Positions 1 through 64,000 of a DNA stretch of 64,000 nt are shown here, one piece after another. The notes below the pieces were generated by a model, which was not told the origin of the DNA, did no database searches, and saw nothing but the letters and a program-made list of their open reading frames with translations. The stretch is taken from assembly GCF_023115355.1 (NCBI RefSeq), contig NZ_CP096019.1, positions 1,550,001 to 1,614,000 on the forward strand, in the 5' to 3' direction. This stretch comes from Halocatena salina. Its GTDB lineage: Archaea > Halobacteriota > Halobacteria > Halobacteriales > Haloarculaceae. The stretch's first letter is position 1. The number at the start of each line of letters is the position of its first letter. Made by a program: the position numbers and the translations under genes.

Positions 1-1827
1 CCGCGCATCGTCGCCCTCTCGGCCACGATGCCGAACATCGACGACGTGGCTGGCTGGCTCGACGCCGTCCCGGAAACGACGCTCCAGTTCGGTCAGGACT
101 ACCGGCCGATCCCCCTCTCTGCGGAGGTTCGAACGTACACACACGGTGACAATCCGTTCGCCGACAAGTATCGTCGACTGTACCGCGCGCTCGATCTGGC
201 CGAGCCACACATCCGCGACGGCGGACAAGCGCTCGTGTTCGTCGCTTCTCGGCAAGACACGCGTCAAGCCGCGGAGAAAGCCCGAGACGAACTGGCGTCT
301 CGGGACGTTCCGATCGGCGCACGCGGCGAGTACGACTTTCACACCGAAACCAAAACCCTCTCGAATGAGACCCTTCGAAAGTCCGTACTCGACGGCGTCG
401 CGTTTCACCACGCCGGGCTGTCCCGCGAGGACAAAACCCACGTCGAGAAGTGGTTTCGGCGGGGCGATATACAGCTGTTGTTCTCGACCTCGACACTCGC
501 ATGGGGCGTAAATCTCCCGGCTCGCTGTGTCGTCATTCGGGACACGAAGCTCCACGATCCCCTCGAAGGCGAGGTCGACATGAGTCCGCTCGACGTGCTC
601 CAGATGCTTGGGCGTGCGGGCAGGCCGGGTTACGACGACGCCGGCTACGCCTACGTGGTCTGTGACCGAGCGGACGCCGAGAGCTATCGTACGCTGCTGC
701 AGGACGGAACGCCGATCGAATCCCGACTGGCGGACGATCTCGCATCTCATCTCAACGCTGAAATCGCGCTGGGCACGATCGGCGATCTCGACGACGTGAT
801 GGAGTGGCTCGAAACCACGTTTTACTTCGTGCGCGCCGAGCGCGCATCGGCGTATGATTCGGGAGAGCAACTGCGGGACACCGCACGCGAGACGCTGTCT
901 GTACTCGTCGCTGATGGGTTCGTGGAGACCGACGAGCGTCACGTCGAACCCACGCCGCTGGGGCAGCTCACTTCCCGCTACTACCTCCGGCTCGACACCG
1001 CAGCCCGGTTTGACGCGCTCTGTGAGCGCGACACGGTGACCGAAGCCGACGTGCTAGAGACGGTCGCTGGCGCAACGGAGTTCGACAGCGTCAGTGCCCG
1101 ACAGAGCGAGCGAGAGGCAATCTCTGCTGTTGTGTCGGGACGCACGTCGCTTTCGGAACCCAGCCATCGGAAGGTGTTGGCAATCCTCAAATCGAGCACG
1201 ACCGGCTCGACGCCATCGGAACTACAGAGCGACGCGTGGGTGATCCGCCACAATGCGCTCCGGCTGTTGGGGGCGCTTCGGACGTTTCTCGATCGGTTCG
1301 CCGATCCGCCTGCGGCGAACGTGGCGCGTCGTGTTGAGGCACGCGTCGAGAACGCGATCAGCACCGAGGCCGTCGGGTTGACCGCGATCGACGGCGTCGG
1401 GTCCGGACGGGCCAAGACCCTCGCGCGGGCAGGGCTGTCGACACCAGCGGATGTCGTCGAGATGGGTGTCGATGGACTCGTCGACGCCGGACTCTCGGAG
1501 GGGGTTGCGAAACGAGTCCTCGACAGCGCCCGCGAGCTTCCTGCTGTCGTCATCGAGTGGGGTGCGTTTCCTGACGCCATCCCGGCCGGTGAGAACGACG
1601 TTCGTGAGGTCACCGTCAAGACGACCGCCGGAACCGCCCGGGCGACCGTCGCGGTCACCGTCAACGGCGTGTCGATGATGGATACGAACACGTATCTCGG
1701 GGAAACCTCCGTTCCTGTCGGGGTGTTCGGCGGCGACGCGGACGAACTGGAGTACACTATCACCGTGGCGTTTCCCGAGTTGCCCCTCGTTCCGATCACG
1801 GAATCGAAAACGGTGCGTGTCGTGTGA
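1..1827 (+). CDS. Ski2/Hel308-like DNA/RNA helicase, C-terminal part (5' truncated by window)
   Basis: The reading frame is open from base 1, so the gene starts before the window and the Walker A and DEAH parts are not visible. The first residues contain helicase motif III (LSATMPN). Motif V follows (STSTLAWGVNLP, near base 490), then motif VI (QMLGRAGRPG, near base 600). This order is typical of superfamily 2 Ski2/Hel308 helicases. After the winged-helix and ratchet-like region there is a helix-hairpin-helix (IDGVGSGRAKTLARAG, about base 1385). The last 100 residues or so are beta-rich and resemble the Sec63/FN3-like end of Brr2-type helicases, so this is probably the haloarchaeal Ski2-like paralogue and not Hel308 itself. 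Likely role: ATP-driven nucleic-acid unwinding in repair or RNA handling. Family sure, subfamily inferred. Confidence 0.9.
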   Translation, partial: PRIVALSATMPNIDDVAGWLDAVPETTLQFGQDYRPIPLSAEVRTYTHGDNPFADKYRRLYRALDLAEPHIRDGGQALVFVASRQDTRQAAEKARDELASRDVPIGARGEYDFHTETKTLSNETLRKSVLDGVAFHHAGLSREDKTHVEKWFRRGDIQLLFSTSTLAWGVNLPARCVVIRDTKLHDPLEGEVDMSPLDVLQMLGRAGRPGYDDAGYAYVVCDRADAESYRTLLQDGTPIESRLADDLASHLNAEIALGTIGDLDDVMEWLETTFYFVRAERASAYDSGEQLRDTARETLSVLVADGFVETDERHVEPTPLGQLTSRYYLRLDTAARFDALCERDTVTEADVLETVAGATEFDSVSARQSEREAISAVVSGRTSLSEPSHRKVLAILKSSTTGSTPSELQSDAWVIRHNALRLLGALRTFLDRFADPPAANVARRVEARVENAISTEAVGLTAIDGVGSGRAKTLARAGLSTPADVVEMGVDGLVDAGLSEGVAKRVLDSARELPAVVIEWGAFPDAIPAGENDVREVTVKTTAGTARATVAVTVNGVSMMDTNTYLGETSVPVGVFGGDADELEYTITVAFPELPLVPITESKTVRVV

Positions 1828-1842
1828 GCACTCCGGATGTGA

Positions 1843-3414
1843 CTACCCCGTCCGGATCCAGTTTCCTGCACCGTCGGCCCGAAACGCGGTCCACGGCATC
1901 GTATTCGTGTTCCACACTGTGGCACCCATCGCGCTGGCGTAGCCGCCGTGTCCGTTCCATTCGCCCGTCGACCGAGGATCACCCGCGTTCGTCCCTTGTC
2001 GGTTGAGCAGCGTTCGCGTTCCCCCGTCTTGTAGGGTCCCGAACGTGACGCCCTGAACGGAATCGAGCACCGTTTCGACCGCGTTGTCCACGATCAGTTG
2101 CCACGGTTTCGAGCCGTGACAAACGACGTTCGACAGCGTGGTGTGCGACCCCGAGATCCGAGCCGCCACAGTCTTTCCGTCCGACTGGGCGAGCGAGACG
2201 CCCGTGAGACGACAATTGCTGCCAGAACAGTCGATCGCCGGCGTTTTCGATGCGCTCCCGAATCCCGAGACGGTCAGACCGGTCACTGACACGCCTGTGC
2301 CGTTCAGCCGAATAGCCTCCCGTTTCGCGTCGAAAACGCCGACGTTCGTGTACTGCGATCGGGTTCCGTCGGTAGCGATGCCCACTGCGGACTTTTTGAT
2401 CGTCGTGTTGCCGACCACGTTCCCGGTCACGTCGCCCTCCCGGATCGCGGGTCCCTCCTCTGCGTCCGTGACGTACACGTTCGAGACGGTGTTGTTGGCT
2501 CCGGCGAGTTCCAGACCGGGCGAGCAGTTGACGATCGAGACGTCCGACACTTGACTGTAGCTCGGTCTGAGATAGATCCCACCGTTCTTTCCGGAAACGA
2601 TGTGCAAATTCGAGAGTTTCAGCCGCGTTCCGCCGCCGAGATACACGTTCCACCCGAAGTTGTTCTCGATCCAACTATTGCGGAGCCGCGTTCCCGAAGT
2701 AGAGGCTTCGAGATGGAGTCCATCGCCCCAAGAATACCGGACGATGAGGTTCTCATACAGCGTATCGATGACTTTCCCCGTTCCGTGGATGAGATGCCCC
2801 TTCGAACGTTTGTTTTTATCGGGAAAGTGACCTAGCACACTCATGTCGCTGACGCCACCGAAGTTGCCCGACGAATCGCTCTGAAACGTGATGAGCGATC
2901 CGTCGGTGGCGTCGTCAGTCAGTGTGGTGGTCCGAACGCCGGCGCCCCTGAGATACACCGCCGTCTGTTCATAATCAGTAGCGGGAGGCGTTGCCAACGC
3001 CGAAGCGGTGTAGTTTCCCGGCTGGAAATACACCACGCCTCCTTCCGGTACCACGTCGTTTTCGAGCGTCCACGGATCGTCTGGTGTTCCACTCCCGTCG
3101 GTTGCGGACTGGGCGGCGAATCGATCCCTGCTCTCGGCGTGTTCGTCTATCCGGCGCCACTTATCGTCTCGCCAGATGTACAGCGTCCCCTGCTGTGGCC
3201 CCCGGTCGACGAGATACTCGTGACCAGCCCGATCGCCGCTCTCTGGACGTGCCTCCAGCGGTCCGATCCATCGAGGGGCGTCCCGCAGTGGCTCTGCTGA
3301 TCGGGTGGACTGCGTCTCCTCCGAAAACATCGAACAGCCAGCGAGCGATCCCGCACCGAGGACCGCCGTTCCACGTAACACCGTTCGCCTACCGTATCCT
3401 TGTCCTTTTGTCAT
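1843..3414 (-). CDS. Tat-exported lipoprotein with right-handed beta-helix repeats
   Basis: I place the start at the ATG at 3414 because the residues after it form a signal: GRRTVLRG is a twin-arginine motif, followed by a short hydrophobic run and a lipobox (GSLAGCS). The protein is therefore probably exported folded and lipid-anchored. From roughly residue 90 to 460 there are repeated short strands with periodic Asn, Gly, Val and Ile (for example VSDVSIVNCSPGLEL and ISGSHTTLSNVVCHG). This is the pattern of pectate-lyase-like parallel beta-helix proteins. No catalytic residues can be assigned with confidence; possible roles are polysaccharide binding, polysaccharide cleavage or a surface structure. 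It is 523 residues long and convergent with the upstream helicase, with only 15 bases between them. Confidence 0.75.
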   Translation of the reverse strand: MTKGQGYGRRTVLRGTAVLGAGSLAGCSMFSEETQSTRSAEPLRDAPRWIGPLEARPESGDRAGHEYLVDRGPQQGTLYIWRDDKWRRIDEHAESRDRFAAQSATDGSGTPDDPWTLENDVVPEGGVVYFQPGNYTASALATPPATDYEQTAVYLRGAGVRTTTLTDDATDGSLITFQSDSSGNFGGVSDMSVLGHFPDKNKRSKGHLIHGTGKVIDTLYENLIVRYSWGDGLHLEASTSGTRLRNSWIENNFGWNVYLGGGTRLKLSNLHIVSGKNGGIYLRPSYSQVSDVSIVNCSPGLELAGANNTVSNVYVTDAEEGPAIREGDVTGNVVGNTTIKKSAVGIATDGTRSQYTNVGVFDAKREAIRLNGTGVSVTGLTVSGFGSASKTPAIDCSGSNCRLTGVSLAQSDGKTVAARISGSHTTLSNVVCHGSKPWQLIVDNAVETVLDSVQGVTFGTLQDGGTRTLLNRQGTNAGDPRSTGEWNGHGGYASAMGATVWNTNTMPWTAFRADGAGNWIRTG

Positions 3415-3522
3415 GACAGAACACTCGTTGTTGGGGACAAGGGTTTTGTGGCCCGGCGTCTCGGGCACTCCTTCCGTGGATACTCTGAAGGTTTATACGC
3501 GAAGCCGGATCCAACGCCGCTA

Positions 3523-4020
3523 ATGACCGATCAGATTCGTGTGTACGCTGGCGAATGTACGGCAGAGTACGATGGGCCGGTGGACCGGACGGCTTGTGGG
3601 CACGTCGTAGCGCTGGTGAAACCCGACGATACGGTGCTCGTCCACGATCGCGGTGGTTACTCTCCGGCCGTGTGGCTGACCCGCGCCACGTCGGTCGACA
3701 TCGACCACGACGGGCAACCACGGATTACCGCTGTCGACGGCGACCAACGTCTCACCGTTCGGTTCCACCATCTCGATGAAAGGGGCGCGTATTCCGTCGG
3801 CATCGCCGGTATCCCTGTCGGGCCGTCGGATACGGCGGACAGGATGGGTCGATACGTTCGGCGTCGTGACTCGGTCGTGGACGTAACGACCGGTGATCGA
3901 TACGCGATCGATCGAGTGGCCACCGTACTCGATCGGTCGTGTACGTGTGGGTTGCCGTTGATCCGCATCGACTCCACGGGTGTTCGCTGCCTCGATCCTC
4001 GGTGTGGGCGGTCGGGATGA
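3523..4020 (+). CDS. DUF91/NucS-N-terminal-like protein with one surviving zinc-finger half
   Basis: This 165-residue protein starts at the ATG that follows a TATA-like stretch (GTTTATAC, about 3491). Its first half (RVYAGECTAEYDGP, then GHVVALVKPDDTVLVHD and AVWLTRA) resembles, from memory, the N-terminal beta-barrel of haloarchaeal DUF91 proteins related to the endonuclease NucS. The C-terminal tail has one Cys cluster (CTCG, then CLDPRC), like a C4 topoisomerase-type zinc finger. Where relatives normally have an earlier finger, this protein has no cysteines. It lacks the RecB-type nuclease domain of NucS, so a nucleic-acid-binding role is more likely than cleavage. The family call is inference; no function is claimed. 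Confidence 0.5.
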   Translation: MTDQIRVYAGECTAEYDGPVDRTACGHVVALVKPDDTVLVHDRGGYSPAVWLTRATSVDIDHDGQPRITAVDGDQRLTVRFHHLDERGAYSVGIAGIPVGPSDTADRMGRYVRRRDSVVDVTTGDRYAIDRVATVLDRSCTCGLPLIRIDSTGVRCLDPRCGRSG

Positions 4021-4077
4021 GCCACACGCTCGATGACCAACCACAGCCGCTTTGTCCGTCGCTCCGTGAATAGATGT

Positions 4078-5112
4078 ATGCACGGTTCGATGGAGGGCGA
4101 TACGGTACACGTTCCGTCCCCCGCCCGCGAGAAGTTTTACGACAGTCGGGGGTACGGCCATCCGCGCGGCGACGCCCTCGCACTCTCGCCCGTCGAGGCG
4201 GCTCATCTCCTCTTTCGCGGTGATCTCGAAGCGGTTGACGGGATGGGATTTCGGTCCTTCCTCGCTACGACGGACACACTCGTTCGGTTTCTGGTGTACA
4301 AGGATCTCAGAGAGCGGGGGTTCTATCTGTCGCCGGCGCGTGATGGATGGGTCGGATCGGATGCGACTGACGACGTCGATTTCGTGGTTTATCCGCGGGG
4401 AAACGGTCCGTGGGATGGTGTCACGGAGTACCGCGTCCGGGTGGTCGGTGAGCGCGAGTCGGTACCGGCGTCATCACTCACGGAGACGCTTGCAGTCGTT
4501 GACGAAGAGAGCGAAATCACCTACTTCTCGGTCGACACCCCCGACGTGACCGGTTCGACCGACCACGACCTTCCCGAGGACGTTCCCGGGATGTTGCTCG
4601 CTGATCGCGTCGTGCTGTGGGACGCCCCCACGGTGCTCTACGAACGCGCGTTCTACGGCCAACCACTGGATGCACGCGACATGTCGTCCGATTCAGAGCC
4701 GTCGATGTCGATCCAGTGTTCGCTCGTTGAGGCGGCCCATCTCGCCGATCGCGGTATCGTTCGGATCGATGCGGGATTAGATGGCATCGTCGATCGTGGG
4801 CGAGTCGTCGAGGGTGACCGGTTCGATCGCCGCTGGGCCGTCTACAGTACGCTTCGGGAGCAGGGCGTGGTTCCCAAAACCGGATACAAGTTCGGTGCCG
4901 ACTTCCGAACGTACGCGAGCATTGAACACATCGACGAACTCGATCACTCCGAACAGCTCATCAGGGTGGTCTCTCGGAATCACGCCTTCTCACCGCGTGA
5001 CCTCGCGCTCGACGGCCGGTTGGCTCACGGCGTCCGCAAACGAATGGTTTTTGCGCTGACCGACGCGACAGGCGCAATAGACTGGCGGTCGATCCGTCGA
5101 CTCACACCATGA
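4078..5112 (+). CDS. endA: tRNA-splicing endonuclease EndA
   Basis: EndA cuts the bulge-helix-bulge of pre-tRNA and pre-rRNA introns. At 344 residues it is the fused two-repeat form found in haloarchaea. The catalytic C-terminal half carries the expected Tyr in KFGADFRTY, a His in the DHSEQLI segment and the Lys in GVRKRMVFA. The N-terminal half repeats the fold (SPVEAAHLLFRGDLE echoes SLVEAAHLADRGIVR) but lacks the triad, as expected for the structural repeat. I prefer the ATG at 4078 (MHGSMEGDTVHV); 4033 and 4090 are alternatives. The stop overlaps the trpS start by 4 bases (ATGA), so the two genes are translationally coupled, as is usual in haloarchaea. Confidence 0.93.
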   Translation: MHGSMEGDTVHVPSPAREKFYDSRGYGHPRGDALALSPVEAAHLLFRGDLEAVDGMGFRSFLATTDTLVRFLVYKDLRERGFYLSPARDGWVGSDATDDVDFVVYPRGNGPWDGVTEYRVRVVGERESVPASSLTETLAVVDEESEITYFSVDTPDVTGSTDHDLPEDVPGMLLADRVVLWDAPTVLYERAFYGQPLDARDMSSDSEPSMSIQCSLVEAAHLADRGIVRIDAGLDGIVDRGRVVEGDRFDRRWAVYSTLREQGVVPKTGYKFGADFRTYASIEHIDELDHSEQLIRVVSRNHAFSPRDLALDGRLAHGVRKRMVFALTDATGAIDWRSIRRLTP

Positions 5113-6650
5113 GCGAGCACGATCACGACTCCGAACGGGACACCGACGAACGAACGACCGAGATGGACTCCGGAACGGCTGAAGCAGACGATCTCACGCT
5201 TGACCCGTGGGGATCGGCAACCGTTGAAGACTACCAGCAACTCTTTTCGGAGTTCGGTATCGAATCGTTCGAGTCGGTGCTGCCCGACGTTTCCAGCCCT
5301 CATTATCTGATGCGACGGGGCGTCATCTTCGGCCACCGGGAGTACGATCGGGTGCTCGACGGGTTAGCGACGGGGGAGGCGGCCGTCCTGTCGGGATTCA
5401 TGCCGACCGGTGAGCCACACATCGGTCACAAGCTCGTCTTCGATGAGATCATCTGGCACCAACGGCAGGGGGCCGACGCCTACGGATTGATCGCGGATCT
5501 CGAAGCTCATTCCGCTCGGGGACTCGACTGGGACGAGATCGATCAGCACGCCCGTGATTACTTGCTTTCACTGCTCGCGCTCGGATTCGATCCCGAGGAG
5601 GGGACGCTGTACCGCCAATCGGAGAACCGTGCCGTACAGGATCTCGCCTTCGAATTGGGGATCGAAACGAACGCCTCGGAGCTACAGGCGATTTATGGCT
5701 TCGATGGAGAGACCGACGTCTCTCACATGCAGAGCGTCGTCACCCAGATGGCGGACATCCTCTATCCCCAACTCGAGGAGCCGAAACCGACGGTGATCCC
5801 CGTGGGTCCCGATCAGGATCCACACGTTCGGCTCGCGCGCGATCTCGCGGCTCGGATGCGGTCGTTCAAGGTTACCAAGGCGTACGCGAGCTTCGAGGCC
5901 GATTCCGAGGAGCGTGAACTCATCGAGGCGGCCTACGAGGCGCTCGGTGGTGGGGATACGAAGGAGCCGATCCGGTGTGTGGAGGCCGCCGACTGGATCG
6001 CCGACCACCGCGACGCACCCGATCTCGAAGAAAGCCTCCGGGCGGCAGGCAAAGAACCGATTCGACCCCGCGTTCGGTTTCTCGATCGGAACGCCAGCGA
6101 CGATGCGTTCACGGCGCTCATCAACGCGATTGACGGCGAAAAGCGTGTGTATGAGGGTCACATCGACGCGTTCGAGTACTCCCGCGAGGCGGCTACCGAG
6201 CTGGCCCGCGAGATCGAGATCGAACACGACGGCTACGGCTTCTATCCGCCCTCCTCGATCTACCACCGGTTTATGACCGGTTTGACCGGCGGCAAGATGT
6301 CATCCTCGGTTCCTGCGAGCCACATCAGCCTGCTCGACGATCCCGAAGACGGGTACGATAAAGTCAACGCCGCAACCACAGCAGGACGAGAAACCGCCGA
6401 ACTCCACCGGAAACTCGGCGGCGAGGCCGATGAGTGTCCCGTATACGAGCTGTACGCCTACCTGCTCGCTGGTGACGACGACGATCTAGCCAAAACGGTG
6501 TATGATGAGTGTGTCAACGGCGAGCGCCTCTGTGGTGATTGTAAGGAACAAGCCGCACAGCTGATGAAAGCGTTCCTCGAAGACCACCAAGAGAAACGCG
6601 AGGAAGCCGAGGAACTGCTCGAATCGCTGGACGTAGCGGTAGACGTGTAG
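5109..6650 (+). CDS. trpS: Tryptophan--tRNA ligase
   Basis: This class I aminoacyl-tRNA synthetase charges tRNA-Trp. The HIGH-type signature is GEPHIGHKL near residue 100 and the second signature is GGKMSSSVPASH near residue 395, both in the archaeal/eukaryotic TrpS style. The 513-residue length, with an acidic and Ser/Thr/Asp-rich N-terminal extension of about 35 residues, matches haloarchaeal TrpS. It is encoded directly after endA with a 4-base overlap, so the two tRNA-related genes form an operon. No broken or missing motif was seen. The C-terminus is lysine/glutamate rich and looks like a helix. Confidence 0.96.
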   Translation: MSEHDHDSERDTDERTTEMDSGTAEADDLTLDPWGSATVEDYQQLFSEFGIESFESVLPDVSSPHYLMRRGVIFGHREYDRVLDGLATGEAAVLSGFMPTGEPHIGHKLVFDEIIWHQRQGADAYGLIADLEAHSARGLDWDEIDQHARDYLLSLLALGFDPEEGTLYRQSENRAVQDLAFELGIETNASELQAIYGFDGETDVSHMQSVVTQMADILYPQLEEPKPTVIPVGPDQDPHVRLARDLAARMRSFKVTKAYASFEADSEERELIEAAYEALGGGDTKEPIRCVEAADWIADHRDAPDLEESLRAAGKEPIRPRVRFLDRNASDDAFTALINAIDGEKRVYEGHIDAFEYSREAATELAREIEIEHDGYGFYPPSSIYHRFMTGLTGGKMSSSVPASHISLLDDPEDGYDKVNAATTAGRETAELHRKLGGEADECPVYELYAYLLAGDDDDLAKTVYDECVNGERLCGDCKEQAAQLMKAFLEDHQEKREEAEELLESLDVAVDV

Positions 6651-6851
6651 GTGTCGACGAACGGGTGATGCAATCCCAACTACATATTTGCATCGTTATG
6701 ATGGATCGGAGCGACGCTGACGGTCGGTTTAGAGTGGTATGTCGCCGTTGCGCTCGCGTTCGGCGGTCACTCGAACGGATTCATAAGCTGAGACGAACGC
6801 TCTGTGAGCCATCCTTTCGATAGTTGGCTGACTTGGGTGAGATGCCCAGAC

Positions 6852-7135
6852 ATGCACGACCAAACGATACGGAACCGAATCGTGGAAAAAACGCTCTTGG
6901 ACGGCCTCATCATCGGTAGCAACAAGACTACCATCGACAGCGCTGTCGACAAATACCTGCCCTCACACGAGCAGGACGGGGCAAGACCCTCATCAACGAG
7001 ATGCTCAAAAACGCGTCCTCCCCGATCGAAGGCTACGGCGGGGGCGGACGCAATAACATCCGCCTCGTGAGCGTCGAACGAGCGGTTGGATACTTGAAGG
7101 ATAATGACGGAAACATCCCCTTCGGGTATAACTGA
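6852..7135 (+). pseudogene. Frameshifted remnant of an unidentified gene
   Basis: Two coding-looking stretches lie in different frames. The first begins with an ATG at 6852 and reads MHDQTIRNRIVEKTLLDGLI, continuing to about 6975 (KYLPSHEQDG). Shortly after, a second frame reads GKTLINEMLKNASSPIEGYG and ends in VSVERAVGYLKDNDG with a stop at 7133-7135. Joined, they would make a plausible acidic protein of about 95 residues, so a single frameshift near 6975-6985 seems likely. I do not recognise the family. The flanking bases (6651-6851) hold no convincing gene. It could also be the end of a longer gene whose 5' part is lost. Confidence 0.45.
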
Positions 7136-7252
7136 CTAAGGCCGCGCGGTTCTTACTTTTTTATTCGTATCTCCCTCACGAGTAGCGGTAACGCATTCGT
7201 GGGGTAACACAACAAGGTTAAACGTTCGTCGGTGAGATACCCGTATACACGT

Positions 7253-7339
7253 ATGAGCACTGCAACAGAGATCGTCATTGGTACCGTCGGTGGCTCCGCA
7301 TTGGCCGCGCTCGCAATCATCGCGGTCGTTGCCGTGTGA
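7253..7339 (+). CDS. 28-residue single-span membrane peptide
   Basis: This short open frame encodes MSTATEIVIGTV followed by about 16 uninterrupted Gly, Ala, Leu, Ile and Val residues, ending in VVAV. It would form one transmembrane helix with almost no soluble part. Its stop codon overlaps the GTG start of the next gene by 4 bases (GTGA), the coupling arrangement seen at real gene pairs in this window. That overlap and the in-frame hydrophobicity are the main support. An AT-rich stretch sits just upstream (about 7205-7225). Function unknown; it may be a small membrane anchor or leader peptide for the downstream gene. Confidence 0.5.
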   Translation: MSTATEIVIGTVGGSALAALAIIAVVAV

Positions 7340-8124
7340 GTGGGATGTTCACCGCTCGTGATCTCTCCGAACCGCTCACGACCGTCCGAGACGAGCATGC
7401 GCCAGAGGCGCTCGTCGTCGACACGACCGACTTTCAGACGCTGCCCTCCACGCAAGCCGAGGAACTCGGCCTTCTCGTCGACGCGCTCGACCCGGTCGCT
7501 CATCCCGACGACTGGTTGCCTTCGGACTGTCCCGAGCAGCTCCGCGCGTACGTTGGCCCTGACTTCACGATCGGTCTCCCCGGCGACGGCGGCGTGACGT
7601 GGACCACACAGACGACGCCGCCCACGGTGTTCGTCAAAAACCGGATGGAGGGATCACCAGATTCGTTCGTGGACTTTCTCATCGCGGAGGCGTTGGTGCA
7701 GGCCGGGCTCGGCGTTCCCGAGCAGTTCACCGGGTTTTTCCGCTCGGAGTATTCCACGTTAGACACCGTAACGCCGCTCTCACCGGCCGACACGTATCAG
7801 CTGGCGACTGCCCTGTACGCGGCGTACCTCGGACTCCACACCCGACCGATCTTTGAAGCGTGGGCGGAGACCATCCCGGCACTTCACGCCGCGTGGCGCG
7901 ATGCTGGTGAGCGGCTCACCCCTCGGCTATCCGGGCTGACATCGGAGGTCGCAACGGGCGAAACCAGCTTCGCTGCGGCCGCAGAGCTCGCTTGCAACGC
8001 ATTGAAACACGGGTGTGATCTCCCGACGCCGTTCGGTGCGCTCGATACGGCAGCTTACCGGGAAAGCGGTCCCGAATACGCCATCGTGTGGGCTAGAAAG
8101 ACCTTCGAGGAGCTTCCTGACTGA
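7336..8124 (+). CDS. Conserved haloarchaeal hypothetical protein
   Basis: A 262-residue acidic soluble protein with no signal peptide or membrane helix. The start may be GTG 7336, which overlaps the upstream micro-gene, or ATG 7345 (MFTARDLSEPL). The first third is an Asp/Leu-rich alpha/beta segment. The centre has a strand pair (PPTVFVKNRMEG) and then a helical half with many Ala and Leu residues. Two cysteines (ELACNALKHGCDL) lie near the end but do not form a clear metal site. It looks like a family widely kept in haloarchaea, but I cannot name a function. Codon use matches the chromosome. Confidence 0.8.
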   Translation: MSGMFTARDLSEPLTTVRDEHAPEALVVDTTDFQTLPSTQAEELGLLVDALDPVAHPDDWLPSDCPEQLRAYVGPDFTIGLPGDGGVTWTTQTTPPTVFVKNRMEGSPDSFVDFLIAEALVQAGLGVPEQFTGFFRSEYSTLDTVTPLSPADTYQLATALYAAYLGLHTRPIFEAWAETIPALHAAWRDAGERLTPRLSGLTSEVATGETSFAAAAELACNALKHGCDLPTPFGALDTAAYRESGPEYAIVWARKTFEELPD

Positions 8125-8217
8125 TCCACATCAGGACCTCGTTTCCCCTTCGTTCCTCGTTGGTGAGTGCTGCACGCTTCCTGAAAAGTTAATAGTGCCC
8201 CGGCTGGGTACGATATT

Positions 8218-8796
8218 ATGGATTATCGCCTCGCCATCGAGAACGCACCTGAGACCGTTCCAGCCGGAACCTGTCTCATGCTTCTCCACACCAGTACCGG
8301 AGAGACCGATCGACTCGACACTGATTTCTTCAAAACCGACACCGATCACCTGTTCATCCTTTCGACGCGAACGACCGCGCGCGAGGTCAAACAGAAACTC
8401 GATCATTACGACGTCGATGCGTCGAAAGCCGTCATCCTCGATACCCTGTCGATCGAACGGGGCTACTCCCGGCGGTCGAGCAGCAACGTTCGGTACGTTC
8501 CTTCTCCGGAAGATCTCGACGGCATGATCGACGCCATTCGGACGTTCTTCGAAACCCACGATGGGAAACTGCGCATCAGCATCGACTCCGTCACCGAGAT
8601 GGCGTACTACGCCGACGAGGAGCGCACCCGCGAAGCAGTCGAGCAGATCGTGGATCTCATCGACACCCACGACGCTGTCGGTCTCTTCCACGTCGCCCGC
8701 GCGGTCCACTCCCAAGACGTACTTGATGGGTACAGAGAGCTGTTCGATGGAATCATCGATCTCCACGGTGACGGCACCGTGAGCTGCGAGTTCTAA
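8218..8796 (+). CDS. RecA/KaiC-like domain protein without a P-loop
   Basis: This 192-residue protein starts at an ATG preceded at the expected distance by a TATA-like AGTTAATAG (about 8187-8195), suggesting a leaderless transcript. It has alternating strands and helices of a RecA-type fold: CLMLLHTSTGETD at the place of the nucleotide loop, HLFILSTRTTAREV, KAVILDTLSIERGYS and LRISIDSVTEMAYY (Walker B-like position). A canonical GxxxxGK[ST] is absent, so it probably does not hydrolyse ATP in the usual way. Similar degenerate KaiC/RadA-like proteins are common in haloarchaea, often thought to act in signalling. Fold assignment is inference from pattern. Confidence 0.65.
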   Translation: MDYRLAIENAPETVPAGTCLMLLHTSTGETDRLDTDFFKTDTDHLFILSTRTTAREVKQKLDHYDVDASKAVILDTLSIERGYSRRSSSNVRYVPSPEDLDGMIDAIRTFFETHDGKLRISIDSVTEMAYYADEERTREAVEQIVDLIDTHDAVGLFHVARAVHSQDVLDGYRELFDGIIDLHGDGTVSCEF

Positions 8797-8797
8797 A

Positions 8798-8935
8798 ACC
8801 ACTTTTTTCCGCTCGGGTGAGCTTCGCTCACCCTCGCGCAAAAAACGTGGGGAAAAAAGGCCGCGAGCTTCGCTGGCGGTGCTGCGTCTTGCCCGCTCCG
8901 CCGCCGCACAGCTCCGCTTCCGCGAGTGCATCGCT
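8798..8935. repeat. Stem-loop repeat element, copy A
   Basis: Immediately after the preceding stop codon is a T-run, then a perfect 8-bp stem with a 3-base loop (GGGTGAGC-TTC-GCTCACCC, 8815-8833), then CTCGCGC and an A-run. A second, imperfect stem-loop (CGCGAGC-TTC-GCT) and a C-rich tail follow. The same order occurs in reverse orientation at 11390-11527, and related modules occur at 63850-63963. Position and T/A runs suggest that it also serves as a transcription terminator for both strands. Confidence 0.8.
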
Positions 8936-9262
8936 TGCGACGGTGATCTCTCGGTGCTGTGTGGTCTGATCGACGGACAGAAGATCTAAGTTAATGACAT
9001 ACTGGTAATACCTACTGTTGATGTCTTAATATCGTCCTAAGAGTATCTACTGTTGAAAAGAATATTATATTATAAAACTGTTCTATTGATGGGTTGGGTG
9101 AAGATGTACTGAATAGAGGGTGGGTGTCTGGCGCGGTGGCTCATTTGAATCGTTCAATCACATCGTTTAATATCTATTTGCATGAATATAGAATTCTGAA
9201 ATATATTATCGTACGAACTCAACGTCCAAATGCTTATTTAATCAGTTTCAGAATAGCAGATA
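8936..9262. other. AT-rich intergenic region before the accessory gene
   Basis: About 330 bases without a supportable gene. Base composition drops sharply after about 8990, with runs such as ATATTATATTATAAAAC (9064-9080), which offer several possible TATA boxes for the following gene. No direct repeat, tRNA end or integrase fragment was recognised. It probably marks the left border of the foreign DNA. Confidence 0.6.
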
Positions 9263-10330
9263 ATGACATCTGAGGGAGTTATCGCATCAGACGCTACTAA
9301 GAATGATTTTCATGATCAACACCCTAATGGGTTTAGCGCGATCTCGGTAGCGATCGCTATTGAAGATCAAGATGAATTCAACGAAGCCTATTTTGAGATA
9401 ATAAAAGATAAAATAGATAAGTACGGGATAAAATCTCCGACACCGATAATCAAAGATAAACTCATCAATAGATATGTGTCTCTATGGAAGCAAGAAAAAG
9501 CAAGGGAAGATATTGTACTGAATCTTCTATCCATAGATGCTTTAGACACGATCTACGTGACAGAAACATATTTTCAACCTTTCTGGGTGGAATTATATGG
9601 GGATGAGGATAATGAGTTTCGGAGGGTGATATCACATGACTTTGTTGAAAACATATTATTCCAATATTATGATATTATATCGATATGGAAATACTTTGAA
9701 CGATACAGCAGTAGCGGTTCAGCATACACTAGGGTCCTTACGGACGACTTTTCGGGACGCGTATGTAGAGCATATGAAGAGGTTGGTGACTACTGTGACA
9801 GATTCGATGCGATACCATATGGTGACATGACTTATCCTGCCCTTTCGATGGCCGATTTGGTCACCGGATTGTTAAAACAAGAGGTCTATCCACTACGAAG
9901 AAAAGAAATTCAAGAATATATACAAGATGATACCCCTGCCTACGTGGAAACTGAAAGCGTTCGCCAAGACGACCTAGATAAAATTGTACCTTATAAGACG
10001 GATGATGTCCGAACTGATTTACTCAGACCAGACCCGACAGTTCATTTCTATACAGGGAATGGGCTATCTAAAGACAGGCTGAAAACGTTAGATCTGTTTG
10101 ATTATGGGTGTCTATACGCCCAACAACACTCTGGATGTGTAAAGCTATTTGACGAATCGAATGATCGCAACCATTTATCAGGTGATGATTTGATTATTTG
10201 TCTTGACAACTCATCAGACTCGTTTGCTGATTATGAAGAATTGAACTCTAAGTATTCAGCGCAAGTTCTTGATCGAACAGAGGCTTTAGAATACTTATCC
10301 AGTGAGGTTCCTCCTGAATTAGTTCTGTAA
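9263..10330 (+). CDS. AT-rich accessory protein, possibly DUF3800-like (RNase H-fold)
   Basis: A 355-residue protein whose base composition and codon use (many AAA, ATA, GAT and AAT codons) differ strongly from its neighbours, so it was probably acquired horizontally. The N-terminus has a strand with an acidic residue (VIASDATKNDFHD) followed by a strand (FSAISVAIAI). Near residue 195 is YPALSMADLVTGLL. This order is reminiscent of DUF3800, whose members start with an acidic strand and end with a QLADLIAG-like motif and are often found with mobile or defence DNA. The last 100 residues look like a separate domain. The match is weak, so the function should be regarded as unknown. A hairpin terminator follows at 10363-10382. 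Confidence 0.6.
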   Translation: MTSEGVIASDATKNDFHDQHPNGFSAISVAIAIEDQDEFNEAYFEIIKDKIDKYGIKSPTPIIKDKLINRYVSLWKQEKAREDIVLNLLSIDALDTIYVTETYFQPFWVELYGDEDNEFRRVISHDFVENILFQYYDIISIWKYFERYSSSGSAYTRVLTDDFSGRVCRAYEEVGDYCDRFDAIPYGDMTYPALSMADLVTGLLKQEVYPLRRKEIQEYIQDDTPAYVETESVRQDDLDKIVPYKTDDVRTDLLRPDPTVHFYTGNGLSKDRLKTLDLFDYGCLYAQQHSGCVKLFDESNDRNHLSGDDLIICLDNSSDSFADYEELNSKYSAQVLDRTEALEYLSSEVPPELVL

Positions 10331-10362
10331 ACAGCGTAACAACTACAAAGAACATTAGTACA

Positions 10363-10382
10363 GGGTCTCCGGCGGGAGACCC
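10363..10382 (+). terminator. Hairpin after the AT-rich gene
   Basis: Perfect 8-bp stem with a 4-base loop (GGGTCTCC-GGCG-GGAGACCC), 33 bases after the stop codon of the preceding gene. It is followed by AAGGAATTAGCCTTTTC, which can fold into a small second stem and contains a short T-run. Confidence 0.55.
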
Positions 10383-10575
10383 AAGGAATTAGCCTTTTCT
10401 CAAAGACTCTGTCGTCAAGTATGGGTTTACCTGCATAAAAATTTTGTGTTTAAGCCACCCAGCTACTATCGACCAAGTAGGTCAGACATCAATCTTGTTA
10501 GTCAGCGAGGATTCCGACAAGACCAGTTGTCAGTGCGACACGATATTATTCATTTCATCAGTACCTTTATGTGTG

Positions 10576-10839
10576 ATGGCGGAGGCAACGATAAACGAGA
10601 ACGCCGGTGTGCGCCGCGGGGCGTGTGCGTTCGTCTTGAACGCGCCGGGTGTCCATACCACCCGACGCTGGGTTCTCACGACAGAGAAACCCATGATTGG
10701 GAACGCAACAGAGACATGTAACGGTGTCGAATCGTATCAGAAAAACAAACAGCGCCAGCGCTGTCGGAACTGTGGGCGGCCGGTTCAGTCGCGGTACGCG
10801 CATCGGATGGGGTGTCCACTGCTGGAGGGCCGCCGATGA
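10576..10839 (+). CDS. Small protein with C-terminal CxxC/CP zinc-finger motif
   Basis: This 87-residue protein has a high-GC third codon position, in contrast to the preceding AT-rich gene. Its C-terminal 30 residues are basic and contain CRNCGRPVQSRYAHRMGCP, a CxxC plus His/Cys pattern suited to binding one zinc ion. The first half is less conserved-looking. An internal ATG at 10693 (MIGNATETC) would give a compact 48-residue zinc-finger protein and is a serious alternative start. The stop overlaps the next gene by 4 bases (ATGA), so the two are coupled. Small zinc-finger proteins of this type are frequent in haloarchaeal plasmids, proviruses and integrated elements. Probably DNA/RNA- or protein-binding. 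Confidence 0.6.
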   Translation: MAEATINENAGVRRGACAFVLNAPGVHTTRRWVLTTEKPMIGNATETCNGVESYQKNKQRQRCRNCGRPVQSRYAHRMGCPLLEGRR

Positions 10840-11387
10840 CGTTACCGGTGTTTCAGTTCTGGGATCGGCTGGGCGAGTCGGTGAACCTCTCAACAGTGGA
10901 GGATCGAGGGACAATCTCGAAAGCGGAATTGTACCACATCGTGGACGTGGGGCAAGGCGTCTGGTGCAGACCGTGTCGGAGTACGGGCTGTGCGCACGCC
11001 ACGCAGATCGAGGGGATACTAGCGACGGCCGGACTTGGCCGGTCACGGACGGAGTACGACGACTTGCCCGGGATTGCGAACGTCACGCGCTACGACGCGG
11101 CAAAGGAGTTGGTCGTCACCGGGTGGTTCGAGAACGGCGGTCGGGTGCGCTACCACGAGCAGCGTGATGGCACCGTTGCCCAGTCGGTGTACACACCCGA
11201 AAGCGATCGAGAGCCAGCCGAGGTAACCGAACAACCCGAGGCGAAGAGTGCCCCAGCCGCGTTGGTCACGGCGCTGGCGGAATACTGTCACTATCGCCAG
11301 CGTGGGGATCTCGATGGACTACGGGCCTGTTACCCCGACGTAGCACGCGTCGTTGGCGAGCCGCCCGTCGTCCACGCCGACGACTGA
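10836..11387 (+). CDS. Accessory protein with Cys/His cluster (SWIM-like?)
   Basis: A 183-residue acidic protein coupled to the preceding zinc-finger gene by a 4-base overlap. Near residue 48 it has WCRPCRSTGCAHATQIEG, a Cys-x2-Cys-x4-Cys-x-His cluster that could bind zinc and faintly resembles the end of a SWIM finger. A beta-rich middle follows (RYDAAKELVVTGWFENGGRV), then a Pro/Glu/Ala linker and a helical tail with YCHYRQRGDLDGLRACYPDV. I do not recognise the family. Sitting between the two inverted stem-loop repeats, it is likely part of the same accessory block as the AT-rich gene. Confidence 0.6.
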   Translation: MTLPVFQFWDRLGESVNLSTVEDRGTISKAELYHIVDVGQGVWCRPCRSTGCAHATQIEGILATAGLGRSRTEYDDLPGIANVTRYDAAKELVVTGWFENGGRVRYHEQRDGTVAQSVYTPESDREPAEVTEQPEAKSAPAALVTALAEYCHYRQRGDLDGLRACYPDVARVVGEPPVVHADD

Positions 11388-11389
11388 GA

Positions 11390-11527
11390 ACACAAAGGCG
11401 ACGGAGCGGTGCGTTGCGGAGGCGGGGCGGGCAGGTCACTCTCCGCGAGCGAAGCTCGCGGCTTTTTTTAGTCCAGGTTTTTTGCGCGAGGGTGAGCTTC
11501 GCTCACCCGAGCGTAAAAAAAGTGGGG
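11390..11527. repeat. Stem-loop repeat element, copy B (inverted relative to copy A)
   Basis: It contains two perfect stem-loops with 3-base loops: CCGCGAGC-GAA-GCTCGCGG (11443-11461) and GGGTGAGC-TTC-GCTCACCC (11490-11508), separated by a T-rich spacer and flanked by T- and A-runs. Read on the minus strand, its order matches copy A at 8798-8935 across roughly 140 bases. It lies between the ends of two convergent genes, the expected place for a bidirectional terminator. Confidence 0.8.
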
Positions 11528-11529
11528 GT

Positions 11530-12168
11530 TCAGCAAACAGGCTTAGGGTTCACACCCATCGATTCGAGTTGATCGGTGTACTCCTCGTAGGCGGTTTGGA
11601 TCGCGCCCGAGGCAGCTTCACGCGCCTGCTCCCGCTCCTCGTCGGTCTCACAGTACGCCTCCACGAGTGTGCTCGCCCGGTCGAGTTGTTCTTCGAGATC
11701 CGATTTCAGTTCTCGGAACGTCCCCGCAGTCTGGGGATCGGCTTGCCCGACGAAAAACGCGGTCACCTGCTCTTTGGATTTCTCCGCAGCGATCGTCCGC
11801 CCGACGAAGGCACCGATCCGTTCGACCGTCTCCTCTCGATCGCGGAGATACGACTGGATCGCCGGAACGGTCTCTTCGGGAGCGTGATCGTCGTCGGGGC
11901 TGTCGAGCAGTCCGGCGACCGTCTCATAATGATCTTGCTCTTCGCTCGCGCTCTCGGCGAACGTCTCGGCGGCCGTTCCGCTTTCCTCGTCGCCCCACGA
12001 CGCGAACGTCTCCATCGCAGCGTGTTCGGCCGTCGCAACCGCCCGGAGCACCGCCTCCGGTTCGAGTTCGCCCTCGGTGTCGGCGTACAACGCCTTCGAG
12101 GAACCCAGCCGCGACAGCGCGGTTTTGTTTCGATCTCGGACAGTCTCGATAAACTCCGAACCTGTCAT
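11530..12168 (-). CDS. Ferritin-like/rubrerythrin-like helical protein
   Basis: I chose the ATG at 12168 (MTGSEFIETVRDRN), giving 212 residues; a longer frame upstream reads poorly. The protein is almost entirely helical and acidic. ATAEHAAMETF and SASEEQDHYETV give E-x2-H-type pairs like the iron-binding helices of the ferritin/rubrerythrin fold, while TIAAEKSKEQVTAFFVGQAD lies further on. Haloarchaeal relatives have been annotated as transcription antitermination or rubrerythrin-like proteins, but evidence for either role is thin. It has its own orientation, convergent with the accessory genes, and copy B of the stem-loop repeat sits at its 3' end. Fold moderately sure, function unknown. 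Confidence 0.65.
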   Translation of the reverse strand: MTGSEFIETVRDRNKTALSRLGSSKALYADTEGELEPEAVLRAVATAEHAAMETFASWGDEESGTAAETFAESASEEQDHYETVAGLLDSPDDDHAPEETVPAIQSYLRDREETVERIGAFVGRTIAAEKSKEQVTAFFVGQADPQTAGTFRELKSDLEEQLDRASTLVEAYCETDEEREQAREAASGAIQTAYEEYTDQLESMGVNPKPVC

Positions 12169-12275
12169 ACGTCTCTCTACTTGGGCGGGTTGCTTGTACC
12201 CTCTGGCACAGCGGTGTTCGACCAACGTCGTCGGAAGTCAGTCTTTTGATGGCGGCCGTCGTTTTTCACTCCGAC

Positions 12276-12692
12276 ATGAACCGTCCGCTCAGTGCCGTCG
12301 CCGGTGGAGTTGCCGGCACGGCCATCTTGTCGTTGCTGATGATCTTGACCGAGGTGCAGACACGGAGCCAGATCCGGATCTTCGACGTGATCGCCCGGTT
12401 CGTCGGACTGCCTGGACACGTCGTCATCGGATTCGTGCTGTTTGTGGCTGCTGGCGTGTTCGCGTGGCCCCTGTTGTTCGTCGCGCTGGAGCCGTACATC
12501 CCAGGCGGTCCCGATCCCGCTCAACGGGGGATCGTGCTCGCGGTCGCGCTCTGGATCGTGTTCGTCATCACCGGCCGCGGATCGATCGGCTGGCCGCTCG
12601 TGATCGTGTACGCCGGACTGACCCTGATAGCGCATCTCGCATACGGGTTCACCCTCGGCGCGGTGTACACCTATTTCCGGGACTCCACGTAG
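12276..12692 (+). CDS. DUF6789-like four-helix membrane protein
   Basis: A 138-residue membrane protein starting at MNRPLSAVAGGVAG, with in-frame ATGs upstream at 12246 and 12249 as less likely starts. Four hydrophobic segments are visible: around GTAILSLLMIL, GHVVIGFVLFVAAGVFAW, GIVLAVALWIVFVI and LVIVYAGLTLIAHLAYG. The pattern resembles the DUF6789 family that accompanies haem-copper oxidase genes in haloarchaea. It lies about 150 bases upstream of the oxidase subunit I gene on the same strand. A role in oxidase assembly is suggested by context only. The promoter for the oxidase probably lies in the AT-rich stretch 12745-12785. Confidence 0.7.
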   Translation: MNRPLSAVAGGVAGTAILSLLMILTEVQTRSQIRIFDVIARFVGLPGHVVIGFVLFVAAGVFAWPLLFVALEPYIPGGPDPAQRGIVLAVALWIVFVITGRGSIGWPLVIVYAGLTLIAHLAYGFTLGAVYTYFRDST

Positions 12693-12844
12693 TGTATCCG
12701 ACAGCACACCGTTCCGTGTCGTTCGGTGCCCAATCCACTACCGTCCCTGTGATGTATAATAACACGAAAAATCAACAATAACACCGATACCACCCACCTA
12801 TTTCTATCGTGGAGACGTATCCTCCGCCACTGATTTCACCACAT

Positions 12845-14608
12845 ATGTTACCGACAGTTCCTTTCTCGGGCCTCGTACTCGTCGGTGGACTGCTACTTGC
12901 TGTCGCTGTGGCGTTCACCCTTCGGAACGGGTGGCCGCCGACGCTTGCACTCCCGGACGGAGGGCATTTTGTCGGTGGTGAGGCAGCCGAACAGATGGAG
13001 ACCGAGAAGCCCAGCGGGCTATTCCGGTGGTTCACCACGGTCGATCACAAGGACATCGGAATCTTGTACATCGTGTTTGCGACGGCGACTGCCCTCTGGG
13101 GTGGGACTGACGCGATGATGATCCGAACGGAGCTGTTGACGCCGACGGCTGGACCGTGGGATCCGGTAACGTACAATGCCCTGTTTACCACTCACGGATT
13201 GACGATGCTGCTGTTTTTCGTTACACCGGCCTTTTTCGGTATCGGGAACTACTTCCTCCCGCTGTTGCTCGGGGCCGACGATATGGCCTATCCCCGGATC
13301 AACGCGATCGCGTTCTGGGTCCTGCCGCCGGCGTATCTGCTCGTCCGCGCGGGACTCATCACTGAGGTGATAGCGAAAGCGTTCGCAGCCATTAACATCC
13401 AACTCACGTCGTTGTTCGCCCTGACACCACCGGCAACGGGCTGGACGATGTACACGCCGCTGACAGCGGAGATGGTGAATCCACAGATCGATCTGATGTT
13501 GCTTGGATTGCATCTGAGCGGCATCGCCACCACCCTCGGAGCGATCAATTTCCTCGTCACGATCTTCACCGGTCGCGCGGAAGACGTCACCTGGGCCAGA
13601 CTCGACATCTTCTCGTGGACGATGCTCACGACCAGCGGTCTCGTCCTGTTCGCGTTTCCGCTGTTGGGCAGCGCGTTGATCATGCTGCTGTTGGATCGGA
13701 ACTTCGGGACGACGTTTTTCGCTGTCGACGGCGGTGGGCCGTTACTGTGGCAACACCTGTTTTGGTTCTTCGGCCATCCTGAGGTGTACATCCTCGTGTT
13801 ACCGGCGTTCGGACTGGTGAGTCTCATCCTCCCGAAGTTCTCGGGCCGGAAGCTGTTCGGTTTCAAGTTTATCGTCTACTCGACGCTGGCTATCGGCGTG
13901 CTTTCCTTTGGTGTGTGGGCACACCACATGTTCACGACAGGGATCGACCCTCGTGTCCGACTGAGTTTCATGGCGGTGTCGTTGGCGATCGCCATTCCGA
14001 GCGCCGTGAAAACGTTCAACTGGATGACGACGATGTGGGACGGCCACGTCCGACTCACCGCGCCGATGTTGTTCTGTGTCGCCGGTGTTGGGATGTTCAT
14101 CATCGGCGGCGTGACTGGGGTGTTTCTCGCGTCGATCCCGGTCGATATGCTCGTTCACGACACCTACTACGTGGTCGGTCATTTCCACTTCATCGTGATG
14201 GGGATTATCACGTTCGCCGCCTTCTCTGCGAGCTACTACTGGTATCCCATCCTTACCGGCCGGATGTACGATACGCTGCTGGCGAAAGTCCACGCCTGGC
14301 TCAGTATCGTCGGGGTCATAGCCACGTTCGGGCCGATGCTCATCTTCGGGATGGATGGGTTGCCCCGTCGATACGCGACATATCCCTCGAAGTTCGTCGA
14401 ACTTCAACAAGTCTCCTCTATCGGTGCGTTCATCCTGTTCACTGGCGTCATCTTTTGGCTGTACAACATGATCCAGTCCTATCGCATCGGTCCTGTCGTG
14501 TTGGACGCTGACGTCTGGAACCTCAAACCGATCGATCAGTTCACACCCGAATGGCAGTGGTTCGAGCAACGACTCGAAGAGCGCAGACAGAGGTTCCGAG
14601 AAGAGTAG
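12845..14608 (+). CDS. coxA: Haem-copper (cytochrome c/quinol) oxidase subunit I
   Basis: This is the catalytic subunit of a terminal oxidase in the cytoplasmic membrane; it reduces O2 to water and pumps protons. The frame has 12 or more hydrophobic helices after VDHKDIGILYIVFA. Haem ligands are expected in FTTHGLTMLLFF (low-spin haem) and VVGHFHFIVMGI. The copper-B/Glu helix reads FFGHPEVYILVLPA, the signature of A-type oxidases with the Glu of the D-channel, and WAHHMFTTG holds the two adjacent CuB His. I use ATG 12845 (MLPTVPFSG), giving 587 residues; a GTG at 12809 would add 12. No subunit II or III gene is adjacent, so the partner subunits are encoded elsewhere. Confidence 0.93.
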   Translation: MLPTVPFSGLVLVGGLLLAVAVAFTLRNGWPPTLALPDGGHFVGGEAAEQMETEKPSGLFRWFTTVDHKDIGILYIVFATATALWGGTDAMMIRTELLTPTAGPWDPVTYNALFTTHGLTMLLFFVTPAFFGIGNYFLPLLLGADDMAYPRINAIAFWVLPPAYLLVRAGLITEVIAKAFAAINIQLTSLFALTPPATGWTMYTPLTAEMVNPQIDLMLLGLHLSGIATTLGAINFLVTIFTGRAEDVTWARLDIFSWTMLTTSGLVLFAFPLLGSALIMLLLDRNFGTTFFAVDGGGPLLWQHLFWFFGHPEVYILVLPAFGLVSLILPKFSGRKLFGFKFIVYSTLAIGVLSFGVWAHHMFTTGIDPRVRLSFMAVSLAIAIPSAVKTFNWMTTMWDGHVRLTAPMLFCVAGVGMFIIGGVTGVFLASIPVDMLVHDTYYVVGHFHFIVMGIITFAAFSASYYWYPILTGRMYDTLLAKVHAWLSIVGVIATFGPMLIFGMDGLPRRYATYPSKFVELQQVSSIGAFILFTGVIFWLYNMIQSYRIGPVVLDADVWNLKPIDQFTPEWQWFEQRLEERRQRFREE

Positions 14609-15433
14609 TCACGACGATCGTCTCTCCGTCCGCTTTATTTTGCCAACAGTGACGTAAAACGGAATTGTTTCCGTTCGTCGATACGTTCCGTTTTGCATGT
14701 CATCGACGATCGACCGACCCATCTCTCGCCACGAGGACCGGAACGTGTCGTATTCGTCCGGACCCATGCCACCGGCGAGTAAGGTTTCGCGTTGTTGTGC
14801 GATCCGCGATCCGGTCGCTTTTCGCTTTGCGGCTTCGACCGCGCGTCGGTCGTACGGTGGTTCGATCGTTCGGACGTGGTCGTATCGTCGCGTGTGGATA
14901 TCGGTCACTTCTCGGTCCGGTCGGCCGTGGCTCCGGAGGAGTTCGGGAACGGTTCCGAGCGTGACGTCGGTGTTCACCCCTTGGATGTAGTGCGTGCGTG
15001 CCCGGGTAGCCAGTTCGCGTTCGAGGGGGACCGTCGATTCGACGGTGACAGCGCTGTTGTCCGGTTCGATCGCGGCCACGAGGTCCGTCGAACACCGAAC
15101 GAACTCGGCGATTGCGCGGCTCGGATCTGGAAGATTGATCAACAGCGCCTGACAGACCACGAGATCGGCGATTCCCGATTCGAACGGGAGATCGGTCGCA
15201 TCAGCGCGCACCGTCGGAACGGTCGTCTCTTCGAGGAGCTGGCGGTCTCGGTCGACGCCGACGACCGTTCCATCCGTTTCCTCCGACAGCACTGCTGACA
15301 GCTCGCCCGTTCCACACCCCACATCGAGGATCAGCTCTCGGTCTTCGAGTTCGAGCGGAGCGAGCGCTGCTCGGGAGTGGTCCCACATGCCGCGTCTCGT
15401 CTCCTCAAGGTAGTCGGCGGAAAAGCGGCGCAC
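14609..15433 (-). CDS. SAM-dependent methyltransferase (class I)
   Basis: A 274-residue Rossmann-fold methyltransferase. The SAM-binding motif I is ILDVGCGTGELSAVL, followed by an acidic strand end (VVGVDRD), motif III-like RADATDLPFESGIADLVV and a strand-helix ALLINLPDPSRAIAEF. This resembles the UbiE/Methyltransf_11 group. The substrate cannot be inferred. The C-terminal 100 residues are Arg-rich and charged, unlike the small-molecule enzymes of the group. It abuts the oxidase gene tail-to-tail with no spacer, and starts only a few bases from the stop of nfo on the same strand, so it is probably cotranscribed with nfo. Confidence 0.85.
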   Translation of the reverse strand: MRRFSADYLEETRRGMWDHSRAALAPLELEDRELILDVGCGTGELSAVLSEETDGTVVGVDRDRQLLEETTVPTVRADATDLPFESGIADLVVCQALLINLPDPSRAIAEFVRCSTDLVAAIEPDNSAVTVESTVPLERELATRARTHYIQGVNTDVTLGTVPELLRSHGRPDREVTDIHTRRYDHVRTIEPPYDRRAVEAAKRKATGSRIAQQRETLLAGGMGPDEYDTFRSSWREMGRSIVDDMQNGTYRRTETIPFYVTVGKIKRTERRSS

Positions 15434-15437
15434 GATC

Positions 15438-16268
15438 TTAGGTCCTGAGTTCTTTGACCCGGTCGATGTTCCATTCGAAACCCTTCCCGTTCTCGGTTGG
15501 GGTTTCGAGCACCAACGGCACGGAGCGAAGCTCCGGATGATTGACGATCGCCGTCATTCCCTCCACACCGATCCGTCCCTCGCCGATGTGGGCGTGTTCG
15601 TCCTTGTTCGTGCCACACCCGTGTTTCGAATCGTTGAGGTGGATACACCGCAGGTGTTCGAGTCCGATGACGTCATCGAACGTCGCGACGGTCTCGTTCA
15701 CGCCGTCTTCGGTCGATAGGTCGTATCCCGCTGCGAACGCGTGGGCCGTATCCAGACAGACATCCAGATCCTGTTTCGAGCGGTCGAGAACGGTTGCGAG
15801 GTGTTCGAACTCTCCACCCAGCTTCGTTCCACTGCCTGCATCGCTCTCGATGAGCACCGTCACGTCGTCGGGAATGTTTAGCTCATCGAGCGCGCTCACA
15901 GCGTTGGTGAGTCCGTTTTCGACGCCAGCCCCAGTGTGAGCTCCCAGATGCACGTTCACGTACTCGATATCGAGCGTCTGTGCCGCATCGATCTCTCGCT
16001 GTAAACTGTCGATCGACTTCGCGCGGAGATCCGCTTTGGGCGTGCACAGATTCACGAGATACGAGGTGTGAATGACCCACGGTCCCGCGAGCTGTTCGGC
16101 GGTCCCGTTTTGGAACTGGGTCGCCTCTTCCGCTCCGATGTTCGGATCTTGCCACACCTGTGGCGAGTGAGTGAAGATCTGTCCGCAGTTACCGCCGACG
16201 TCGAGTTGGTTCGTTACCGCGTTGTCGACGCCGCCAGCGATAGAGACATGTGCTCCAATTCGTGCCAT
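15438..16268 (-). CDS. nfo: Endonuclease IV (AP endonuclease)
   Basis: Endonuclease IV cleaves DNA at abasic sites in base excision repair, using three zinc ions in a TIM barrel. The 276-residue length fits. Metal-site segments appear in the expected order: [10 protein letters not shown] at the N-terminus, [20 protein letters not shown] (usually LENTAG), [33 protein letters not shown] and a final [10 protein letters not shown]. The ligands His, Glu and Asp are all present. The start at 16268 ([10 protein letters not shown]) is natural. It forms a possible operon with the downstream methyltransferase and lies 48 bases from the end of lplA, same strand. Confidence 0.95.
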
Positions 16269-16316
16269 GTTCGTGCTTTCAGGCCGGTGAGGATAGGGCT
16301 TTGGAGTTCGGGAATC

Positions 16317-17135
16317 CTACGCGATGGGGTCCTCACCGGTACGGTTCCACGCTTTGGCACCGAACTTTTCGGTGGCAATCTCTTCGGCTCGTTCCAGCTC
16401 TTGGTCGGTCCACGTTCCCACTTCGGCGTCGGCCCACTTCTGGAGCGCGTCTTCGAGTGCTCGCACCGCCTCCCCTCGAGAGACGTCGCTGTGCTCGTCG
16501 ATCGCAGTGATACGGTCCGTGATCCGATCGAGCGAAACGTCCGGATCGGTAAAACACGCGCGGGTGCGTTCGGGTGTCGCGTGATAGGTGAGCGATCCAT
16601 GTTGGATCACGCTGTCACGTCGTCGGTACTGGGCGTTGCCACTGAGTTTACCACCCTCGTAGATGATGTCGTGTGCCGGATGGATATCCCTGAGATAACA
16701 GGCTGGCTCGTGGAGTGCATCGGCGCTTTCGTGAGCGAAATCGGCGGCTACACCCATCGCAGCGCAACCATCGAGCAGTGGTTGGCAGAGCCGCTCGTAG
16801 CTCGCCATCAGATCACCCGGAAGTTCAGCAGCCGGTGCGATGATCGAATAGGAAATGTCGCCGTGCTCGTCGTGGTAGATCGCTCCGCCACCGGTCGGTC
16901 GACGGGTGACCGTGATCCCTTCTCGTTCACAAAACGCCCAATCGATGTCTTCAGGTCGTTGGTGATAACCCAACGAAAGCGTGGATGGCTGCCATCGATA
17001 CACCCGAACCGTTCGTGGACCACCGTCGGCGGCCGTTTCTGCTGCTACTACATCGAGCGCCATACACAGCGGCCCGGGCAATGATTCTTCACGGACTAAC
17101 CGCCACTCCCGTTCGGTGCGGTCGACATCGGTCAT
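16317..17135 (-). CDS. lplA: Lipoate--protein ligase A family
   Basis: This 272-residue BPL/LplA-fold protein attaches lipoate (or octanoate) to the lipoyl domains of 2-oxoacid dehydrogenases or GcvH. Characteristic pieces are YRWQPSTLSLGYHQ, the RRPTGGGAIYHDEHGDISYS lipoate-binding loop, and GKLSGNAQYRRRDSVIQHGS with the catalytic Lys. The ATG at 17135 (MTDVDRTEREWRL) fits family starts; 17177 would add 14 residues over a palindrome. The C-terminal extension (about 50 residues) is acidic and helical. A protein this size with a complete N-domain could be LplA or the related LipM-type octanoyltransferase; specificity is not decided by sequence. Confidence 0.88.
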   Translation of the reverse strand: MTDVDRTEREWRLVREESLPGPLCMALDVVAAETAADGGPRTVRVYRWQPSTLSLGYHQRPEDIDWAFCEREGITVTRRPTGGGAIYHDEHGDISYSIIAPAAELPGDLMASYERLCQPLLDGCAAMGVAADFAHESADALHEPACYLRDIHPAHDIIYEGGKLSGNAQYRRRDSVIQHGSLTYHATPERTRACFTDPDVSLDRITDRITAIDEHSDVSRGEAVRALEDALQKWADAEVGTWTDQELERAEEIATEKFGAKAWNRTGEDPIA

Positions 17136-17178
17136 ACCGGCCCTTCGGAGGGTACCGACAAAAGAGCGACCGTTCATA

Positions 17179-17198
17179 GTAAACGATTACTCGTTTAC
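17179..17198. promoter_or_regulatory. 8-bp palindrome between lplA and the next gene
   Basis: GTAAACGA-TTAC-TCGTTTAC forms a perfect inverted repeat. It covers the stop codon of the minus-strand gene at 17187 and lies 44 bases before the chosen lplA start. It may be a short terminator or an operator for lplA; the sequence alone does not decide. Confidence 0.4.
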
Positions 17199-17735
17199 CA
17201 ACGTACGTTCGGTCTGAGTATCAGGTAACCCCGGTTCCTCCCGATCGACTCGGTGTTCGACGACGAACGGGGACGTTCCGCCGTTATTGTTCGCTATCTC
17301 GGGCTGTTCCCCGACGCGCTCGGAGTGGTTCTGATAGGCCGATGTGGTCGCTACTGTGATGAAATACGCCCCCATATCGTTGCTCGTGGGTGTTTCGTAC
17401 CCGAGCTCTTTAGCGATCTGACTCCACCAGATATCGATCACGATGTAGTGTGATTCTTCTTCGTCTTCGTACACGAGACGGGCCATATCGTTGGCGATCA
17501 GTCCGTCGAGGTTCGCCAAGAGTTCCTCGTCGTCGCGTAACAGCTGTTGGACGTCCTCGTTCGTGAAGTCGAACCCCAGTTCGTTGTTGTCCACCTCCGT
17601 TTCGTGGGTCGCACCACGAGACACGAACGAGACACCGTACCGTCCCACTACGATCGCTAGTCCAGCGACGAGCACGAGTCCGAGTATCCCGCTGATGGTT
17701 CCTACCTGAAGTAAGACACCGTCCCGCCCTATCAT
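17187..17735 (-). CDS. Membrane-anchored hypothetical protein
   Basis: A 182-residue protein with one N-terminal membrane helix (about residues 12-30: ISGILGLVLVAGLAIVVG) and a soluble, acidic remainder. The soluble part contains ELGFDFTNEDVQQLLRDDEE, then DIWWSQIAKELGYETP and a strand YFITVATTSAY. The tail is rich in Glu, Asn and Pro. No catalytic signature was recognised. It is transcribed on the minus strand, opposite to the proteasome operon, which begins about 180 bases away across an AT-rich divergent promoter region (17740-17830). Function unknown. Confidence 0.75.
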   Translation of the reverse strand: MIGRDGVLLQVGTISGILGLVLVAGLAIVVGRYGVSFVSRGATHETEVDNNELGFDFTNEDVQQLLRDDEELLANLDGLIANDMARLVYEDEEESHYIVIDIWWSQIAKELGYETPTSNDMGAYFITVATTSAYQNHSERVGEQPEIANNNGGTSPFVVEHRVDREEPGLPDTQTERTLVNE

Positions 17736-17915
17736 TGATTCGTATTTTACTGCAGTTGGTTTCCATATATATACGTTATTATCTCACCGATATTCATAGT
17801 TACAAACGGAATATGCTCTATTCCATTCTCCTCTCTGATGATCGAGAGGCGTGTGGCATCACGGCTAAGGAATGTTTTAGCGAGCGCTTATTCGGCCCGA
17901 GTTCCAATTCCCCGT

Positions 17916-18539
17916 ATGGAAACAGAAACAGGACAGGATATGACCGTTCAGAAAACGGGAACGACGACGGTCGGTCTCGTCACCACCGAGGGGGTGGTGC
18001 TCGCGGCCGATCGCAGGGCCAGTCTTGGTGGCCAGTTCGTCTCGAACAAACAGTCGGTCAAGATCGAACGGATTCATCCGACCGCGGCGGTGACGTTGTC
18101 CGGTTCTGTCGGTGCTGGACAGGCGTTCATCCGACAGCTCCGGAGCACAGCGAATCTGTACGAAGCGCGCCGCGGTGAGTCGATGAGCATGGACGCACTC
18201 GCTCGAACGGCCGGTCGACTCCTCAGGGGCACGCGATCGATGCCGCTGTTAGGTGGTGTCGACGAGGATGGTCCGCGCGTGTTCCAGATCGATCCAGCGG
18301 GTGGCGTTCTCGAGGACACGTACACCGCGAGCGGCAGCGGTACCCAACTCGCAACGGGCGCACTCGAACGGCTGTACGAGGAGGAACTCACCCTCTCAGA
18401 AGGTGTGTCGGTCGCCACGCAAGCGGTCGAGAGCGCGATCGAGCGCGATACCGCAAGCGGTAATGGTATCACAGTTGCGCGTATTACTTCCGAGGACGTG
18501 ATGATCGATATAGACAGTACCAGCGAGGAGGTGCACTGA
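17916..18539 (+). CDS. psmB: 20S proteasome beta subunit (short propeptide)
   Basis: The beta subunit is the proteolytic component of the 20S core. After a propeptide of only about 15 residues (METETGQDMTVQKTG, or 7 if the ATG at 17940 is used) comes the mature N-terminus TTTVGLV, with the nucleophilic Thr1. The Asp of VVLAADRRAS (position 17), a Lys near position 33 and SGSGTQLATGA (Ser129 region) complete the active site. Main haloarchaeal PsmB proteins usually have a propeptide of about 45-50 residues, so this is likely a paralogue. It overlaps the alpha gene by one base (TGATG), so both are made from one mRNA. A TATA-like CTTATTC lies about 28 bases upstream. Confidence 0.92.
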   Translation: METETGQDMTVQKTGTTTVGLVTTEGVVLAADRRASLGGQFVSNKQSVKIERIHPTAAVTLSGSVGAGQAFIRQLRSTANLYEARRGESMSMDALARTAGRLLRGTRSMPLLGGVDEDGPRVFQIDPAGGVLEDTYTASGSGTQLATGALERLYEEELTLSEGVSVATQAVESAIERDTASGNGITVARITSEDVMIDIDSTSEEVH

Positions 18540-19237
18540 TGCGGGGACAAGACGACCGTCAGGCGTACGATCGTGGGACGAGTCTGTTCTCCCCCGATGG
18601 TCGGCTGTATCAAGTCGAGTACGCACGCGAGGCGGTCAAACGCGGTGGTGCGAGCGTCGGTGTGCGAGCGACCGACGGTGTCGTGCTCGTCGCGGAACGA
18701 CGAATCCGATCGTCGTTGCTCGAAGCCCGAAGCATCGAGAAACTGCATCAGATCGACGAGCACAACGGCGTCGCCAGCGCCGGTCATGTCGCCGATGCAC
18801 GGCAACTCGTCGAAGAGGCGCGTCAGACCGCTCAGATCGAACAGCTCAGTTACGATCAGCCGATTACCCCCGAACAGCTCACGGGCGAGGTAAGCGAGCA
18901 CGTCCAAGAGTACACACAAGCGGGTCACACCCGCCCGTTCGGTGCAGCGCTTCTCGTCGGCGGCTACGTCGATGGAACGCCCCAACTGTTCGAAACTGAT
19001 CCGTCTGGCACGTCCTACGAGTGGCAAGCGACCGCGATCGGTGGCAACAGTGACGAGATCGAGGAGACGCTCGAATCGGAGTACGATCCCGAGATTTCGC
19101 TCGATGCGGCGTCGTCACTGGCCGTTTCGGTGCTCACCGAGGAGGAAGAAGACGATCCCGAAACCGTCGCTGTCGCCGTTATCGACGACGACGGCTACCG
19201 AACGCTTGATCGAGAGGAAATCGAAGATCTCCTGTGA
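18539..19237 (+). CDS. psmA: 20S proteasome alpha subunit
   Basis: Alpha subunits form the outer rings and gate of the 20S core. The N-terminal gate signature is clear: AYDRGTSLFSPDGRLYQVEY, followed by AREAVKRGG. The rest has the usual Ntn fold (VGVRATDGVVLVAERR, PFGAALLVGGYVDG) without an N-terminal Thr, as expected. The tail is acidic (EEEEDDPETV, then a C-terminal EEIEDLL). At 232 residues it is slightly shorter than typical PsmA. It is the second gene of the beta-alpha pair. The adjacency itself is unusual, because major proteasome genes in haloarchaea are commonly unlinked. Confidence 0.92.
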   Translation: MRGQDDRQAYDRGTSLFSPDGRLYQVEYAREAVKRGGASVGVRATDGVVLVAERRIRSSLLEARSIEKLHQIDEHNGVASAGHVADARQLVEEARQTAQIEQLSYDQPITPEQLTGEVSEHVQEYTQAGHTRPFGAALLVGGYVDGTPQLFETDPSGTSYEWQATAIGGNSDEIEETLESEYDPEISLDAASSLAVSVLTEEEEDDPETVAVAVIDDDGYRTLDREEIEDLL

Positions 19238-19248
19238 GGGAAGCGAGA

Positions 19249-20112
19249 TCACCGCTCGAACACCGAAACGACTGTTCCATCCCGTCCGACGAGCAGTTCT
19301 AACTCCTCCTCGTCGATTTCAGCCGAAACGCTCACACACCACGGATCGTCCGACAGAACTGTCTCTCGCCACTCCTGACCGACGTTCCAGATCGGACGGT
19401 CGCGGACATCCTCACCATGGGTGTGATAAAAGGAAACGACTGCGGGATGATCGAGCACGGCCAGCGTTACCGGACAGTCCAGCGTGTACCCACACCCCGC
19501 ACAGTCGAGGTGGAGCTGTGCTCGGTCCGGCTCGGTGGTCTCGGGATCGACGTCGACGTCCGCGTATCCGACCCGAGCGTTCGTTTTGCCACCACACTCC
19601 GGACAGCTTCCGGCACTCATCAGGGAAACACGATGACGGTAGAGCCGATCTAGCGCGTCCGGAAACACCTCGTCAGGGTGAGTTCGGTGGCCACTCGGCG
19701 GGAACGGCAGCCGGAGTACTTTCCGTTCACACGATTGACAGTGCATCGTGACGGTGTTGTCACTCGCGGTGGCGACGAGCGCGTGATCCGCACAGAACGG
19801 ACAGGGATCTTCGATTTCGATCGGATCGCGGTCGACGCTTTCGGTGTACATCCCCGATTCGATCGCGCGGGCGATCCGGATTCCTGCGTCGGTGAGTGTA
19901 TAGCCAGCCTCGGTCTCACGGAGGTAGTGATCCGTGAGCTGCCGGAGGTGGTAGGCGAATCCCGCCGTGGTGTCAGCGCCGCTTGCCTCGGATAGCTCCG
20001 AAAACGATAGCGTCACCGGTCCGTCCGCCTCCAACAACGCCGTGAGTACCCGCGTCCGGATCTCGTTCCCGAGAGATTGGAACGCTTCGCTCGGGAGGGC
20101 TGTGTCGGCCAT
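19249..20112 (-). CDS. Winged-helix transcription regulator with zinc-ribbon domains
   Basis: The ATG at 20112 (MADTALPSEAFQSL) gives 287 residues. The N-terminal 90 residues are an ArsR-type winged helix: SLGNEIRTRVLTALL, then FSELSEASGADTTAGFAYHL as recognition region and a wing. Next come two Cys sets: CPFCADHALV with CQSCERKV, and CPECGGKT with CAGCGYTLDC, which look like two zinc ribbons. The C-terminal part is an alpha/beta sensor-like domain ending LLVGRDGTVVSVFER. Proteins with this architecture are common haloarchaeal regulators; the ligand is unknown. It is convergent with the proteasome operon (11 bases apart). Confidence 0.85.
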   Translation of the reverse strand: MADTALPSEAFQSLGNEIRTRVLTALLEADGPVTLSFSELSEASGADTTAGFAYHLRQLTDHYLRETEAGYTLTDAGIRIARAIESGMYTESVDRDPIEIEDPCPFCADHALVATASDNTVTMHCQSCERKVLRLPFPPSGHRTHPDEVFPDALDRLYRHRVSLMSAGSCPECGGKTNARVGYADVDVDPETTEPDRAQLHLDCAGCGYTLDCPVTLAVLDHPAVVSFYHTHGEDVRDRPIWNVGQEWRETVLSDDPWCVSVSAEIDEEELELLVGRDGTVVSVFER

Positions 20113-20317
20113 ACCACCCTTACGACGCTGGCAGGAATTAAGTCCGCTTTTTTGCATCAGTAGTCATACTTACCATTCGTTCTGCTTGGAGGGCGGTGTA
20201 GTCGCTTCCGGGCCCCACCGTACAGTTGGAGATACTCTGCCATGTACTCGTATACAAGCAAAACAAAATTAAAATTTTATGGATATAGTATAGTGTGAAT
20301 TTAATACATTAGTGTGT

Positions 20318-22291
20318 CTATCCCCACCTACTCCGAATAAATGAAAAAATCTTTTCTTCCCTATGCTCGATATTATTTATAGTGAATTTGTCTTCGTTGA
20401 GGTCTCGCAATACCTTTAGTGACGATCTTTTATATATGCTATGATATTTATTTTTATATGGCTGGTTATTTTTTTCATTATTTTCTTCTGAACTAAGAAT
20501 GGCTAAATTGCCAATTCTATTCTTATTCTGCTCGTGGTTATCTAACTTGTGGCCTACTTCTGCATTTTTCGGAACCAAATGCTCCACTTGAAAGTTCCGT
20601 CGAAATTCATGGTACGGCGATAGTGATAATCGTCCCGACTTTTGTCTGAGTGACCATTCATATTCATACATAATATATTTTACAACCTCATTATTTCTTA
20701 TGCCACCCCAGCCAGATGTGAATTCTCCGTCTAATATATCCCCCTCCGAGAGATACTCAGAAATAACATCATCAATAGATGCCATTCGTTCTCTTTTTTT
20801 CACAATACGATCAACTGCCTTTGTTATTCCTAATTCTTTAGATTGGTATCCACAATATCTTTGTGAATCTGACTCGAAAATTCTCTCTATATTTCTATCA
20901 CTTATATCTGACCAGTATAAATCATTAGCTATCGATTGCAGCATATTTGAATACCTATTATGGCCATTAGACATTACAAGACTGTACCTGAACACAAGCT
21001 TCTCCAGTTCAGATGTTAAATTGGCGAATTCTTCTGAACCAACACCGAATTTTTCGGCTGCTGCTATGAGTAAAGGTGCGACCCCAGTTTGTGCCGGACG
21101 CATGAACAGCAATTGTATTTTTTTAGATGTTTCTCCCAGTCTATTATCTTTCGTATTTGATTTGCTGGAATATTTTTCAGCGAATTTATCTCTGTCGGTC
21201 AGATACGGGTAATGTTTTGAAAAGTTTTCTAATGATTTAACATATGGCTTTATGAATTTTTCAAAGCTATCTCTCTGGACACTTGCGTAGTCGTCTAGAT
21301 CAGAGAGTCTTCTATGTATCTTTATTGGTCCTTTACGTTTTGAGCGCGTATCTGATCGCTCACTTGTGAATACTGCCCAATGCAGCCTCACAAGCTTATC
21401 AATATCGGCATCAGAAAAACCATCATGTATTGTAATATTCCTTATAATATTATTAAATATGGTATATATGCGTTTGGACTTGATATCGTGGGACTGGGAT
21501 GCGCAGTAGACAAGATGACTACGAACCTTGTCATGTAGGTTTAGCCCTCTCCCTCTATTGTTTATCACTTTAAACATTCTAGCTGCTTCATCCACGTCTT
21601 CTACCACTTTTACATTCACTTCAAACCTATTTGTCATTATACCTATAATTTTCTTGAGGAATTTGTAATAGGATGCAGGATTTTCACCCCCGTTACATTT
21701 TTCGTTTTTCCACTCAGAAATCTTTGAAATAGTTGACTTCTTTGTATTGAGTATCCTTCTCTCTGTCTCTACCAAGTCAGAATTCTGAGATACCTCATTA
21801 ATTTTCTGACCATCTATAATAGTTTTCTTGTATACATCTTCAGCTAATCCTCCGAGTCTGAGTCTCGGTATATTTTCATATTCCACATAACTATTCCGGA
21901 TATCGTCACTGCGCTCATTAATATCTGATATCATATTATCACTAATATCGTCCGATACGATACTTTTCATCTCCTCTATAATAGTTGAGATAACGATGGT
22001 AATCGTCGCAAGCCTCTGTTGACCATCAACTATTGCAAATTTAGTATAATCTTCAAAATCCGTAGGTTCGACTGATTCACGCTCTTCTAGTACAACTGTA
22101 CCAAAATAATGACTAACCTTCTCTCCATCTCCATTATTCTGGTTTTGTTTATATATGAATTCAATGTCTTCAAGAAGATCGTTAACATGCGATGTCTCCC
22201 ATGCGTAGTCTCTCTGATAATCTGGGATAATAAAGTACGATTGACTAAAAACAGACGAAAGAGAGAAATTATCATCGGGATTTCCGTCCAT
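20318..22291 (-). CDS. GmrSD-type restriction enzyme (DUF262 + DUF1524 HNH)
   Basis: This single 657-residue protein joins the two halves of a GmrSD-like type IV restriction enzyme. The DUF262 half has FIIPDYQRDYAWE (residues 20-32), the nucleotide-related IVDGQQRLATITI (87-99) and NNRGRGLNLHDKVR. The DUF1524 half, from about residue 567, has FQVEHLVPKNAEVG and RIGNLAILSSEENNEKNN, the His/Asn pattern of the HNH nuclease. By family knowledge such proteins use NTP to cut phage DNA with modified (often glucosylated) cytosine. The gene is extremely AT-rich (AAA, ATA, AAT and TAT codons), so it is a clear horizontal acquisition. A TATA box (AATAAAAAGT on the minus strand) lies 21-29 bases upstream. 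Confidence 0.88.
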   Translation of the reverse strand: MDGNPDDNFSLSSVFSQSYFIIPDYQRDYAWETSHVNDLLEDIEFIYKQNQNNGDGEKVSHYFGTVVLEERESVEPTDFEDYTKFAIVDGQQRLATITIVISTIIEEMKSIVSDDISDNMISDINERSDDIRNSYVEYENIPRLRLGGLAEDVYKKTIIDGQKINEVSQNSDLVETERRILNTKKSTISKISEWKNEKCNGGENPASYYKFLKKIIGIMTNRFEVNVKVVEDVDEAARMFKVINNRGRGLNLHDKVRSHLVYCASQSHDIKSKRIYTIFNNIIRNITIHDGFSDADIDKLVRLHWAVFTSERSDTRSKRKGPIKIHRRLSDLDDYASVQRDSFEKFIKPYVKSLENFSKHYPYLTDRDKFAEKYSSKSNTKDNRLGETSKKIQLLFMRPAQTGVAPLLIAAAEKFGVGSEEFANLTSELEKLVFRYSLVMSNGHNRYSNMLQSIANDLYWSDISDRNIERIFESDSQRYCGYQSKELGITKAVDRIVKKRERMASIDDVISEYLSEGDILDGEFTSGWGGIRNNEVVKYIMYEYEWSLRQKSGRLSLSPYHEFRRNFQVEHLVPKNAEVGHKLDNHEQNKNRIGNLAILSSEENNEKNNQPYKNKYHSIYKRSSLKVLRDLNEDKFTINNIEHREEKIFSFIRSRWG

Positions 22292-22311
22292 AGACTCGAC
22301 TAGCTACTTAA

Positions 22312-22320
22312 CTTTTTATT
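22312..22320 (-). promoter_or_regulatory. TATA box of the GmrSD-type gene
   Basis: On the minus strand AATAAAAAG lies 21-29 bases before the ATG at 22291, the spacing that gives a leaderless mRNA in haloarchaea. Confidence 0.5.
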
Positions 22321-22547
22321 TCTTTCTATATCATTACCATATCCCATCTTATATCTATAGTATTATATTCCATTATTACATTACTATTTTATATTTTCCG
22401 TCATCTATAATGTGTTTCATTGATATTATGAATTGTAGTATACGCTGTGAGTGGATGTATGAGAACGCCAGCATGGAGCACACACGTGTTCATGTCCCCA
22501 ACCATCCAGATGGCTGCGGGCAGCCCATACCAATCGAGCGATTATGC

Positions 22548-23138
22548 TCAGTCCGAGCGATCGTACTCGATCCTCGTTGCCACTCTGTCGGCGGTTCCCT
22601 CGTCCGCGATCCGTTCGACCAGCTGCAAGGAGAGATCAAGCCCCGACGTGACGCCGCCACAGGTGAGCACCGATCCATCGTCGACCACGCGTTCCGTTCG
22701 GCTCTCGACGGATTCGAACGATTCGTCTAGCTCGTCGATCGCTCCCGCGTGGGTGGTCGCGGGCCGACCATCGAGTACGCCTGCGTGGGCCAGAATCATG
22801 CTCCCAGTACAAACCGACGCCACTGTCGTCCCCGCAGCGTGCAATTCGGCGACCACCTCCGGAAGCTCGCCGCGAGCGACCTGCTCGCGCACACCACCTC
22901 GGTCGTCGTTCCAACCCCCACCCGGAATGAGCAACAGGTCTGGCTTCCCGAGTGTCCTATCTGGTTCGACACGCAACCCGTGATTGGCTGTCACCGTCTC
23001 CGTGTTCGCCAGCGTGACGAGTTCCACTGTCAGCGCCGCGCCCAGTCGGGCTGCGGTGTCGAACACCTCGTAGGGACCGATCGCATCCAACTCGTCGAAG
23101 CCATCGAAGAGAACGATTTGAATCCTCGTCTCACTCAC
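22548..23138 (-). CDS. DJ-1/PfpI family protein
   Basis: A 196-residue class I glutamine-amidotransferase-like protein of the DJ-1/PfpI superfamily. The N-terminal strand-turn (IQIVLFDGFDELDAIGPYEV) supplies the conserved acidic region near the active site. The nucleophile elbow is VASVCTGSMILAHAG with the Cys near residue 111, followed by PATTHAGAID, whose His is the usual partner. This variant with DELD and GPYEVF is closest to the isocyanide-hydratase/GATase-like transcription-factor subgroup, but with no DNA-binding domain. Likely roles are glyoxalase-type detoxification or small-molecule hydrolysis; the substrate is unknown. It is the first normal-GC gene after the AT-rich block. Confidence 0.88.
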   Translation of the reverse strand: MSETRIQIVLFDGFDELDAIGPYEVFDTAARLGAALTVELVTLANTETVTANHGLRVEPDRTLGKPDLLLIPGGGWNDDRGGVREQVARGELPEVVAELHAAGTTVASVCTGSMILAHAGVLDGRPATTHAGAIDELDESFESVESRTERVVDDGSVLTCGGVTSGLDLSLQLVERIADEGTADRVATRIEYDRSD

Positions 23139-23320
23139 ATTCGTCGGTCAGTCGGTGGCTCGAAATAATTTTGGATCTCCGTGAAATCTGATGGCTGTCG
23201 ATCGATCTCCAACGCCGAATCACCGATGGCCAGCGGATCGACAGTCAGCGTCTCCAGCGTAGCTCTGTGAACTCGAGACACGTCGAACGGAAGTCTCGCC
23301 GTGACGTGGCTGTTTCGAGT

Positions 23321-24481
23321 TCAGAAGGGATGGAACGGGATGCTCTGGTAGGCGTTAGGTGCGCCGATGATCCCGAGGTTCGAGAGGAGCACGAGGAGAA
23401 TGACCGTAATGGTGATGCTAAAGGCGGGCGGATCGAGGTGGGTATCACCCCATGCATAGAACAGCCGTTCCGTGAGTTCACGGAAAAACGCACCGACGAC
23501 GCCGAATACGAGTGCCCAGAACGTCGCGTACACGAGTGGATTCACCGGTGTACTCTGCATATGAAAGAACACGGCGTGGGCTGCGACCGAGGCTGGCAAC
23601 GTGATATGGTGCGTCACAGGCGTTCCCGAACGGTCGGTATTAGGGCGCAGTCCATAGTCATTACAGAGAAAGAGCAACGTCGCCGCAGAAATACCGAACA
23701 TCACCCACGGGCTCTGTGTGATGACAGTGACGTATCCGCTGATGAGACCGAGGAGTCCCCCGATAAAAAGTACCTCTCCCCAGTTGAACTGCCAGGGAAG
23801 GTGTGGCTCTGCTTCATCGATGTCGAACGAGAGCCACGATGTTCCCCCAACGGTCGACCCGACGCGTCTGGCTACCTTCTGACGATCACCGACGAGTGAA
23901 TAGCCGAAGACGGCTCGGTGGACGAACGCCGAGAAAACGACGACCCAAGCGATGTGTGCGAACCCGAGGTTTGCCTGCGTGCCGGTCACGAAGTCCGTTC
24001 CCATCTTCAACAGCTGGCCGCCAGCCCCGAACAGCGCACCAACAGCGAGTATTTTCGGATTGGTCCCCGTCGGAATCAGGATGTTCTTCGCAGGGTGGTA
24101 TCCCCATCCGTCTTGTTCCTGTAGTTCTGGGTGGTATTTTGCCGCGTACGCGTGTGCTGCTGCACCCCCGGCGAACGCTACGTGTGGTCCGAACAACGGA
24201 CCGAACGCCGCGACGTACAGCGATGCTGAGGCACCTTCGAGACCGATCGCTGTGGCGACGGCTCCCGCGATCGTCATGAACCCACAAAAGGCGAATGCCG
24301 GGAGCGCACCGATCGACGCCCCGAAGGCACCACCACCTAGCGCGGCGATCACGGCGATTACGACGATGAGTACGGCGCTGTATCCGCTCTCCGATGGGGG
24401 TGCAAACGGATCGATCGGTGGGGCCTGAAACGGAAGCAGTAGGGTCGGTGGATCCAACGTTCCGATGGCTTCGAGTGGCAT
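23321..24481 (-). CDS. Polytopic membrane protein, haloarchaeal unknown
   Basis: A 386-residue integral membrane protein with about eight or nine hydrophobic helices, beginning with YSAVLIVVIAVIAALGGGAF after a Pro-rich N-terminus. Gly/Ala-rich helices (PLFGPHVAFAGGAAAHAYAA) alternate with short acidic loops (DIDEAEPHLPWQFNWGE). The middle has HPAKNILIPTGTNPKILAVG, which may be a re-entrant loop. I do not recognise a transporter or enzyme signature. It appears to be a conserved haloarchaeal family. It is transcribed alone; the 180 bases downstream before the DJ-1 gene hold nothing obvious. Confidence 0.8.
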   Translation of the reverse strand: MPLEAIGTLDPPTLLLPFQAPPIDPFAPPSESGYSAVLIVVIAVIAALGGGAFGASIGALPAFAFCGFMTIAGAVATAIGLEGASASLYVAAFGPLFGPHVAFAGGAAAHAYAAKYHPELQEQDGWGYHPAKNILIPTGTNPKILAVGALFGAGGQLLKMGTDFVTGTQANLGFAHIAWVVVFSAFVHRAVFGYSLVGDRQKVARRVGSTVGGTSWLSFDIDEAEPHLPWQFNWGEVLFIGGLLGLISGYVTVITQSPWVMFGISAATLLFLCNDYGLRPNTDRSGTPVTHHITLPASVAAHAVFFHMQSTPVNPLVYATFWALVFGVVGAFFRELTERLFYAWGDTHLDPPAFSITITVILLVLLSNLGIIGAPNAYQSIPFHPF

Positions 24482-24889
24482 CTACGGCACCTCCGTCGTC
24501 GATAGGTCGCGTTGTGAACTGTCCAGCTGTCTTCTGTGGCGTCGTGTGGTTTCGATCATACTGGTTGCGTAGTTTCGATCATTCGATTGAAGGTGCGTGT
24601 CCTTCCTTAATGAGCGCCAAAGCGCAAGCAGTGGGATACGGCACCGCTAACGCATACGTACCGCTTTGGCGTCTCTGGAATGTGCTGCGTTAGAATGTTG
24701 AACGAACACGCATTTATTTTTTTGAAGAATCAAACAAATGTTTGATATCGAGGAAATGACGACTCTCTGGGCTTCGATCGTAAGTACAGTTAATAAACGT
24801 CCTTCTGCGCAGCCTCAGGACAAGGATGTCAATTTCGTGTTTGCGTAATACTGCTGTCGGTCAGAACAAGCGGTTGATCGAACGATCGA
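24482..24889. other. Intergenic region with a long-range palindrome
   Basis: No well-supported gene. A 10-bp perfect inverted repeat (CGCCAAAGCG at 24615-24624 and CGCTTTGGCG at 24662-24671) encloses 37 bases and could fold as a stem. A possible 36-codon frame (24738-24848, starting MFDIEEMTTLWAS) sits behind an AT-rich stretch, but evidence for it is weak. Confidence 0.5.
24738..24848 (+). CDS. Possible 36-residue small protein
   Basis: An ATG 20 bases after an AT-rich run (TTATTTTTTTG, about 24715) opens a short frame starting MFDIEEMTTLWAS and ending VNFVFA. It has a haloarchaeal-like acidic start and no membrane helix. There is no overlap or operon context to support it and no family is recognised, so it may be chance. 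Confidence 0.2.
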   Translation: MFDIEEMTTLWASIVSTVNKRPSAQPQDKDVNFVFA

Positions 24890-25183
24890 TCACGCGTAGA
24901 GTTGCTGATCGGGATCTTCGAACTGGAACCGGAGCGTATCGCCCGGCTCAACGCGGCTATCGCTCGACAGTCGCTGTATCGATTCTGAAGATTCACGAAC
25001 AGCGACGGTGTCAGACCGGAGACGGTCGCCTTTGAGCAGCGCTGGCCGTACCTGTGGCCCACACTCCCGTGATAACGCCTCGACCACATCGATGGTCGTC
25101 GCGCGCTCGGAGATGTGGACGCTCGATTCCTCGACGCCAGCGCGCAACGTTAACACACCGTTCAGTTTGACCCGCACACACAT
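24890..25183 (-). CDS. MoaD/ThiS-like beta-grasp protein lacking the C-terminal GG
   Basis: A 97-residue protein with the order of a ubiquitin-like beta-grasp fold. It has a first strand (MCVRVKLNGVLTL), second strand (SSVHISERATTIDVVEAL), the helix, then VRPALLKGDRLRSDTVAVR and the last strand GDTLRFQFEDPDQQLYA. The LLKGDRLR and PGDTLRF pieces are typical of MoaD/SAMP relatives. However, the chain ends in QQLYA and has no terminal Gly-Gly, which is needed for thiocarboxylate formation or protein conjugation. It may therefore be a non-conjugated relative or require processing. It stands alone, with no molybdopterin or thiamine genes nearby. Confidence 0.7.
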   Translation of the reverse strand: MCVRVKLNGVLTLRAGVEESSVHISERATTIDVVEALSRECGPQVRPALLKGDRLRSDTVAVRESSESIQRLSSDSRVEPGDTLRFQFEDPDQQLYA

Positions 25184-25556
25184 ACCATCACCCTCTGCAC
25201 TCCAAGGGGAAATAATTTACTCACAGCTGAAGTAGTCGTTTGAGGTGGCGCAGCTGTCACTCTGCTTCGTGGCGGTCGGGACGCTGTCTCTTAGACAGCT
25301 CTCAGTTATATAAACATATCTTTAGTTATAAAATTTTCTGAGTGGAAATACGAGCGGAGCGATCGGATCATCCCCTCGCGCCGCGCTGCTCGTTCGGAGA
25401 ATAACCTCTGTACTGATCAGTGTGCTCACCCTATAACATAATATCAATAGATTGGTTTGTATCGTTGGTGATGTGTTTGGAACGTAAGTTTGGGTAATGG
25501 GCCACGAACAGGCTGTATACGACCGATTTTTATGGAGAGGCCCGTAATCGGGATAC
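25184..25556. other. Intergenic region before the geranylgeranyl reductase gene
   Basis: No gene is supported here. It contains a perfect 7-bp stem with a 3-base loop (GCTGTCT-CTT-AGACAGC, 25283-25299), an AT-rich tract (25300-25335) and the promoter of the next gene at its right end. Confidence 0.6.
25525..25534 (+). promoter_or_regulatory. TATA box of the geranylgeranyl reductase gene
   Basis: GATTTTTATG lies about 25-32 bases before the ATG at 25557. Transcription would start at or near the start codon, giving a leaderless mRNA. Confidence 0.5.
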
Positions 25557-26930
25557 ATGTCTGCGGAAGCCTACGACGTGGTCGTCGTCGGCGGTGGGAC
25601 GGCGGGTGCGTTCGCTGCAGCGGCCGTTGCTAACGAGGGCCACTCGGTTGCACTGCTAGAACGCAAATCCGAGGGCGACGCCGGCCACATCGCGTGTGGC
25701 GATGCGATAAAGGGAAAAAGTTCGTTCCCGAACACGATCGACTTGGAGTATCTCCGGGAGGAGTCGTTTACCAACGATGGCATCACCCGAGCTCGGTTCG
25801 AGAACCCCCAGAGCGGTGAATCGATGGACATCGGATTCGGTGGTGTAACGGGTGCCGTCGTTGATCGCAAACGCTACGGAGAGGTACTCCTCGAAGAGGC
25901 CTCCCGGATCGGCGCGGACGTACAGTACGAGACGGTCGTTCACGACGTCATTCAGGATTCGGTCGTTCAGGGCGTCAAAGCCACCCGGAACGGCTCCGTA
26001 ACTAACTACGAGGCTGACATCGTGATCGACGCTGCGGGTGCTCTCTCGTTGCTGCAGGACAAGGCCGATTTTTCGAACACGTCGTTCGACACCAACGTGA
26101 ATTATTCGCAGTTCTGTTCGGCCTACCGCGAGGTCATTGAGCTCGAAAAGCCGGTTGAGTGGACCGACACGCTCGTGTTCAAACCGACAGAAGAGCTCGG
26201 CTATCTGTGGTATTTCCCGCGATCGGCCACGGAGATCAACGTTGGACTGGGCTTTCAGATGAACAAGCCGCCGATGAAGCTCGTCGAAGTACTCAAATCG
26301 GATCTCAAAGAACGGGCGGAGTTCGCTGGTGCCCGCGTCAAGGACAAACTCGGAGCGGCGCTTCCGACCCGGCGGCCGTACGATTCGGCGGTCGCCCCCG
26401 GTTATCTTGCGGTCGGTGACGCTGCTGGCCACGTCAATCCGATCACAGGTGGTGGCATTCCGGGCGCGGCTAAGGCCGGTCACTGGGCTGCACAAGCAGC
26501 CGTTGAGGCGATTTCTGATGGTGTGCCCGACGACGAAGACGCGCTGTGGGAGTACAACCACCGTGTCATGACCGACTTCGGGAAGAAGTTTGCCGCGATG
26601 GATCTGTACAACATCTGGGGTGGTGCGACTGATCTGGACGAGATCCTCGACGTGATCACGAAACTTCCGGCTGGCCACTTCGCTGAAACGGTCGCCAAAA
26701 GCGGCTCGACGTCGATGGGTCTCGTTACGAAGGTCAAAACCGCTGCAAAGACGGTCGGCCACTGGGATATGTTGTACGACCTGTGGCGTGTAAACAGAAA
26801 GAGTAGCGAACTCAAAGAGGTGTACGACGACTATCCTACGAGCATCGACGACTTCGATCAGTGGGTCCAGACTCGTGATGAGTTGCTAGATGAAGTGTAC
26901 GAGATCACCGGTGCCGAGTCTAAGTACTGA
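25557..26930 (+). CDS. Geranylgeranyl reductase family flavoprotein
   Basis: Geranylgeranyl reductases saturate the isoprenoid chains of archaeal membrane lipids or of menaquinone. The FAD dinucleotide motif is at the N-terminus (VVVVGGGTAGAFAAAAVA, then HSVALLER). The second FAD motif is YLAVGDAAGHVNPITGGGI near residue 290. A Cys (HIACGDAIKG) occupies the place of the conserved active-site loop in the family. At 457 residues it is slightly longer than the approximately 400-residue DGGGPL reductases; the C-terminal 110 residues are helical. It is a single gene with its own promoter. Whether the substrate is a phospholipid, a free isoprenoid diphosphate or a quinone is not decided. Confidence 0.88.
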   Translation: MSAEAYDVVVVGGGTAGAFAAAAVANEGHSVALLERKSEGDAGHIACGDAIKGKSSFPNTIDLEYLREESFTNDGITRARFENPQSGESMDIGFGGVTGAVVDRKRYGEVLLEEASRIGADVQYETVVHDVIQDSVVQGVKATRNGSVTNYEADIVIDAAGALSLLQDKADFSNTSFDTNVNYSQFCSAYREVIELEKPVEWTDTLVFKPTEELGYLWYFPRSATEINVGLGFQMNKPPMKLVEVLKSDLKERAEFAGARVKDKLGAALPTRRPYDSAVAPGYLAVGDAAGHVNPITGGGIPGAAKAGHWAAQAAVEAISDGVPDDEDALWEYNHRVMTDFGKKFAAMDLYNIWGGATDLDEILDVITKLPAGHFAETVAKSGSTSMGLVTKVKTAAKTVGHWDMLYDLWRVNRKSSELKEVYDDYPTSIDDFDQWVQTRDELLDEVYEITGAESKY

Positions 26931-27051
26931 GCCGCTCGTTTCGAGCTGTTTCGAGTACGGTGGTTTGACCCGTTCGTGGTCATCGGTCCCGTGGGATGTG
27001 GATGCATTCGCGTCCACAACTCCTTTTGAGTAGTCCGTCGAAGAGTCGTAT

Positions 27052-27891
27052 ATGTCTGAGGAATCGAATCTCACCCCCGAGAGCGTCGACACCACCAACG
27101 GGATGCCGATGCTCGGACTGGGCACCTGGCAGAACGACGATCCCGACCAGTGTGTCGAGACCGTCAGTACGGCCTTAGAGATGGGCTACCGATACATCGA
27201 TACCGCTCAGGCCTACGACAACGAGACGAGCGTCGGCGAAGGGATTCGATCGTCGGCCGTCGATCGAGACGAGGTGTTCCTTGCAACGAAACTCTGGTAT
27301 GACCAACTCGACCGCGATACCATCGTCGAATCGACCCAAGCTAGTCTCGATCGACTCAGTGTTGATTCGGTCGATCTGTTGTACCCCCATTGGCCTGCCG
27401 GATCGTACGATGCCGAGGCAACCATGGACGGATTCGCTGAACTCGTCGATACCGGGGCGATCGAACGGGTTGGCCTGAGCAACTTCACCCCTGAACTGAT
27501 CGAGGAGGCTCGTTCGGTCTCCGACGTGCCGATCTTCGCCCTTCAGGTCGAGTGTCATCCCCTGTTCCAGCAAGAACGGCTGCGGGAGTACTGTGCGGAC
27601 GCCGGTATCGAACTCGTCGCGTACTCACCGCTCGCCCGTGGAGCCGTGTTTGACGTTCCCGAAATCGAGGAAGTGGCACGGAAACACGGCGTCAGCGAAG
27701 CCCAAGTGAGCCTCGCGTGGTTGAACGAACACGGGATTACCGCCATCCCCAAAGCGACCGGCCCGGACCACCTCCGCGACAACCTAGGGGCAGCCACGCT
27801 CGATCTCGATCCTGCGGACGTCCAAACCATCGACGACATCGACCGAAAAGAGCGACAGATCAATCCTTCGTTCGCTCCCGATAGCTGGTAA
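27052..27891 (+). CDS. Aldo/keto reductase
   Basis: A 279-residue TIM-barrel oxidoreductase using NAD(P)H to reduce aldehydes or ketones. The catalytic tetrad is visible: Asp in RYIDTAQAYDNE, Tyr in the same helix-loop, Lys in LATKLWYDQ and His in LLYPHWPAG (normally IHWP). The remaining family marks are VGLSNFTPELI and VECHPLFQQ (the usual NQVExHP, with Gln changed to leave LQVECHP), and IPKATGPDHLRDN at the cofactor site. It resembles the 2,5-diketogluconate reductase subgroup, but the substrate is open. It follows the geranylgeranyl reductase with a 120-base gap and probably has its own promoter (TCCTTTTGAG, about 27021). Confidence 0.93.
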   Translation: MSEESNLTPESVDTTNGMPMLGLGTWQNDDPDQCVETVSTALEMGYRYIDTAQAYDNETSVGEGIRSSAVDRDEVFLATKLWYDQLDRDTIVESTQASLDRLSVDSVDLLYPHWPAGSYDAEATMDGFAELVDTGAIERVGLSNFTPELIEEARSVSDVPIFALQVECHPLFQQERLREYCADAGIELVAYSPLARGAVFDVPEIEEVARKHGVSEAQVSLAWLNEHGITAIPKATGPDHLRDNLGAATLDLDPADVQTIDDIDRKERQINPSFAPDSW

Positions 27892-27932
27892 CGACCCTGA
27901 ACCGTTATTTCGGTCTCGTTCGAACGGTTCGT

Positions 27933-28118
27933 ATGGAATTCGATCAGCCCAAAGCGATCGGATCGTTCGTCATACTACTGGTCGTCCTACTCGGTGGGAC
28001 GTTCACCAGTCCGATGCCGACCAACGTCTCGGCGATGGTCAGTGTCGGCCTCATCGTCTTCGGTGTTCTCACCTTCTATATCGGCGTCAAACACGGGGAG
28101 TTCCGCGCGACGCGTTAA
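27933..28118 (+). CDS. Small two-helix membrane protein
   Basis: A 61-residue protein with two hydrophobic helices (AIGSFVILLVVLLGGTF, and AMVSVGLIVFGVLTFYIGVK) joined by a short loop, ending in a charged tail EFRATR. A start at ATG 27933 fits a TATA-like TTATTTCG at 27905. Small double-span proteins like this are frequent and conserved in haloarchaea, without known function. It overlaps the 3' end of the convergent NIS-synthetase-like gene by 4 bases. Confidence 0.75.
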   Translation: MEFDQPKAIGSFVILLVVLLGGTFTSPMPTNVSAMVSVGLIVFGVLTFYIGVKHGEFRATR

Positions 28119-29962
28119 TCCTTGCCTGGTCGTTCACGCTCGGCGACGGTGTACAGCGCGTTCGACACCGTTCCGTGTCCGGTCACTTTCGGGCGCGTGG
28201 TGTAATCGTCGTAGCCGTGATCGAGGATTCGGTTTCGGTTGAGACAGAGTTTCGTAAACTCCGGTTTGAACAGATCGAACGTTTCGAACCGAGCTCGGTG
28301 TTCGGGGAATCGAGCGTGATATCTCTCGATCGTCGCCCGGACCTGCGTCCAAAACCGATGTTCGTCGTATCCTTCTTGTCGTTCGAGTAGCTCCGAGACG
28401 TATCTAAGCACGCAGATGAACAGGGTTCCGAAGATGTGTTGACAGAGGTCTTCGGGTGGGAGCTGATGGAGGATGTGGTGTTTGTACCGATCGTCCGCTC
28501 GGAGCGTCTCGTCCAATCGCTCGTCCAGTTCCGGAAGCGGCCGATCGGTGATCGCAACCTCATCAACGAAGTCTGTGAGCGCGATCCGAGTCGGAACGCC
28601 GTTTTCGAGCACGAGCACCACGTTCGTCCCATGGGGCATGAACACGGTTCCGTACCGATAGAGGTAATGACACAAAGGAAACAACAGCACTTCGAACAGT
28701 TCCTCCAGCCACGACTCCATCGAGAGCGGCGAGCGTTCGACGAACTCCGTGAGAATCGGCGTTCCATCGATGTCTTCGTGGAACAACGCGGCCAGCGTCA
28801 CTGGTCGCTCGGTCGGTTCGAGCATCCCTTCGACGCTTTCCCGCCAGACACAGCCCAGCAGTTCGTGGAACTGATAGGGTGCGTCGTCGAGTCTTGAGAG
28901 CGCCGGGTGGTCGTAACAGACGCTAGCGATTTCCCCCGGGAGCAACAGCTCACACTCCTCGCGAAGGAATCGATCGTGATCGCGTACGTCTTTGACGAAC
29001 GCCGTCACTTCTGGAGCGGCTCTAGCTTGCTCTCCAAGGATCCCTCGGTAGACGTTGGTGTTTAGAATGCGAAGCGGGAGTTTGACGTGATGTTTCTCGG
29101 GTGCGTCGACGTTCGTCACGGTTCGGATCGACTGCTGTGGGAGATACTCGTCCAGTCCCTTGCCCACCGGAACGATGGCGTCAGTGGCAATCTCGCCCGC
29201 GAAAAACGGCACGATGCTGTGTGTCCACTGCCAGTCGTGGACGGGGAACAAGTAGTAGTTCGCTGGGTCGAGTCCCTGTTCGAGCAGTCGATCAGCGAAC
29301 ACTGCGTACTGTTGGCCGAGTTCCGCGCGGAGCAACGACTCGTGATCGATCGGATCGAGCGCCGAGAACGTCGCGCGGTCGCGGTGAGCAGCGATCCACG
29401 ACAGCGTCTGTGGCCGTTTCATCTCGGGCGCGTAGTCGAGATACTCTTCGTAGCTGAATCCGACCCGCCCTTTGTTGTACGTGAACCACGGATGGCCGGT
29501 CATCTCCCCTTCGATCGCTGCATACTCCATGTCGACGATCCGTTCGTCGTCCTCTCGCGTGGCGGTTCGACGTTCCAGAGTAGCGTCTGCGAGCAGCGTG
29601 TTGTTGTACTCCCGGACGAGATACCCCAGCGTGCGATCGGAGACGCCGATGTGTGTCTGTGCGTCCATCAGCAGTTTCACGGCGTCGTCCGGACGGCTCC
29701 ATGCCCCATTCTCGCGACGAAACACGGTGCCGGGAAGCACCCTGTAGCTGTCGAACAGCCGTCGTTCGGCGTCGAATCGGTAGTCGACGCCTCCCCGCAA
29801 CGATAGCCGGTAGCGCGTCCCTCCCGACTCGGTCCCGATCGATTCGATCGGTTTCGGATCGATCAGCTCCTCGTACATGAACTCCGACAGCATTTTCCGG
29901 AGCAGCCGACGGTTCACCGTGATCCACACGTCTTCATCTCGGATCGTGTCTGGTACGTTCAT
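28115..29962 (-). CDS. IucA/IucC-type NIS siderophore synthetase
   Basis: NIS synthetases join a carboxylic acid (citrate, 2-oxoglutarate or a derivative) to an amine or alcohol by an acyl-adenylate. I start at ATG 29962 (MNVPDTIRDED), giving 615 residues, typical for the family. The nucleotide-binding lobe has EGEMTGHPWFTYNKGRVGFS and YLFPVHDWQW (usually HPWQ), then KHHVKLPLRILNTNVYRG. The C-terminal lobe has GTVFMPHGTNVVLVLENG (usually HGQN) and RIALTDFVDE (usually RDF). The overall pattern is intact, but several key motifs are altered, so substrate and even activity could differ. No transporter or decarboxylase gene of a siderophore cluster is adjacent; the only neighbour is a divergent GS-like ligase. 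Confidence 0.87.
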   Translation of the reverse strand: MNVPDTIRDEDVWITVNRRLLRKMLSEFMYEELIDPKPIESIGTESGGTRYRLSLRGGVDYRFDAERRLFDSYRVLPGTVFRRENGAWSRPDDAVKLLMDAQTHIGVSDRTLGYLVREYNNTLLADATLERRTATREDDERIVDMEYAAIEGEMTGHPWFTYNKGRVGFSYEEYLDYAPEMKRPQTLSWIAAHRDRATFSALDPIDHESLLRAELGQQYAVFADRLLEQGLDPANYYLFPVHDWQWTHSIVPFFAGEIATDAIVPVGKGLDEYLPQQSIRTVTNVDAPEKHHVKLPLRILNTNVYRGILGEQARAAPEVTAFVKDVRDHDRFLREECELLLPGEIASVCYDHPALSRLDDAPYQFHELLGCVWRESVEGMLEPTERPVTLAALFHEDIDGTPILTEFVERSPLSMESWLEELFEVLLFPLCHYLYRYGTVFMPHGTNVVLVLENGVPTRIALTDFVDEVAITDRPLPELDERLDETLRADDRYKHHILHQLPPEDLCQHIFGTLFICVLRYVSELLERQEGYDEHRFWTQVRATIERYHARFPEHRARFETFDLFKPEFTKLCLNRNRILDHGYDDYTTRPKVTGHGTVSNALYTVAERERPGKD

Positions 29963-30076
29963 GGTATCTATGAAACGTGTTGAACGCGGTTGCTCTTGAG
30001 TCTCGCCCGACCAGAACGGTGCTATACCCCGTACGTTTCGGAATACCCTCCCGTGTCGTTCCCGTTTGTTCGTCAC

Positions 30077-31408
30077 ATGCCCACGAGTTCGGACATCGCA
30101 CGGCGGTGTGAGACCGAGGACATCGATCTGGTCCGGTTGCTGTTCGTCACTCCCAACGGCGTGGTCCGCGCACAATCGGTCGCTGCGGACGACATTGCAA
30201 CCGCGATAGACGAGGGAGTTCCAGCGTCAAAGCTGGTACACGCGTACAACGCACTCGGCTTTAGAAAGAAAGACGGCCGGTTCGATGCCGCTGGAGAGGT
30301 GTTGCTCCGTCCGGACCCGGCGACGTTCCGGACGTTACCGTACGCGGATCGGTGTGGGGGAATGCTCTGTGACGTGCGGACGCTTGCGGACAGTCCATGG
30401 GCCGCCGACCCACGAACCACCCTCAGCTCGCTCATTGAGACGATAGCGTCGGCGGATCTCGTCCCATCAGTCGCGTTCGAAAGCGAGTTTCATCTCCTCG
30501 CCGAGAAGGAGGACGAACTCGTTCCGACGGACGGACGCGGCGCGTACGCGACCGCGTCTACCCGCGACACCCACGAGTTCGTGCTTGCTGTCCGAGACGC
30601 GCTTGCCGACCAAGGGATCTCCGTCGGGAAGTATTACCCCGAATGGGGTGCCGGGAAACACGAGATCGTCCTCGATCACGGACCGGCACTCACCGCTGCC
30701 GACGAACACGTGTTGTTCAAAGAGACCGTCGAGAGCGTCGCGGCGACCCACGGGTATCAAGCCACGTTCCTTCCCAAGCCGGCAACGCACTCGACGAACG
30801 GCTGTCACATCCACTGTTCGCTGTGGGACGGATCGAACAATCGGTTTGCCGGTTCGGACGGGATCAGTGAGACGGCAGCGTCGTTCATCGCGGGCGTACT
30901 CGAACACGCTCCCGGGCTGACGGCGTTGACGGCGGGCACGGTCAACTCGTATGCCCGGCTCCGTCCACAGGTCGGTGCCACAGCGTTCACGTGTTGGGGG
31001 TACGGTAACCGAGAGGCGTTGGTGCGGGTCCCGGGTCACGCTGCCGGTGCCACCGACGCCGTCCGCATCGAATACCGGGCCGCAGACAACACCGCGAATC
31101 CATACATCGCGTTGATAGGACTGCTCGCTGCCGGTCTCGACGGGATCAAGCGCGAGCTATCACCGCCCGAACCGCTTGACAGTGATCCCGGAAATCTATC
31201 CGTGGACGAACGGGATCGACGGGGGATCGAACGCCTTCCGACGACGCTTCGAGAGGCTCTTACCGCGTTGGCGGACGATCGCGTGTTGCGAAACGCTCTC
31301 GGAGCGGAACTGTACCAAACGTATCTCGACGTGAAACGGAGCCATTGGGAAGCGTTTACAGAAAGCGCAGCTACGTGGGAGCGCGATCGACTCAGAAACG
31401 TGTATTGA
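30077..31408 (+). CDS. Glutamine-synthetase-like ligase (GS paralogue)
   Basis: A 443-residue ATP-dependent carboxylate-amine ligase of the glutamine synthetase superfamily, starting at MPTSSDIARRC. The active-site pieces are there: FESEFHLL (metal Glu), YYPEWGAGKHEIVLDHG (Glu and Glu), KPATHSTNGCHIHCSLWD (His/catalytic loop) and IEYRAADNTANPYIAL (Arg/Glu). The N-terminal segment is short and diverges from true GlnA. The sequence looks like gamma-glutamyl-polyamine or gamma-glutamylanilide synthetases, not like the ammonium-assimilating enzyme. It is divergent from the NIS synthetase across a 114-base shared promoter region. Together they may make an amide-linked metabolite. Confidence 0.85.
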   Translation: MPTSSDIARRCETEDIDLVRLLFVTPNGVVRAQSVAADDIATAIDEGVPASKLVHAYNALGFRKKDGRFDAAGEVLLRPDPATFRTLPYADRCGGMLCDVRTLADSPWAADPRTTLSSLIETIASADLVPSVAFESEFHLLAEKEDELVPTDGRGAYATASTRDTHEFVLAVRDALADQGISVGKYYPEWGAGKHEIVLDHGPALTAADEHVLFKETVESVAATHGYQATFLPKPATHSTNGCHIHCSLWDGSNNRFAGSDGISETAASFIAGVLEHAPGLTALTAGTVNSYARLRPQVGATAFTCWGYGNREALVRVPGHAAGATDAVRIEYRAADNTANPYIALIGLLAAGLDGIKRELSPPEPLDSDPGNLSVDERDRRGIERLPTTLREALTALADDRVLRNALGAELYQTYLDVKRSHWEAFTESAATWERDRLRNVY

Positions 31409-31424
31409 GGGGTTTACAGGCGAT

Positions 31425-31604
31425 TCACACGCCAGCGTCGTCTTCGGAAAGGCCCACGATGAGCGCGCCAGCCGCCATCGTGAGCGAAGCGACGCCCGCG
31501 AACGCCGACGGGATGGCGTTCGTCATGGCAATACCGATGATCAGGGCGGTGCTGACGGCCAGAAGGAGTCCCCCAACTCCTAATCGTTGTTTCTCCGTTT
31601 TCAT
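31425..31604 (-). CDS. Small two-helix membrane protein
   Basis: A protein of 59 residues from ATG 31604 (a second ATG is at 31607). It has two hydrophobic helices, GVGGLLLAVSTALIIGIAM and AFAGVASLTMAAGALIVGL, with the small linker TNAIPS and a short acidic end. It is convergent with the GS-like gene (17 bases apart). No family was recognised with confidence. It resembles the many small double-span membrane proteins of haloarchaea. Confidence 0.65.
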   Translation of the reverse strand: MKTEKQRLGVGGLLLAVSTALIIGIAMTNAIPSAFAGVASLTMAAGALIVGLSEDDAGV

Positions 31605-31729
31605 CACCGCTAACTATCGTCCACATCCCCATAAGCGTCATCAAACCAAGCGAAACGACAGGGTCGTTCGTGATGTTCGTCCCCTCCTCGTGTCGAGAGG
31701 GTTTTCATTCGCCGGGTCGGATGGTGGGT

Positions 31730-32224
31730 ATGGACGGGGGAGAACGCGAGCGTCTTCGGACTATTGCCGACTACCAGTTTGGAAGCGGTGCTGGGCGAGC
31801 GCTGTTTCCGGCTGCTGAGACGCTGTCGGTGGTCCGAACCTCTTCCGGGCGGCCCCAACAGATAACGTGTGACGGGGGTCCCCACGAGGGTCGACGGATC
31901 GTCTCCTACGGTGTGGACGGTCGATTCACGCTCGGGATCGAGGGTGGACGCCGGCTGTTTGCGGCGCTCGGACGGCCGATCGTGCGGGTTGGAGACGAGA
32001 GCGTTCCGTTCGTCACAGACGGGAAAAACGCGTTTGCGAAGTTCGTCCGGGACGTCGATGACGACGTCCGCCCCGGCGATGAGGTGCTCATCACGTGTGC
32101 TGAGACGCTGCTCGCCGTCGGTCGGGCTGAACTGTCTGCCAGCGCCATGACGGATTTTCACACCGGTGTCGCCGTTTCGGTTCGTGATAGTTTCTCGGAG
32201 CAAGCGATCCGATCGGAACCATAG
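31730..32224 (+). CDS. PUA-domain RNA-binding protein
   Basis: A 164-residue protein with an N-terminal helix-turn (LRTIADYQFGSGAGRALFP) and a C-terminal PUA domain: FVTDGKNAFAKFVRDVDDDV, then RPGDEVLITCAETLLAVGRA. PUA domains bind structured RNA. Haloarchaea keep this gene directly before nac and trmI, and the same order is found here, implying a translation-linked role. I prefer ATG 31730; ATG 31721 adds three residues. The gap to nac is 39 bases, so the three genes probably form one transcription unit. Confidence 0.88.
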   Translation: MDGGERERLRTIADYQFGSGAGRALFPAAETLSVVRTSSGRPQQITCDGGPHEGRRIVSYGVDGRFTLGIEGGRRLFAALGRPIVRVGDESVPFVTDGKNAFAKFVRDVDDDVRPGDEVLITCAETLLAVGRAELSASAMTDFHTGVAVSVRDSFSEQAIRSEP

Positions 32225-32263
32225 AGCAGTACGCTTTTGCCGTTTCCGCCGTTCGAACTACGT

Positions 32264-32623
32264 ATGTTTGGTGGAGGCGGTCTCGATCCGCGCAAGATGC
32301 AACAGATGATGGAACAGATGGGAATCGACACGTCAGATATCGACGCTGAAGAGGTAATCATTCGAACGGCGGATGAGGACCTCGTCTTTACGTCGCCGGA
32401 GGTACAGCGCATTTCTGCGCAGGGCCAGGCCACGTACCAGATCGTCGGTGAACCCGATACCCGCGATACCTCAGACGACACCGCCGAGGACGGTCGTGAG
32501 GCGATTCCCGAGGACGACGTCGAGATCGTCGTCCAGCGGACGGGCGTCAGCACGGATGAGGCCCGTGAGGCACTCGAAGCCGAGGACGGTGACCTCGCGG
32601 CTGCGGTGTCCCGACTGGAGTGA
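32264..32623 (+). CDS. nac: Nascent polypeptide-associated complex protein
   Basis: Archaeal NAC binds nascent chains at the ribosome exit tunnel. This 119-residue protein shows the expected parts: N-terminal [17 protein letters not shown], the NAC beta-barrel ([19 protein letters not shown], then [17 protein letters not shown]) and the C-terminal UBA helix bundle ([20 protein letters not shown]). An acidic linker of about 20 residues separates the domains. Its TGA stop overlaps the GTG start of trmI by 4 bases, so the two are translationally coupled. Confidence 0.95.
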
Positions 32624-33345
32624 TCCTCCTCGTTTACGAGGATCGGGAGTACCTCCTCGCACCGGGTGAGACGCTCGAAACCGACCTCGGTGTCCTGGAG
32701 GTGCCGGACGATGTCTCGCCCGGCGACACCGTCGAGACACATCTCGGCACGGCGTTTAAGGCACGCGCACTCCGTGGACCGGATCTCTTCGCGCATTTCG
32801 AGCGCACCGGGGCTCCGATGATGCCCCGCGACATCGGATTGGTGATGGGTCACACCGGCGTCAGTGGCAGCGATCGGGTGCTCGACGCCGGGACAGGGAC
32901 GGGCGTGCTGAGCGCCTACCTCGCCCGGGCGGGTGCGACCGTCGTCACCTACGAAACGGATCCCGACTTCGCCGACGTCGCCCGCGAGAACATGGCGGTT
33001 GCCGGTGTCGAGGACGCCGTCGACGTTCGCACCGGGGACGTGACCGAGGCGATCGATGATCTGTGTGCCGGCGATCCGTTCGATCTCATCACACTCGACA
33101 CCCGCGACGCACCCAGCGTCATCAGACGAGCGCCCGAGCTGCTCGTCTCGGGAGGATTCGTTTCCGCGTACGTTCCTTTCGTCGAAGGAACCCGAAACGT
33201 CGTCGAGACCGCCCGATCGGCTGGCTTTCAGAACATCGAAACCTACGAGACGATCCAACGAACGATGGATATCGACGACCGCGGAACCCGCCCATCGACG
33301 GCTGGCGTCGGCCACACCGGGTATCTCGTGTTCGCGCGCGCTTGA
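32620..33345 (+). CDS. trmI: tRNA (adenine-N1)-methyltransferase
   Basis: TrmI methylates A57/A58 in the T-loop of archaeal tRNA using SAM. The 241-residue protein starts with GTG at 32620, overlapping nac by 4 bases. The N-terminal beta-domain ([18 protein letters not shown]) and [16 protein letters not shown] are TrmI hallmarks. The SAM motif is [19 protein letters not shown], with acidic strand YETDPDF, and the post-motif IV region has [12 protein letters not shown]. The family forms tetramers. A complete enzyme with no missing residues is seen. Confidence 0.93.
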
Positions 33346-33364
33346 ACTAGTCCACGTTATGTGG

Positions 33365-34576
33365 TTACCGTCCGAGCTGTTCGTGGGCGGACGCGAGGTT
33401 GTCGGCGGCGAGCGCGCCGAGCAACGAGAGCTCACCCGCGAGCGCGCCCACAGCAATGCGTTCTGCGAACGCGTCGGCGTTCGTTCCGGGGGGATCCCCG
33501 CCACCGCGCACGCCGAGGATGTCGAGTGCTTCGTTCTGAGTCGGTAGCTTCGTTCCGCCGCCGACTGTCCCGACGTCGAGGCTGGCGATCGTCACACTCG
33601 CGTACAGTTCGTCTCCGCGCACGTCGACGGTCGTGATGGCGTTGCCACCCTCTACGACCTGAGCAGCGTCCTGTCCGGTTGCGAGGAACACGGCGGCAAC
33701 GACGTTTGCGGCGTGGGCGTTGAATCCCAAACTCCCCGCCTTGGCGCTGCCGACGAGGTTTTTGCGGGTGTTGGCTTCTTCGATCGCTTCCGGCGTCGTG
33801 CCGAACCGGTCTTCGACCTGCTCGCGGGTGAGCACGACGTCCGCGCCGACCGTGCGGCCCCGACCCTCGACCGCGTTGATCGCAGCGGGCTTTTTGTCTG
33901 AGCAGAGGTTGCCCGAGAGTGCTACCAGATCTGCGGGAGTTTCTTCTTCAAGTAGCTCACAGGCCGCTTCCGTTGCGATGGTGGCCATGTTCATTCCCAT
34001 CGCGTCTTTGGTGTCGTAGCCAAACCGGAGAAACACTGAATCGCCGACGACGTACGGCGTCACATCTAGCAGCTCGCCGTGGTCGGTCGTCTCGGCCGCC
34101 GCCGCCGCAAGTTTCGCTTCGTTTTCACGCACCCACGAGGCGACCGTCCCGGCTTCGTGGACGTTCTCGACACGAAACACGGGGGCACGAGTCATTTTCG
34201 ACTGGAACACCCGGGCATTGGCCCCTCCGGCGGCCTGGATCGCCGAACAGCCCCGGTTCACCGAGGCGACCAGCGCGCCTTCCGTGGTGGCGAGCGGGAG
34301 ATACGCCGTTCCGCTCGCACTTGACCCATCAACGGTGAGCGGCCCGGCTACGCCGACGGGAATCTGTACCGCGCCGACCATGTTCTCGATGTTCGATTGA
34401 GCATCACCGGCGTCGAAGGCGTACGCACCGAGCGCCGAGAGATCAGTGTCGGTCTCTTGTGCGATGAGCCGACGGCGCGCCTCGACCGCGGTGTCGGCGT
34501 CCGCGTGGGCTTCGAGTTCGTGTAACGCGAGGTCACCCGACAGCACACGATCCGCGAGCGTTTCTGGTGCAGACAT
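33365..34576 (-). CDS. hmgA: 3-hydroxy-3-methylglutaryl-CoA reductase, class I
   Basis: HMG-CoA reductase makes mevalonate, the entry point to archaeal isoprenoid lipids, carotenoids and quinones. It is 403 residues long, without membrane helices, as in other haloarchaea. The CoA-binding ENMVGAVQIPVGVAGPL loop, the catalytic TTEGALVASVNRG (Glu), GYDTKDAMGMNMAT (the Asp/Lys region), SGNLCSDKKPAAINAVEGRG (catalytic Lys) and FNAHAANVVAAVFLATGQD (His) are present and in order. This is the enzyme inhibited by statins. It is convergent with trmI with 19 bases between stops, and stands alone. Confidence 0.97.
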   Translation of the reverse strand: MSAPETLADRVLSGDLALHELEAHADADTAVEARRRLIAQETDTDLSALGAYAFDAGDAQSNIENMVGAVQIPVGVAGPLTVDGSSASGTAYLPLATTEGALVASVNRGCSAIQAAGGANARVFQSKMTRAPVFRVENVHEAGTVASWVRENEAKLAAAAAETTDHGELLDVTPYVVGDSVFLRFGYDTKDAMGMNMATIATEAACELLEEETPADLVALSGNLCSDKKPAAINAVEGRGRTVGADVVLTREQVEDRFGTTPEAIEEANTRKNLVGSAKAGSLGFNAHAANVVAAVFLATGQDAAQVVEGGNAITTVDVRGDELYASVTIASLDVGTVGGGTKLPTQNEALDILGVRGGGDPPGTNADAFAERIAVGALAGELSLLGALAADNLASAHEQLGR

Positions 34577-34773
34577 ACCGGAATTCTATCTCCCGAGTGA
34601 CTAAGACCCGTTGTTGTCGCTTCGAACGAGCAGTTCCCCAGCAAGCACACCGACACACCTGTTCGAGATCACGTTTCCCTCTCGGTCCATACCGAATCGA
34701 GCTGGTCGAAAGAGATACACTGTTGTCGTGAACTGCCCCTCATATTTTTGCTCGTTCCCCCCACCGTGGTGGT

Positions 34774-36300
34774 ATGACCGATTCCGCAGACCTGATCGTG
34801 ACCAACGCAGAGATCCACACGCTCACCGATCCCGACGAGACCCATGAAGCGCTCGCCGTCCGCGACGGGAAAATCGTCCGCATCGGGCGTCAGTATGAGA
34901 TCGGCTTTCTCGAAGGGATCGACACAACGGTCATCGATCTCGATGGCGATGTACTCCTGCCGGGATTCATCGACGCCCATACGCACATGGAGCAGCTCGG
35001 CTGCCGACTCGTTCACGCGGACCTCTCGGCTGCGGATTCCATCGAGGAGGCTGTCGCGCTGTTGTGTGAGGAACGCGAGCGGACGGCGACGGGGTGGGTG
35101 CTCGGCTACGGCTACGATGAAAGCGCGTGGAATGAGGACCGACTGTTGTGCCGCGACGATCTCGATCGTGTGAGTGAGGAGCGCCCGGTCGTCGCGTTCC
35201 GCGAGGACCTCCACACGGGGAGCCTCAACTCGGTCGCCCTCGAACGCTACGGATCCGACATGCCGGTTGACGACGTTCGGCGGTCGGGAGGCGAACCGAC
35301 GGGCGTCGTCGTAGAGGATGCGCTTTCGGTCGTTCGCCGCGACACCGCGCCCGGCCGTGAGCGGATGCACGATCTCATCACGGCGGCCCGGGATTGCGCC
35401 CACGAACTCGGCGTCACCGGCGTCCATGACATGGTGCGCTGGTCGGCCGCCCCACGGGTGTACCGGGAACTCGATCGGGCAGACCAACTCGAACTCCGTG
35501 TGCGTATCAACTACTGGAGCGATCACCTCGACGCACTGGACGAGCTCGGCACCGTCACGAACCACGGCAGCGAGTTCGTCCGTGTGGGTGGTGTCAAAAG
35601 CTACACGGATGGGAGTTTCGGCGGTCGAACTGCCCAACTCGCCGAGCCGTACGAAAACGGGGCCACCGGTCAGTGGGTCACGGGTCCCGAGCAGCTCCGA
35701 GAGATCGTCACGCGCGCGAATGAAGGAGACCACCAGTGTTGTGTCCACGCGATCGGTGACCGAGCCGTCGAAACGGTACTCGACAGCTACGAGGCGACCG
35801 ACGATCCCAGCGGCAGCCGCCACCGTATCGAACACGCCGAACTCCTGTCGGAGCCGCTGCTCGAACAGTTCGCCGAGATGGGTGTCGTCGCCTCAGTTCA
35901 GCCGAATTTCCTCAAATGGGCACGCGAGGACGGGCTGTACGAGGACCGCATCGGCCGCGAGCGCACCCGACGGACAAATCAGTATCGCGCGCTACTCGAT
36001 GCAGGAGTTCCGCTGGCGTTTGGCAGCGACTGCATGCCGCTCGATCCGCTCTTTGGCGTCGAGCAAACCGTCACGGCTCCCGCCGAACAGCAACGGCTCA
36101 CCATCACCGAAGCCCTCCGGGCGTACACCGCTGGCGCGGCGTACGCCGGCTTCGACGAGCATCGGCTGGGCACCATCGAACCCGGGAACTGCGCCGATCT
36201 CGTCGCACTCGACCGGTCACCGTGGGAGATCGCTCCCGACGCGATCGCTGATATTGCGGTTACTCACACGATCGTGGACGGTCGGGTCGTCTACAGCTAA
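34774..36300 (+). CDS. Amidohydrolase (AepA/YtcJ-like)
   Basis: A 508-residue metal-dependent hydrolase of the YtcJ/AepA group. The first metal-binding motif is PGFIDAHTHMEQLG, in the N-terminal region after the small beta-sandwich (VTNAEIHTLTD). Other landmarks are VGGVKSYTDGSFGGRTAQL (with the Lys/Thr region), CCVHAIGDRAVETVLD, HRIEHAELL, and PLAFGSDCMPLDP for the last metal Asp. C-terminally the beta-sandwich closes with GTIEPGNCADLVALD. Members hydrolyse amide or related bonds, but substrates are mostly unknown. It lies alone, with an upstream TATA-like TCATATTTT (about 34740). Confidence 0.87.
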   Translation: MTDSADLIVTNAEIHTLTDPDETHEALAVRDGKIVRIGRQYEIGFLEGIDTTVIDLDGDVLLPGFIDAHTHMEQLGCRLVHADLSAADSIEEAVALLCEERERTATGWVLGYGYDESAWNEDRLLCRDDLDRVSEERPVVAFREDLHTGSLNSVALERYGSDMPVDDVRRSGGEPTGVVVEDALSVVRRDTAPGRERMHDLITAARDCAHELGVTGVHDMVRWSAAPRVYRELDRADQLELRVRINYWSDHLDALDELGTVTNHGSEFVRVGGVKSYTDGSFGGRTAQLAEPYENGATGQWVTGPEQLREIVTRANEGDHQCCVHAIGDRAVETVLDSYEATDDPSGSRHRIEHAELLSEPLLEQFAEMGVVASVQPNFLKWAREDGLYEDRIGRERTRRTNQYRALLDAGVPLAFGSDCMPLDPLFGVEQTVTAPAEQQRLTITEALRAYTAGAAYAGFDEHRLGTIEPGNCADLVALDRSPWEIAPDAIADIAVTHTIVDGRVVYS

Positions 36301-36379
36301 GGCAGGGGTGTTTCGTGGACAACTCGACCGTATTTTTGCTCCAGTGTCGGGAGCGGTCTTTGTGACTGACCGCGAGATT

Positions 36380-36910
36380 ATGATGTACGGGGTTCGTCCT
36401 CCTGTCGAATCGAATACATCGGGGAGGAGGACGACCGTTCAGAACCGGCTTTTCTTCTTAAAGAGGTTGAGTCAAACGAGGCCGGATGAAGCTACTGCAT
36501 ACTCATCAGTTCTCTTCGGCCGCGACCGACAGCTGACACGACGGTTTCTCGTCCTCGCTGGTGCTATTTTCTTCGCGAGTTTTGTGGTGTACACGAGCTT
36601 TCCGGTGTACGAAGGTCTTCCATTCACGTTTCTGTTGATTGTGCCGTCTATCCCGATCATGGCAGACACCCTAGCACTCGTCAGCGCCTACCTCAACGAC
36701 GGTCTCCTCGTGAGTGCCCTACTGCCTGTCATGGCCGTACTCGGACTGAAACTCTCGTTGAGTATCTGGCTCTATTTTAATCTAGTTCCTAGTTATAACC
36801 CAGCTGGAATCGATTTTGTGCCACTACTCATCACAGTCGCCTTCGGAATAGGTGTCAGTGTCGCTATCGGAGCTGGCACACGACGGGCTGTCGATCACAT
36901 AAACTCATAA
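36380..36910 (+). CDS. Membrane protein, four helices, unknown
   Basis: A 176-residue protein with a basic, soluble N-terminus of about 45 residues and then four hydrophobic segments: LTRRFLVLAGAIFFASFVV, LPFTFLLIVPSIPIMADTL, LLVSALLPVMAVLGLKLS and PLLITVAFGIGVSVAIG. There are two adjacent ATGs (36380 and 36383). GC is lower than in neighbouring genes. It is not a continuation of the amidohydrolase, which ends in another frame 80 bases before. No family was recognised. Confidence 0.65.
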   Translation: MMYGVRPPVESNTSGRRTTVQNRLFFLKRLSQTRPDEATAYSSVLFGRDRQLTRRFLVLAGAIFFASFVVYTSFPVYEGLPFTFLLIVPSIPIMADTLALVSAYLNDGLLVSALLPVMAVLGLKLSLSIWLYFNLVPSYNPAGIDFVPLLITVAFGIGVSVAIGAGTRRAVDHINS

Positions 36911-37118
36911 ACGTAGGGTCAGGGAGGTGGAGCGTTCGACGCTGACGGCGAGAGCATTGCTCTCGCCACTGCCTCCTTCTAACGACTGAGACTCCGATAC
37001 GAGACGGACACGCTGTTAGCTTCACACCAAAGCTACCGGTGTCACAAACAGAGCAACTGGCCCGTCGTTTGCACTCACAACAGAAGATTTATACAGTTGA
37101 AACAACAGGTATATTGGA
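36911..37118. other. Intergenic region with terminator-like hairpin
   Basis: No gene is seen. A perfect 9-bp stem with a 3-base loop (GGCGAGAGC-ATT-GCTCTCGCC, 36947-36967) is enclosed by a weaker outer pairing (GGGAGGTGG and CCACTGCCTCC-like). It uses the same GCGAGAGC/GCTCTCGC module as the repeat at 63888-63906. Confidence 0.6.
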
Positions 37119-37138
37119 AAGGATCGCCTACGATCCTT
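37119..37138. promoter_or_regulatory. Palindrome upstream of nadA
   Basis: AAGGATCG-CCTA-CGATCCTT is a perfect 8-bp inverted repeat with a 4-base centre. It ends about 17 bases before the TATA-like GTTTATCA (37155-37162) and 64 bases before the nadA start. Its position just upstream of the core promoter suits a regulator binding site for the NAD operon; a weak terminator is also possible. Confidence 0.45.
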
Positions 37139-37202
37139 GCTTTTGAAGAAAAAAGTTTATCAATACGTACCATCCTTGAACTAGTAACTTCGGTGCCGAC
37201 CA

Positions 37203-38339
37203 ATGGCAGAAATGGAAACTACGGGGTTCGAGACGGAACTCAGTCTGTTCAAATACGATAACCTCGAACGCCTCCCGCCGGCGTATCGTGATCTGTCCGA
37301 GGCAGACCGGACCGATCGCATCGAGGCAGCTCGTTCAGAACTGGGTGATGACGTGATCGTTCTCGGGCACAACTATCAGCGCCGAGAGATCGTCGAACAC
37401 GCCGATTTCATCGGTGACTCCTATGAGCTGAGTAAGCGCGCGGCGAACGCGGACGCGCCGTACGTGGTGTTCTGTGGGGTGACGTTCATGGCCGAAAGCG
37501 CCGACATCATCACTGACGACGATCAGACGGTGATCCTGCCGTCGATGGAGGCGTCCTGTCCGATGGCAGGGATGGCAGAGGCCTTACAAGTCGATTCGGC
37601 ATGGGCACAGATCACCGATGTGGTCCCCGACGCCGACATCGTTCCGATCACGTACATGAACTCGTATGCGGACCTGAAGGCGTTCTGTGCCGAACAGGGT
37701 GGGCTAGTGTGTACCTCCTCGAACGCCCATCACGCCTTCGAGTGGGCGTTAGAACGCGGCGACAAGGTGCTGTTTCTCCCGGATAAACACCTCGGGGAGA
37801 ACACAGCCAACCGGATCGGACTAGAGGACAGCATCGTGGAGTGGGACCCGTGGGATCCCGAGAACACGACCACCGACGCGGAGATCGAAGCGGCCGACGT
37901 GGTTCTCTGGGACGGCTACTGTCAAGTCCACGAACGGTTCCGCGTCGACCACGTTGAGTCGGTGCGTGAAGACTATCCCAACGCTAATGTCATCGTTCAC
38001 CCCGAATGTCGCCGGGAAGTCGTGGACGCTGCCGACGTTGCGGGGAGCACGTCGACGATCTGTGAGACGGTTGCCAACGCTGACCCCGGCGAGACGTGGG
38101 CTATCGGGACGGAGATCCACCTCACCAACCACCTCCAGCGGTGGCATCCCGACGTGAACGTGTTGCCGTTGTGTGGAGATGCGTGTATGGACTGTAACGC
38201 GATGCGCCAGATCGACCCCAACTATCTGACGTGGGTGCTCGAAGAGTTGGTGGCTGGCCACGAGCGGAACGTCATTTCGGTCGCGCCCGAGGAGACGGAA
38301 CTGGCACAGGTCGCACTCGATCGGATGTTGGAGGTGTGA
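37203..38339 (+). CDS. nadA: Quinolinate synthase A
   Basis: NadA condenses iminoaspartate with dihydroxyacetone phosphate to quinolinate, using a 4Fe-4S cluster. The 378-residue protein shows VIVLGHNYQRREIVEHADF, GDSYELSKRAA, VFCGVTFMAESADI and SMEASCPMAGMA (first cluster Cys), HPECRREVVDAADVAGST, and PLCGDACMDCNAM near the C-terminus with the remaining cluster Cys. It is the first gene of a nadA-nadB-nadC operon: nadB starts only 6 bases after its stop. The start is ATG 37203; ATG 37212 is possible. Confidence 0.97.
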   Translation: MAEMETTGFETELSLFKYDNLERLPPAYRDLSEADRTDRIEAARSELGDDVIVLGHNYQRREIVEHADFIGDSYELSKRAANADAPYVVFCGVTFMAESADIITDDDQTVILPSMEASCPMAGMAEALQVDSAWAQITDVVPDADIVPITYMNSYADLKAFCAEQGGLVCTSSNAHHAFEWALERGDKVLFLPDKHLGENTANRIGLEDSIVEWDPWDPENTTTDAEIEAADVVLWDGYCQVHERFRVDHVESVREDYPNANVIVHPECRREVVDAADVAGSTSTICETVANADPGETWAIGTEIHLTNHLQRWHPDVNVLPLCGDACMDCNAMRQIDPNYLTWVLEELVAGHERNVISVAPEETELAQVALDRMLEV

Positions 38340-38345
38340 TCGCGG

Positions 38346-39842
38346 ATGTCGTTGTCAATCGAATCGATGACTGACGTGTTGGTCGTCGGCAGCGGGATCG
38401 CGGGCTGTGCGACAGCGCTTGCTGCTGCCCGCAACGGCGCACAGGTCACGCTGGTCACGAAGGCCAGCGAACCGGAGGAAGCGACGTCGTGGTGGGCCCA
38501 AGGCGGAATCGCCGTTACGCGGACGGACCCCGCCGCGTTCAAACGAGACATCCGCACGGCCAGCGACGACACCGCCGAACCCGAGGCCGTCGATGTGCTC
38601 GTCGAGAACGCCCGCAGTGCCATCGAAGACGTGCTGTTCGAGACGCTCGACGTCCCGTTCGATGCCAACGGAAGTGGCTATGAGTATGGGCGCGAAGCTG
38701 CCCATTCGAAGCGGCGCATCCTTCACGTCGACGCGAGCACGGGCCGTCACATCCTCGGTCCGTTTCTCTCCCATCTCGCAGGTCTCGATTCGGTCACTAT
38801 TCATCAGGATACGGCCGCGCTCGACCTACTCACTCACGAAGGACGCGTTCACGGGGCGTATCTCGAATCCGACGGCGACGTCGAACCCATCTTCGCGGGA
38901 ACCACCGTTCTGGCAACAGGAGGCATCGGTGCGCTCTATCCCGAATCCACGAACCCCGACGGCGCAACCGGCGATGGGATCGCCATGGCAGCGCTCGCGG
39001 GCGCGGACGTGCGTGACATGGAATACGTACAGTTTCACCCGACGGTCTGTACCGAAGGCGAGCCGTTCCTCGTGAGCGAGGCCGTTCGCGGAGAGGGCGC
39101 ACTGTTGTGTAACGCCGACGGCGAACGGTTCATGCCCGACTACCACGCCGACGCCGAACTCGCGCCACGAGATGTTGTCGCGCGTGCGGTTGCCCGCGAG
39201 CGCGAGCAGACGGGAGGTGTGAGACTCGACGTGTCGCCACTCGCCTTCTCGGAGGCGTTTCCCGATCTCGTGGCGCTGTGTGACTCCCACGGTGTCGACT
39301 GGCAGGCGGGGATTCCGGTCGCTCCTGCCGAACACTTCCTCTGTGGCGGTATCGCTGTCGACAGCGACGGCCGAACTTCACTCGACCGGCTGTTCGCGGT
39401 GGGTGAATGCTCCCGGACCGGTGTCCACGGCGCGAACCGTTTGGCCAGCACGAGTCTACTCGAGGGGTTGGTGTGGGGATTGCGCGCTGGCCGAGCCGCT
39501 ACCGGTTTCGATCCTCAGCGCATCGAGGTCCCCGATCTGCTTGATCGGGATCCGGCACTCCCCGAGCGATTCGGAGCGGAGAAATCGGTGCGGCTCCATC
39601 GGGTGATGTCCGAACACGTCGGACTCGAACGGACCCATGCGGGACTCAAACGAGCGACGGCAGCGCTACGGCGGCTGAAGGGCGAAGTCGACGCCTACAC
39701 CCGGACTCGAACGTCGCGCGACTTATACGAACTCCGAGGGAAAAGCGTGACCGCGCTGCTCATCGCCCGTGCCGCCGCCGACAACCCGACATCGACCGGC
39801 TGTCACTACCTCGCGGAGGAACCAACAGCCAATGTTGATTAG
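38346..39842 (+). CDS. nadB: L-aspartate oxidase
   Basis: NadB is an FAD-dependent oxidase that turns L-aspartate into iminoaspartate, the substrate of NadA. The FAD motif is VLVVGSGIAGCATALAAARN. The active-site loop is TSWWAQGGIAVTRTDP, typical for the succinate dehydrogenase/NadB fold. HVDASTGRHI, VQFHPTVCTEGEPF and GVHGANRLASTSLLEGLVW complete the signature. The ATG at 38346 is used; ATG 38367 (MTDVLVVGSG) is a plausible shorter start. The 498 residues are slightly shorter than bacterial NadB. Its 3' end overlaps nadC by 11 bases. Confidence 0.96.
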   Translation: MSLSIESMTDVLVVGSGIAGCATALAAARNGAQVTLVTKASEPEEATSWWAQGGIAVTRTDPAAFKRDIRTASDDTAEPEAVDVLVENARSAIEDVLFETLDVPFDANGSGYEYGREAAHSKRRILHVDASTGRHILGPFLSHLAGLDSVTIHQDTAALDLLTHEGRVHGAYLESDGDVEPIFAGTTVLATGGIGALYPESTNPDGATGDGIAMAALAGADVRDMEYVQFHPTVCTEGEPFLVSEAVRGEGALLCNADGERFMPDYHADAELAPRDVVARAVAREREQTGGVRLDVSPLAFSEAFPDLVALCDSHGVDWQAGIPVAPAEHFLCGGIAVDSDGRTSLDRLFAVGECSRTGVHGANRLASTSLLEGLVWGLRAGRAATGFDPQRIEVPDLLDRDPALPERFGAEKSVRLHRVMSEHVGLERTHAGLKRATAALRRLKGEVDAYTRTRTSRDLYELRGKSVTALLIARAAADNPTSTGCHYLAEEPTANVD

Positions 39843-40653
39843 ACGAAACCAGATCGAAGCGTGGCTGGCCGAGGACATCGGTCATCACGACGTGACGAAC
39901 GACGTGCCTGGCGAGACGAGGGGACGGCTGGTTGCTACCGAACCCGCCGTCGTCGCTGGGTTGGACGCCGCAACCGCGGTGTTCGAGCATCTCGATACCG
40001 ATCTGTCCGTCCGATCGACTGTCGAAGTCGGAACGGCCGTCGATCCCGGAACGCCCGTGTTGACGGTGACCGGGCCGGCCACAGCGGTGCTCCAAGGCGA
40101 GCGCACCGCCGTCAACGTCGTGGCCCATGCTTCGGGCGTCGCAACGCGGACCCGTGCAGCTGTCGACGCCGCCCGAGAGGTGTCCTCTTCGGTACGGATC
40201 GCCGGCACTCGAAAAACGACACCCGGCTTACGCGGACTCGAAAAACGCGCCGTCGCTGCCGGTGGCGGCGACACCCACCGCCTCGATCTCTCCCATATGG
40301 TGATGGTGAAGGACAACCACATCGCCGAGCTGGGACTGGAGCGGGCGATCGACCGGCTGAGTCAGCGGGCGTCGTTCGCAACACAAGTCGAGGTGGAAGT
40401 CGAAACGCCAGCCGATGGCGCACGCGCCGCAGACGCCGGGGCTGACGTCGTCCTGTTCGACAACATGGCTCCCGAGGAAGTCGAACAAGGGGTTTCGACG
40501 CTGCCGGACGACGTGATAAGCGAGACCAGCGGTGGGATCACGATCGACGACGTGCCCGCGTACGCAGCGACAGGTGTCGACATCATCTCCATGGGTTCGC
40601 TGACCCACAGCGCGCCAGCCCGTGATTTCTCGTTCCGGACCGAGCAGTCATGA
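39832..40653 (+). CDS. nadC: Nicotinate-nucleotide pyrophosphorylase
   Basis: NadC (quinolinate phosphoribosyltransferase) converts quinolinate and PRPP to nicotinate mononucleotide, ending the de novo segment encoded here. The 273-residue protein starts at MLIRRNQIEAWL within the end of nadB. Family marks are AEDIGHHDVTND, GERTAVNVVAHASGVATRT, IAGTRKTTPGLRGLEKRAV (Arg and Lys contacts), HRLDLSHMVMVKDNHIAELG, VEVETPADGARAADAGADVV and LFDNMAPEEV. All residues expected for phosphate binding appear present. Confidence 0.96.
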   Translation: MLIRRNQIEAWLAEDIGHHDVTNDVPGETRGRLVATEPAVVAGLDAATAVFEHLDTDLSVRSTVEVGTAVDPGTPVLTVTGPATAVLQGERTAVNVVAHASGVATRTRAAVDAAREVSSSVRIAGTRKTTPGLRGLEKRAVAAGGGDTHRLDLSHMVMVKDNHIAELGLERAIDRLSQRASFATQVEVEVETPADGARAADAGADVVLFDNMAPEEVEQGVSTLPDDVISETSGGITIDDVPAYAATGVDIISMGSLTHSAPARDFSFRTEQS

Positions 40654-40735
40654 ACTGATCGGTCATCCTGATGATCTCGCTTCGCTGACCGTCTCGTCAG
40701 TATCCTTTTTCGCATCGGCCGAGAGAACTACATGC

Positions 40736-41971
40736 ATGGAGGATGATCGGGACGAAAACGGGGATCGAACCGGCGTCGAGCCGGGTGCGGTCGAGTACGA
40801 GCCGGTGGGGGTGAAGCATCTCCTCTCGGAGATGAAGGACACGGCAGAACTGCTGATTGATCTGTCGTACTCGTCGGTGTTGTTCGGGAGTCAGTCGGTC
40901 GCCCAAGAGGTGCTGACGCTCGAACAGCGGATGGACGTGCTCCAACTGAAAGCACGGATGAGCCTCTTGATGGCGGCTCGAAACCCTTCCGATGCCGAGG
41001 CACTCGCACCGGTGCTCGGCGTCGTAGCGGCGACCGAGAAGATCAGCGACGCGGCAGGGGACATCGCAAAGATCGTTACCGAGGAAATCGGGCTGCCCGA
41101 CGCCGTTCGTGGGGCGCTGCCCGAAGCGCTCGAGACGTTGGTAAGCATCGAACTCGCCGAGAACTCGGATCTCGTCGGCCGGACCCTCGGTGACCGTAAC
41201 CTCGAAACCGAAACCGGCGTGCGGGTCATCGCGCTCCGTCGTCAGGGGGAGTGGTTGTTGAACCCCGACCGACAAACGGAGCCTAAAGCCGGTGACGTGC
41301 TGTTGCTTCGGGGTCCCGAGGAGGGAATCGATACGGTGTACACCGAAGTGACTGGCCGGGAGTATCCTACTCCTGATCCTCCCAAGATGGAGATCGAGGA
41401 CGTCGGGCGTGCCGTCGATTCTATCGTCCTCATGAAGAACATGAGTGAACTCGCGGTCGATCTGGCCTACGGAGCCGTGCTGTTCGACAACCGGGCGGTC
41501 GCTCGGGAAGTCCGAGAGCTCGAAATCGAAGTGGACGCGCTCCAATCGCGGTTCGAGGCGTGGACGCTCCGGGCGGCGAGCCGTGTCGATGACACCGTCA
41601 GCCTCCGTGGGCTGGTGCATCTCGCCCAATCTTCGGAAGTCATCTCCGACGCTGCCCTCGAAATCAGCGACGGTGTGCTCCGGGGATTGGACACCCATCC
41701 CGTGGTTACTGCCGCCGTCGAGGAGAGCGTCGAGATCATCACTCGGCTGGAGATCGATCCCGACAGCACGCTCGACGACGAAACGCTCGGCGACCAGTTG
41801 GTGAGCACCAAAACCGGAATGCGGGTGATCGCCGTGCGGCGCGGCACCGGCGAGAACGCCGAGTGGATCGTTTCGCCCGGTCCCGACACGCGGCTCAAAG
41901 CTGGCGACGTGATCATCGCAAAGGGGACCCGGGCCGGAAGCGATCGGCTCGAAGCGATGACGAGCGAGTGA
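40736..41971 (+). CDS. Tandem PhoU/TrkA-C protein (potassium channel regulator-like)
   Basis: A 411-residue cytoplasmic protein built from two copies of a PhoU-like helical domain followed by a TrkA-C (RCK-C) beta domain. The repeat is visible as KDTAELLIDLSYSSVLFGSQ versus KNMSELAVDLAYGAVLFDNR, and as TETGVRVIALRRQGEW versus TKTGMRVIAVRRGTGENAEW, each ending in a KAGDVLLLRG- or KAGDVIIAKGT-like strand. By family knowledge such proteins are gating or regulatory partners of potassium/ion channels or phosphate signalling proteins. No membrane helix is present, so it needs a partner. It follows nadC by about 80 bases but starts from its own promoter-like region (TATCCTTTTTCG, about 40701). Confidence 0.85.
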   Translation: MEDDRDENGDRTGVEPGAVEYEPVGVKHLLSEMKDTAELLIDLSYSSVLFGSQSVAQEVLTLEQRMDVLQLKARMSLLMAARNPSDAEALAPVLGVVAATEKISDAAGDIAKIVTEEIGLPDAVRGALPEALETLVSIELAENSDLVGRTLGDRNLETETGVRVIALRRQGEWLLNPDRQTEPKAGDVLLLRGPEEGIDTVYTEVTGREYPTPDPPKMEIEDVGRAVDSIVLMKNMSELAVDLAYGAVLFDNRAVAREVRELEIEVDALQSRFEAWTLRAASRVDDTVSLRGLVHLAQSSEVISDAALEISDGVLRGLDTHPVVTAAVEESVEIITRLEIDPDSTLDDETLGDQLVSTKTGMRVIAVRRGTGENAEWIVSPGPDTRLKAGDVIIAKGTRAGSDRLEAMTSE

Positions 41972-42001
41972 CAACTAACCATAATCAGTTGAACACAAAA
42001 A

Positions 42002-42011
42002 ATATTTATCT
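42002..42011 (+). promoter_or_regulatory. TATA box of the VanZ-like gene
   Basis: ATATTTATCT lies 21-30 bases before the ATG at 42032, in an AT-rich tract, consistent with a leaderless transcript. Confidence 0.5.
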
Positions 42012-42031
42012 AATTATGATAGTACAGGTAT

Positions 42032-42496
42032 ATGAGTAAAAAGCGACAGTTACCTCTCGCGTCGTCGTGGGTTCGGTACGGGTTGGTGGTAGTGATCGCC
42101 GTTACCATCTGTGTGTTTACGGTGGCCGACGCAGCGACGGTCGGACTGGAGGCGGACGGAGGACCGGTCTCACACGGGCCGTTCGGCATCGATATCGGCC
42201 CGCTCGGATGGTTCGAAACGGCCACGTACGCCCACGGGATGGCGTACGGAGGTTTGACCGCGTCGTTGGCGTACGCGGTCGTCGCACCGACCGACAGCGA
42301 GAGCCAGCGGCGACTCGTCGGGTGTGTCGTCGTTGCCGTCGTGTATGGGACAGTGCTTGAACTCCTCCAAGGGAATGTCGCCAGTCGCAGCGTGGAAACC
42401 GTCGATTTTTTGGCGAACACGATCGGCGCGTCGTTGATGGGGCTTTGCTGGTGGTGGCTGACCGACGTCGCCGAGTTCGTCCCTCGAACCGAGTGA
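42032..42496 (+). CDS. VanZ-like membrane protein
   Basis: A 154-residue membrane protein with three or four hydrophobic segments: WVRYGLVVVIAVTICVFTVA, MAYGGLTASLAYAVVAP, LVGCVVVAVVYGTVLELLQG and ANTIGASLMGLCWWWL. The ELLQGNVASRSVETVDFLAN segment (Glu, Gln and an Asp before the last helix) is the characteristic part of VanZ-like proteins. The family's function outside glycopeptide resistance is unknown. It is preceded by its own TATA box. Confidence 0.8.
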   Translation: MSKKRQLPLASSWVRYGLVVVIAVTICVFTVADAATVGLEADGGPVSHGPFGIDIGPLGWFETATYAHGMAYGGLTASLAYAVVAPTDSESQRRLVGCVVVAVVYGTVLELLQGNVASRSVETVDFLANTIGASLMGLCWWWLTDVAEFVPRTE

Positions 42497-42516
42497 TCGC
42501 TGGCGGTTCGACGGTG

Positions 42517-42987
42517 TTACTCACGAACGCCCGGAAACACCCCCGGTTCCGTTTTCGTCGGAGTAGGATCCAGACAGTTCGCCTCTTCGCTGCTTGATAG
42601 GAACGTCAATCTCCCGCTGCGTTCGATCCAGACGTGCACCTTGATACACGTCGTATCGTCCGGTTCGGCCGGCTCGAACAGTCGGATCTGCTCGCCCATC
42701 GCCGCTCGGATTTCGAGATCGACCGGCTGTTCCGGAGGCCGGATGTCGATCACCGTCCCACCGAGCACCGTCCCCTCCTTTGGACCTACGTCGTACTCTT
42801 GTGAGTGGACCGTGGTCCCGTCGTACAGCACCACCACCGTCACCGTTCGCGCCGTGTCGCTCGCGTTCTCGACTAACAGTTCCGACAGGACGACTCCCGT
42901 TTCAGCCTCCGATTCGAACGTCGACAGACAGCCCGTGATCGGTAGTACCACCCCGGATACGACGCCGAGCATCGTCCGTCGATCCAT
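42517..42987 (-). CDS. Exported lipoprotein (Tat/lipobox)
   Basis: A 156-residue protein with a short signal MDRRTMLGVVSGVVLPITGC ending in a lipobox Cys near residue 20; the twin arginine (DRRTM) suggests Tat export with lipid anchoring. The rest is a beta-sandwich-like domain (VLSELLVENASDTARTVTVV and DLEIRAAMGEQI) with an acidic, Pro/Thr-rich end. Two later cysteines (DDTTCIKVHVW and EEANCLDP) could form a disulphide. It is convergent with the VanZ-like gene. No enzyme function is evident; it may bind a surface ligand or support the envelope. Confidence 0.75.
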   Translation of the reverse strand: MDRRTMLGVVSGVVLPITGCLSTFESEAETGVVLSELLVENASDTARTVTVVVLYDGTTVHSQEYDVGPKEGTVLGGTVIDIRPPEQPVDLEIRAAMGEQIRLFEPAEPDDTTCIKVHVWIERSGRLTFLSSSEEANCLDPTPTKTEPGVFPGVRE

Positions 42988-43074
42988 GCGATCATATTAT
43001 CAATAAATGATAAATATGTTTGGGAGATCGGTCGACCAAACGACTTATCGTCGTATCGTTAGCAGACGGTAGCG

Positions 43075-44463
43075 ATGACGCTTCGTGTGGTTCATTACGC
43101 TGACATCGAGGCGACGTACGACGATCCAGAGCGGATCGCCCGTTTGGGGGATGCGATCGCCTCGCTTCGGGACGAGACCACCCTTCTCCTCGGTGCTGGC
43201 GACAACGTCGCACCCGGTGCGCTCGCGCTCCGTACCGAGGGCCAGCAGGCACTCGCGTTTTTCGACACGATCGAGCCGGACGTCGATACGCTGGGCAATC
43301 ACGATTTTGACTACGGACAGGAGACGCTGTTGTCGGTAGTTCGCCAGTCGCCACAGACATGGCTGTGTGCGAACGTGATGGCTGACGAGGAACGGTTCGG
43401 CCACGAGACTGGGATCATTCCGTGGACGGTGATCGAACGGGCTGGCCACCGCGTTGGGTTGTTCGGGCTTGCCCATCCCAAGACGGCGGAGAAATCACCT
43501 GGAGCGCGATCGTTGTCGGTAACGGATCCGATCAGTGCCGCCGTCGACGCGGTTGAGCGGCTACGGGAGCAGTCCGTCGATCACGTCGTTTGTCTCTCCC
43601 ATCTCGGTGAGTCAGAGGATCACGGTTTAGGAGAAGTGGACGATCTTGCAGTGGCAGTCGACATCGACGTGATCTGTGACGGCCACACACACGATCAGCC
43701 CCGAATCGATCGCGTTGACGGCACGTTGGTGGTGCGAACGTCTGGCGAGGGGATGGATATCGCCGAACTGCGGTACGATGAAGGATGGACGGCCACCCAC
43801 CACGCTGTCGCGGAGTTCCCGCCAAAGCCGGATATCGAACGGACCTTTCGAGAGCTGCGAACCACAGCCGGGGTGGACGAGACCGTTGCCACGGTCGACG
43901 AACCGATCGATCGATCGCTGTCGGACCGGTTTCACGGCGAATCTCGGCTCGGAAACTTCGTGACCGACGCCTACCGGTGGGCCACCGGCGCGACGATCGG
44001 TCTCCAGCACAGCGCAGGAATGCGAGGCGGCCCGGCCCTGTCCGGCGACGTGACGGTTGCGGATCTCATCAGCATCGTCCCGTTCGACATGGAGGTTGTG
44101 ACAACGACTATCACGGGAACGACACTTCGTGACGTGCTCACCTCCGGTGGAGAGATCGTGTATCCCGCACAGCCCGCGTTCTGGCATATCCACCTGAGTG
44201 GTGGGTCGGTGACGTTCGATTATGAAACACGGGAGCTAGCCGCGGCCACCGTGGATAGTGAGCCGATCGATTCGTCGGCGTTCTACTGCGTTGCCGCACC
44301 CGAAAACCTCGTGCGCTCGTTCAACATCGAAGCGGAGACCGAATCGGTCGGGCTACAGTACGAACTGCTCGCTGAATACGCCCGAGCACAGGGGATTAGG
44401 CCGACGCGCGAGGACCGCATCACGCGCCACGGTCTCGAAACAGTGCACCTCCCGGCGGAATAA
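43075..44463 (+). CDS. UshA-like 5'-nucleotidase/metallophosphatase
   Basis: A 462-residue two-domain enzyme. The N-terminal calcineurin-type metallophosphatase domain has VHYADIEATYD (usually HTND or HFND with a metal Asp), LLLGAGDNVAPG, DTLGNHDFDYG (GNHD motif), VVCLSHLGESED and VICDGHTHDQPRID for metal ligands. The C-terminal 5'-nucleotidase domain runs from about residue 280 (ESRLGNFVTDAYRWATG and IGLQHSAGMRGG) and contains substrate-stacking residues in FNIEAETE. There is no export signal, so it would act in the cytoplasm, unlike bacterial UshA. The first motif has Ala-Asp-Ile in place of the usual Asn/Asp pattern and may reflect haloarchaeal variation. Likely a nucleotide phosphohydrolase. 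Confidence 0.87.
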   Translation: MTLRVVHYADIEATYDDPERIARLGDAIASLRDETTLLLGAGDNVAPGALALRTEGQQALAFFDTIEPDVDTLGNHDFDYGQETLLSVVRQSPQTWLCANVMADEERFGHETGIIPWTVIERAGHRVGLFGLAHPKTAEKSPGARSLSVTDPISAAVDAVERLREQSVDHVVCLSHLGESEDHGLGEVDDLAVAVDIDVICDGHTHDQPRIDRVDGTLVVRTSGEGMDIAELRYDEGWTATHHAVAEFPPKPDIERTFRELRTTAGVDETVATVDEPIDRSLSDRFHGESRLGNFVTDAYRWATGATIGLQHSAGMRGGPALSGDVTVADLISIVPFDMEVVTTTITGTTLRDVLTSGGEIVYPAQPAFWHIHLSGGSVTFDYETRELAAATVDSEPIDSSAFYCVAAPENLVRSFNIEAETESVGLQYELLAEYARAQGIRPTREDRITRHGLETVHLPAE

Positions 44464-44466
44464 CGA

Positions 44467-44799
44467 TCACTCCACCCGCCGGACGGCCTGATACGCCGAG
44501 ATCACTGTGAGTATGATCGTGACGAGTACAGCGGTGCCAAAGGCGAGGACGAACGCCAGCGCGAGAAAGAGGAGCGGTCCACCGACGCCGTCCGGAGCTG
44601 GGCCGCGCAGTTCGAACACCCGGACGACGTACATCAGCACGCCGAACACGACACCCACCGCTACACCGATCTTGCCGTTTCGGGCGACGCGAAGCGCATC
44701 GAAAAACGCCGCCGTTCCCGAACGGTCGGCTGTCACGGACTCGTCGATACTGTCGTCCACATCGATGGTTGGACGAGCGAATAGAAATCGTCTTCGCAA
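44467..44799 (-). CDS. Small two-helix membrane protein
   Basis: A 110-residue protein with an acidic soluble N-terminus (VDDSIDESVTAD) and two hydrophobic segments: IGVAVGVVFGVLMYVVRVF, and LLFLALAFVLAFGTAVLVTI continuing to the C-terminus. The C-terminal end is basic (YQAVRRVE). It is convergent with the 5'-nucleotidase gene, with stops almost touching (44463/44467). No family was recognised. The codon use is normal for the chromosome, so it is probably a real haloarchaeal gene. Confidence 0.7.
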   Translation of the reverse strand: MRRRFLFARPTIDVDDSIDESVTADRSGTAAFFDALRVARNGKIGVAVGVVFGVLMYVVRVFELRGPAPDGVGGPLLFLALAFVLAFGTAVLVTIILTVISAYQAVRRVE

Positions 44800-44896
44800 C
44801 GGTACGTGGTATGCCGCGTGGTAATTCCCCCGACGGAGCGCGAAAATCGCCTTTGAATCGAACGGTCTAAGGGTATGGATTTACCGAATATACACA

Positions 44897-45853
44897 ATGA
44901 CGACGCTCGGCACCGCAACCGCGTGTCCCAACGAAATCGCAACGGGACGGCTGTCTGTCGGAGAGGCCCGTGATGGCAGCGACATCGGCCTACCGGTTGC
45001 GGTGATCAACGGTGCGGATGACGGCAAAACCCTGTACATTCAGGCAGTGAGCGACGGCGACGAACTCAACGGTCTTGGGGTCATCCAACGGCTGGTGCCC
45101 CAACTCGATCCGAGCGAGGTTTCCGGACGGATCCTCGTCGTAGGGATCGTTAACTACCACGGCTTTCACGTCGCTGAACACCGCAACCCGATCGACGATA
45201 CGAAACTGAACCGGGCGTATCCGGGCGATCCCAACGGGATGTCGACCGAGCGCATCGCCCATGCCACCTTCGACACCGTGACGCGGGCCGATCTCGCGCT
45301 CGATCTCCACCAAGGCTCGACCAGCCGCATGATCGATGAGACCCGCGTCAGGTGTGGATCGCGCCACCGGCTCCACACGGAGTGTCTCGAACTCGCCAAG
45401 GTGTTCGATTGTGGGTACATCCTGGATCAGAAAGGTCCTGACGGACAGCTCGCGCGGACAGCACCCAACGAAGGGGTGCCCACGATCGATCCCGAACTCG
45501 GTGGCTCTGTTGGATGGGATCACAGCAGTATCGAGCGCGGCCTTCGGGGCGTGTATCGGGTGCTCAAATACTACGGGTTTTTAGACGGCTCGATCGATAT
45601 CAACCCCCAGACACGGGCAAACGGGTTCGAACAGTACGGCTCACCCAAGGGAGGGCTGGTGACGTTTTATCCCGGTCTCGGCGACCGTGTCGAGAGTGGT
45701 GATCCTCTCTTCGACGTGACCGATCCGTTCGGTCGAGTCAAATCCACCGTGACCGCCGATTCGACCGGCGTGTTCTGGCGCACGCGACGGCTCCCCCAAG
45801 TCGCAACCGGTGAGTACGTCTGTTCGCTCGGCACCAATCTCGATGAGTACTGA
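44897..45853 (+). CDS. Succinylglutamate desuccinylase/aspartoacylase family protein
   Basis: A 318-residue zinc-carboxypeptidase-fold protein. Relatives deacylate N-acyl amino acids or related small molecules. The N-terminal zinc motif, normally GxHGxE, reads AVSDGDELNGLG here, with Asp in place of the first His. The second metal His is in LALDLHQGSTSRM, an intact motif. Arg/Asn elements (HRNPIDDTKLNRAYPGDPNG) and the C-terminal lipoyl-like beta segment (YPGLGDRVESGDPLFDV) are in place. The H-to-D change may be characteristic of a haloarchaeal subfamily or may mean altered metal use. It sits just upstream of a decayed threonine synthase gene. Confidence 0.85.
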   Translation: MTTLGTATACPNEIATGRLSVGEARDGSDIGLPVAVINGADDGKTLYIQAVSDGDELNGLGVIQRLVPQLDPSEVSGRILVVGIVNYHGFHVAEHRNPIDDTKLNRAYPGDPNGMSTERIAHATFDTVTRADLALDLHQGSTSRMIDETRVRCGSRHRLHTECLELAKVFDCGYILDQKGPDGQLARTAPNEGVPTIDPELGGSVGWDHSSIERGLRGVYRVLKYYGFLDGSIDINPQTRANGFEQYGSPKGGLVTFYPGLGDRVESGDPLFDVTDPFGRVKSTVTADSTGVFWRTRRLPQVATGEYVCSLGTNLDEY

Positions 45854-45879
45854 CCACCTAGACCCTGATCCGAGGGATC

Positions 45880-46463
45880 ACGCTACGACGTGACCGACGC
45901 GTTGCATCGAGGCGGTCGAACGGAATGAGGGATGGTACGCGGGCCACGCGTGGAACCTGTTCTTTTTTGAGGGCATTGCGACCATCACCTACGAGATCGT
46001 CGCCCGCTGGAACTGGTCGGCTCCCGACGCACTCCTCATGTCACAGGGCCACGGCACGCTGTTTTTGGGCGCGTACCGGGGCTTTCGACGGCTCGCTCAG
46101 ATGGATCTGATCGATCACCCCGCGGCTGCTCGGCGTGCAAGCCGTTGGCTACGACCCCATTGCGCGCGAACTGCGTGGCGCGGCTGACGGCGACACGAAC
46201 GAGGCTGCCGACGGTATCACATCCGAAAGCCGGTCAGAAAGGAGTAGCTCATGGAAGTGATCGAGACGCCCGACGGCGACTGTATCGCGCTCGGTGCGGA
46301 GGCGGTCGCAACCGAACGCAATGCCCTCGGTCATCACGGCTTTTACGTCGAACCGACGTACGCTATCGCCCCCACCGCGCTCGACCGGTACCGCGAGCGA
46401 GGCGTGTTTGGTCCTGACGACGATGTCGTCGTTCCCCTCACTGGCAGCAGATTGAAAAAGTAA
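45880..46463 (+). pseudogene. thrC: Threonine synthase C-terminal remnant with frameshifts
   Basis: Three consecutive pieces of a threonine synthase-like PLP enzyme lie in different frames. The first, from about 45909, reads EAVERNEGWYAGHAWNLFFF and continues to RRLAQMDLIDH. The second, from about 46127, reads LLGVQAVGYDPIARELRGA and on to about 46240. The third (46251-46463) starts MEVIETPDGDCIALGAE and ends VVVPLTGSRLKK with a proper stop. The N-terminal part with the PLP-binding Lys is missing. The family's C-terminal order (GNGTLLLGAYRGF-like, GVQA, FYVEPTSAVAP-like) is recognisable, so this is a decayed copy. A functional threonine synthase must be elsewhere if the pathway works. Confidence 0.8.
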
Positions 46464-46534
46464 CACCGGTCGGAATCGTGTCAGGCGTTCTAATCGTTTT
46501 CAATTCCTTGATACGATCGATGCGGTCATCGCTC

Positions 46535-47023
46535 TCACTCGAAGAGCGATCGTGCATAGCGGTGGATCGGTGCGTCGAGCCAATCTCGCTCTGTTGCTAT
46601 CGTTTCGAGTGCAGAGCGAGCTTCTGATTCGGTGAGAACGCCACGATCGCAAAGGCTTCGAAGAAGCACCGGAGAGAGAACGATGTCAGTCTCTACGAGC
46701 GCCGCTAACTCTGGGAGTGCCCTGAAATCGTCTGTGACGAGAACGGATGCATTGGTGTCTCGAACAGCCCCAACACAGCTTGCTTCGCCAGTATCAATGC
46801 GATTTGATAGTAGCTCTGGTGCCGTCACATCACGTACTGCAACGTGGTCCATGCGTTCGAGTACGGCTGTCGCACCGCGTCCGTGTGGATCATCATACGC
46901 TGCGGTGTTCTCGAGTTCGTCTACGACTCGGGTCGTTGTGGTGATATCGAACCCTGTGAGGACGAGTTCTAAGCAGTCTCCGACTGCGATCGAAACGAAT
47001 GCACTGGTGTCAACGACGACCAT
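46535..47023 (-). CDS. PIN-domain toxin (VapC-like)
   Basis: A 162-residue PIN-domain ribonuclease. The acidic active-site residues expected for Mg-dependent RNA cleavage are present in order: MVVVDTSAFVS (Asp), RVVDELENTA (Glu), RIDTGEASCVGA (Glu) and SVLVTDDFRALPE (Asp). It starts 7 bases after the stop of an antitoxin-type gene on the same strand, typical for VapBC-like toxin-antitoxin pairs. It follows a decayed gene, suggesting that the pair was inserted in or preserved at a degrading locus. RNA target unknown. Confidence 0.88.
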   Translation of the reverse strand: MVVVDTSAFVSIAVGDCLELVLTGFDITTTTRVVDELENTAAYDDPHGRGATAVLERMDHVAVRDVTAPELLSNRIDTGEASCVGAVRDTNASVLVTDDFRALPELAALVETDIVLSPVLLRSLCDRGVLTESEARSALETIATERDWLDAPIHRYARSLFE

Positions 47024-47029
47024 CCACGC

Positions 47030-47332
47030 TCACTGTTCTCCGAGTGTGTCCGCGAGTTCGTCACTCCGATCGAGCAACCGCTTCGAAGATTGTACTGCTT
47101 TCGCATCCTGACGACCAATGATCAGTTCCAACGTCTCGAAATCAATCTCGTCGGTGAGATACAACTCCACGACCGACTCGCGGAAATCTTCATCTGATTC
47201 GATGTCCGCTATATACTCCCGAAGCGCCTCAATGAGAAGCTCAGTACGGTTCTTGTGCGTTACTTCACTCGCAACATCGGCGTGGGTAATGAGCTCCTCC
47301 GGAAGCCGAAAGTTCACTTTCTTCGTGCTCAT
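47030..47332 (-). CDS. Ribbon-helix-helix antitoxin of the PIN toxin
   Basis: A 100-residue protein starting at MSTKKVNFRLPEELITHADV (ATG 47332), with a ribbon-helix-helix DNA-binding domain: beta strand KKVNFRLPEEL, two helices ending EALREYIADIE. The acidic C-terminal half would bind and inhibit the toxin. It precedes the PIN gene with a 6-base gap, so the antitoxin is translated first. The pair likely represses its own transcription. No sequence irregularity was seen. Confidence 0.87.
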   Translation of the reverse strand: MSTKKVNFRLPEELITHADVASEVTHKNRTELLIEALREYIADIESDEDFRESVVELYLTDEIDFETLELIIGRQDAKAVQSSKRLLDRSDELADTLGEQ

Positions 47333-47410
47333 GTATGTACATTGTACCCACAACACCAAAACGATAGCGGCGATCGAATCTCCCGTTTTGCCCTGTTCTG
47401 CCCTGTCAGC

Positions 47411-48769
47411 CTACCGCTCGGGGTGTATGGGCGCGTCGAACCCGCCGCGGATCAGCGGTTTGGCGACGTGGCGGCGGGCACAGGGGGGCACTTCGTACCA
47501 GCCGGGTTCGAGATCGCGCTTGATCTTCCGCTCGACTTTTTCGGAAGCGTTCGTGCCACAGTCCCGACAGCGATAGCCCTGCTCGCGCCCAGCACTTTCC
47601 ATCCGTCGTTCACAGTCCGGGCAGGTCGGGGTGATGCGTTCGGTTTCTCGTAGCCAGCGGACGGCGAACTTCTCCAATTTGAGCGTTCCCGCCGCCACTT
47701 CTCCACAGGCCGTGATGCGATCGCCCGGTCTGAGCGCGCGAACGCGATCGCGGAAGCGCTTCGTCGGTGCGAACGCTACACAGTCGATCGTTCCCGAGTC
47801 GTCTTTGAGGGTCGTAAACACGTGCCCCCCCTGCTTCGTTTCGGGTCGGCTGTTGACCGTTCCTCCCACTCGGTACGCGCGGCCATCCACGACGGTGTCG
47901 ACGTGTTCGGCGTCGTGAAGGTGCGTGTCGGTGCCTTGGTTCGTCACGAACGTTTCGCGCGTTGCCACTGGCTCGCTGTCGATCATCGCGGCAACGTCCT
48001 CACACTCGTCGGGATCGTCTCCACGGATGCCGTGCAGAATCGGACACGGCGTGTGTGGCACACACACTAGCTCCCGTTCTTCGCGGTCGACCGTGTCCCA
48101 CACCGTTGGATAGCCCTCATCGGCCGCTCGATACACAGATTCGTCCCCGACGTCACGGGGGGTACCCCAGCGCTCTCGGTGGCGATAGGAGATGCACTCG
48201 TACGTCCAGTCGTCGAAAACGTCTGCACTCTCCCGATCCGTGCGGTGAGTGTCGTCGGCTACTGCTCGTTGTCGCCCGATCCACGCACCGACGGCGGCGA
48301 GCGCGCCGATCCGCCCGCGACCGTTGCCCCAATGGGCCGATCGGTAGCCGGTGACATCGAGAACACGCTCAACATCGGCGATGGTGAGTCGTTCGCCCAG
48401 TGCTGCCGTGGCGAACGCGAACACAGCGTCGGTGGCGTCGACACCGCTCCACTCGGTAGTGTCGGGTGCGACGACCGCTCCTGGATTGGTGTTCGGATCG
48501 TCGACCTGTGCCAGCCGATCGACGATCTCACTCACGATCGACACCGCACGTTCCGGATCAAGGGTTGTGGGTACCGCGACAGCGGCGTTCCCTCGTGTTT
48601 TGTGCTCGATGGCGGGATTCAATCGAACGAGCAGGGGCCGCTCGTCCGGTGTCGAGCGATCGAGCGCGTGCTCGCGTTCACGAAAGCGTCGTGCGACCGT
48701 GTGAGCGACGTACGTGGTGCACATCCCAGTCTCGCGGGAATCCGTATCATCGATCCCGATAACCGTCAC
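47411..48769 (-). CDS. tiaS: tRNA(Ile2) 2-agmatinylcytidine synthetase TiaS
   Basis: TiaS attaches agmatine to C34 of tRNA-Ile2 so that it reads AUA, an archaea-specific essential modification. The 452-residue protein begins MTVIGIDDTDSRETGMCTTY, a strong family signature. GYRSAHWGNGRGRIGALAAV and HTPCPILHGIRGDDPD follow. The C-terminal half has an OB fold (GGHVFTTLKDDSGTIDCVAF) and a zinc ribbon (CPDCERRMES with YRCRDCG). It is divergent from the HTH regulator gene 48874; the two starts are 104 bases apart, an arrangement conserved in haloarchaea. Confidence 0.95.
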   Translation of the reverse strand: MTVIGIDDTDSRETGMCTTYVAHTVARRFREREHALDRSTPDERPLLVRLNPAIEHKTRGNAAVAVPTTLDPERAVSIVSEIVDRLAQVDDPNTNPGAVVAPDTTEWSGVDATDAVFAFATAALGERLTIADVERVLDVTGYRSAHWGNGRGRIGALAAVGAWIGRQRAVADDTHRTDRESADVFDDWTYECISYRHRERWGTPRDVGDESVYRAADEGYPTVWDTVDREERELVCVPHTPCPILHGIRGDDPDECEDVAAMIDSEPVATRETFVTNQGTDTHLHDAEHVDTVVDGRAYRVGGTVNSRPETKQGGHVFTTLKDDSGTIDCVAFAPTKRFRDRVRALRPGDRITACGEVAAGTLKLEKFAVRWLRETERITPTCPDCERRMESAGREQGYRCRDCGTNASEKVERKIKRDLEPGWYEVPPCARRHVAKPLIRGGFDAPIHPER

Positions 48770-48873
48770 ACGAGTGCTTTCCGGCCAGCGCTCAAACGGC
48801 TTTCGCCAGCCGATCGAGACAGATATCTACAACGACACAACGCATATATGGACAGAATCACCTATAACTATCT

Positions 48874-49824
48874 ATGTCTCGGTCTGCACTGGTCGGGAAC
48901 GTGATAGCCATGCTTGAGGACGCGGGCTTTCTCGTGAGCGACCGGTGTGCTGTACGGCCAAAGAGTTTCGACGTCGCAGCCCGCCGGGGTGAGGAGATCA
49001 TCCTGGTAAAAATCCTTGGAAATATCGATTCGTTCGATACTCCGATCGGGACGGAAATGCGTCGACTCGGGATGTATCTCGACGCGACACCGATCGTTAT
49101 CGGCTTGCGAACCCGCGATGAGCAGCTCGATCCGGGCGTCGTTTACTTCCGGCACGGCGTTCCGGTGCTCAGCCCGGACACGGCGATGGATCTGTTCGTC
49201 GAGGAAGTCCCACCGCTCATTTACGCCGCTCCCGGTGGACTGTACGTGAACATCGACGGCAGTGTGCTGGCCGACGCTCGTCAAGATCGTGACTGGAGCC
49301 TCGGCCGACTCGCAACGGAACTCGGCGTCTCACGACGTACGGTGTCGAAGTACGAGGACGGGATGAATGCGAGCGTCGAAGTCGCTGTTCAACTCGAAGA
49401 TCTGTTCGAGGCACCGCTCACGGATCCGATCGACGTGTTCGATCCCGAGTCGATCCACGACGACGACGATCCCGACGACGCCGAGATCGGTCCCGACGAC
49501 GAGCAACTCGTCACTGTCCTTACCCGCGTCGGGTTCGACGTCCATCCAACGCGACGGTCGCCGTTCAAGGCGGTCAGCGAAGACGACCGCGAACGGATGA
49601 AGATGCTCACAGGACACTCGGCGTTCACACGAACCGCCGAAAAACGCGCGAAAATAATGAGCTCTGTCGGACACGTCACGAAAACGACGTCAGTGTACGT
49701 GGTCGAGGACACCAACCGCGAATCGGTCGAAGAAACGGCACTCATCCAACGCGATGAGATCGAGGCCATCGACGACAGCGACTCGCTCCGTGATCTCGTC
49801 CGCGAACGGGCGGAGACCGAGTGA
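48874..49824 (+). CDS. Archaeal HTH regulator (COG1395-like)
   Basis: A 316-residue regulator found beside tiaS in haloarchaea. The N-terminal 110 residues resemble a RecB-like alpha/beta sensor domain ([20 protein letters not shown], then [12 protein letters not shown]). A lambda-repressor type HTH follows near residue 145 ([20 protein letters not shown], with [17 protein letters not shown]). The C-terminal part contains a second acidic alpha/beta region with [14 protein letters not shown]. It likely binds promoter DNA. It is not known what it senses; the conserved link with the tRNA-modification gene suggests regulation of a translation-related function. Confidence 0.85.
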
Positions 49825-49826
49825 AA

Positions 49827-50789
49827 TCACTCGAAGATGCGTCGAAGCCGTCCGAGCGCGCTCGCTCGCTTTTCTTCCTCGCGTTTCTCGGTGAAAAAGG
49901 ACTCCGTCTCCGCTCGTTCTTGATCGTACGCGGCCGTCGCTATCGGCCCACTTTCGCCTTCGGTCTCTGGAGCCGCCCCTGTTTCCTCAGCAGGATCCGC
50001 CGGCTGCGTTGTTTCCCCCGTGTCGGCACGACCACCGCCATTCTCAGGAGCCGAGTCTGGCGACGCCTGTGTCGCGTACGCTCCGTCGGTCTCTTGGAGT
50101 TGATCGACACCGACAAGAGTGCCTGCCAGATCCGAAAAGGCAACTGCCGCAGGGCTGCCGGTCCGCGCGACGATGTGCTTCATGGTGATCGTCCTGTCTT
50201 CGGGAACCGCAGCCAGCACCTCGTCACCCAGTTCGTCGATCAACTCCTGGGTTTCTTCGTCCTCACGTGCTTGGTTGACGACGACGCCCTCGACGGTGCC
50301 GCCGACGCGGGCGGCGAGTTCGCCCGTCTTTGCTGCATCCCTGATCGCCACGACGTCCGGCGTCGTAACGAGCACGACGCTGTCGGCGAGACGCAGCGGG
50401 GAGATCACCTCATCGGAGAGTCCGGCGCTGGTGTCCAAGAGGATGACATCGTACTCTTCCGTTAGCGGTCCTGTCGTGTACTGCAATCGGGAGGGATCGG
50501 CGGCAGCGTACTCGTCGAGGGCTTGTGTCCCGGGAATGACCGAGAAGCCTCTATCAGTCTTATAGGTCGCCTCACTGATACCGGCATCTCCGGCGAGAAC
50601 GTTGTGAATCGTCGGACCACCGTCGGGTTGGATCCCGAGCACTGGTCCGAGATTCGACATTCCGAGATCGACATCTAGAGCTACTACATCGTAGCCGGCA
50701 GCCGAGAGTGCGGTTGCGAGATTGCTGACGGCAGTCGTTTTTCCGACACCGCCTTTCCCGCCCCCAATAGCGAAGACCCGCCCACTCAT
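49827..50789 (-). CDS. MinD/ParA-type ATPase with acidic tail
   Basis: A 320-residue P-loop ATPase of the MinD/Mrp class. The deviant Walker A is FAIGGGKGGVGKTTAVSN, Walker A' VVALDVDLGMSNLG and Walker B DVILLDTSAGLS. Haloarchaea have several MinD homologues with roles in positioning of motility machinery or unknown targets. After the ATPase domain (about 230 residues) comes a long acidic and Ala/Gly/Pro/Thr-rich linker, then a basic amphipathic-like C-terminus (EKREEEKRASALGRLRRIFE), which could bind membrane as in MinD. The start MSGRVFAIGGGKG is natural. It is divergent from prf1 with 82 bases in between. Confidence 0.9.
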   Translation of the reverse strand: MSGRVFAIGGGKGGVGKTTAVSNLATALSAAGYDVVALDVDLGMSNLGPVLGIQPDGGPTIHNVLAGDAGISEATYKTDRGFSVIPGTQALDEYAAADPSRLQYTTGPLTEEYDVILLDTSAGLSDEVISPLRLADSVVLVTTPDVVAIRDAAKTGELAARVGGTVEGVVVNQAREDEETQELIDELGDEVLAAVPEDRTITMKHIVARTGSPAAVAFSDLAGTLVGVDQLQETDGAYATQASPDSAPENGGGRADTGETTQPADPAEETGAAPETEGESGPIATAAYDQERAETESFFTEKREEEKRASALGRLRRIFE

Positions 50790-50871
50790 ACATCCTTTCT
50801 CAGGGGGTGGGACACTAAACTCTTCCCTCGGTGCAAAGGGTACTTACGCCTCATCCATCTATTTCCCCCCA

Positions 50872-52116
50872 ATGAATGATGACGACCAGTCGGATCGACG
50901 GAAATACGAATTCCGGAAGGTGATCGAGGAACTCACGGAATATTCGGGATCAGGCACACAACTCGTGTCCATCTACGTTCCCTCCGATCGTCAGATCAGT
51001 GACATCGTCGCTCACGTGACCCAAGAGCACAGCGAAGCATCGAACATCAAATCAAAACAGACGCGAACGGCGGTCCAAGACGCTCTCACCAGCATCAAGG
51101 ATCGACTTCGGTATTACGACAACCCACCGGAAAACGGGATGGTGCTGTTCTCGGGTGCGATCGACGCCGGTGGTGGCCAAACCGACATGGTAACCAAGGT
51201 GCTCGAACATCCCCCTCAGCCGATCGAGTCGTTCATCTATCACTGTGATTCTGCCTTTCTCACCGAGCCGCTCGAAGAGATGCTGGGTGACAAAGGACTG
51301 TTCGGGCTGATCGTTCTCGATCGGCGCGAGGCGAACGTCGGCTGGCTCAAAGGAAAGCGAGTCGAACCCGTCAAAAGCGCCTCCTCGCTCGTGCCCGGCA
51401 AGCAGAGAAAAGGGGGACAGTCGGCCCAACGGTTCGCACGGCTCCGGCTCGAAGCCATCGACAACTTCTATCAAGAGGTCGCGGAGATGGCAGACGACCT
51501 GTTCGTTCCCAAACGCCACGAAATGGACGGCGTACTCGTCGGCGGTCCGTCACCGACCAAAGACGAGTTCTTGGACGGCGAGTATCTCCACCACGAGCTA
51601 CAGGATCTCGTGCTCGGGAAGTTCGACGTCTCCTACACCGACGAGTCCGGCCTGTCGGACCTCGTCGATGCCGCCAGTGACGTGCTCGCCGAAACGGAGA
51701 TGATGAAGGACAAGTCCCAGATGGACGAGTTCTTCAAGGAACTCCACCAAGGGGAGCTTGCGACCTACGGCTTCGAGTCGACCCGACAGAACCTCATGAT
51801 GGGAGCCGTCGATCGGTTGTTGCTGAGCGAGGATCTCCGTCAGGACGTGGTCACCTACGTCTGTGAGAACGACCACGAACAACGGGAAGTAATCGACCGC
51901 CGGAAGAACACGCCGGATCACGAATGTGAACAGTGTGGGGATGTCGTTACCGCTGAAGCTGCTACCCGAGAAGACATCATCGAGCACCTGATCGACATCG
52001 CAGAACAGCGTGGAACCGAAACGAAACTCATCTCCACGGACTTCGAGGAAGGCGAACAACTGATGAACGCGTTCGGTGGCATCGCTGGTATCCTGCGGTA
52101 TTCTACCGGTATCTAG
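50872..52116 (+). CDS. prf1: Peptide chain release factor 1 (aRF1)
   Basis: aRF1 reads all three stop codons and triggers peptide release on archaeal ribosomes. The stop-codon reading motif NIKS is seen in SEASNIKSKQTRTAV. The catalytic GGQ is in GKQRKGGQSAQRFARLR. The C-terminal domain has a Cys pair motif (HECEQCGDVV) as in haloarchaeal aRF1. The start at ATG 50872 (MNDDDQSDRRKYEFR) gives 414 residues, the normal size. Nothing is missing. It has its own promoter in the gap after minD (TCTATTTCC, about 50858). Confidence 0.97.
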   Translation: MNDDDQSDRRKYEFRKVIEELTEYSGSGTQLVSIYVPSDRQISDIVAHVTQEHSEASNIKSKQTRTAVQDALTSIKDRLRYYDNPPENGMVLFSGAIDAGGGQTDMVTKVLEHPPQPIESFIYHCDSAFLTEPLEEMLGDKGLFGLIVLDRREANVGWLKGKRVEPVKSASSLVPGKQRKGGQSAQRFARLRLEAIDNFYQEVAEMADDLFVPKRHEMDGVLVGGPSPTKDEFLDGEYLHHELQDLVLGKFDVSYTDESGLSDLVDAASDVLAETEMMKDKSQMDEFFKELHQGELATYGFESTRQNLMMGAVDRLLLSEDLRQDVVTYVCENDHEQREVIDRRKNTPDHECEQCGDVVTAEAATREDIIEHLIDIAEQRGTETKLISTDFEEGEQLMNAFGGIAGILRYSTGI

Positions 52117-52318
52117 AGTGGATATATTTTTACATTTAATGGCGATTCCGAGCCTACGAAGCGTTCGGAGAACGTCCGATCGCGTTTCGAACGCGATCGA
52201 CTCTCTCAAAGAACCGTCGAGCACCTTCGAAGTCGAAATAGCCGCCGGTCTCTCCACCGAAAAACGAAAAAATGCGCTCGATGAGACGTGATGTTCGTGC
52301 GATGGTGTTCCGTTCCGC

Positions 52319-52708
52319 TCAGATGACGCGGTTTTGGAGGTAGTCGAGGTGTTTCGCGTTGTAGACGATCCTGACTTCGTCAGCACCCGGTGATCCGATG
52401 CAGGTCAGCCGCACGTTTCGATCCTCGACTTCCTCGTCCGAGAGGATCTGTTGCATGTCCATCTCGATCTCTCCTTCTTTGAGGATGGCGGCACAGTTCG
52501 CACAGGCCCCAGCCCGACACGAGAACGGCCAGTCGTATCCCTGGGCTTCGGCAGCTTCAAGGATGTACTCGCCGGGGTTTACGTCGATCGTGCCGTAATC
52601 TTCTTCGTCGAAGTCCGCGTCTGCGGCTTTCTCGAACAGGTCGCCATCGTCCAGCGACCATCCCTGGTCGTCAAGCACTTCGTAGTTCAGGTATTCGACA
52701 GTGGGCAT
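52319..52708 (-). CDS. fdx: Haloarchaeal plant-type 2Fe-2S ferredoxin
   Basis: This is the main acidic ferredoxin of haloarchaea, which carries electrons from 2-oxoacid:ferredoxin oxidoreductases. The cluster Cys are in [15 protein letters not shown] (C-x4-C-x2-C) and later in VRLTCIGSP. The inserted acidic N-terminal domain ([20 protein letters not shown]) is characteristic of haloarchaeal ferredoxins. I use the ATG at 52708 ([14 protein letters not shown]), giving 129 residues; the longer frame reads unlike protein. The 200 bases downstream, up to prf1, contain no supported gene. Confidence 0.95.
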
Positions 52709-52901
52709 CATCGGCGATTTGATGGCCACAATGTTAGGCCTTGCTGTTGCAGTTTCAGCATGTGTGACTACTCCCACTGCCCGTTTGCTCGATCTCTCGA
52801 ACGATGATCGCCGGCTGGCTGCGTGTCGAGTCGTCTCGCTGCCACACTGGGGTCACGACCGTATCCGACCCGTTTAACCCCACGCCCTCCGAGGTGCGAG
52901 T

Positions 52902-53624
52902 ATGTTTCCGGAGTTCGAAGTCATCCCCGCGGTCGACGTGCAGGATGGACAGGCCGTACAGCTCGTCGGCGGTGAACGCGGGACAGGGCGCACCTACGGC
53001 GATCCGTCCGACGCCGCAACGCGGTGGCTCGATGCTGGTGCGTCTACGTTGCATCTGGTCGATCTCGATGGGGCGTTCGAGGGGACCAGACGCAACGCCT
53101 CGGCGATCGCGGAACTCGCTGCCAACCCCGTCGCCGTTCAAGTCGGTGGCGGAATCCGTACGGCGTCGGACGCGATCGGTCTCCTTGAGCAGGGGATCGA
53201 CCGCGTGATTCTCGGGACGGCAGCGGTCGAAACGCCCGAGATCGTGGCGACGATCAGCGAGGAGCATCCCGGTTCGGTGATGGTGAGTCTCGACGCGAAA
53301 GACGGTGAGGTCGTCGTCTCGGGTTGGACTGAGGGCACCGGACTCGATCCCGCGACGGCGGCCCAACGCTACGAGGAACTGGGCGCAGGTGCCATCCTGT
53401 TCACCGATGTGGACGTGGAGGGACAACTCGAGGGGGTACGGACTGATCGGGTCGAGCGCGTCGTCGATCGGGTCGACGTTCCCGTCATCGCAAGCGGCGG
53501 CGTCGGTTCGATCGCGGACATCCGTGCGCTCGAACGCGCCGGTGCGGCGGCCGTCGTCGTCGGTACGGCGCTGTACGAAGGCCGATTCACGCTGGAAGCC
53601 GCGATGGACGCCGTGGGCGAGTGA
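52902..53624 (+). CDS. hisA: Phosphoribosylformimino-5-aminoimidazole carboxamide ribotide isomerase
   Basis: HisA catalyses an Amadori isomerisation, step 4 of histidine synthesis, as a TIM barrel. The N-terminal VIPAVDVQDGQAVQLVGGE holds the catalytic Asp, and the second catalytic Asp lies in LFTDVDVEGQLEGV. Phosphate sites are VQVGGGIRTASDAIGLLEQG and VIASGGVGSIADI, then VVVGTALYEGRFTLEAA. The 240-residue length is standard. No other his gene is adjacent, as is common in haloarchaea, where the pathway is scattered. Confidence 0.96.
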   Translation: MFPEFEVIPAVDVQDGQAVQLVGGERGTGRTYGDPSDAATRWLDAGASTLHLVDLDGAFEGTRRNASAIAELAANPVAVQVGGGIRTASDAIGLLEQGIDRVILGTAAVETPEIVATISEEHPGSVMVSLDAKDGEVVVSGWTEGTGLDPATAAQRYEELGAGAILFTDVDVEGQLEGVRTDRVERVVDRVDVPVIASGGVGSIADIRALERAGAAAVVVGTALYEGRFTLEAAMDAVGE

Positions 53625-53715
53625 GTGCTGTGAGGTGAATGAACGGAGTTCGAGTGGTCGATAGTTTGAGAGGAGCGTTTAACCACTCCGATACATAACG
53701 TATCACTGTACACCA

Positions 53716-54672
53716 ATGACACAGATCCGAGACGCAGATCGTACCCATCGGCTCGACCCATCGTCGTTTGCGGGTGGATACTTCCGGAACGCGGTGTATC
53801 GCCACTGGGACCCCTACGAAGATATCTCCGACGAACTCCTCGAGCAGGACCGCCATCGTTTGGTCGCCCACGAGCTGACAGAACCGGCGTTCGACGGTCT
53901 CCGCCGGACTCTCGCGCTGTTCGGTGCAGGCGAAGAGTCCGTAACGGAAGATCTCACGCCTCTGTTGCTCGTTACCGAGGACGTGAACAAACAGATGTTT
54001 CTCACGTCACAGCTGTACGAGGAGGCGAAACACACCCAGTTTTTCGATCGATATTGGCGTGACGTGATCGATCCGGTCGCAAAAGAACGTGGCTTTGAGG
54101 TGACCGCACCCACGGATCAACGGTATTTCAACGACGATTACGTCGCGCTGTTCGAGAAGACCGAACAGGCGATGGATCGCCTTCTCACGGAGGATTCCCC
54201 GACCAATCGGGCGCGAGCGTACTGTCATTACCACCTCATCATCGAGAGCGTCCTCGCACAAACCGGCTACTACGGCATCCAGTCGAGCTACAGTCCGACA
54301 GGGGCGGATCTCCAAGACGGCGATCCCGTTCATCTCGAAGGACTCATCGAAGGCATCACCCGCATTCGCAGCGACGAAGGCCGCCACGTCGGCTTCGGGA
54401 TGCACGAAGTCCAGCGGCTCATCGCGGATTCGGGCGTCGATCCGGAAATCGTGCGTTCGACCCTCCAAGAACTGCTCGGCCACGTCGCTGGCGCACTCGA
54501 TTACACCGACAGCGCTGGGGAGCGGCCCGTCGACGCCACACCACTGATCGAATACGCCACCGAGAAAACCACTCGACGCATCGAAATTATCACCGACACT
54601 GACGCCGATCTCCCTCCCGTCGAGGAACTCGTCCACATCGAAGGTGGACGAGAGCTATCGACTGGGGACTGA
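53716..54672 (+). CDS. R2lox-like (R2-like ligand-binding oxidase) protein
   Basis: A 318-residue protein of the ribonucleotide reductase R2 superfamily. Metal ligands are seen as an E-x2-H pair in YEEAKHTQFFDRYW (residue about 103-106), a Glu in YHLIIESVLAQTG and an E-x2-H pair in SDEGRHVGFGMHE. The first-helix Glu is in ALFGAGEESVTEDL. It lacks an R1 gene nearby and the C-terminal R1-binding tail, which favours R2lox (Mn/Fe oxidase binding a fatty-acid-like ligand) over a true ribonucleotide reductase subunit. Its substrate in archaea is unknown. It is in an independent transcription unit with a TATA-like GCGTTTAACC (about 53675). Confidence 0.85.
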   Translation: MTQIRDADRTHRLDPSSFAGGYFRNAVYRHWDPYEDISDELLEQDRHRLVAHELTEPAFDGLRRTLALFGAGEESVTEDLTPLLLVTEDVNKQMFLTSQLYEEAKHTQFFDRYWRDVIDPVAKERGFEVTAPTDQRYFNDDYVALFEKTEQAMDRLLTEDSPTNRARAYCHYHLIIESVLAQTGYYGIQSSYSPTGADLQDGDPVHLEGLIEGITRIRSDEGRHVGFGMHEVQRLIADSGVDPEIVRSTLQELLGHVAGALDYTDSAGERPVDATPLIEYATEKTTRRIEIITDTDADLPPVEELVHIEGGRELSTGD

Positions 54673-54900
54673 ACAAGATCCGAAGTGAAGGACGCACTGA
54701 CGTAGATCAACCAGATACACCCATCAGACCACGCTCTCTGGGTGAGATGAATGTTTGATCTACGACGACGAATAGCAAGCACGAAATTTCCCAATAAATT
54801 TCTTCACGCCACATCAACGAAGACGCGAGCCGGACGCCCGCGTTGACGAGCGTGACGAATCACCTGATCATACATACACATGGACATATATGTATGATGT

Positions 54901-55293
54901 ATGGTTGATTGGCACGTCCCACCTGACGAAACGAGCGCCCGACGACTCTTCTATGAAGTCTTGATTGGCGTTCTCGCCGTGCTGTCGCCGGTCGTGTGGC
55001 TCGTCGGCGAATGGACCGTCGTTTGGCCGTGGGTCGGCTACGGCGGAGGCAGTATCGTGGTCGGATACGCCGTCTCCCGAACGGCTGTCGGCCACTCGAT
55101 CGACGCGTGGTTCACGCGGATCGGCCCGGGTGGGCGGTTTCGCTGTCTCCTCCTCGTCACGATCTGCGTCTGGAGTGGGCTATGGACGATCGAGCCACAT
55201 GTTCCGTCGGTGATGAGCTTCGTTTGTGGCGCTGTGGTCCTGCTCCTCACTGTGTCGATCATTCGTCTCTGCAATCGGGTTCTGGCACGGTGA
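54901..55293 (+). CDS. Four-helix membrane protein, unknown
   Basis: A 130-residue membrane protein with four hydrophobic segments: YEVLIGVLAVLSPVVWLV, WPWVGYGGGSIVVGYAV, FRCLLLVTICVWSGLW and SVMSFVCGAVVLLLTVSII. The N-terminus is short and acidic (VDWHVPPDETSAR) and the C-terminus is basic. An AT-rich tract (TATGATGTATGG, about 54891) lies right at its start. No family was recognised and no neighbour suggests a role. Confidence 0.65.
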   Translation: MVDWHVPPDETSARRLFYEVLIGVLAVLSPVVWLVGEWTVVWPWVGYGGGSIVVGYAVSRTAVGHSIDAWFTRIGPGGRFRCLLLVTICVWSGLWTIEPHVPSVMSFVCGAVVLLLTVSIIRLCNRVLAR

Positions 55294-55390
55294 TCGCTGT
55301 CACGACGGACGTCCGTTTCGTTGAGTCACACTTGTCAGCAATATCACCCCATACGCCCACGTTCACAACCCGGCCGTACGTGATACTCGT

Positions 55391-55999
55391 GTGATACTCG
55401 ATCGGTTGTGGCGGCTCACCCGCAACGAGTACGGGCGTGCGGTGTACGAGGCGCTTGCAAGGCGTGGCGTGAAAGGATCGTTGCTGTACGTGTACGCGCG
55501 GTCGCTCCACGACGGTGACGACAGCGATCACACTCCCGATGGTATCACGATCGACGCCCGCCGGAAGCGGGATCTCGACGCCGACATCTCTGAACGGGCG
55601 TTTCAGCACCTCGATTCCACGGATATCGTCGTGTTCGCCCGCAGCGATGGGCAGCTGTTGGGCCACGTCGTCCTCAGCTGTACTCGTCCAGTGTATGTGG
55701 CGGCGATCGAAACCACCGTTGGCGAAGCGAGCAACACTGCGTATCTCTGGCGATTGCACGTCGATCCGGCGCATCGACAGCGGGGCATCGGAACCGCTCT
55801 CGTTGCCCACGCGCGACGGGAGGCAGCCCGAGCGGATGGTCCGACGACGATCACCGCGCTGGTCGCAATCGACAACGTTCCCTCACGAACACTTTTCGAA
55901 ACTAACGGTTTCGACCGACAGACGCTCATCGTTTACGGAAAGGCGTTCGGTTGGACACACAAAACGCGGTGGGCGCTGTCCGACGCCGGCACTGACTGA
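55391..55999 (+). CDS. GNAT-family N-acetyltransferase
   Basis: A 202-residue GCN5-related acetyltransferase. The acetyl-CoA pyrophosphate loop is WRLHVDPAHRQRGIGTALVA (motif A, Q/R-x2-G-x-G/A). It is followed by the motif B helix region with IDNVPSRTLFETNGFDRQTL. The N-terminal 75 residues are an extension rich in Arg and Asp before the core. It starts with GTG at 55391. The acceptor cannot be predicted. It is about 100 bases downstream of the membrane protein gene, same strand, and may share a transcript. Confidence 0.87.
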   Translation: MILDRLWRLTRNEYGRAVYEALARRGVKGSLLYVYARSLHDGDDSDHTPDGITIDARRKRDLDADISERAFQHLDSTDIVVFARSDGQLLGHVVLSCTRPVYVAAIETTVGEASNTAYLWRLHVDPAHRQRGIGTALVAHARREAARADGPTTITALVAIDNVPSRTLFETNGFDRQTLIVYGKAFGWTHKTRWALSDAGTD

Positions 56000-56070
56000 T
56001 ACACCACCCGGAGCCGACGGGCGAACCGTTCGAAACGATCCTCTCCGTATCCTATGTAAATATTGTAGAA

Positions 56071-56080
56071 TATTTTTATA
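56071..56080 (+). promoter_or_regulatory. TATA box of the phosphatidyltransferase gene
   Basis: TATTTTTATA lies in an AT-rich tract. A transcription start about 25 bases downstream would fall near 56100, so ATG 56103 or 56112 would be leaderless and ATG 56094 would lie just upstream of the expected start. Confidence 0.45.
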
Positions 56081-56093
56081 TTCAATTAATAAT

Positions 56094-56810
56094 ATGTGGG
56101 AAATGGTTAGAATGACGGATAAAAGCGTGGTGGCTCGAACCGTGCGATCGATCGAGCGGATCGGACTTCAGCGACCGTCTCCGTCCTCTCGACAGCATAT
56201 TCTGTTGCGGCTGAGTCTTGCGGACTGCTGTAGTTTGATCGGGCTGTTGTTCGCGTGGGCCGCGACGGTGCTGTTACTTTCCGGTGAACCAAACTGGGCG
56301 ATCATCGTCTTGACCGGTGGATTCGCGTTCGACAAGTTCGATGGCTACGTTGCTCGGCGCTATGAGTGTCAGTCCGACGTCGGCCCGGAGATTGACGCGT
56401 TCCTCGACGTGTTCGTGTATTTGGTGACTGGAGCTGTGCTCTTTCAGACCGTCATCTCGCCCCATCCAGTGGTGAGCGTGGTCGTCGGATTCCTCATCAT
56501 CGCCGTCGGTGGGCTTCGACTCCTCCGATTCACGGACGAGGGATTCGTGGTCGAGGATGGAACAAGCTACTATCGTGGGCTGACAGTGGTGCACACCAGT
56601 GTTCTCGTGGTAGGCAACTACTTCCTCGTGGCGTTCGTCGATTCATGGAACGGCTGGCTCGCTGCTGGGAGTATCGTCGTTATCTGTCCGTTCATGTTAT
56701 CGAATTATCACAGCAAAAAGACCGTGAAAAGCCAGTCGATCGTTGCGGCGCTCGGACTCGTGGCGGTCTGTCTCTGCGTAGCGATCGAGAGCGGTGTTCT
56801 GTCGGCGTGA
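56094..56810 (+). CDS. CDP-alcohol phosphatidyltransferase
   Basis: An integral membrane enzyme that joins a CDP-activated lipid to an alcohol headgroup. The diagnostic motif DGxxAR(x)8GxxxDxxxD appears as FDGYVARRYECQSDVGPEID followed by AFLDV near residue 80-105. About six hydrophobic helices follow (for example VFVYLVTGAVLFQTVIS and IVAALGLVAVCLCVAI). The sequence resembles haloarchaeal phosphatidylserine or phosphatidylglycerol synthases, but the headgroup is not decided. ATG 56094, 56103 or 56112 may be the start; promoter spacing slightly favours one of the latter two. Confidence 0.88.
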   Translation: MWEMVRMTDKSVVARTVRSIERIGLQRPSPSSRQHILLRLSLADCCSLIGLLFAWAATVLLLSGEPNWAIIVLTGGFAFDKFDGYVARRYECQSDVGPEIDAFLDVFVYLVTGAVLFQTVISPHPVVSVVVGFLIIAVGGLRLLRFTDEGFVVEDGTSYYRGLTVVHTSVLVVGNYFLVAFVDSWNGWLAAGSIVVICPFMLSNYHSKKTVKSQSIVAALGLVAVCLCVAIESGVLSA

Positions 56811-56814
56811 TCGA

Positions 56815-57234
56815 TCAAAATTCCACGTTCGAGGTGGACGTGAGATCGAGATCGTCGGTTTCAGCGGGACCGAGGGCGACGAACTCATACTCATCGTCGG
56901 TGAGATACACCGCACCGTCCTCGCTCGTCACATCGAGTGTGTGGAGGTACGCCCCATCACACGGCCCGTACGTACACTGGCCCGTGTCGGCGTCGAACAT
57001 CGCGCCGTGGTTGGTACAGACGATCTCGCTGTCGCGCAGCTCCGCCCCCGAGCCTTTATCCAAACGAATGTGTGTGAAATGCTGACAGTAGTTCAACCAT
57101 CCGATGACGGTGCCGTTCGAACGGACCAGTATGCCCTCCTTTCGCTCGTCGGTCGCCGTCTCCCGAACGGTGAACAGCACTGTCGTGTCGTCTGGGACCT
57201 CACTCACCGACGCGATGCGCTCACCGGCAGTCAT
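56815..57234 (-). CDS. Rieske-type 2Fe-2S protein
   Basis: A 139-residue soluble protein with a Rieske iron-sulphur site. It has Cys-x-His in NYCQHFTHIRLD and the second pair in EIVCTNHGAMFDADTGQC (C-x2-H), the spacing of Rieske ferredoxins. There is no membrane anchor, so it is a soluble electron carrier or an oxygenase-ferredoxin type, not a bc1 subunit. It is convergent with the phosphatidyltransferase (5 bases). Isolated Rieske proteins of this type are common in haloarchaea; the partner is unknown. Confidence 0.9.
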   Translation of the reverse strand: MTAGERIASVSEVPDDTTVLFTVRETATDERKEGILVRSNGTVIGWLNYCQHFTHIRLDKGSGAELRDSEIVCTNHGAMFDADTGQCTYGPCDGAYLHTLDVTSEDGAVYLTDDEYEFVALGPAETDDLDLTSTSNVEF

Positions 57235-57346
57235 TACGGAGCCATTCCATCCGAATAAATTTCAACGCTCCGTCTTGTCTATCCATTGGTTGGTGTGAGC
57301 ATTCATCATGATTTATGGCGGGTCAGTCATATAAGAAGAAGGTGGT

Positions 57347-59830
57347 TTACGCGGCCGCTTGTGCTTGCCATTCCCTGATTCGGTCGGCGCTCACGCCAGA
57401 CACCTCGCTCGCCACCTCCTCGGCAGCTGCGTCTTGAAGCTCTTCGATCGACGTGATGCCGGCCGATTCGAGCTTTTCGGCGGTTTTCTCGCCGATGCCA
57501 TCGATGTCTCGGAGGGTCGAGACTGCGTGCTGCTCCTGGTACTCCTCGTAATTGCAGATCGGACAGCCCAGTTCCCACGGCTCTTCATCGTCGTCGTCCT
57601 CGCCGTGGACTTCGAGATGGGGAAGATCGTGGTCCTCACACACCGTGTCAGTGACGACGATCTCACCGTGACGAGGCAGCGGCAGCGAGTACTCACAGTC
57701 GGGATACCGGGTACAGCCCACGAGCCGCGAGCCGGTGCGGAGCTGTTTGATCGCCAGCTCACCGCCGTACTCTTTCCCACACGCCGGGCATTCCCCGATG
57801 ATCCGGTCCTCGGTCGCATCGGCCGCGTCTGCGGCACACTGGGGACAGCCGTGGACGAACGTGTCTCGTCCAGCCAACATTTTCACATGGTGTAGCTCGT
57901 GTTCATCACACGTCTCGTCAATCACCAGCGGCTCACCCTTGTTCGGCAGCGGTAGCGTGTACTCACAGTCGGGATAACCGTCACATCCGATGAAATACGA
58001 CCCGTACCGGGAGCGCCGTACCAACAACGTCTCTCCACACACCGGACACGGTCCCAACGCCTTGTCGGCTTTTAACGCCTCGCGGAGATGCCTACCGATC
58101 TCCTCGTGGGATCCCTGTAGCTCCTCGAACACCTGTTGTAACATCTCACGTGACTCGTCGGTCACCGCCTCCAACGTCGCCTCGCCCTCCGCGATCGCCG
58201 TCATATCCTGCTCCAACTGGGCGGTCATCTCCTCACTCACGATTAGGTCAGCAAAGTCTTCGGCGGCTTCCACGACGCCCCGCGCCAACGCCGTCGGCTG
58301 AGGCGGATCGTTTTCGATGTATCCTCTATCGTATAATTTTTGCAGGGTATTATGTCTGGTACTTTTTGTACCAATCCCGATACTTTCCATCGTTTCGATG
58401 AGCCGCGACTGGCCTCGTCGTCTGGGCGGTTGGGTCTGCTTTTCCTCGCGTCGAACGTCAGTGATATCGAGGACGTCCCCTTCTTCGAGTGGCGGAACGT
58501 AGTTCTCGGTAGTCGAGTGGTAGGGATAGACGTCGTGGTAGCCGGGATCAACGAGCCGTTTCCCGTTGGCTTTGAGCCGACAGTCGTTTGCGATGGTGAC
58601 GACTTTGAGATGCCGCCATGTCGCGGGTTTGGCGACCGTCGCAAAGAACCGCCGGACCACCAGCTCGTACACTCGCCATTCGTCTTCACCGAGATCATCG
58701 GGAAACTCACCGGTGGGATGGATGGGCGGGTGATCGGTGGTTTCGGTGTCTCCTCGGGTGGGTTCGAGATCTTCCAGTTCGAGCAGCGTTCGAGCGTCCT
58801 CACCGAAGCTGGGATGGTCGGCGAACGTATCGAGCAACGCCCGTTGGTCGAGATCCTCGGGATACACCGTGTTGTCGGTTCGCGGGTAGGTGATGTAGCC
58901 TGCCGTATACAGCTCTTCTGCGATGCTCATCGCGCGCTGGGCAGAGAACCCGATCGAACCCGCCGCACGGATGTACTGTGTGGTGTTGAACGGGGTGGGT
59001 GGCTCGTCCGTGCGGGTGCGCCGTTGAACGGAATCGACGCGCGCCTCGGTCGCCGCGGTCAGCTGCTCGTCGATCGTCGTCGCCGTCGCCTCGTCCCAAA
59101 TCCGTTCCTGTTCGGTGCCATCCTCGCGATAGAAGTATTGGGCTTCGAACGATTCGTCGCCCGAGAGATCGGCGAACAGCTCCCAGTATTCGTCCGGATC
59201 AAACGCCTCGATCTCCCGCTCGCGGTCGACGATGAGTTTGAGTGTGGGTGATTGGACCCGGCCGACGCTGATGAAATCGTTGCCGAGCTGTTTGGCCGAC
59301 AGCGAGAGAAAGCGCGTGAGCGATGCCCCCCACAACAGATCGATGATCTGTCTGGCCTCGCCAGCCGCTGCGAGATCGAAATCGATCTCTTCGGGGGATT
59401 CGAACGCCGATCGAACCTCCTCGTCGGTGATCGAGGAGAACCGCACACGCTGGATCGGTCCACTGATCTCCTCGCGTACGAGTTCGTACGCCTCCTTGCC
59501 GATGAGTTCCCCTTCCCGATCGTAATCAGTGGCGATGATAGCGGTTTCTGCGTTCCGCGCCAGCGACCGGAGCGCGGCGACGATGTTCTCTCGCGTTTCG
59601 GTTTTCACTACCTCCGCATCGACGAGCTCTGACGGCCGTACGTCTCGCCAATCGGAATACTCCGTGGGAAAGTCCAGGCCGACCACGTGGCCCGACAGCC
59701 CGATACAACGGCGACCGCCCCAGGAATACACGTTTACCCCGTTGTGGCGCTCCGTCGTTGCGCTGCCGTCGCTCAGAATCTCCGCGATGCGCTGGGCAGC
59801 GTTGTCTTTCTCAGTAATGATCAGCTCCAC
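57347..59830 (-). CDS. topA: DNA topoisomerase I (type IA)
   Basis: TopA relaxes negatively supercoiled DNA by a strand-passage mechanism. I start at GTG 59830 (first residues VELIITEKDNAAQRIAEIL, the GTG being read as Met), giving 827 residues. The TOPRIM domain has TEKD at the start and IIATDYDREGELIG with the Asp triad. The active-site Tyr region is AGYITYPRTDNTVYP. Three Cys4 zinc fingers follow near the C-terminus (CPVCGETLLVRRSRYG, CPACGKEYGG, CPICNYEEYQ), then a helix-hairpin-helix (IDGIGEKTAEKLESAG). No break was found. A spacer of about 100 bases separates it from the S8 protease, same strand. Confidence 0.96.
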   Translation of the reverse strand: MELIITEKDNAAQRIAEILSDGSATTERHNGVNVYSWGGRRCIGLSGHVVGLDFPTEYSDWRDVRPSELVDAEVVKTETRENIVAALRSLARNAETAIIATDYDREGELIGKEAYELVREEISGPIQRVRFSSITDEEVRSAFESPEEIDFDLAAAGEARQIIDLLWGASLTRFLSLSAKQLGNDFISVGRVQSPTLKLIVDREREIEAFDPDEYWELFADLSGDESFEAQYFYREDGTEQERIWDEATATTIDEQLTAATEARVDSVQRRTRTDEPPTPFNTTQYIRAAGSIGFSAQRAMSIAEELYTAGYITYPRTDNTVYPEDLDQRALLDTFADHPSFGEDARTLLELEDLEPTRGDTETTDHPPIHPTGEFPDDLGEDEWRVYELVVRRFFATVAKPATWRHLKVVTIANDCRLKANGKRLVDPGYHDVYPYHSTTENYVPPLEEGDVLDITDVRREEKQTQPPRRRGQSRLIETMESIGIGTKSTRHNTLQKLYDRGYIENDPPQPTALARGVVEAAEDFADLIVSEEMTAQLEQDMTAIAEGEATLEAVTDESREMLQQVFEELQGSHEEIGRHLREALKADKALGPCPVCGETLLVRRSRYGSYFIGCDGYPDCEYTLPLPNKGEPLVIDETCDEHELHHVKMLAGRDTFVHGCPQCAADAADATEDRIIGECPACGKEYGGELAIKQLRTGSRLVGCTRYPDCEYSLPLPRHGEIVVTDTVCEDHDLPHLEVHGEDDDDEEPWELGCPICNYEEYQEQHAVSTLRDIDGIGEKTAEKLESAGITSIEELQDAAAEEVASEVSGVSADRIREWQAQAAA

Positions 59831-59933
59831 TGCGCTCTCCTCTTGTTGTGACCCTGCTAGGCCGACCGCCGCCCTAACTCTTTCGACAACCTCACAAGAA
59901 AACGCACGAAGGCGTAGGGTCGACTTCGGCTCG

Positions 59934-61493
59934 TCACCGCGTCGAGTTCGGTGGATCGGTCCGTTGAGATCGGCTATCACTGTTCCGATAGTCGACGGCC
60001 CGGGTAGCGTTTATCATCCCATAGCCGGACTGGTCGTCGATTCCGTTCGCCTCTACGTCTTCAGCAGTGAGAAACAGTGCCGTTCGTACGTCCGTGGGAG
60101 TTGCTCCGGGGTTCGATGCGAGAACGAGTGCGGAAGCTCCAGCCACGTACGGCGTCGAAAAGGAGGTTCCGTCTTCGACGGTGATGCCGTCGATTGCCAC
60201 TAAGTCGGGTGCAACCACGTTAGCCCCTCGCGCGCTAAATGATTTCACGGATTCATCATCGATCGCTCCGACGGCGATCACTCCACTCGCGGTAGCCGGT
60301 GCAGCCTGGCCGCCGTGCGATCGGTACCGTAACTCGTGGTTGGCGAACAGTTCGAGCTGATTGGTCGTGACGGTGTCGGACTTCGACCGGATCGAAACGT
60401 AGTACCGCCCCTCGGGAACGGTCGTTTCGAGGTGTTCGAACGGCCGTCCGTCGTGACCGGTGGCCTGTGCGACGACTGCATCCGTACCGGGCTGTGCCCG
60501 GAAGAGATACAGATCGTAATCCTCCGTGGTCCTTGGCCAACCGTCCCACCGGAGGGTGAGCTGTACCGTTCCACTGAGCGGTTTACCATCGTTCAACGGA
60601 TTCATCTGTGAGTCTCCTTGGAACGACACCCACGTGTCCGAGGATCGGTTGCCTGACCAGTACCGTCCCGCGTGATTCCCGACAGAGGTAACGAACACCG
60701 TGTCAGAGGCAGCCCCCTCAGCGATTCGGGTGAGTTCGCTGGTTTCGTTTTCAGGGTGGGCGTAGTAACTGCCCGCATCGATGATGATGTCGGCTCCCGA
60801 GCGTTGGAGCCACTCCACAGCGTCGGCGTACTCTTCGGACGTCGTCGTCGTGCCGACTGCGGCGAGTTGCAGCGTCGCGTTTGGCGCGGTGTCAACGACG
60901 ACGCTTGCCACCGCAGTCCCGTGTTTTCCGTCCCCGTCAGGATCGATCGTGGCGTAGCCACCGACCTGCGACGCGATGGCTGGATGACTAGGACGGAAAT
61001 CACTGTCGATGATACCGACTGTAACGTTCTCCCCAGTGAGTCCACGCTCGTGGAGGCGATCTGCGGAAATCTCACTGACACCTGATGCGATACGCCCGTC
61101 TCCGGACGTGTTCGTGTTTGTGATCCGGATTCGGTTTGCGCGAGTGGCGTTCAGAAACGGCCGTACGTCAGACATCGCCATCGATCCGTGAACGTACTGC
61201 TGCCCGTTTTTGGTGGACCGGCGGTCGACCACGAACGACCCGGAGTAGTTCTCGCTGTGCACGTTCGGCGTGGCTCCGGTGTCGATCGGTATCGCGACCT
61301 CGACCTCCTCGTCGACTGTCGGCGGTGGCTGATAGGATTGACGGTTGATCTGATGCTTTAAATTATCGATCACGTCGGTCGACGACTCCGTCGTTCTATC
61401 GACTGCGAGCGAGGAATAGGAGAGCGGAAACACGAACGACGTCCAGAGAAGCAGGACGATTACGCCGACGACGGCCATCTCGCGCTGACTCAT
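59934..61493 (-). CDS. Membrane-anchored subtilisin-family (S8) protease
   Basis: A 519-residue protein with an N-terminal membrane helix (VVGVIVLLLWTSFVFPLSY), which may be a signal anchor, and a large extracellular domain. The catalytic triad is complete: Asp in VTVGIIDSDFRPSHP, His in DGKHGTAVASVVVD, Ser in DGTSFSTPYVAGASALV, with the oxyanion Asn in FVTSVGNHAGRYWS. A beta-sandwich insert (MNPLNDGKPLSGTVQLTL and NQLELFANHELRY) sits before the catalytic Ser. There is no evident Tat motif, unlike many secreted halolysins, so it is probably kept at the membrane. The upstream neighbour is a membrane-anchored winged-helix regulator on the same strand. Confidence 0.88.
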   Translation of the reverse strand: MSQREMAVVGVIVLLLWTSFVFPLSYSSLAVDRTTESSTDVIDNLKHQINRQSYQPPPTVDEEVEVAIPIDTGATPNVHSENYSGSFVVDRRSTKNGQQYVHGSMAMSDVRPFLNATRANRIRITNTNTSGDGRIASGVSEISADRLHERGLTGENVTVGIIDSDFRPSHPAIASQVGGYATIDPDGDGKHGTAVASVVVDTAPNATLQLAAVGTTTTSEEYADAVEWLQRSGADIIIDAGSYYAHPENETSELTRIAEGAASDTVFVTSVGNHAGRYWSGNRSSDTWVSFQGDSQMNPLNDGKPLSGTVQLTLRWDGWPRTTEDYDLYLFRAQPGTDAVVAQATGHDGRPFEHLETTVPEGRYYVSIRSKSDTVTTNQLELFANHELRYRSHGGQAAPATASGVIAVGAIDDESVKSFSARGANVVAPDLVAIDGITVEDGTSFSTPYVAGASALVLASNPGATPTDVRTALFLTAEDVEANGIDDQSGYGMINATRAVDYRNSDSRSQRTDPPNSTR

Positions 61494-61622
61494 CGTCGTC
61501 GACGCGTCCTCTGTCCCCCGCTTCGATCACGTCCGGTTTCGAGTGTGGAGCGTTCGGTGTGCGACGACCGGCTCGATGTACGAACCGCATCCTGTCGGCG
61601 TCTGGCTTCGAGGGTGTTCATC

Positions 61623-62261
61623 TCATCTTGCGATCAGGTCACGAATGGCTTCCCTGCGTTGTAACACCACCACGAACAGGAGCACGAGCACCCCTCCGGC
61701 GAAAAATATCACACCGGGTGGCACGCCGAGCGGTGAGAGTCCCACCCCGCCACTGCTTCCCAGCGCGTCTCCGGCCCGTGGAAGCTGTTCTGGAAGCTGT
61801 CCGGTTCTCGTCCTATCGATTGTCGGTGTAACGAACCACTGAACGAGGAGGCTCACGATTCCAAGCAGTCCGACGATCGACACCAGTCCCCGAAGCGAGT
61901 CGAGAAAACTGTGTTTTCGCTCTTCCCGCCCGACGAACACCACGAGTGGCTCTTCGCTCGGTGCATAGACGCTCATCTCTCGGCCTTTCTCCGAGTAGCG
62001 CGTATCGGCAACTCGGATCGCCCCTACCTGTTTTAGCTTCGCGAGATGGTGACGAGCGTTCTGTACCGACGTATCGACGCGAGTCGCCACTTCCGAGGCG
62101 GTTTGTGGCTCCTCGTGCAGTGCCGTGAGGATCGCGCGTGCGGTGTCCGAAGAAAGCGAAGACAACAAGTCCCCTGTATCATCACTGTCCAGCCACAACG
62201 TCCGAGGATCACCGTTCTGCTCCGAACTAGCGTTCGTGCCAGTCGGCAACAGCCCTGACAT
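61623..62261 (-). CDS. Membrane-anchored winged-helix (ArsR-like) regulator
   Basis: A 212-residue protein with an ArsR-like winged helix in residues 30-110: LLSSLSSDTARAILTALHEE, then EVATRVDTSVQNARHHLAKL as the recognition helix and VGAIRVADTRYSEKGREMSV as the wing. Two hydrophobic helices follow, LRGLVSIVGLLGIVSLLVQW and GVIFFAGGVLVLLFVVVLQ, with an outward-facing loop of about 40 residues. A DNA-binding domain tied to membrane helices suggests envelope-signal-dependent control. It lies 130 bases upstream of the S8 protease gene, same strand. Confidence 0.85.
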   Translation of the reverse strand: MSGLLPTGTNASSEQNGDPRTLWLDSDDTGDLLSSLSSDTARAILTALHEEPQTASEVATRVDTSVQNARHHLAKLKQVGAIRVADTRYSEKGREMSVYAPSEEPLVVFVGREERKHSFLDSLRGLVSIVGLLGIVSLLVQWFVTPTIDRTRTGQLPEQLPRAGDALGSSGGVGLSPLGVPPGVIFFAGGVLVLLFVVVLQRREAIRDLIAR

Positions 62262-62328
62262 TGCACCCCAATAACCGCTGGAAATACAAATAGTTGCGGT
62301 AAGTATTTCCGCCCACGTCAGAACATTA

Positions 62329-63801
62329 TTAAACGAGCTCTTCTCTTAATAGTTCGTTTACGGTTTGGGGATCCGCACTGCCACCGGTAGCGGCCATCAC
62401 CTGACCGACGAGGTAGTTGAGTGCGCCGTCTTCGCCGGCGTGGTAGTCCGCGACCGCCTCGGGGTTGTTCTCGATGGCGCTTTCGACAGCGCTGGCCACC
62501 GCGTCGTCGTCGGTTTTTCCGAGTCCTTCGCGTTCGACGATCTCGTCTGGGGTGAGATTTTCGTCTAGCATCGTCCGCAACACGACCTCTTCGGCGTTTT
62601 TCTCCGTGATCTCGTCGGTCCAAACGAGTTCTAACAGTTGGACGAACGCTTCGCGGTCCACCGACGAAAGCGTCATGTCGCGATAGTTCAACTCTCCGAG
62701 AAGTAGATCAGCAACCCACGTGGCCACGAATTCGGGATCGAACGTATCGGCTAGCGCCTCATAGAAATCGGCGATTCGTTTCGTGGACGTGAGCTTTGAG
62801 GCGGTCTCTTCTCCCACGCCGTATTCCGTCCTGAACCGCTCTCTGCGCGCGTCTGGAAGTTCAGGAATTTCGATTTCGTTTTTCCACGACGCGACTCGGA
62901 GCGGCGGGATGTCGGCTTCTCGGAAGTACCGATAGTCCTTTTGGGCTTCTTTCGACCGCATCGACACCGTTACCCCCCGATCCTCGTCCCAATGGCGGGT
63001 TTCCTGTTCGACCGCTCGCCCGCGTTTGATCGCATTGCGTTGGCGGGTAATCTCGTAGGCCAACGCCTTTTCAGCTCCTTTGTGACTGGAAATGTTCTTC
63101 ACTTCGGTCCGGTTCGCCGCGGTGAGCGTTTCCTCGTCGATGGTGCCGTCATCTATCTCGCTGGTCGCTACCAATGAGATGTTGGCGTCGACGCGCAACG
63201 ACCCGTCACGTTCGGCGTCGAACACGCCGAGATATTCGAGCACTTCTTCCAGCTTTGCGAGGAACGCCCGTACTTCCTCTGGACTGCGGAAATCCGGTCG
63301 TGTGACGATTTCCATCAGGGGCATCCCAGCGCGGTTGTAGTCGACTTTCGTGTACTCCGCGCGTTCGATGCTCCCTCCTTCGTGTTTTAGGCTTCCGGGA
63401 TCTTCCTCAAGGTGAGCGCGTTCGATCCCGATCACGCGGCGACTTCCCGAAACGGAGAGTTCAAGACTGCCGTCCTGACAGATCGGATTGTCGTACTGGG
63501 TGATCTGGAAGTTCTTGGGCAGATCAGGATAGTAGTAGTTCTTCCGGTGAAATCGCGTCTCTTCGGGGATGTTGGCGTCGAGTGCCTTTCCGATCTTGAC
63601 AGCCATCTCGACTGCCTGCTCGTTCACTACTGGTAATGCTCCCGGAAGGCCAAGACAGACTGGACAAGTGTGTGTGTTCGGATCGGCGTCGGCGCTGTCG
63701 GTCGAACAGCCACAGAAGATCTTCGTCTCGGTTTCGAGTTGGACGTGCACCTCCAACCCCATAACCGCGGCGAGATCGCGCGTTCGCGTCGCTTGGCTCA
63801 T
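62329..63801 (-). CDS. gatB: Asp-tRNA(Asn)/Glu-tRNA(Gln) amidotransferase subunit B
   Basis: GatB carries the kinase/amidation function of the GatCAB complex, making Asn-tRNA and Gln-tRNA by transamidation. Signatures include MGLEVHVQLETETKIFCGCS, THTCPVCLGLPGALPVVNE, FHRKNYYYPDLPKNFQITQY and RAGMPLMEIVTRPDFRSPEE. The Cys pairs (CGCS and CPVC) may bind zinc. The C-terminal helical tail (YqeY/Yey-like) ends VNELLREELV. I use ATG 63801 (MSQATRTRDLAAVMG), giving 490 residues; a longer frame runs into the stem-loop repeat. The gatA and gatC genes are not in the window. Confidence 0.95.
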   Translation of the reverse strand: MSQATRTRDLAAVMGLEVHVQLETETKIFCGCSTDSADADPNTHTCPVCLGLPGALPVVNEQAVEMAVKIGKALDANIPEETRFHRKNYYYPDLPKNFQITQYDNPICQDGSLELSVSGSRRVIGIERAHLEEDPGSLKHEGGSIERAEYTKVDYNRAGMPLMEIVTRPDFRSPEEVRAFLAKLEEVLEYLGVFDAERDGSLRVDANISLVATSEIDDGTIDEETLTAANRTEVKNISSHKGAEKALAYEITRQRNAIKRGRAVEQETRHWDEDRGVTVSMRSKEAQKDYRYFREADIPPLRVASWKNEIEIPELPDARRERFRTEYGVGEETASKLTSTKRIADFYEALADTFDPEFVATWVADLLLGELNYRDMTLSSVDREAFVQLLELVWTDEITEKNAEEVVLRTMLDENLTPDEIVEREGLGKTDDDAVASAVESAIENNPEAVADYHAGEDGALNYLVGQVMAATGGSADPQTVNELLREELV

Positions 63802-63849
63802 TATTGAGTGCAACCGGCCGCGCGCGCTAAAGGCTATCGCACCACCACC

Positions 63850-63963
63850 TTTTTTCCGTTCGGGTGGCCTCCGGCCACCCTCACAGCGCGAGAGCACAGC
63901 TCTCGCTGGCTCTCACTCGCTGTCACCGGGCTGCGCCCGGTTGCTTGAGGAACTTCGTTCCTC
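63850..63963. repeat. Stem-loop repeat element, copy C (modular)
   Basis: Four perfect stem-loops with 3-base loops lie in a row: GGGTGGCC-TCC-GGCCACCC (63862-63880), GCGAGAGC-ACA-GCTCTCGC (63888-63906), ACCGGGC-TGC-GCCCGGT (63925-63941) and GAGGAAC-TTC-GTTCCTC (63947-63963). The element starts after a T-run (63850-63855) like copies A and B and may continue past the window. It lies between gatB and whatever gene follows, upstream of gatB. Confidence 0.8.
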
Positions 63964-64000
63964 TCTGCGCTCGCAGGAACGCAACAAAGATGGGCAAAAA

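Follow-up and report, generated by a model that had tools for sequence, protein, structure and literature searches.

The NIS synthetase gene and the glutamine synthetase (GS)-like ligase gene that face each other in Halocatena salina are a real recurrent pair and not a local oddity. Their repeated partnership in the siderophore clusters of related genomes points to an undescribed glutamate-containing archaeal siderophore. The balance of the evidence tips slightly towards the pair forming the centre of a NIS siderophore pathway of haloarchaea into which a gamma-glutamyl-amine ligase has been recruited, and a citrate-diamine-glutamate metallophore would be the most likely product. The window referred to below is the whole stretch of 64,000 nucleotides that was analysed.

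The gene pair and its neighbours

Both open reading frames are intact and diverge from a gap of 114 bp. This arrangement and the Pfam domains agree with the original prediction of an intact NIS synthetase facing a GS-like ligase. The features of the pair are as follows.

28115-29962, minus strand: NIS (IucA/IucC-type) siderophore synthetase, 615 aa (Pfam, PDB homologues, intact orthologue in Halocatena pleomorpha)
28475-28501, minus strand: insertion of about 7 residues around KHHILHQ in the NIS synthetase (alignment)
28622-28633, minus strand: HGTN motif, residues 444-447 of the NIS synthetase, marker of the NIS clade whose members usually have the ligase
29963-30076, no strand: intergenic region common to both genes, 114 bp
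30077-31408, plus strand: GS-like, predicted gamma-glutamyl-amine ligase, 443 aa (Pfam, NCBIfam, active-site residues, NIS-linked clade)
30542-30544, plus strand: codon of Ala156, equivalent to ammonium-site Tyr179 of glutamine synthetase
30974-30976, plus strand: codon of Gly300, equivalent to ammonium-site Glu327 of glutamine synthetase

The genes named around the pair encode geranylgeranyl-reductase-like, aldo/keto reductase, TGT/PUA, NAC, methyltransferase and HMG-CoA reductase proteins, and no polyamine-degradation partner is among the neighbours named beside the ligase, the small open reading frames having been scanned in part. A schizokinen-type set encoding diaminobutyrate aminotransferase (DAT), decarboxylase (DDC), IucA, IucB, IucD and IucC was not found beside the pair. 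The earlier statement that no classical siderophore genes are near is thus correct within the window but fails for the contig, on which a classical DAT-DDC-IucA-IucB-IucD-IucC cluster starts ∼79 kb downstream of the pair. The stretch from the ligase to the HMG-CoA reductase gene (31670-33345, plus strand) holds ordinary translation-related genes for a TGT C2/PUA protein, a NAC homologue and a GCD14-like tRNA methyltransferase. The gene at 20318-22291 on the minus strand, which lies a few kb from the pair, encodes a homologue of GmrSD-type restriction endonucleases (PF03235 + PF07510) and is likely a defence gene.

The NIS synthetase

The protein matches Pfam IucA_IucC (PF04183, E 1.2e-74) and FhuF (PF06276, E 2.7e-40) well above the cut-off. 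Its full-length homologues in the PDB are DesD (4.4e-98), AlcC (6e-97), DfoC and IucC, with E values from 1e-84 to 1e-98, and the nearest in sequence are IucC and the type C enzymes (DesD, AlcC). It has the IucA_IucC and FhuF-like C-terminal domains at full length, as expected for the family, and is predicted to form amides with a carboxylic acid such as citrate at the expense of ATP.

All three motifs described as changed, HDWQ, HGTN and TDF, are present, and they differ in what they mean. HDWQ is not a mark of divergence since HPWQ was found in none of the ∼90 haloarchaeal IucC-type homologues read, the variants being HDWQ, HEWQ, HQWQ, HDYQ, HEYQ and HNYQ. TDF is a minor variant seen in the window, in H. 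pleomorpha and in genome G055. HGTN, on the other hand, is the real marker of the clade of NIS synthetases that are mostly ligase-linked. Other haloarchaeal IucC proteins have HGQN or HGEN at this position, and HGTN changes state once on the NIS tree, although keeping the HGTN columns in the tree alignment is a small weakness for this result. Alignment of five ligase-linked NIS proteins with five others placed the insertion of about 7 residues around KHHILHQ in all of the former and none of the latter. For six NIS genes of the HGTN type, the genome gave no strong match to the ligase.

The GS-like ligase

The ligase matches Pfam Gln-synt_C (PF00120) with an E value of 4.7e-94. It keeps E135, E137, E189, E196, H244, R294, R312, R317, E332 and R334, which correspond to glutamate- and metal-binding residues of GS. 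At the ammonium positions D50, Y179 and E327, named by reference to the motifs of a solved archaeal GS, it has Ser51, Ala156 and Gly300. The glutamate and metal residues are invariant among NIS-linked ligases, and the ammonium residues are lost. There is therefore good support for glutamate as the acid, and ammonia is an unlikely amine. This pattern fits a predicted gamma-glutamyl-amine ligase of the GS superfamily. Assignment as a glutamine synthetase (EC 6.3.1.2) was rejected as all three ammonium-site residues are replaced.

The score of the ligase against NCBIfam NF045547 (gamma-glutamylputrescine synthetase) is 665.7 bits, above the cut-off of 650, and relatives score 685-732; activity with putrescine is a prediction from this score. 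The amine that the ligase would use is suggested instead by gene cluster content.

Recurrence of the pair in related genomes

The survey took in 392 genomes of the Halobacteriales and, as a further relative, Halocatena marina (G006), with the NIS and ligase protein alignments as queries. A strong NIS match was present in 94 of the 392 genomes and the ligase alignment matched 41. By coordinates, 24 NIS genes from several families have a ligase no more than 8.4 kb away (23 in the 392-genome sample plus that of H. marina). In the NIS tree, every member of the window clade is ligase-linked (17/17, SH-aLRT 98), as are 3 of the 10 members of the sister clade and 4 of the remaining 68 rows. The pairing is therefore not unique to this strain; uniqueness was the outcome that the original prediction had named as counting against it.

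The ligase tree gives the matching picture. All 26 NIS-linked ligases fall within one clade of 34 rows (bootstrap/SH-aLRT 100/99), which has two main subfamilies, GS1, containing the window ligase, and GS2. Haloarchaeal GS-like proteins outside this clade are never NIS-linked (0/15), and the neighbours scanned near them include peptidase, amidohydrolase, permease and deacylase genes. The concern that the ligase might be a usual polyamine-utilisation gene is thus answered, for it carries the NCBIfam name gamma-glutamylputrescine synthetase and yet its clade, unlike the other haloarchaeal branches, is tied to siderophore clusters. No NIS gene was present in the stretches examined around bacterial relatives of the ligase (L214-L220).

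Iron-box-like sites in the shared promoter

Of 12 related divergent pairs, 10 have two TTTAGGNNNNCCTAAA palindromes between the genes, although one palindrome is mismatched in G173 and likewise in G215. We take these palindromes to resemble DtxR-type iron operators. Exact TTTAGGNNNNCCTAAA sites number 96 in the 457 kb of 23 linked loci versus 0 in the reversed sequence, and none was found in the wider loci around 14 of the 15 out-of-clade ligases. The window pair has no TTTAGGNNNNCCTAAA site even when up to two mismatches are allowed. The classical cluster of the window genome does have two, 35 bases apart and just upstream of the aminotransferase gene. The sites in relatives are putative operators through which the pair may be under iron control.

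The original prediction had offered either a metallophore or a compatible-solute-like molecule as the product. A compatible-solute function was rejected, as the search found no partner genes in its support and the iron-box-like operators of relatives point elsewhere. Of the two products, the metallophore is strongly favoured.

Gene clusters around the pair in relatives

The neighbours of the pair in relatives encode DAT, DDC, IucA, in some cases IucB and IucD, binding proteins, and ABC or MFS transporters. The clusters take three forms. The first combines a full hydroxamate set with the ligase (G089, a plasmid of Halostella pelagica; G161; G162; G167; and G219, Halorussus aquaticus). In the second, IucB and IucD are absent beside the pair (G258, Haloarcula salina; G201; G249; G189; G117; and the smaller clusters of G173, G215 and G055). 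The third is a bare triad of NIS synthetase, ligase and MFS transporter (H. marina; G316, Haloarcula pellucida; and L208, Halegenticoccus tardaugens). The NIS gene of Halegenticoccus tardaugens (L208:7920-9741) matches in two frames, indicating a frameshift or an assembly error; in all other respects this triad, which has two iron boxes, matches those of relatives.

Genome-wide searches gave no IucD match at E 1e-40 in G055, G117, G173, G201, G215, G249 and G258, six of which are of one genus, and no DDC match at 1e-60 in G055, G173 and G215. As these seven ligase-cluster genomes lack any IucD match, what they make is probably something other than a hydroxamate. This weighs on the idea that the ligase acylates N-hydroxy-diaminopropane with glutamate and so itself forms an iron-binding hydroxamate in place of IucB. 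Glutamine synthetases accept hydroxylamine, and IucD and the ligase do occur together in the clusters of G089, G161, G162, G167 and G219; however, the same five clusters also hold IucB and several other ligase clusters are in genomes without IucD, making such a hydroxamate very improbable.

Several further arrangements were observed. Ligases of the GS1 and GS2 types adjoin each other within one siderophore cluster in G245 and G288 (L125:11022-13850 and L126:6468-9248). A gene for an RraA-like aldolase (PF03737), which might shape a carboxylic acid building block, recurs in ligase-bearing siderophore clusters (L116:16981-17724, L117:16196-16870, L119:3499-4197, L121, L125, L126 and L131). In G144 (L195:8472-10010) a ligase fragment abuts an IucA fragment, an apparent scar of a deleted siderophore cluster.

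GS2 adjoins a PF01425 amidase gene, at or near an iron-box-like site, in five loci (L054:5665-9472, L055:5730-9537, L129:5998-9786, L142:9068-12850 and L136:7440-10360), and in four of these an IucB-like acetyltransferase gene adjoins it as well. They give the impression of a distinct add-on module in which the glutamyl group may be removable.

Such loci are what would be expected if the ligase provided a protecting group, capping one amine of the diamine with gamma-glutamate to leave only the other open to hydroxylation or acylation, the cap then being removed to leave an ordinary schizokinen-like end product. Gamma-glutamyl caps occur in other pathways, which also speaks for this scheme. No PF01425-type amidase was found, however, in any GS1 locus searched, and in clusters that have the ligase but no IucB or IucD there is nothing to protect against. 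We consider a protecting role unlikely.

The ligase could alternatively control overflow by removing surplus diamine made by the siderophore cluster, off the path to the product and in the manner of catabolic polyamine gamma-glutamylation. Its NCBIfam name would suit this, as would the tie of GlnA-2 of Haloferax mediterranei to polyamine catabolism (PMC8394153). Overflow alone is nevertheless hard to accept given the 17/17 linkage in one NIS clade, the iron-box promoter common to both genes and the pairs and triads at loci that have no DAT or DDC, and we regard it as quite unlikely.

State of the window copy

The genus of the window species includes H. pleomorpha (G004) and H. marina. In the window species and in H. 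pleomorpha the pair stands alone at its locus and a classical siderophore cluster is found elsewhere in each genome. Neither an exporter nor a binding protein was found with the window pair, and the window copy is a reduced form of the module of its relatives.

One possibility is that the window pair is decaying and no longer takes part in siderophore making. Its want of iron boxes, exporter and binding protein is in keeping with decay, as is its faster divergence than the neighbouring genes when compared with H. pleomorpha. At the same locus in two congeners (G001 and G003), the ligase gene lies beside the same geranylgeranyl-reductase-like and aldo/keto reductase genes and the NIS gene is missing; this ligase (L144:8224-9561 and L196:7423-8856) has lost the residues at the E220, H269 and R355 positions, with its frame still open, and sits on a long branch (1.45) in the ligase tree. 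Against this, both genes are intact in both the window species and H. pleomorpha, whose NIS orthologue is 84% identical to that of the window; the catalytic residues are kept; and dN/dS between the two species is ∼0.14 for the NIS gene and ∼0.15 for the ligase gene. Judged from these ratios the window pair is under purifying selection, and its being a mere remnant is improbable. The decay of the ligase where its NIS partner has gone supports a joint function of the two enzymes.

A proposed pathway

A siderophore pathway built around the pair could run as follows. DAT would make diaminobutyrate, from which DDC, where it follows as is usual, would make 1,3-diaminopropane; in the window species both would come from the separate cluster ∼79 kb away. 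The GS-like ligase would then activate the gamma-carboxylate of glutamate with ATP and join it to one amine of the diamine. NIS synthetases, including the HGTN type, would link the gamma-glutamyl-diamine to citrate through an amide, giving a citrate-based metallophore with amino-acid groups that replace or accompany hydroxamates. Exporters and binding proteins, where present, would serve its transport. The amine, the order of the steps, the product and the iron control of the pathway are all proposed, the amine from the content of the clusters. Several observations count against the scheme. The window pair has no iron boxes, exporter or binding protein, and the six HGTN-type NIS genes mentioned above have no strong ligase match. 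What the ligase does is harder to see in clusters that pair it with all the hydroxamate genes, and the GS2-type loci with amidase and second IucB fit a removable glutamyl group better.

In a more specific version, offered tentatively, the haloarchaea would have a class of non-hydroxamate siderophores in which the GS-like ligase gives gamma-glutamyl-diamine arms that the NIS synthetase attaches to citrate. The genomes without IucD would show the pure form and the window species would use the diamine of its schizokinen-type cluster.

If the proposal is true, a GS-superfamily ligase as the fixed partner of a NIS synthetase would add an enzyme class to the logic of NIS siderophores, and the present name of the ligase family, with its reference to polyamine breakdown, would be corrected. 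A siderophore type is also predicted, for whose mass cultures of Haloarcula, Halorussus, Halostella and Halocatena could be screened. Genomes can be mined simply with the HGTN marker, the ligase clade and the TTTAGGNNNNCCTAAA boxes.

Comparison with known systems

In the literature found, the probable schizokinen of Haloferax is the only archaeal siderophore with a genetically resolved pathway. Nothing on a GS-like ligase in siderophore biosynthesis was found in the open-licence papers searched, nor any work there joining Haloferax schizokinen (PMC7407949, PMC11349517) with GlnA-2. This agrees with the original prediction that such a molecule is not yet described, the molecule itself being putative. 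NIS siderophore biosynthesis with a GS-like ligase partner thus appears to be new, with a predicted chemistry.

The dat-bdb-iucABDC cluster of Haloferax volcanii (HVO_B0046-B0041; PMC7407949), the source of the probable schizokinen, is reported to be iron-repressed and encodes the same DAT, DDC, IucA, IucB, IucD and IucC homologues as the cluster ∼79 kb from the window pair. As described, it contains no GS-like gene, whereas the window pair stands apart from such a cluster and some ligase clusters of relatives lack IucB and IucD.

The window NIS synthetase is homologous over its full length to the solved structures of DesD, AlcC and IucC and differs from them in having HGTN rather than HGEN or HGQN, a short insertion and a GS-like partner gene. 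The window ligase scores above the NF045547 cut-off for gamma-glutamylputrescine synthetase, but the linked loci have siderophore partners instead of polyamine-degradation ones. GlnA-2 of Haloferax mediterranei, a proven glutamate-putrescine ligase, belongs to the same GS fold family and, set side by side from its reported residue pattern, has likewise lost D50 and E327 and has Ala for Tyr179 (PMC8394153). That paper ties GlnA-2 to polyamine catabolism and does not mention siderophores, whereas the clade of the window ligase is linked to NIS synthetases.
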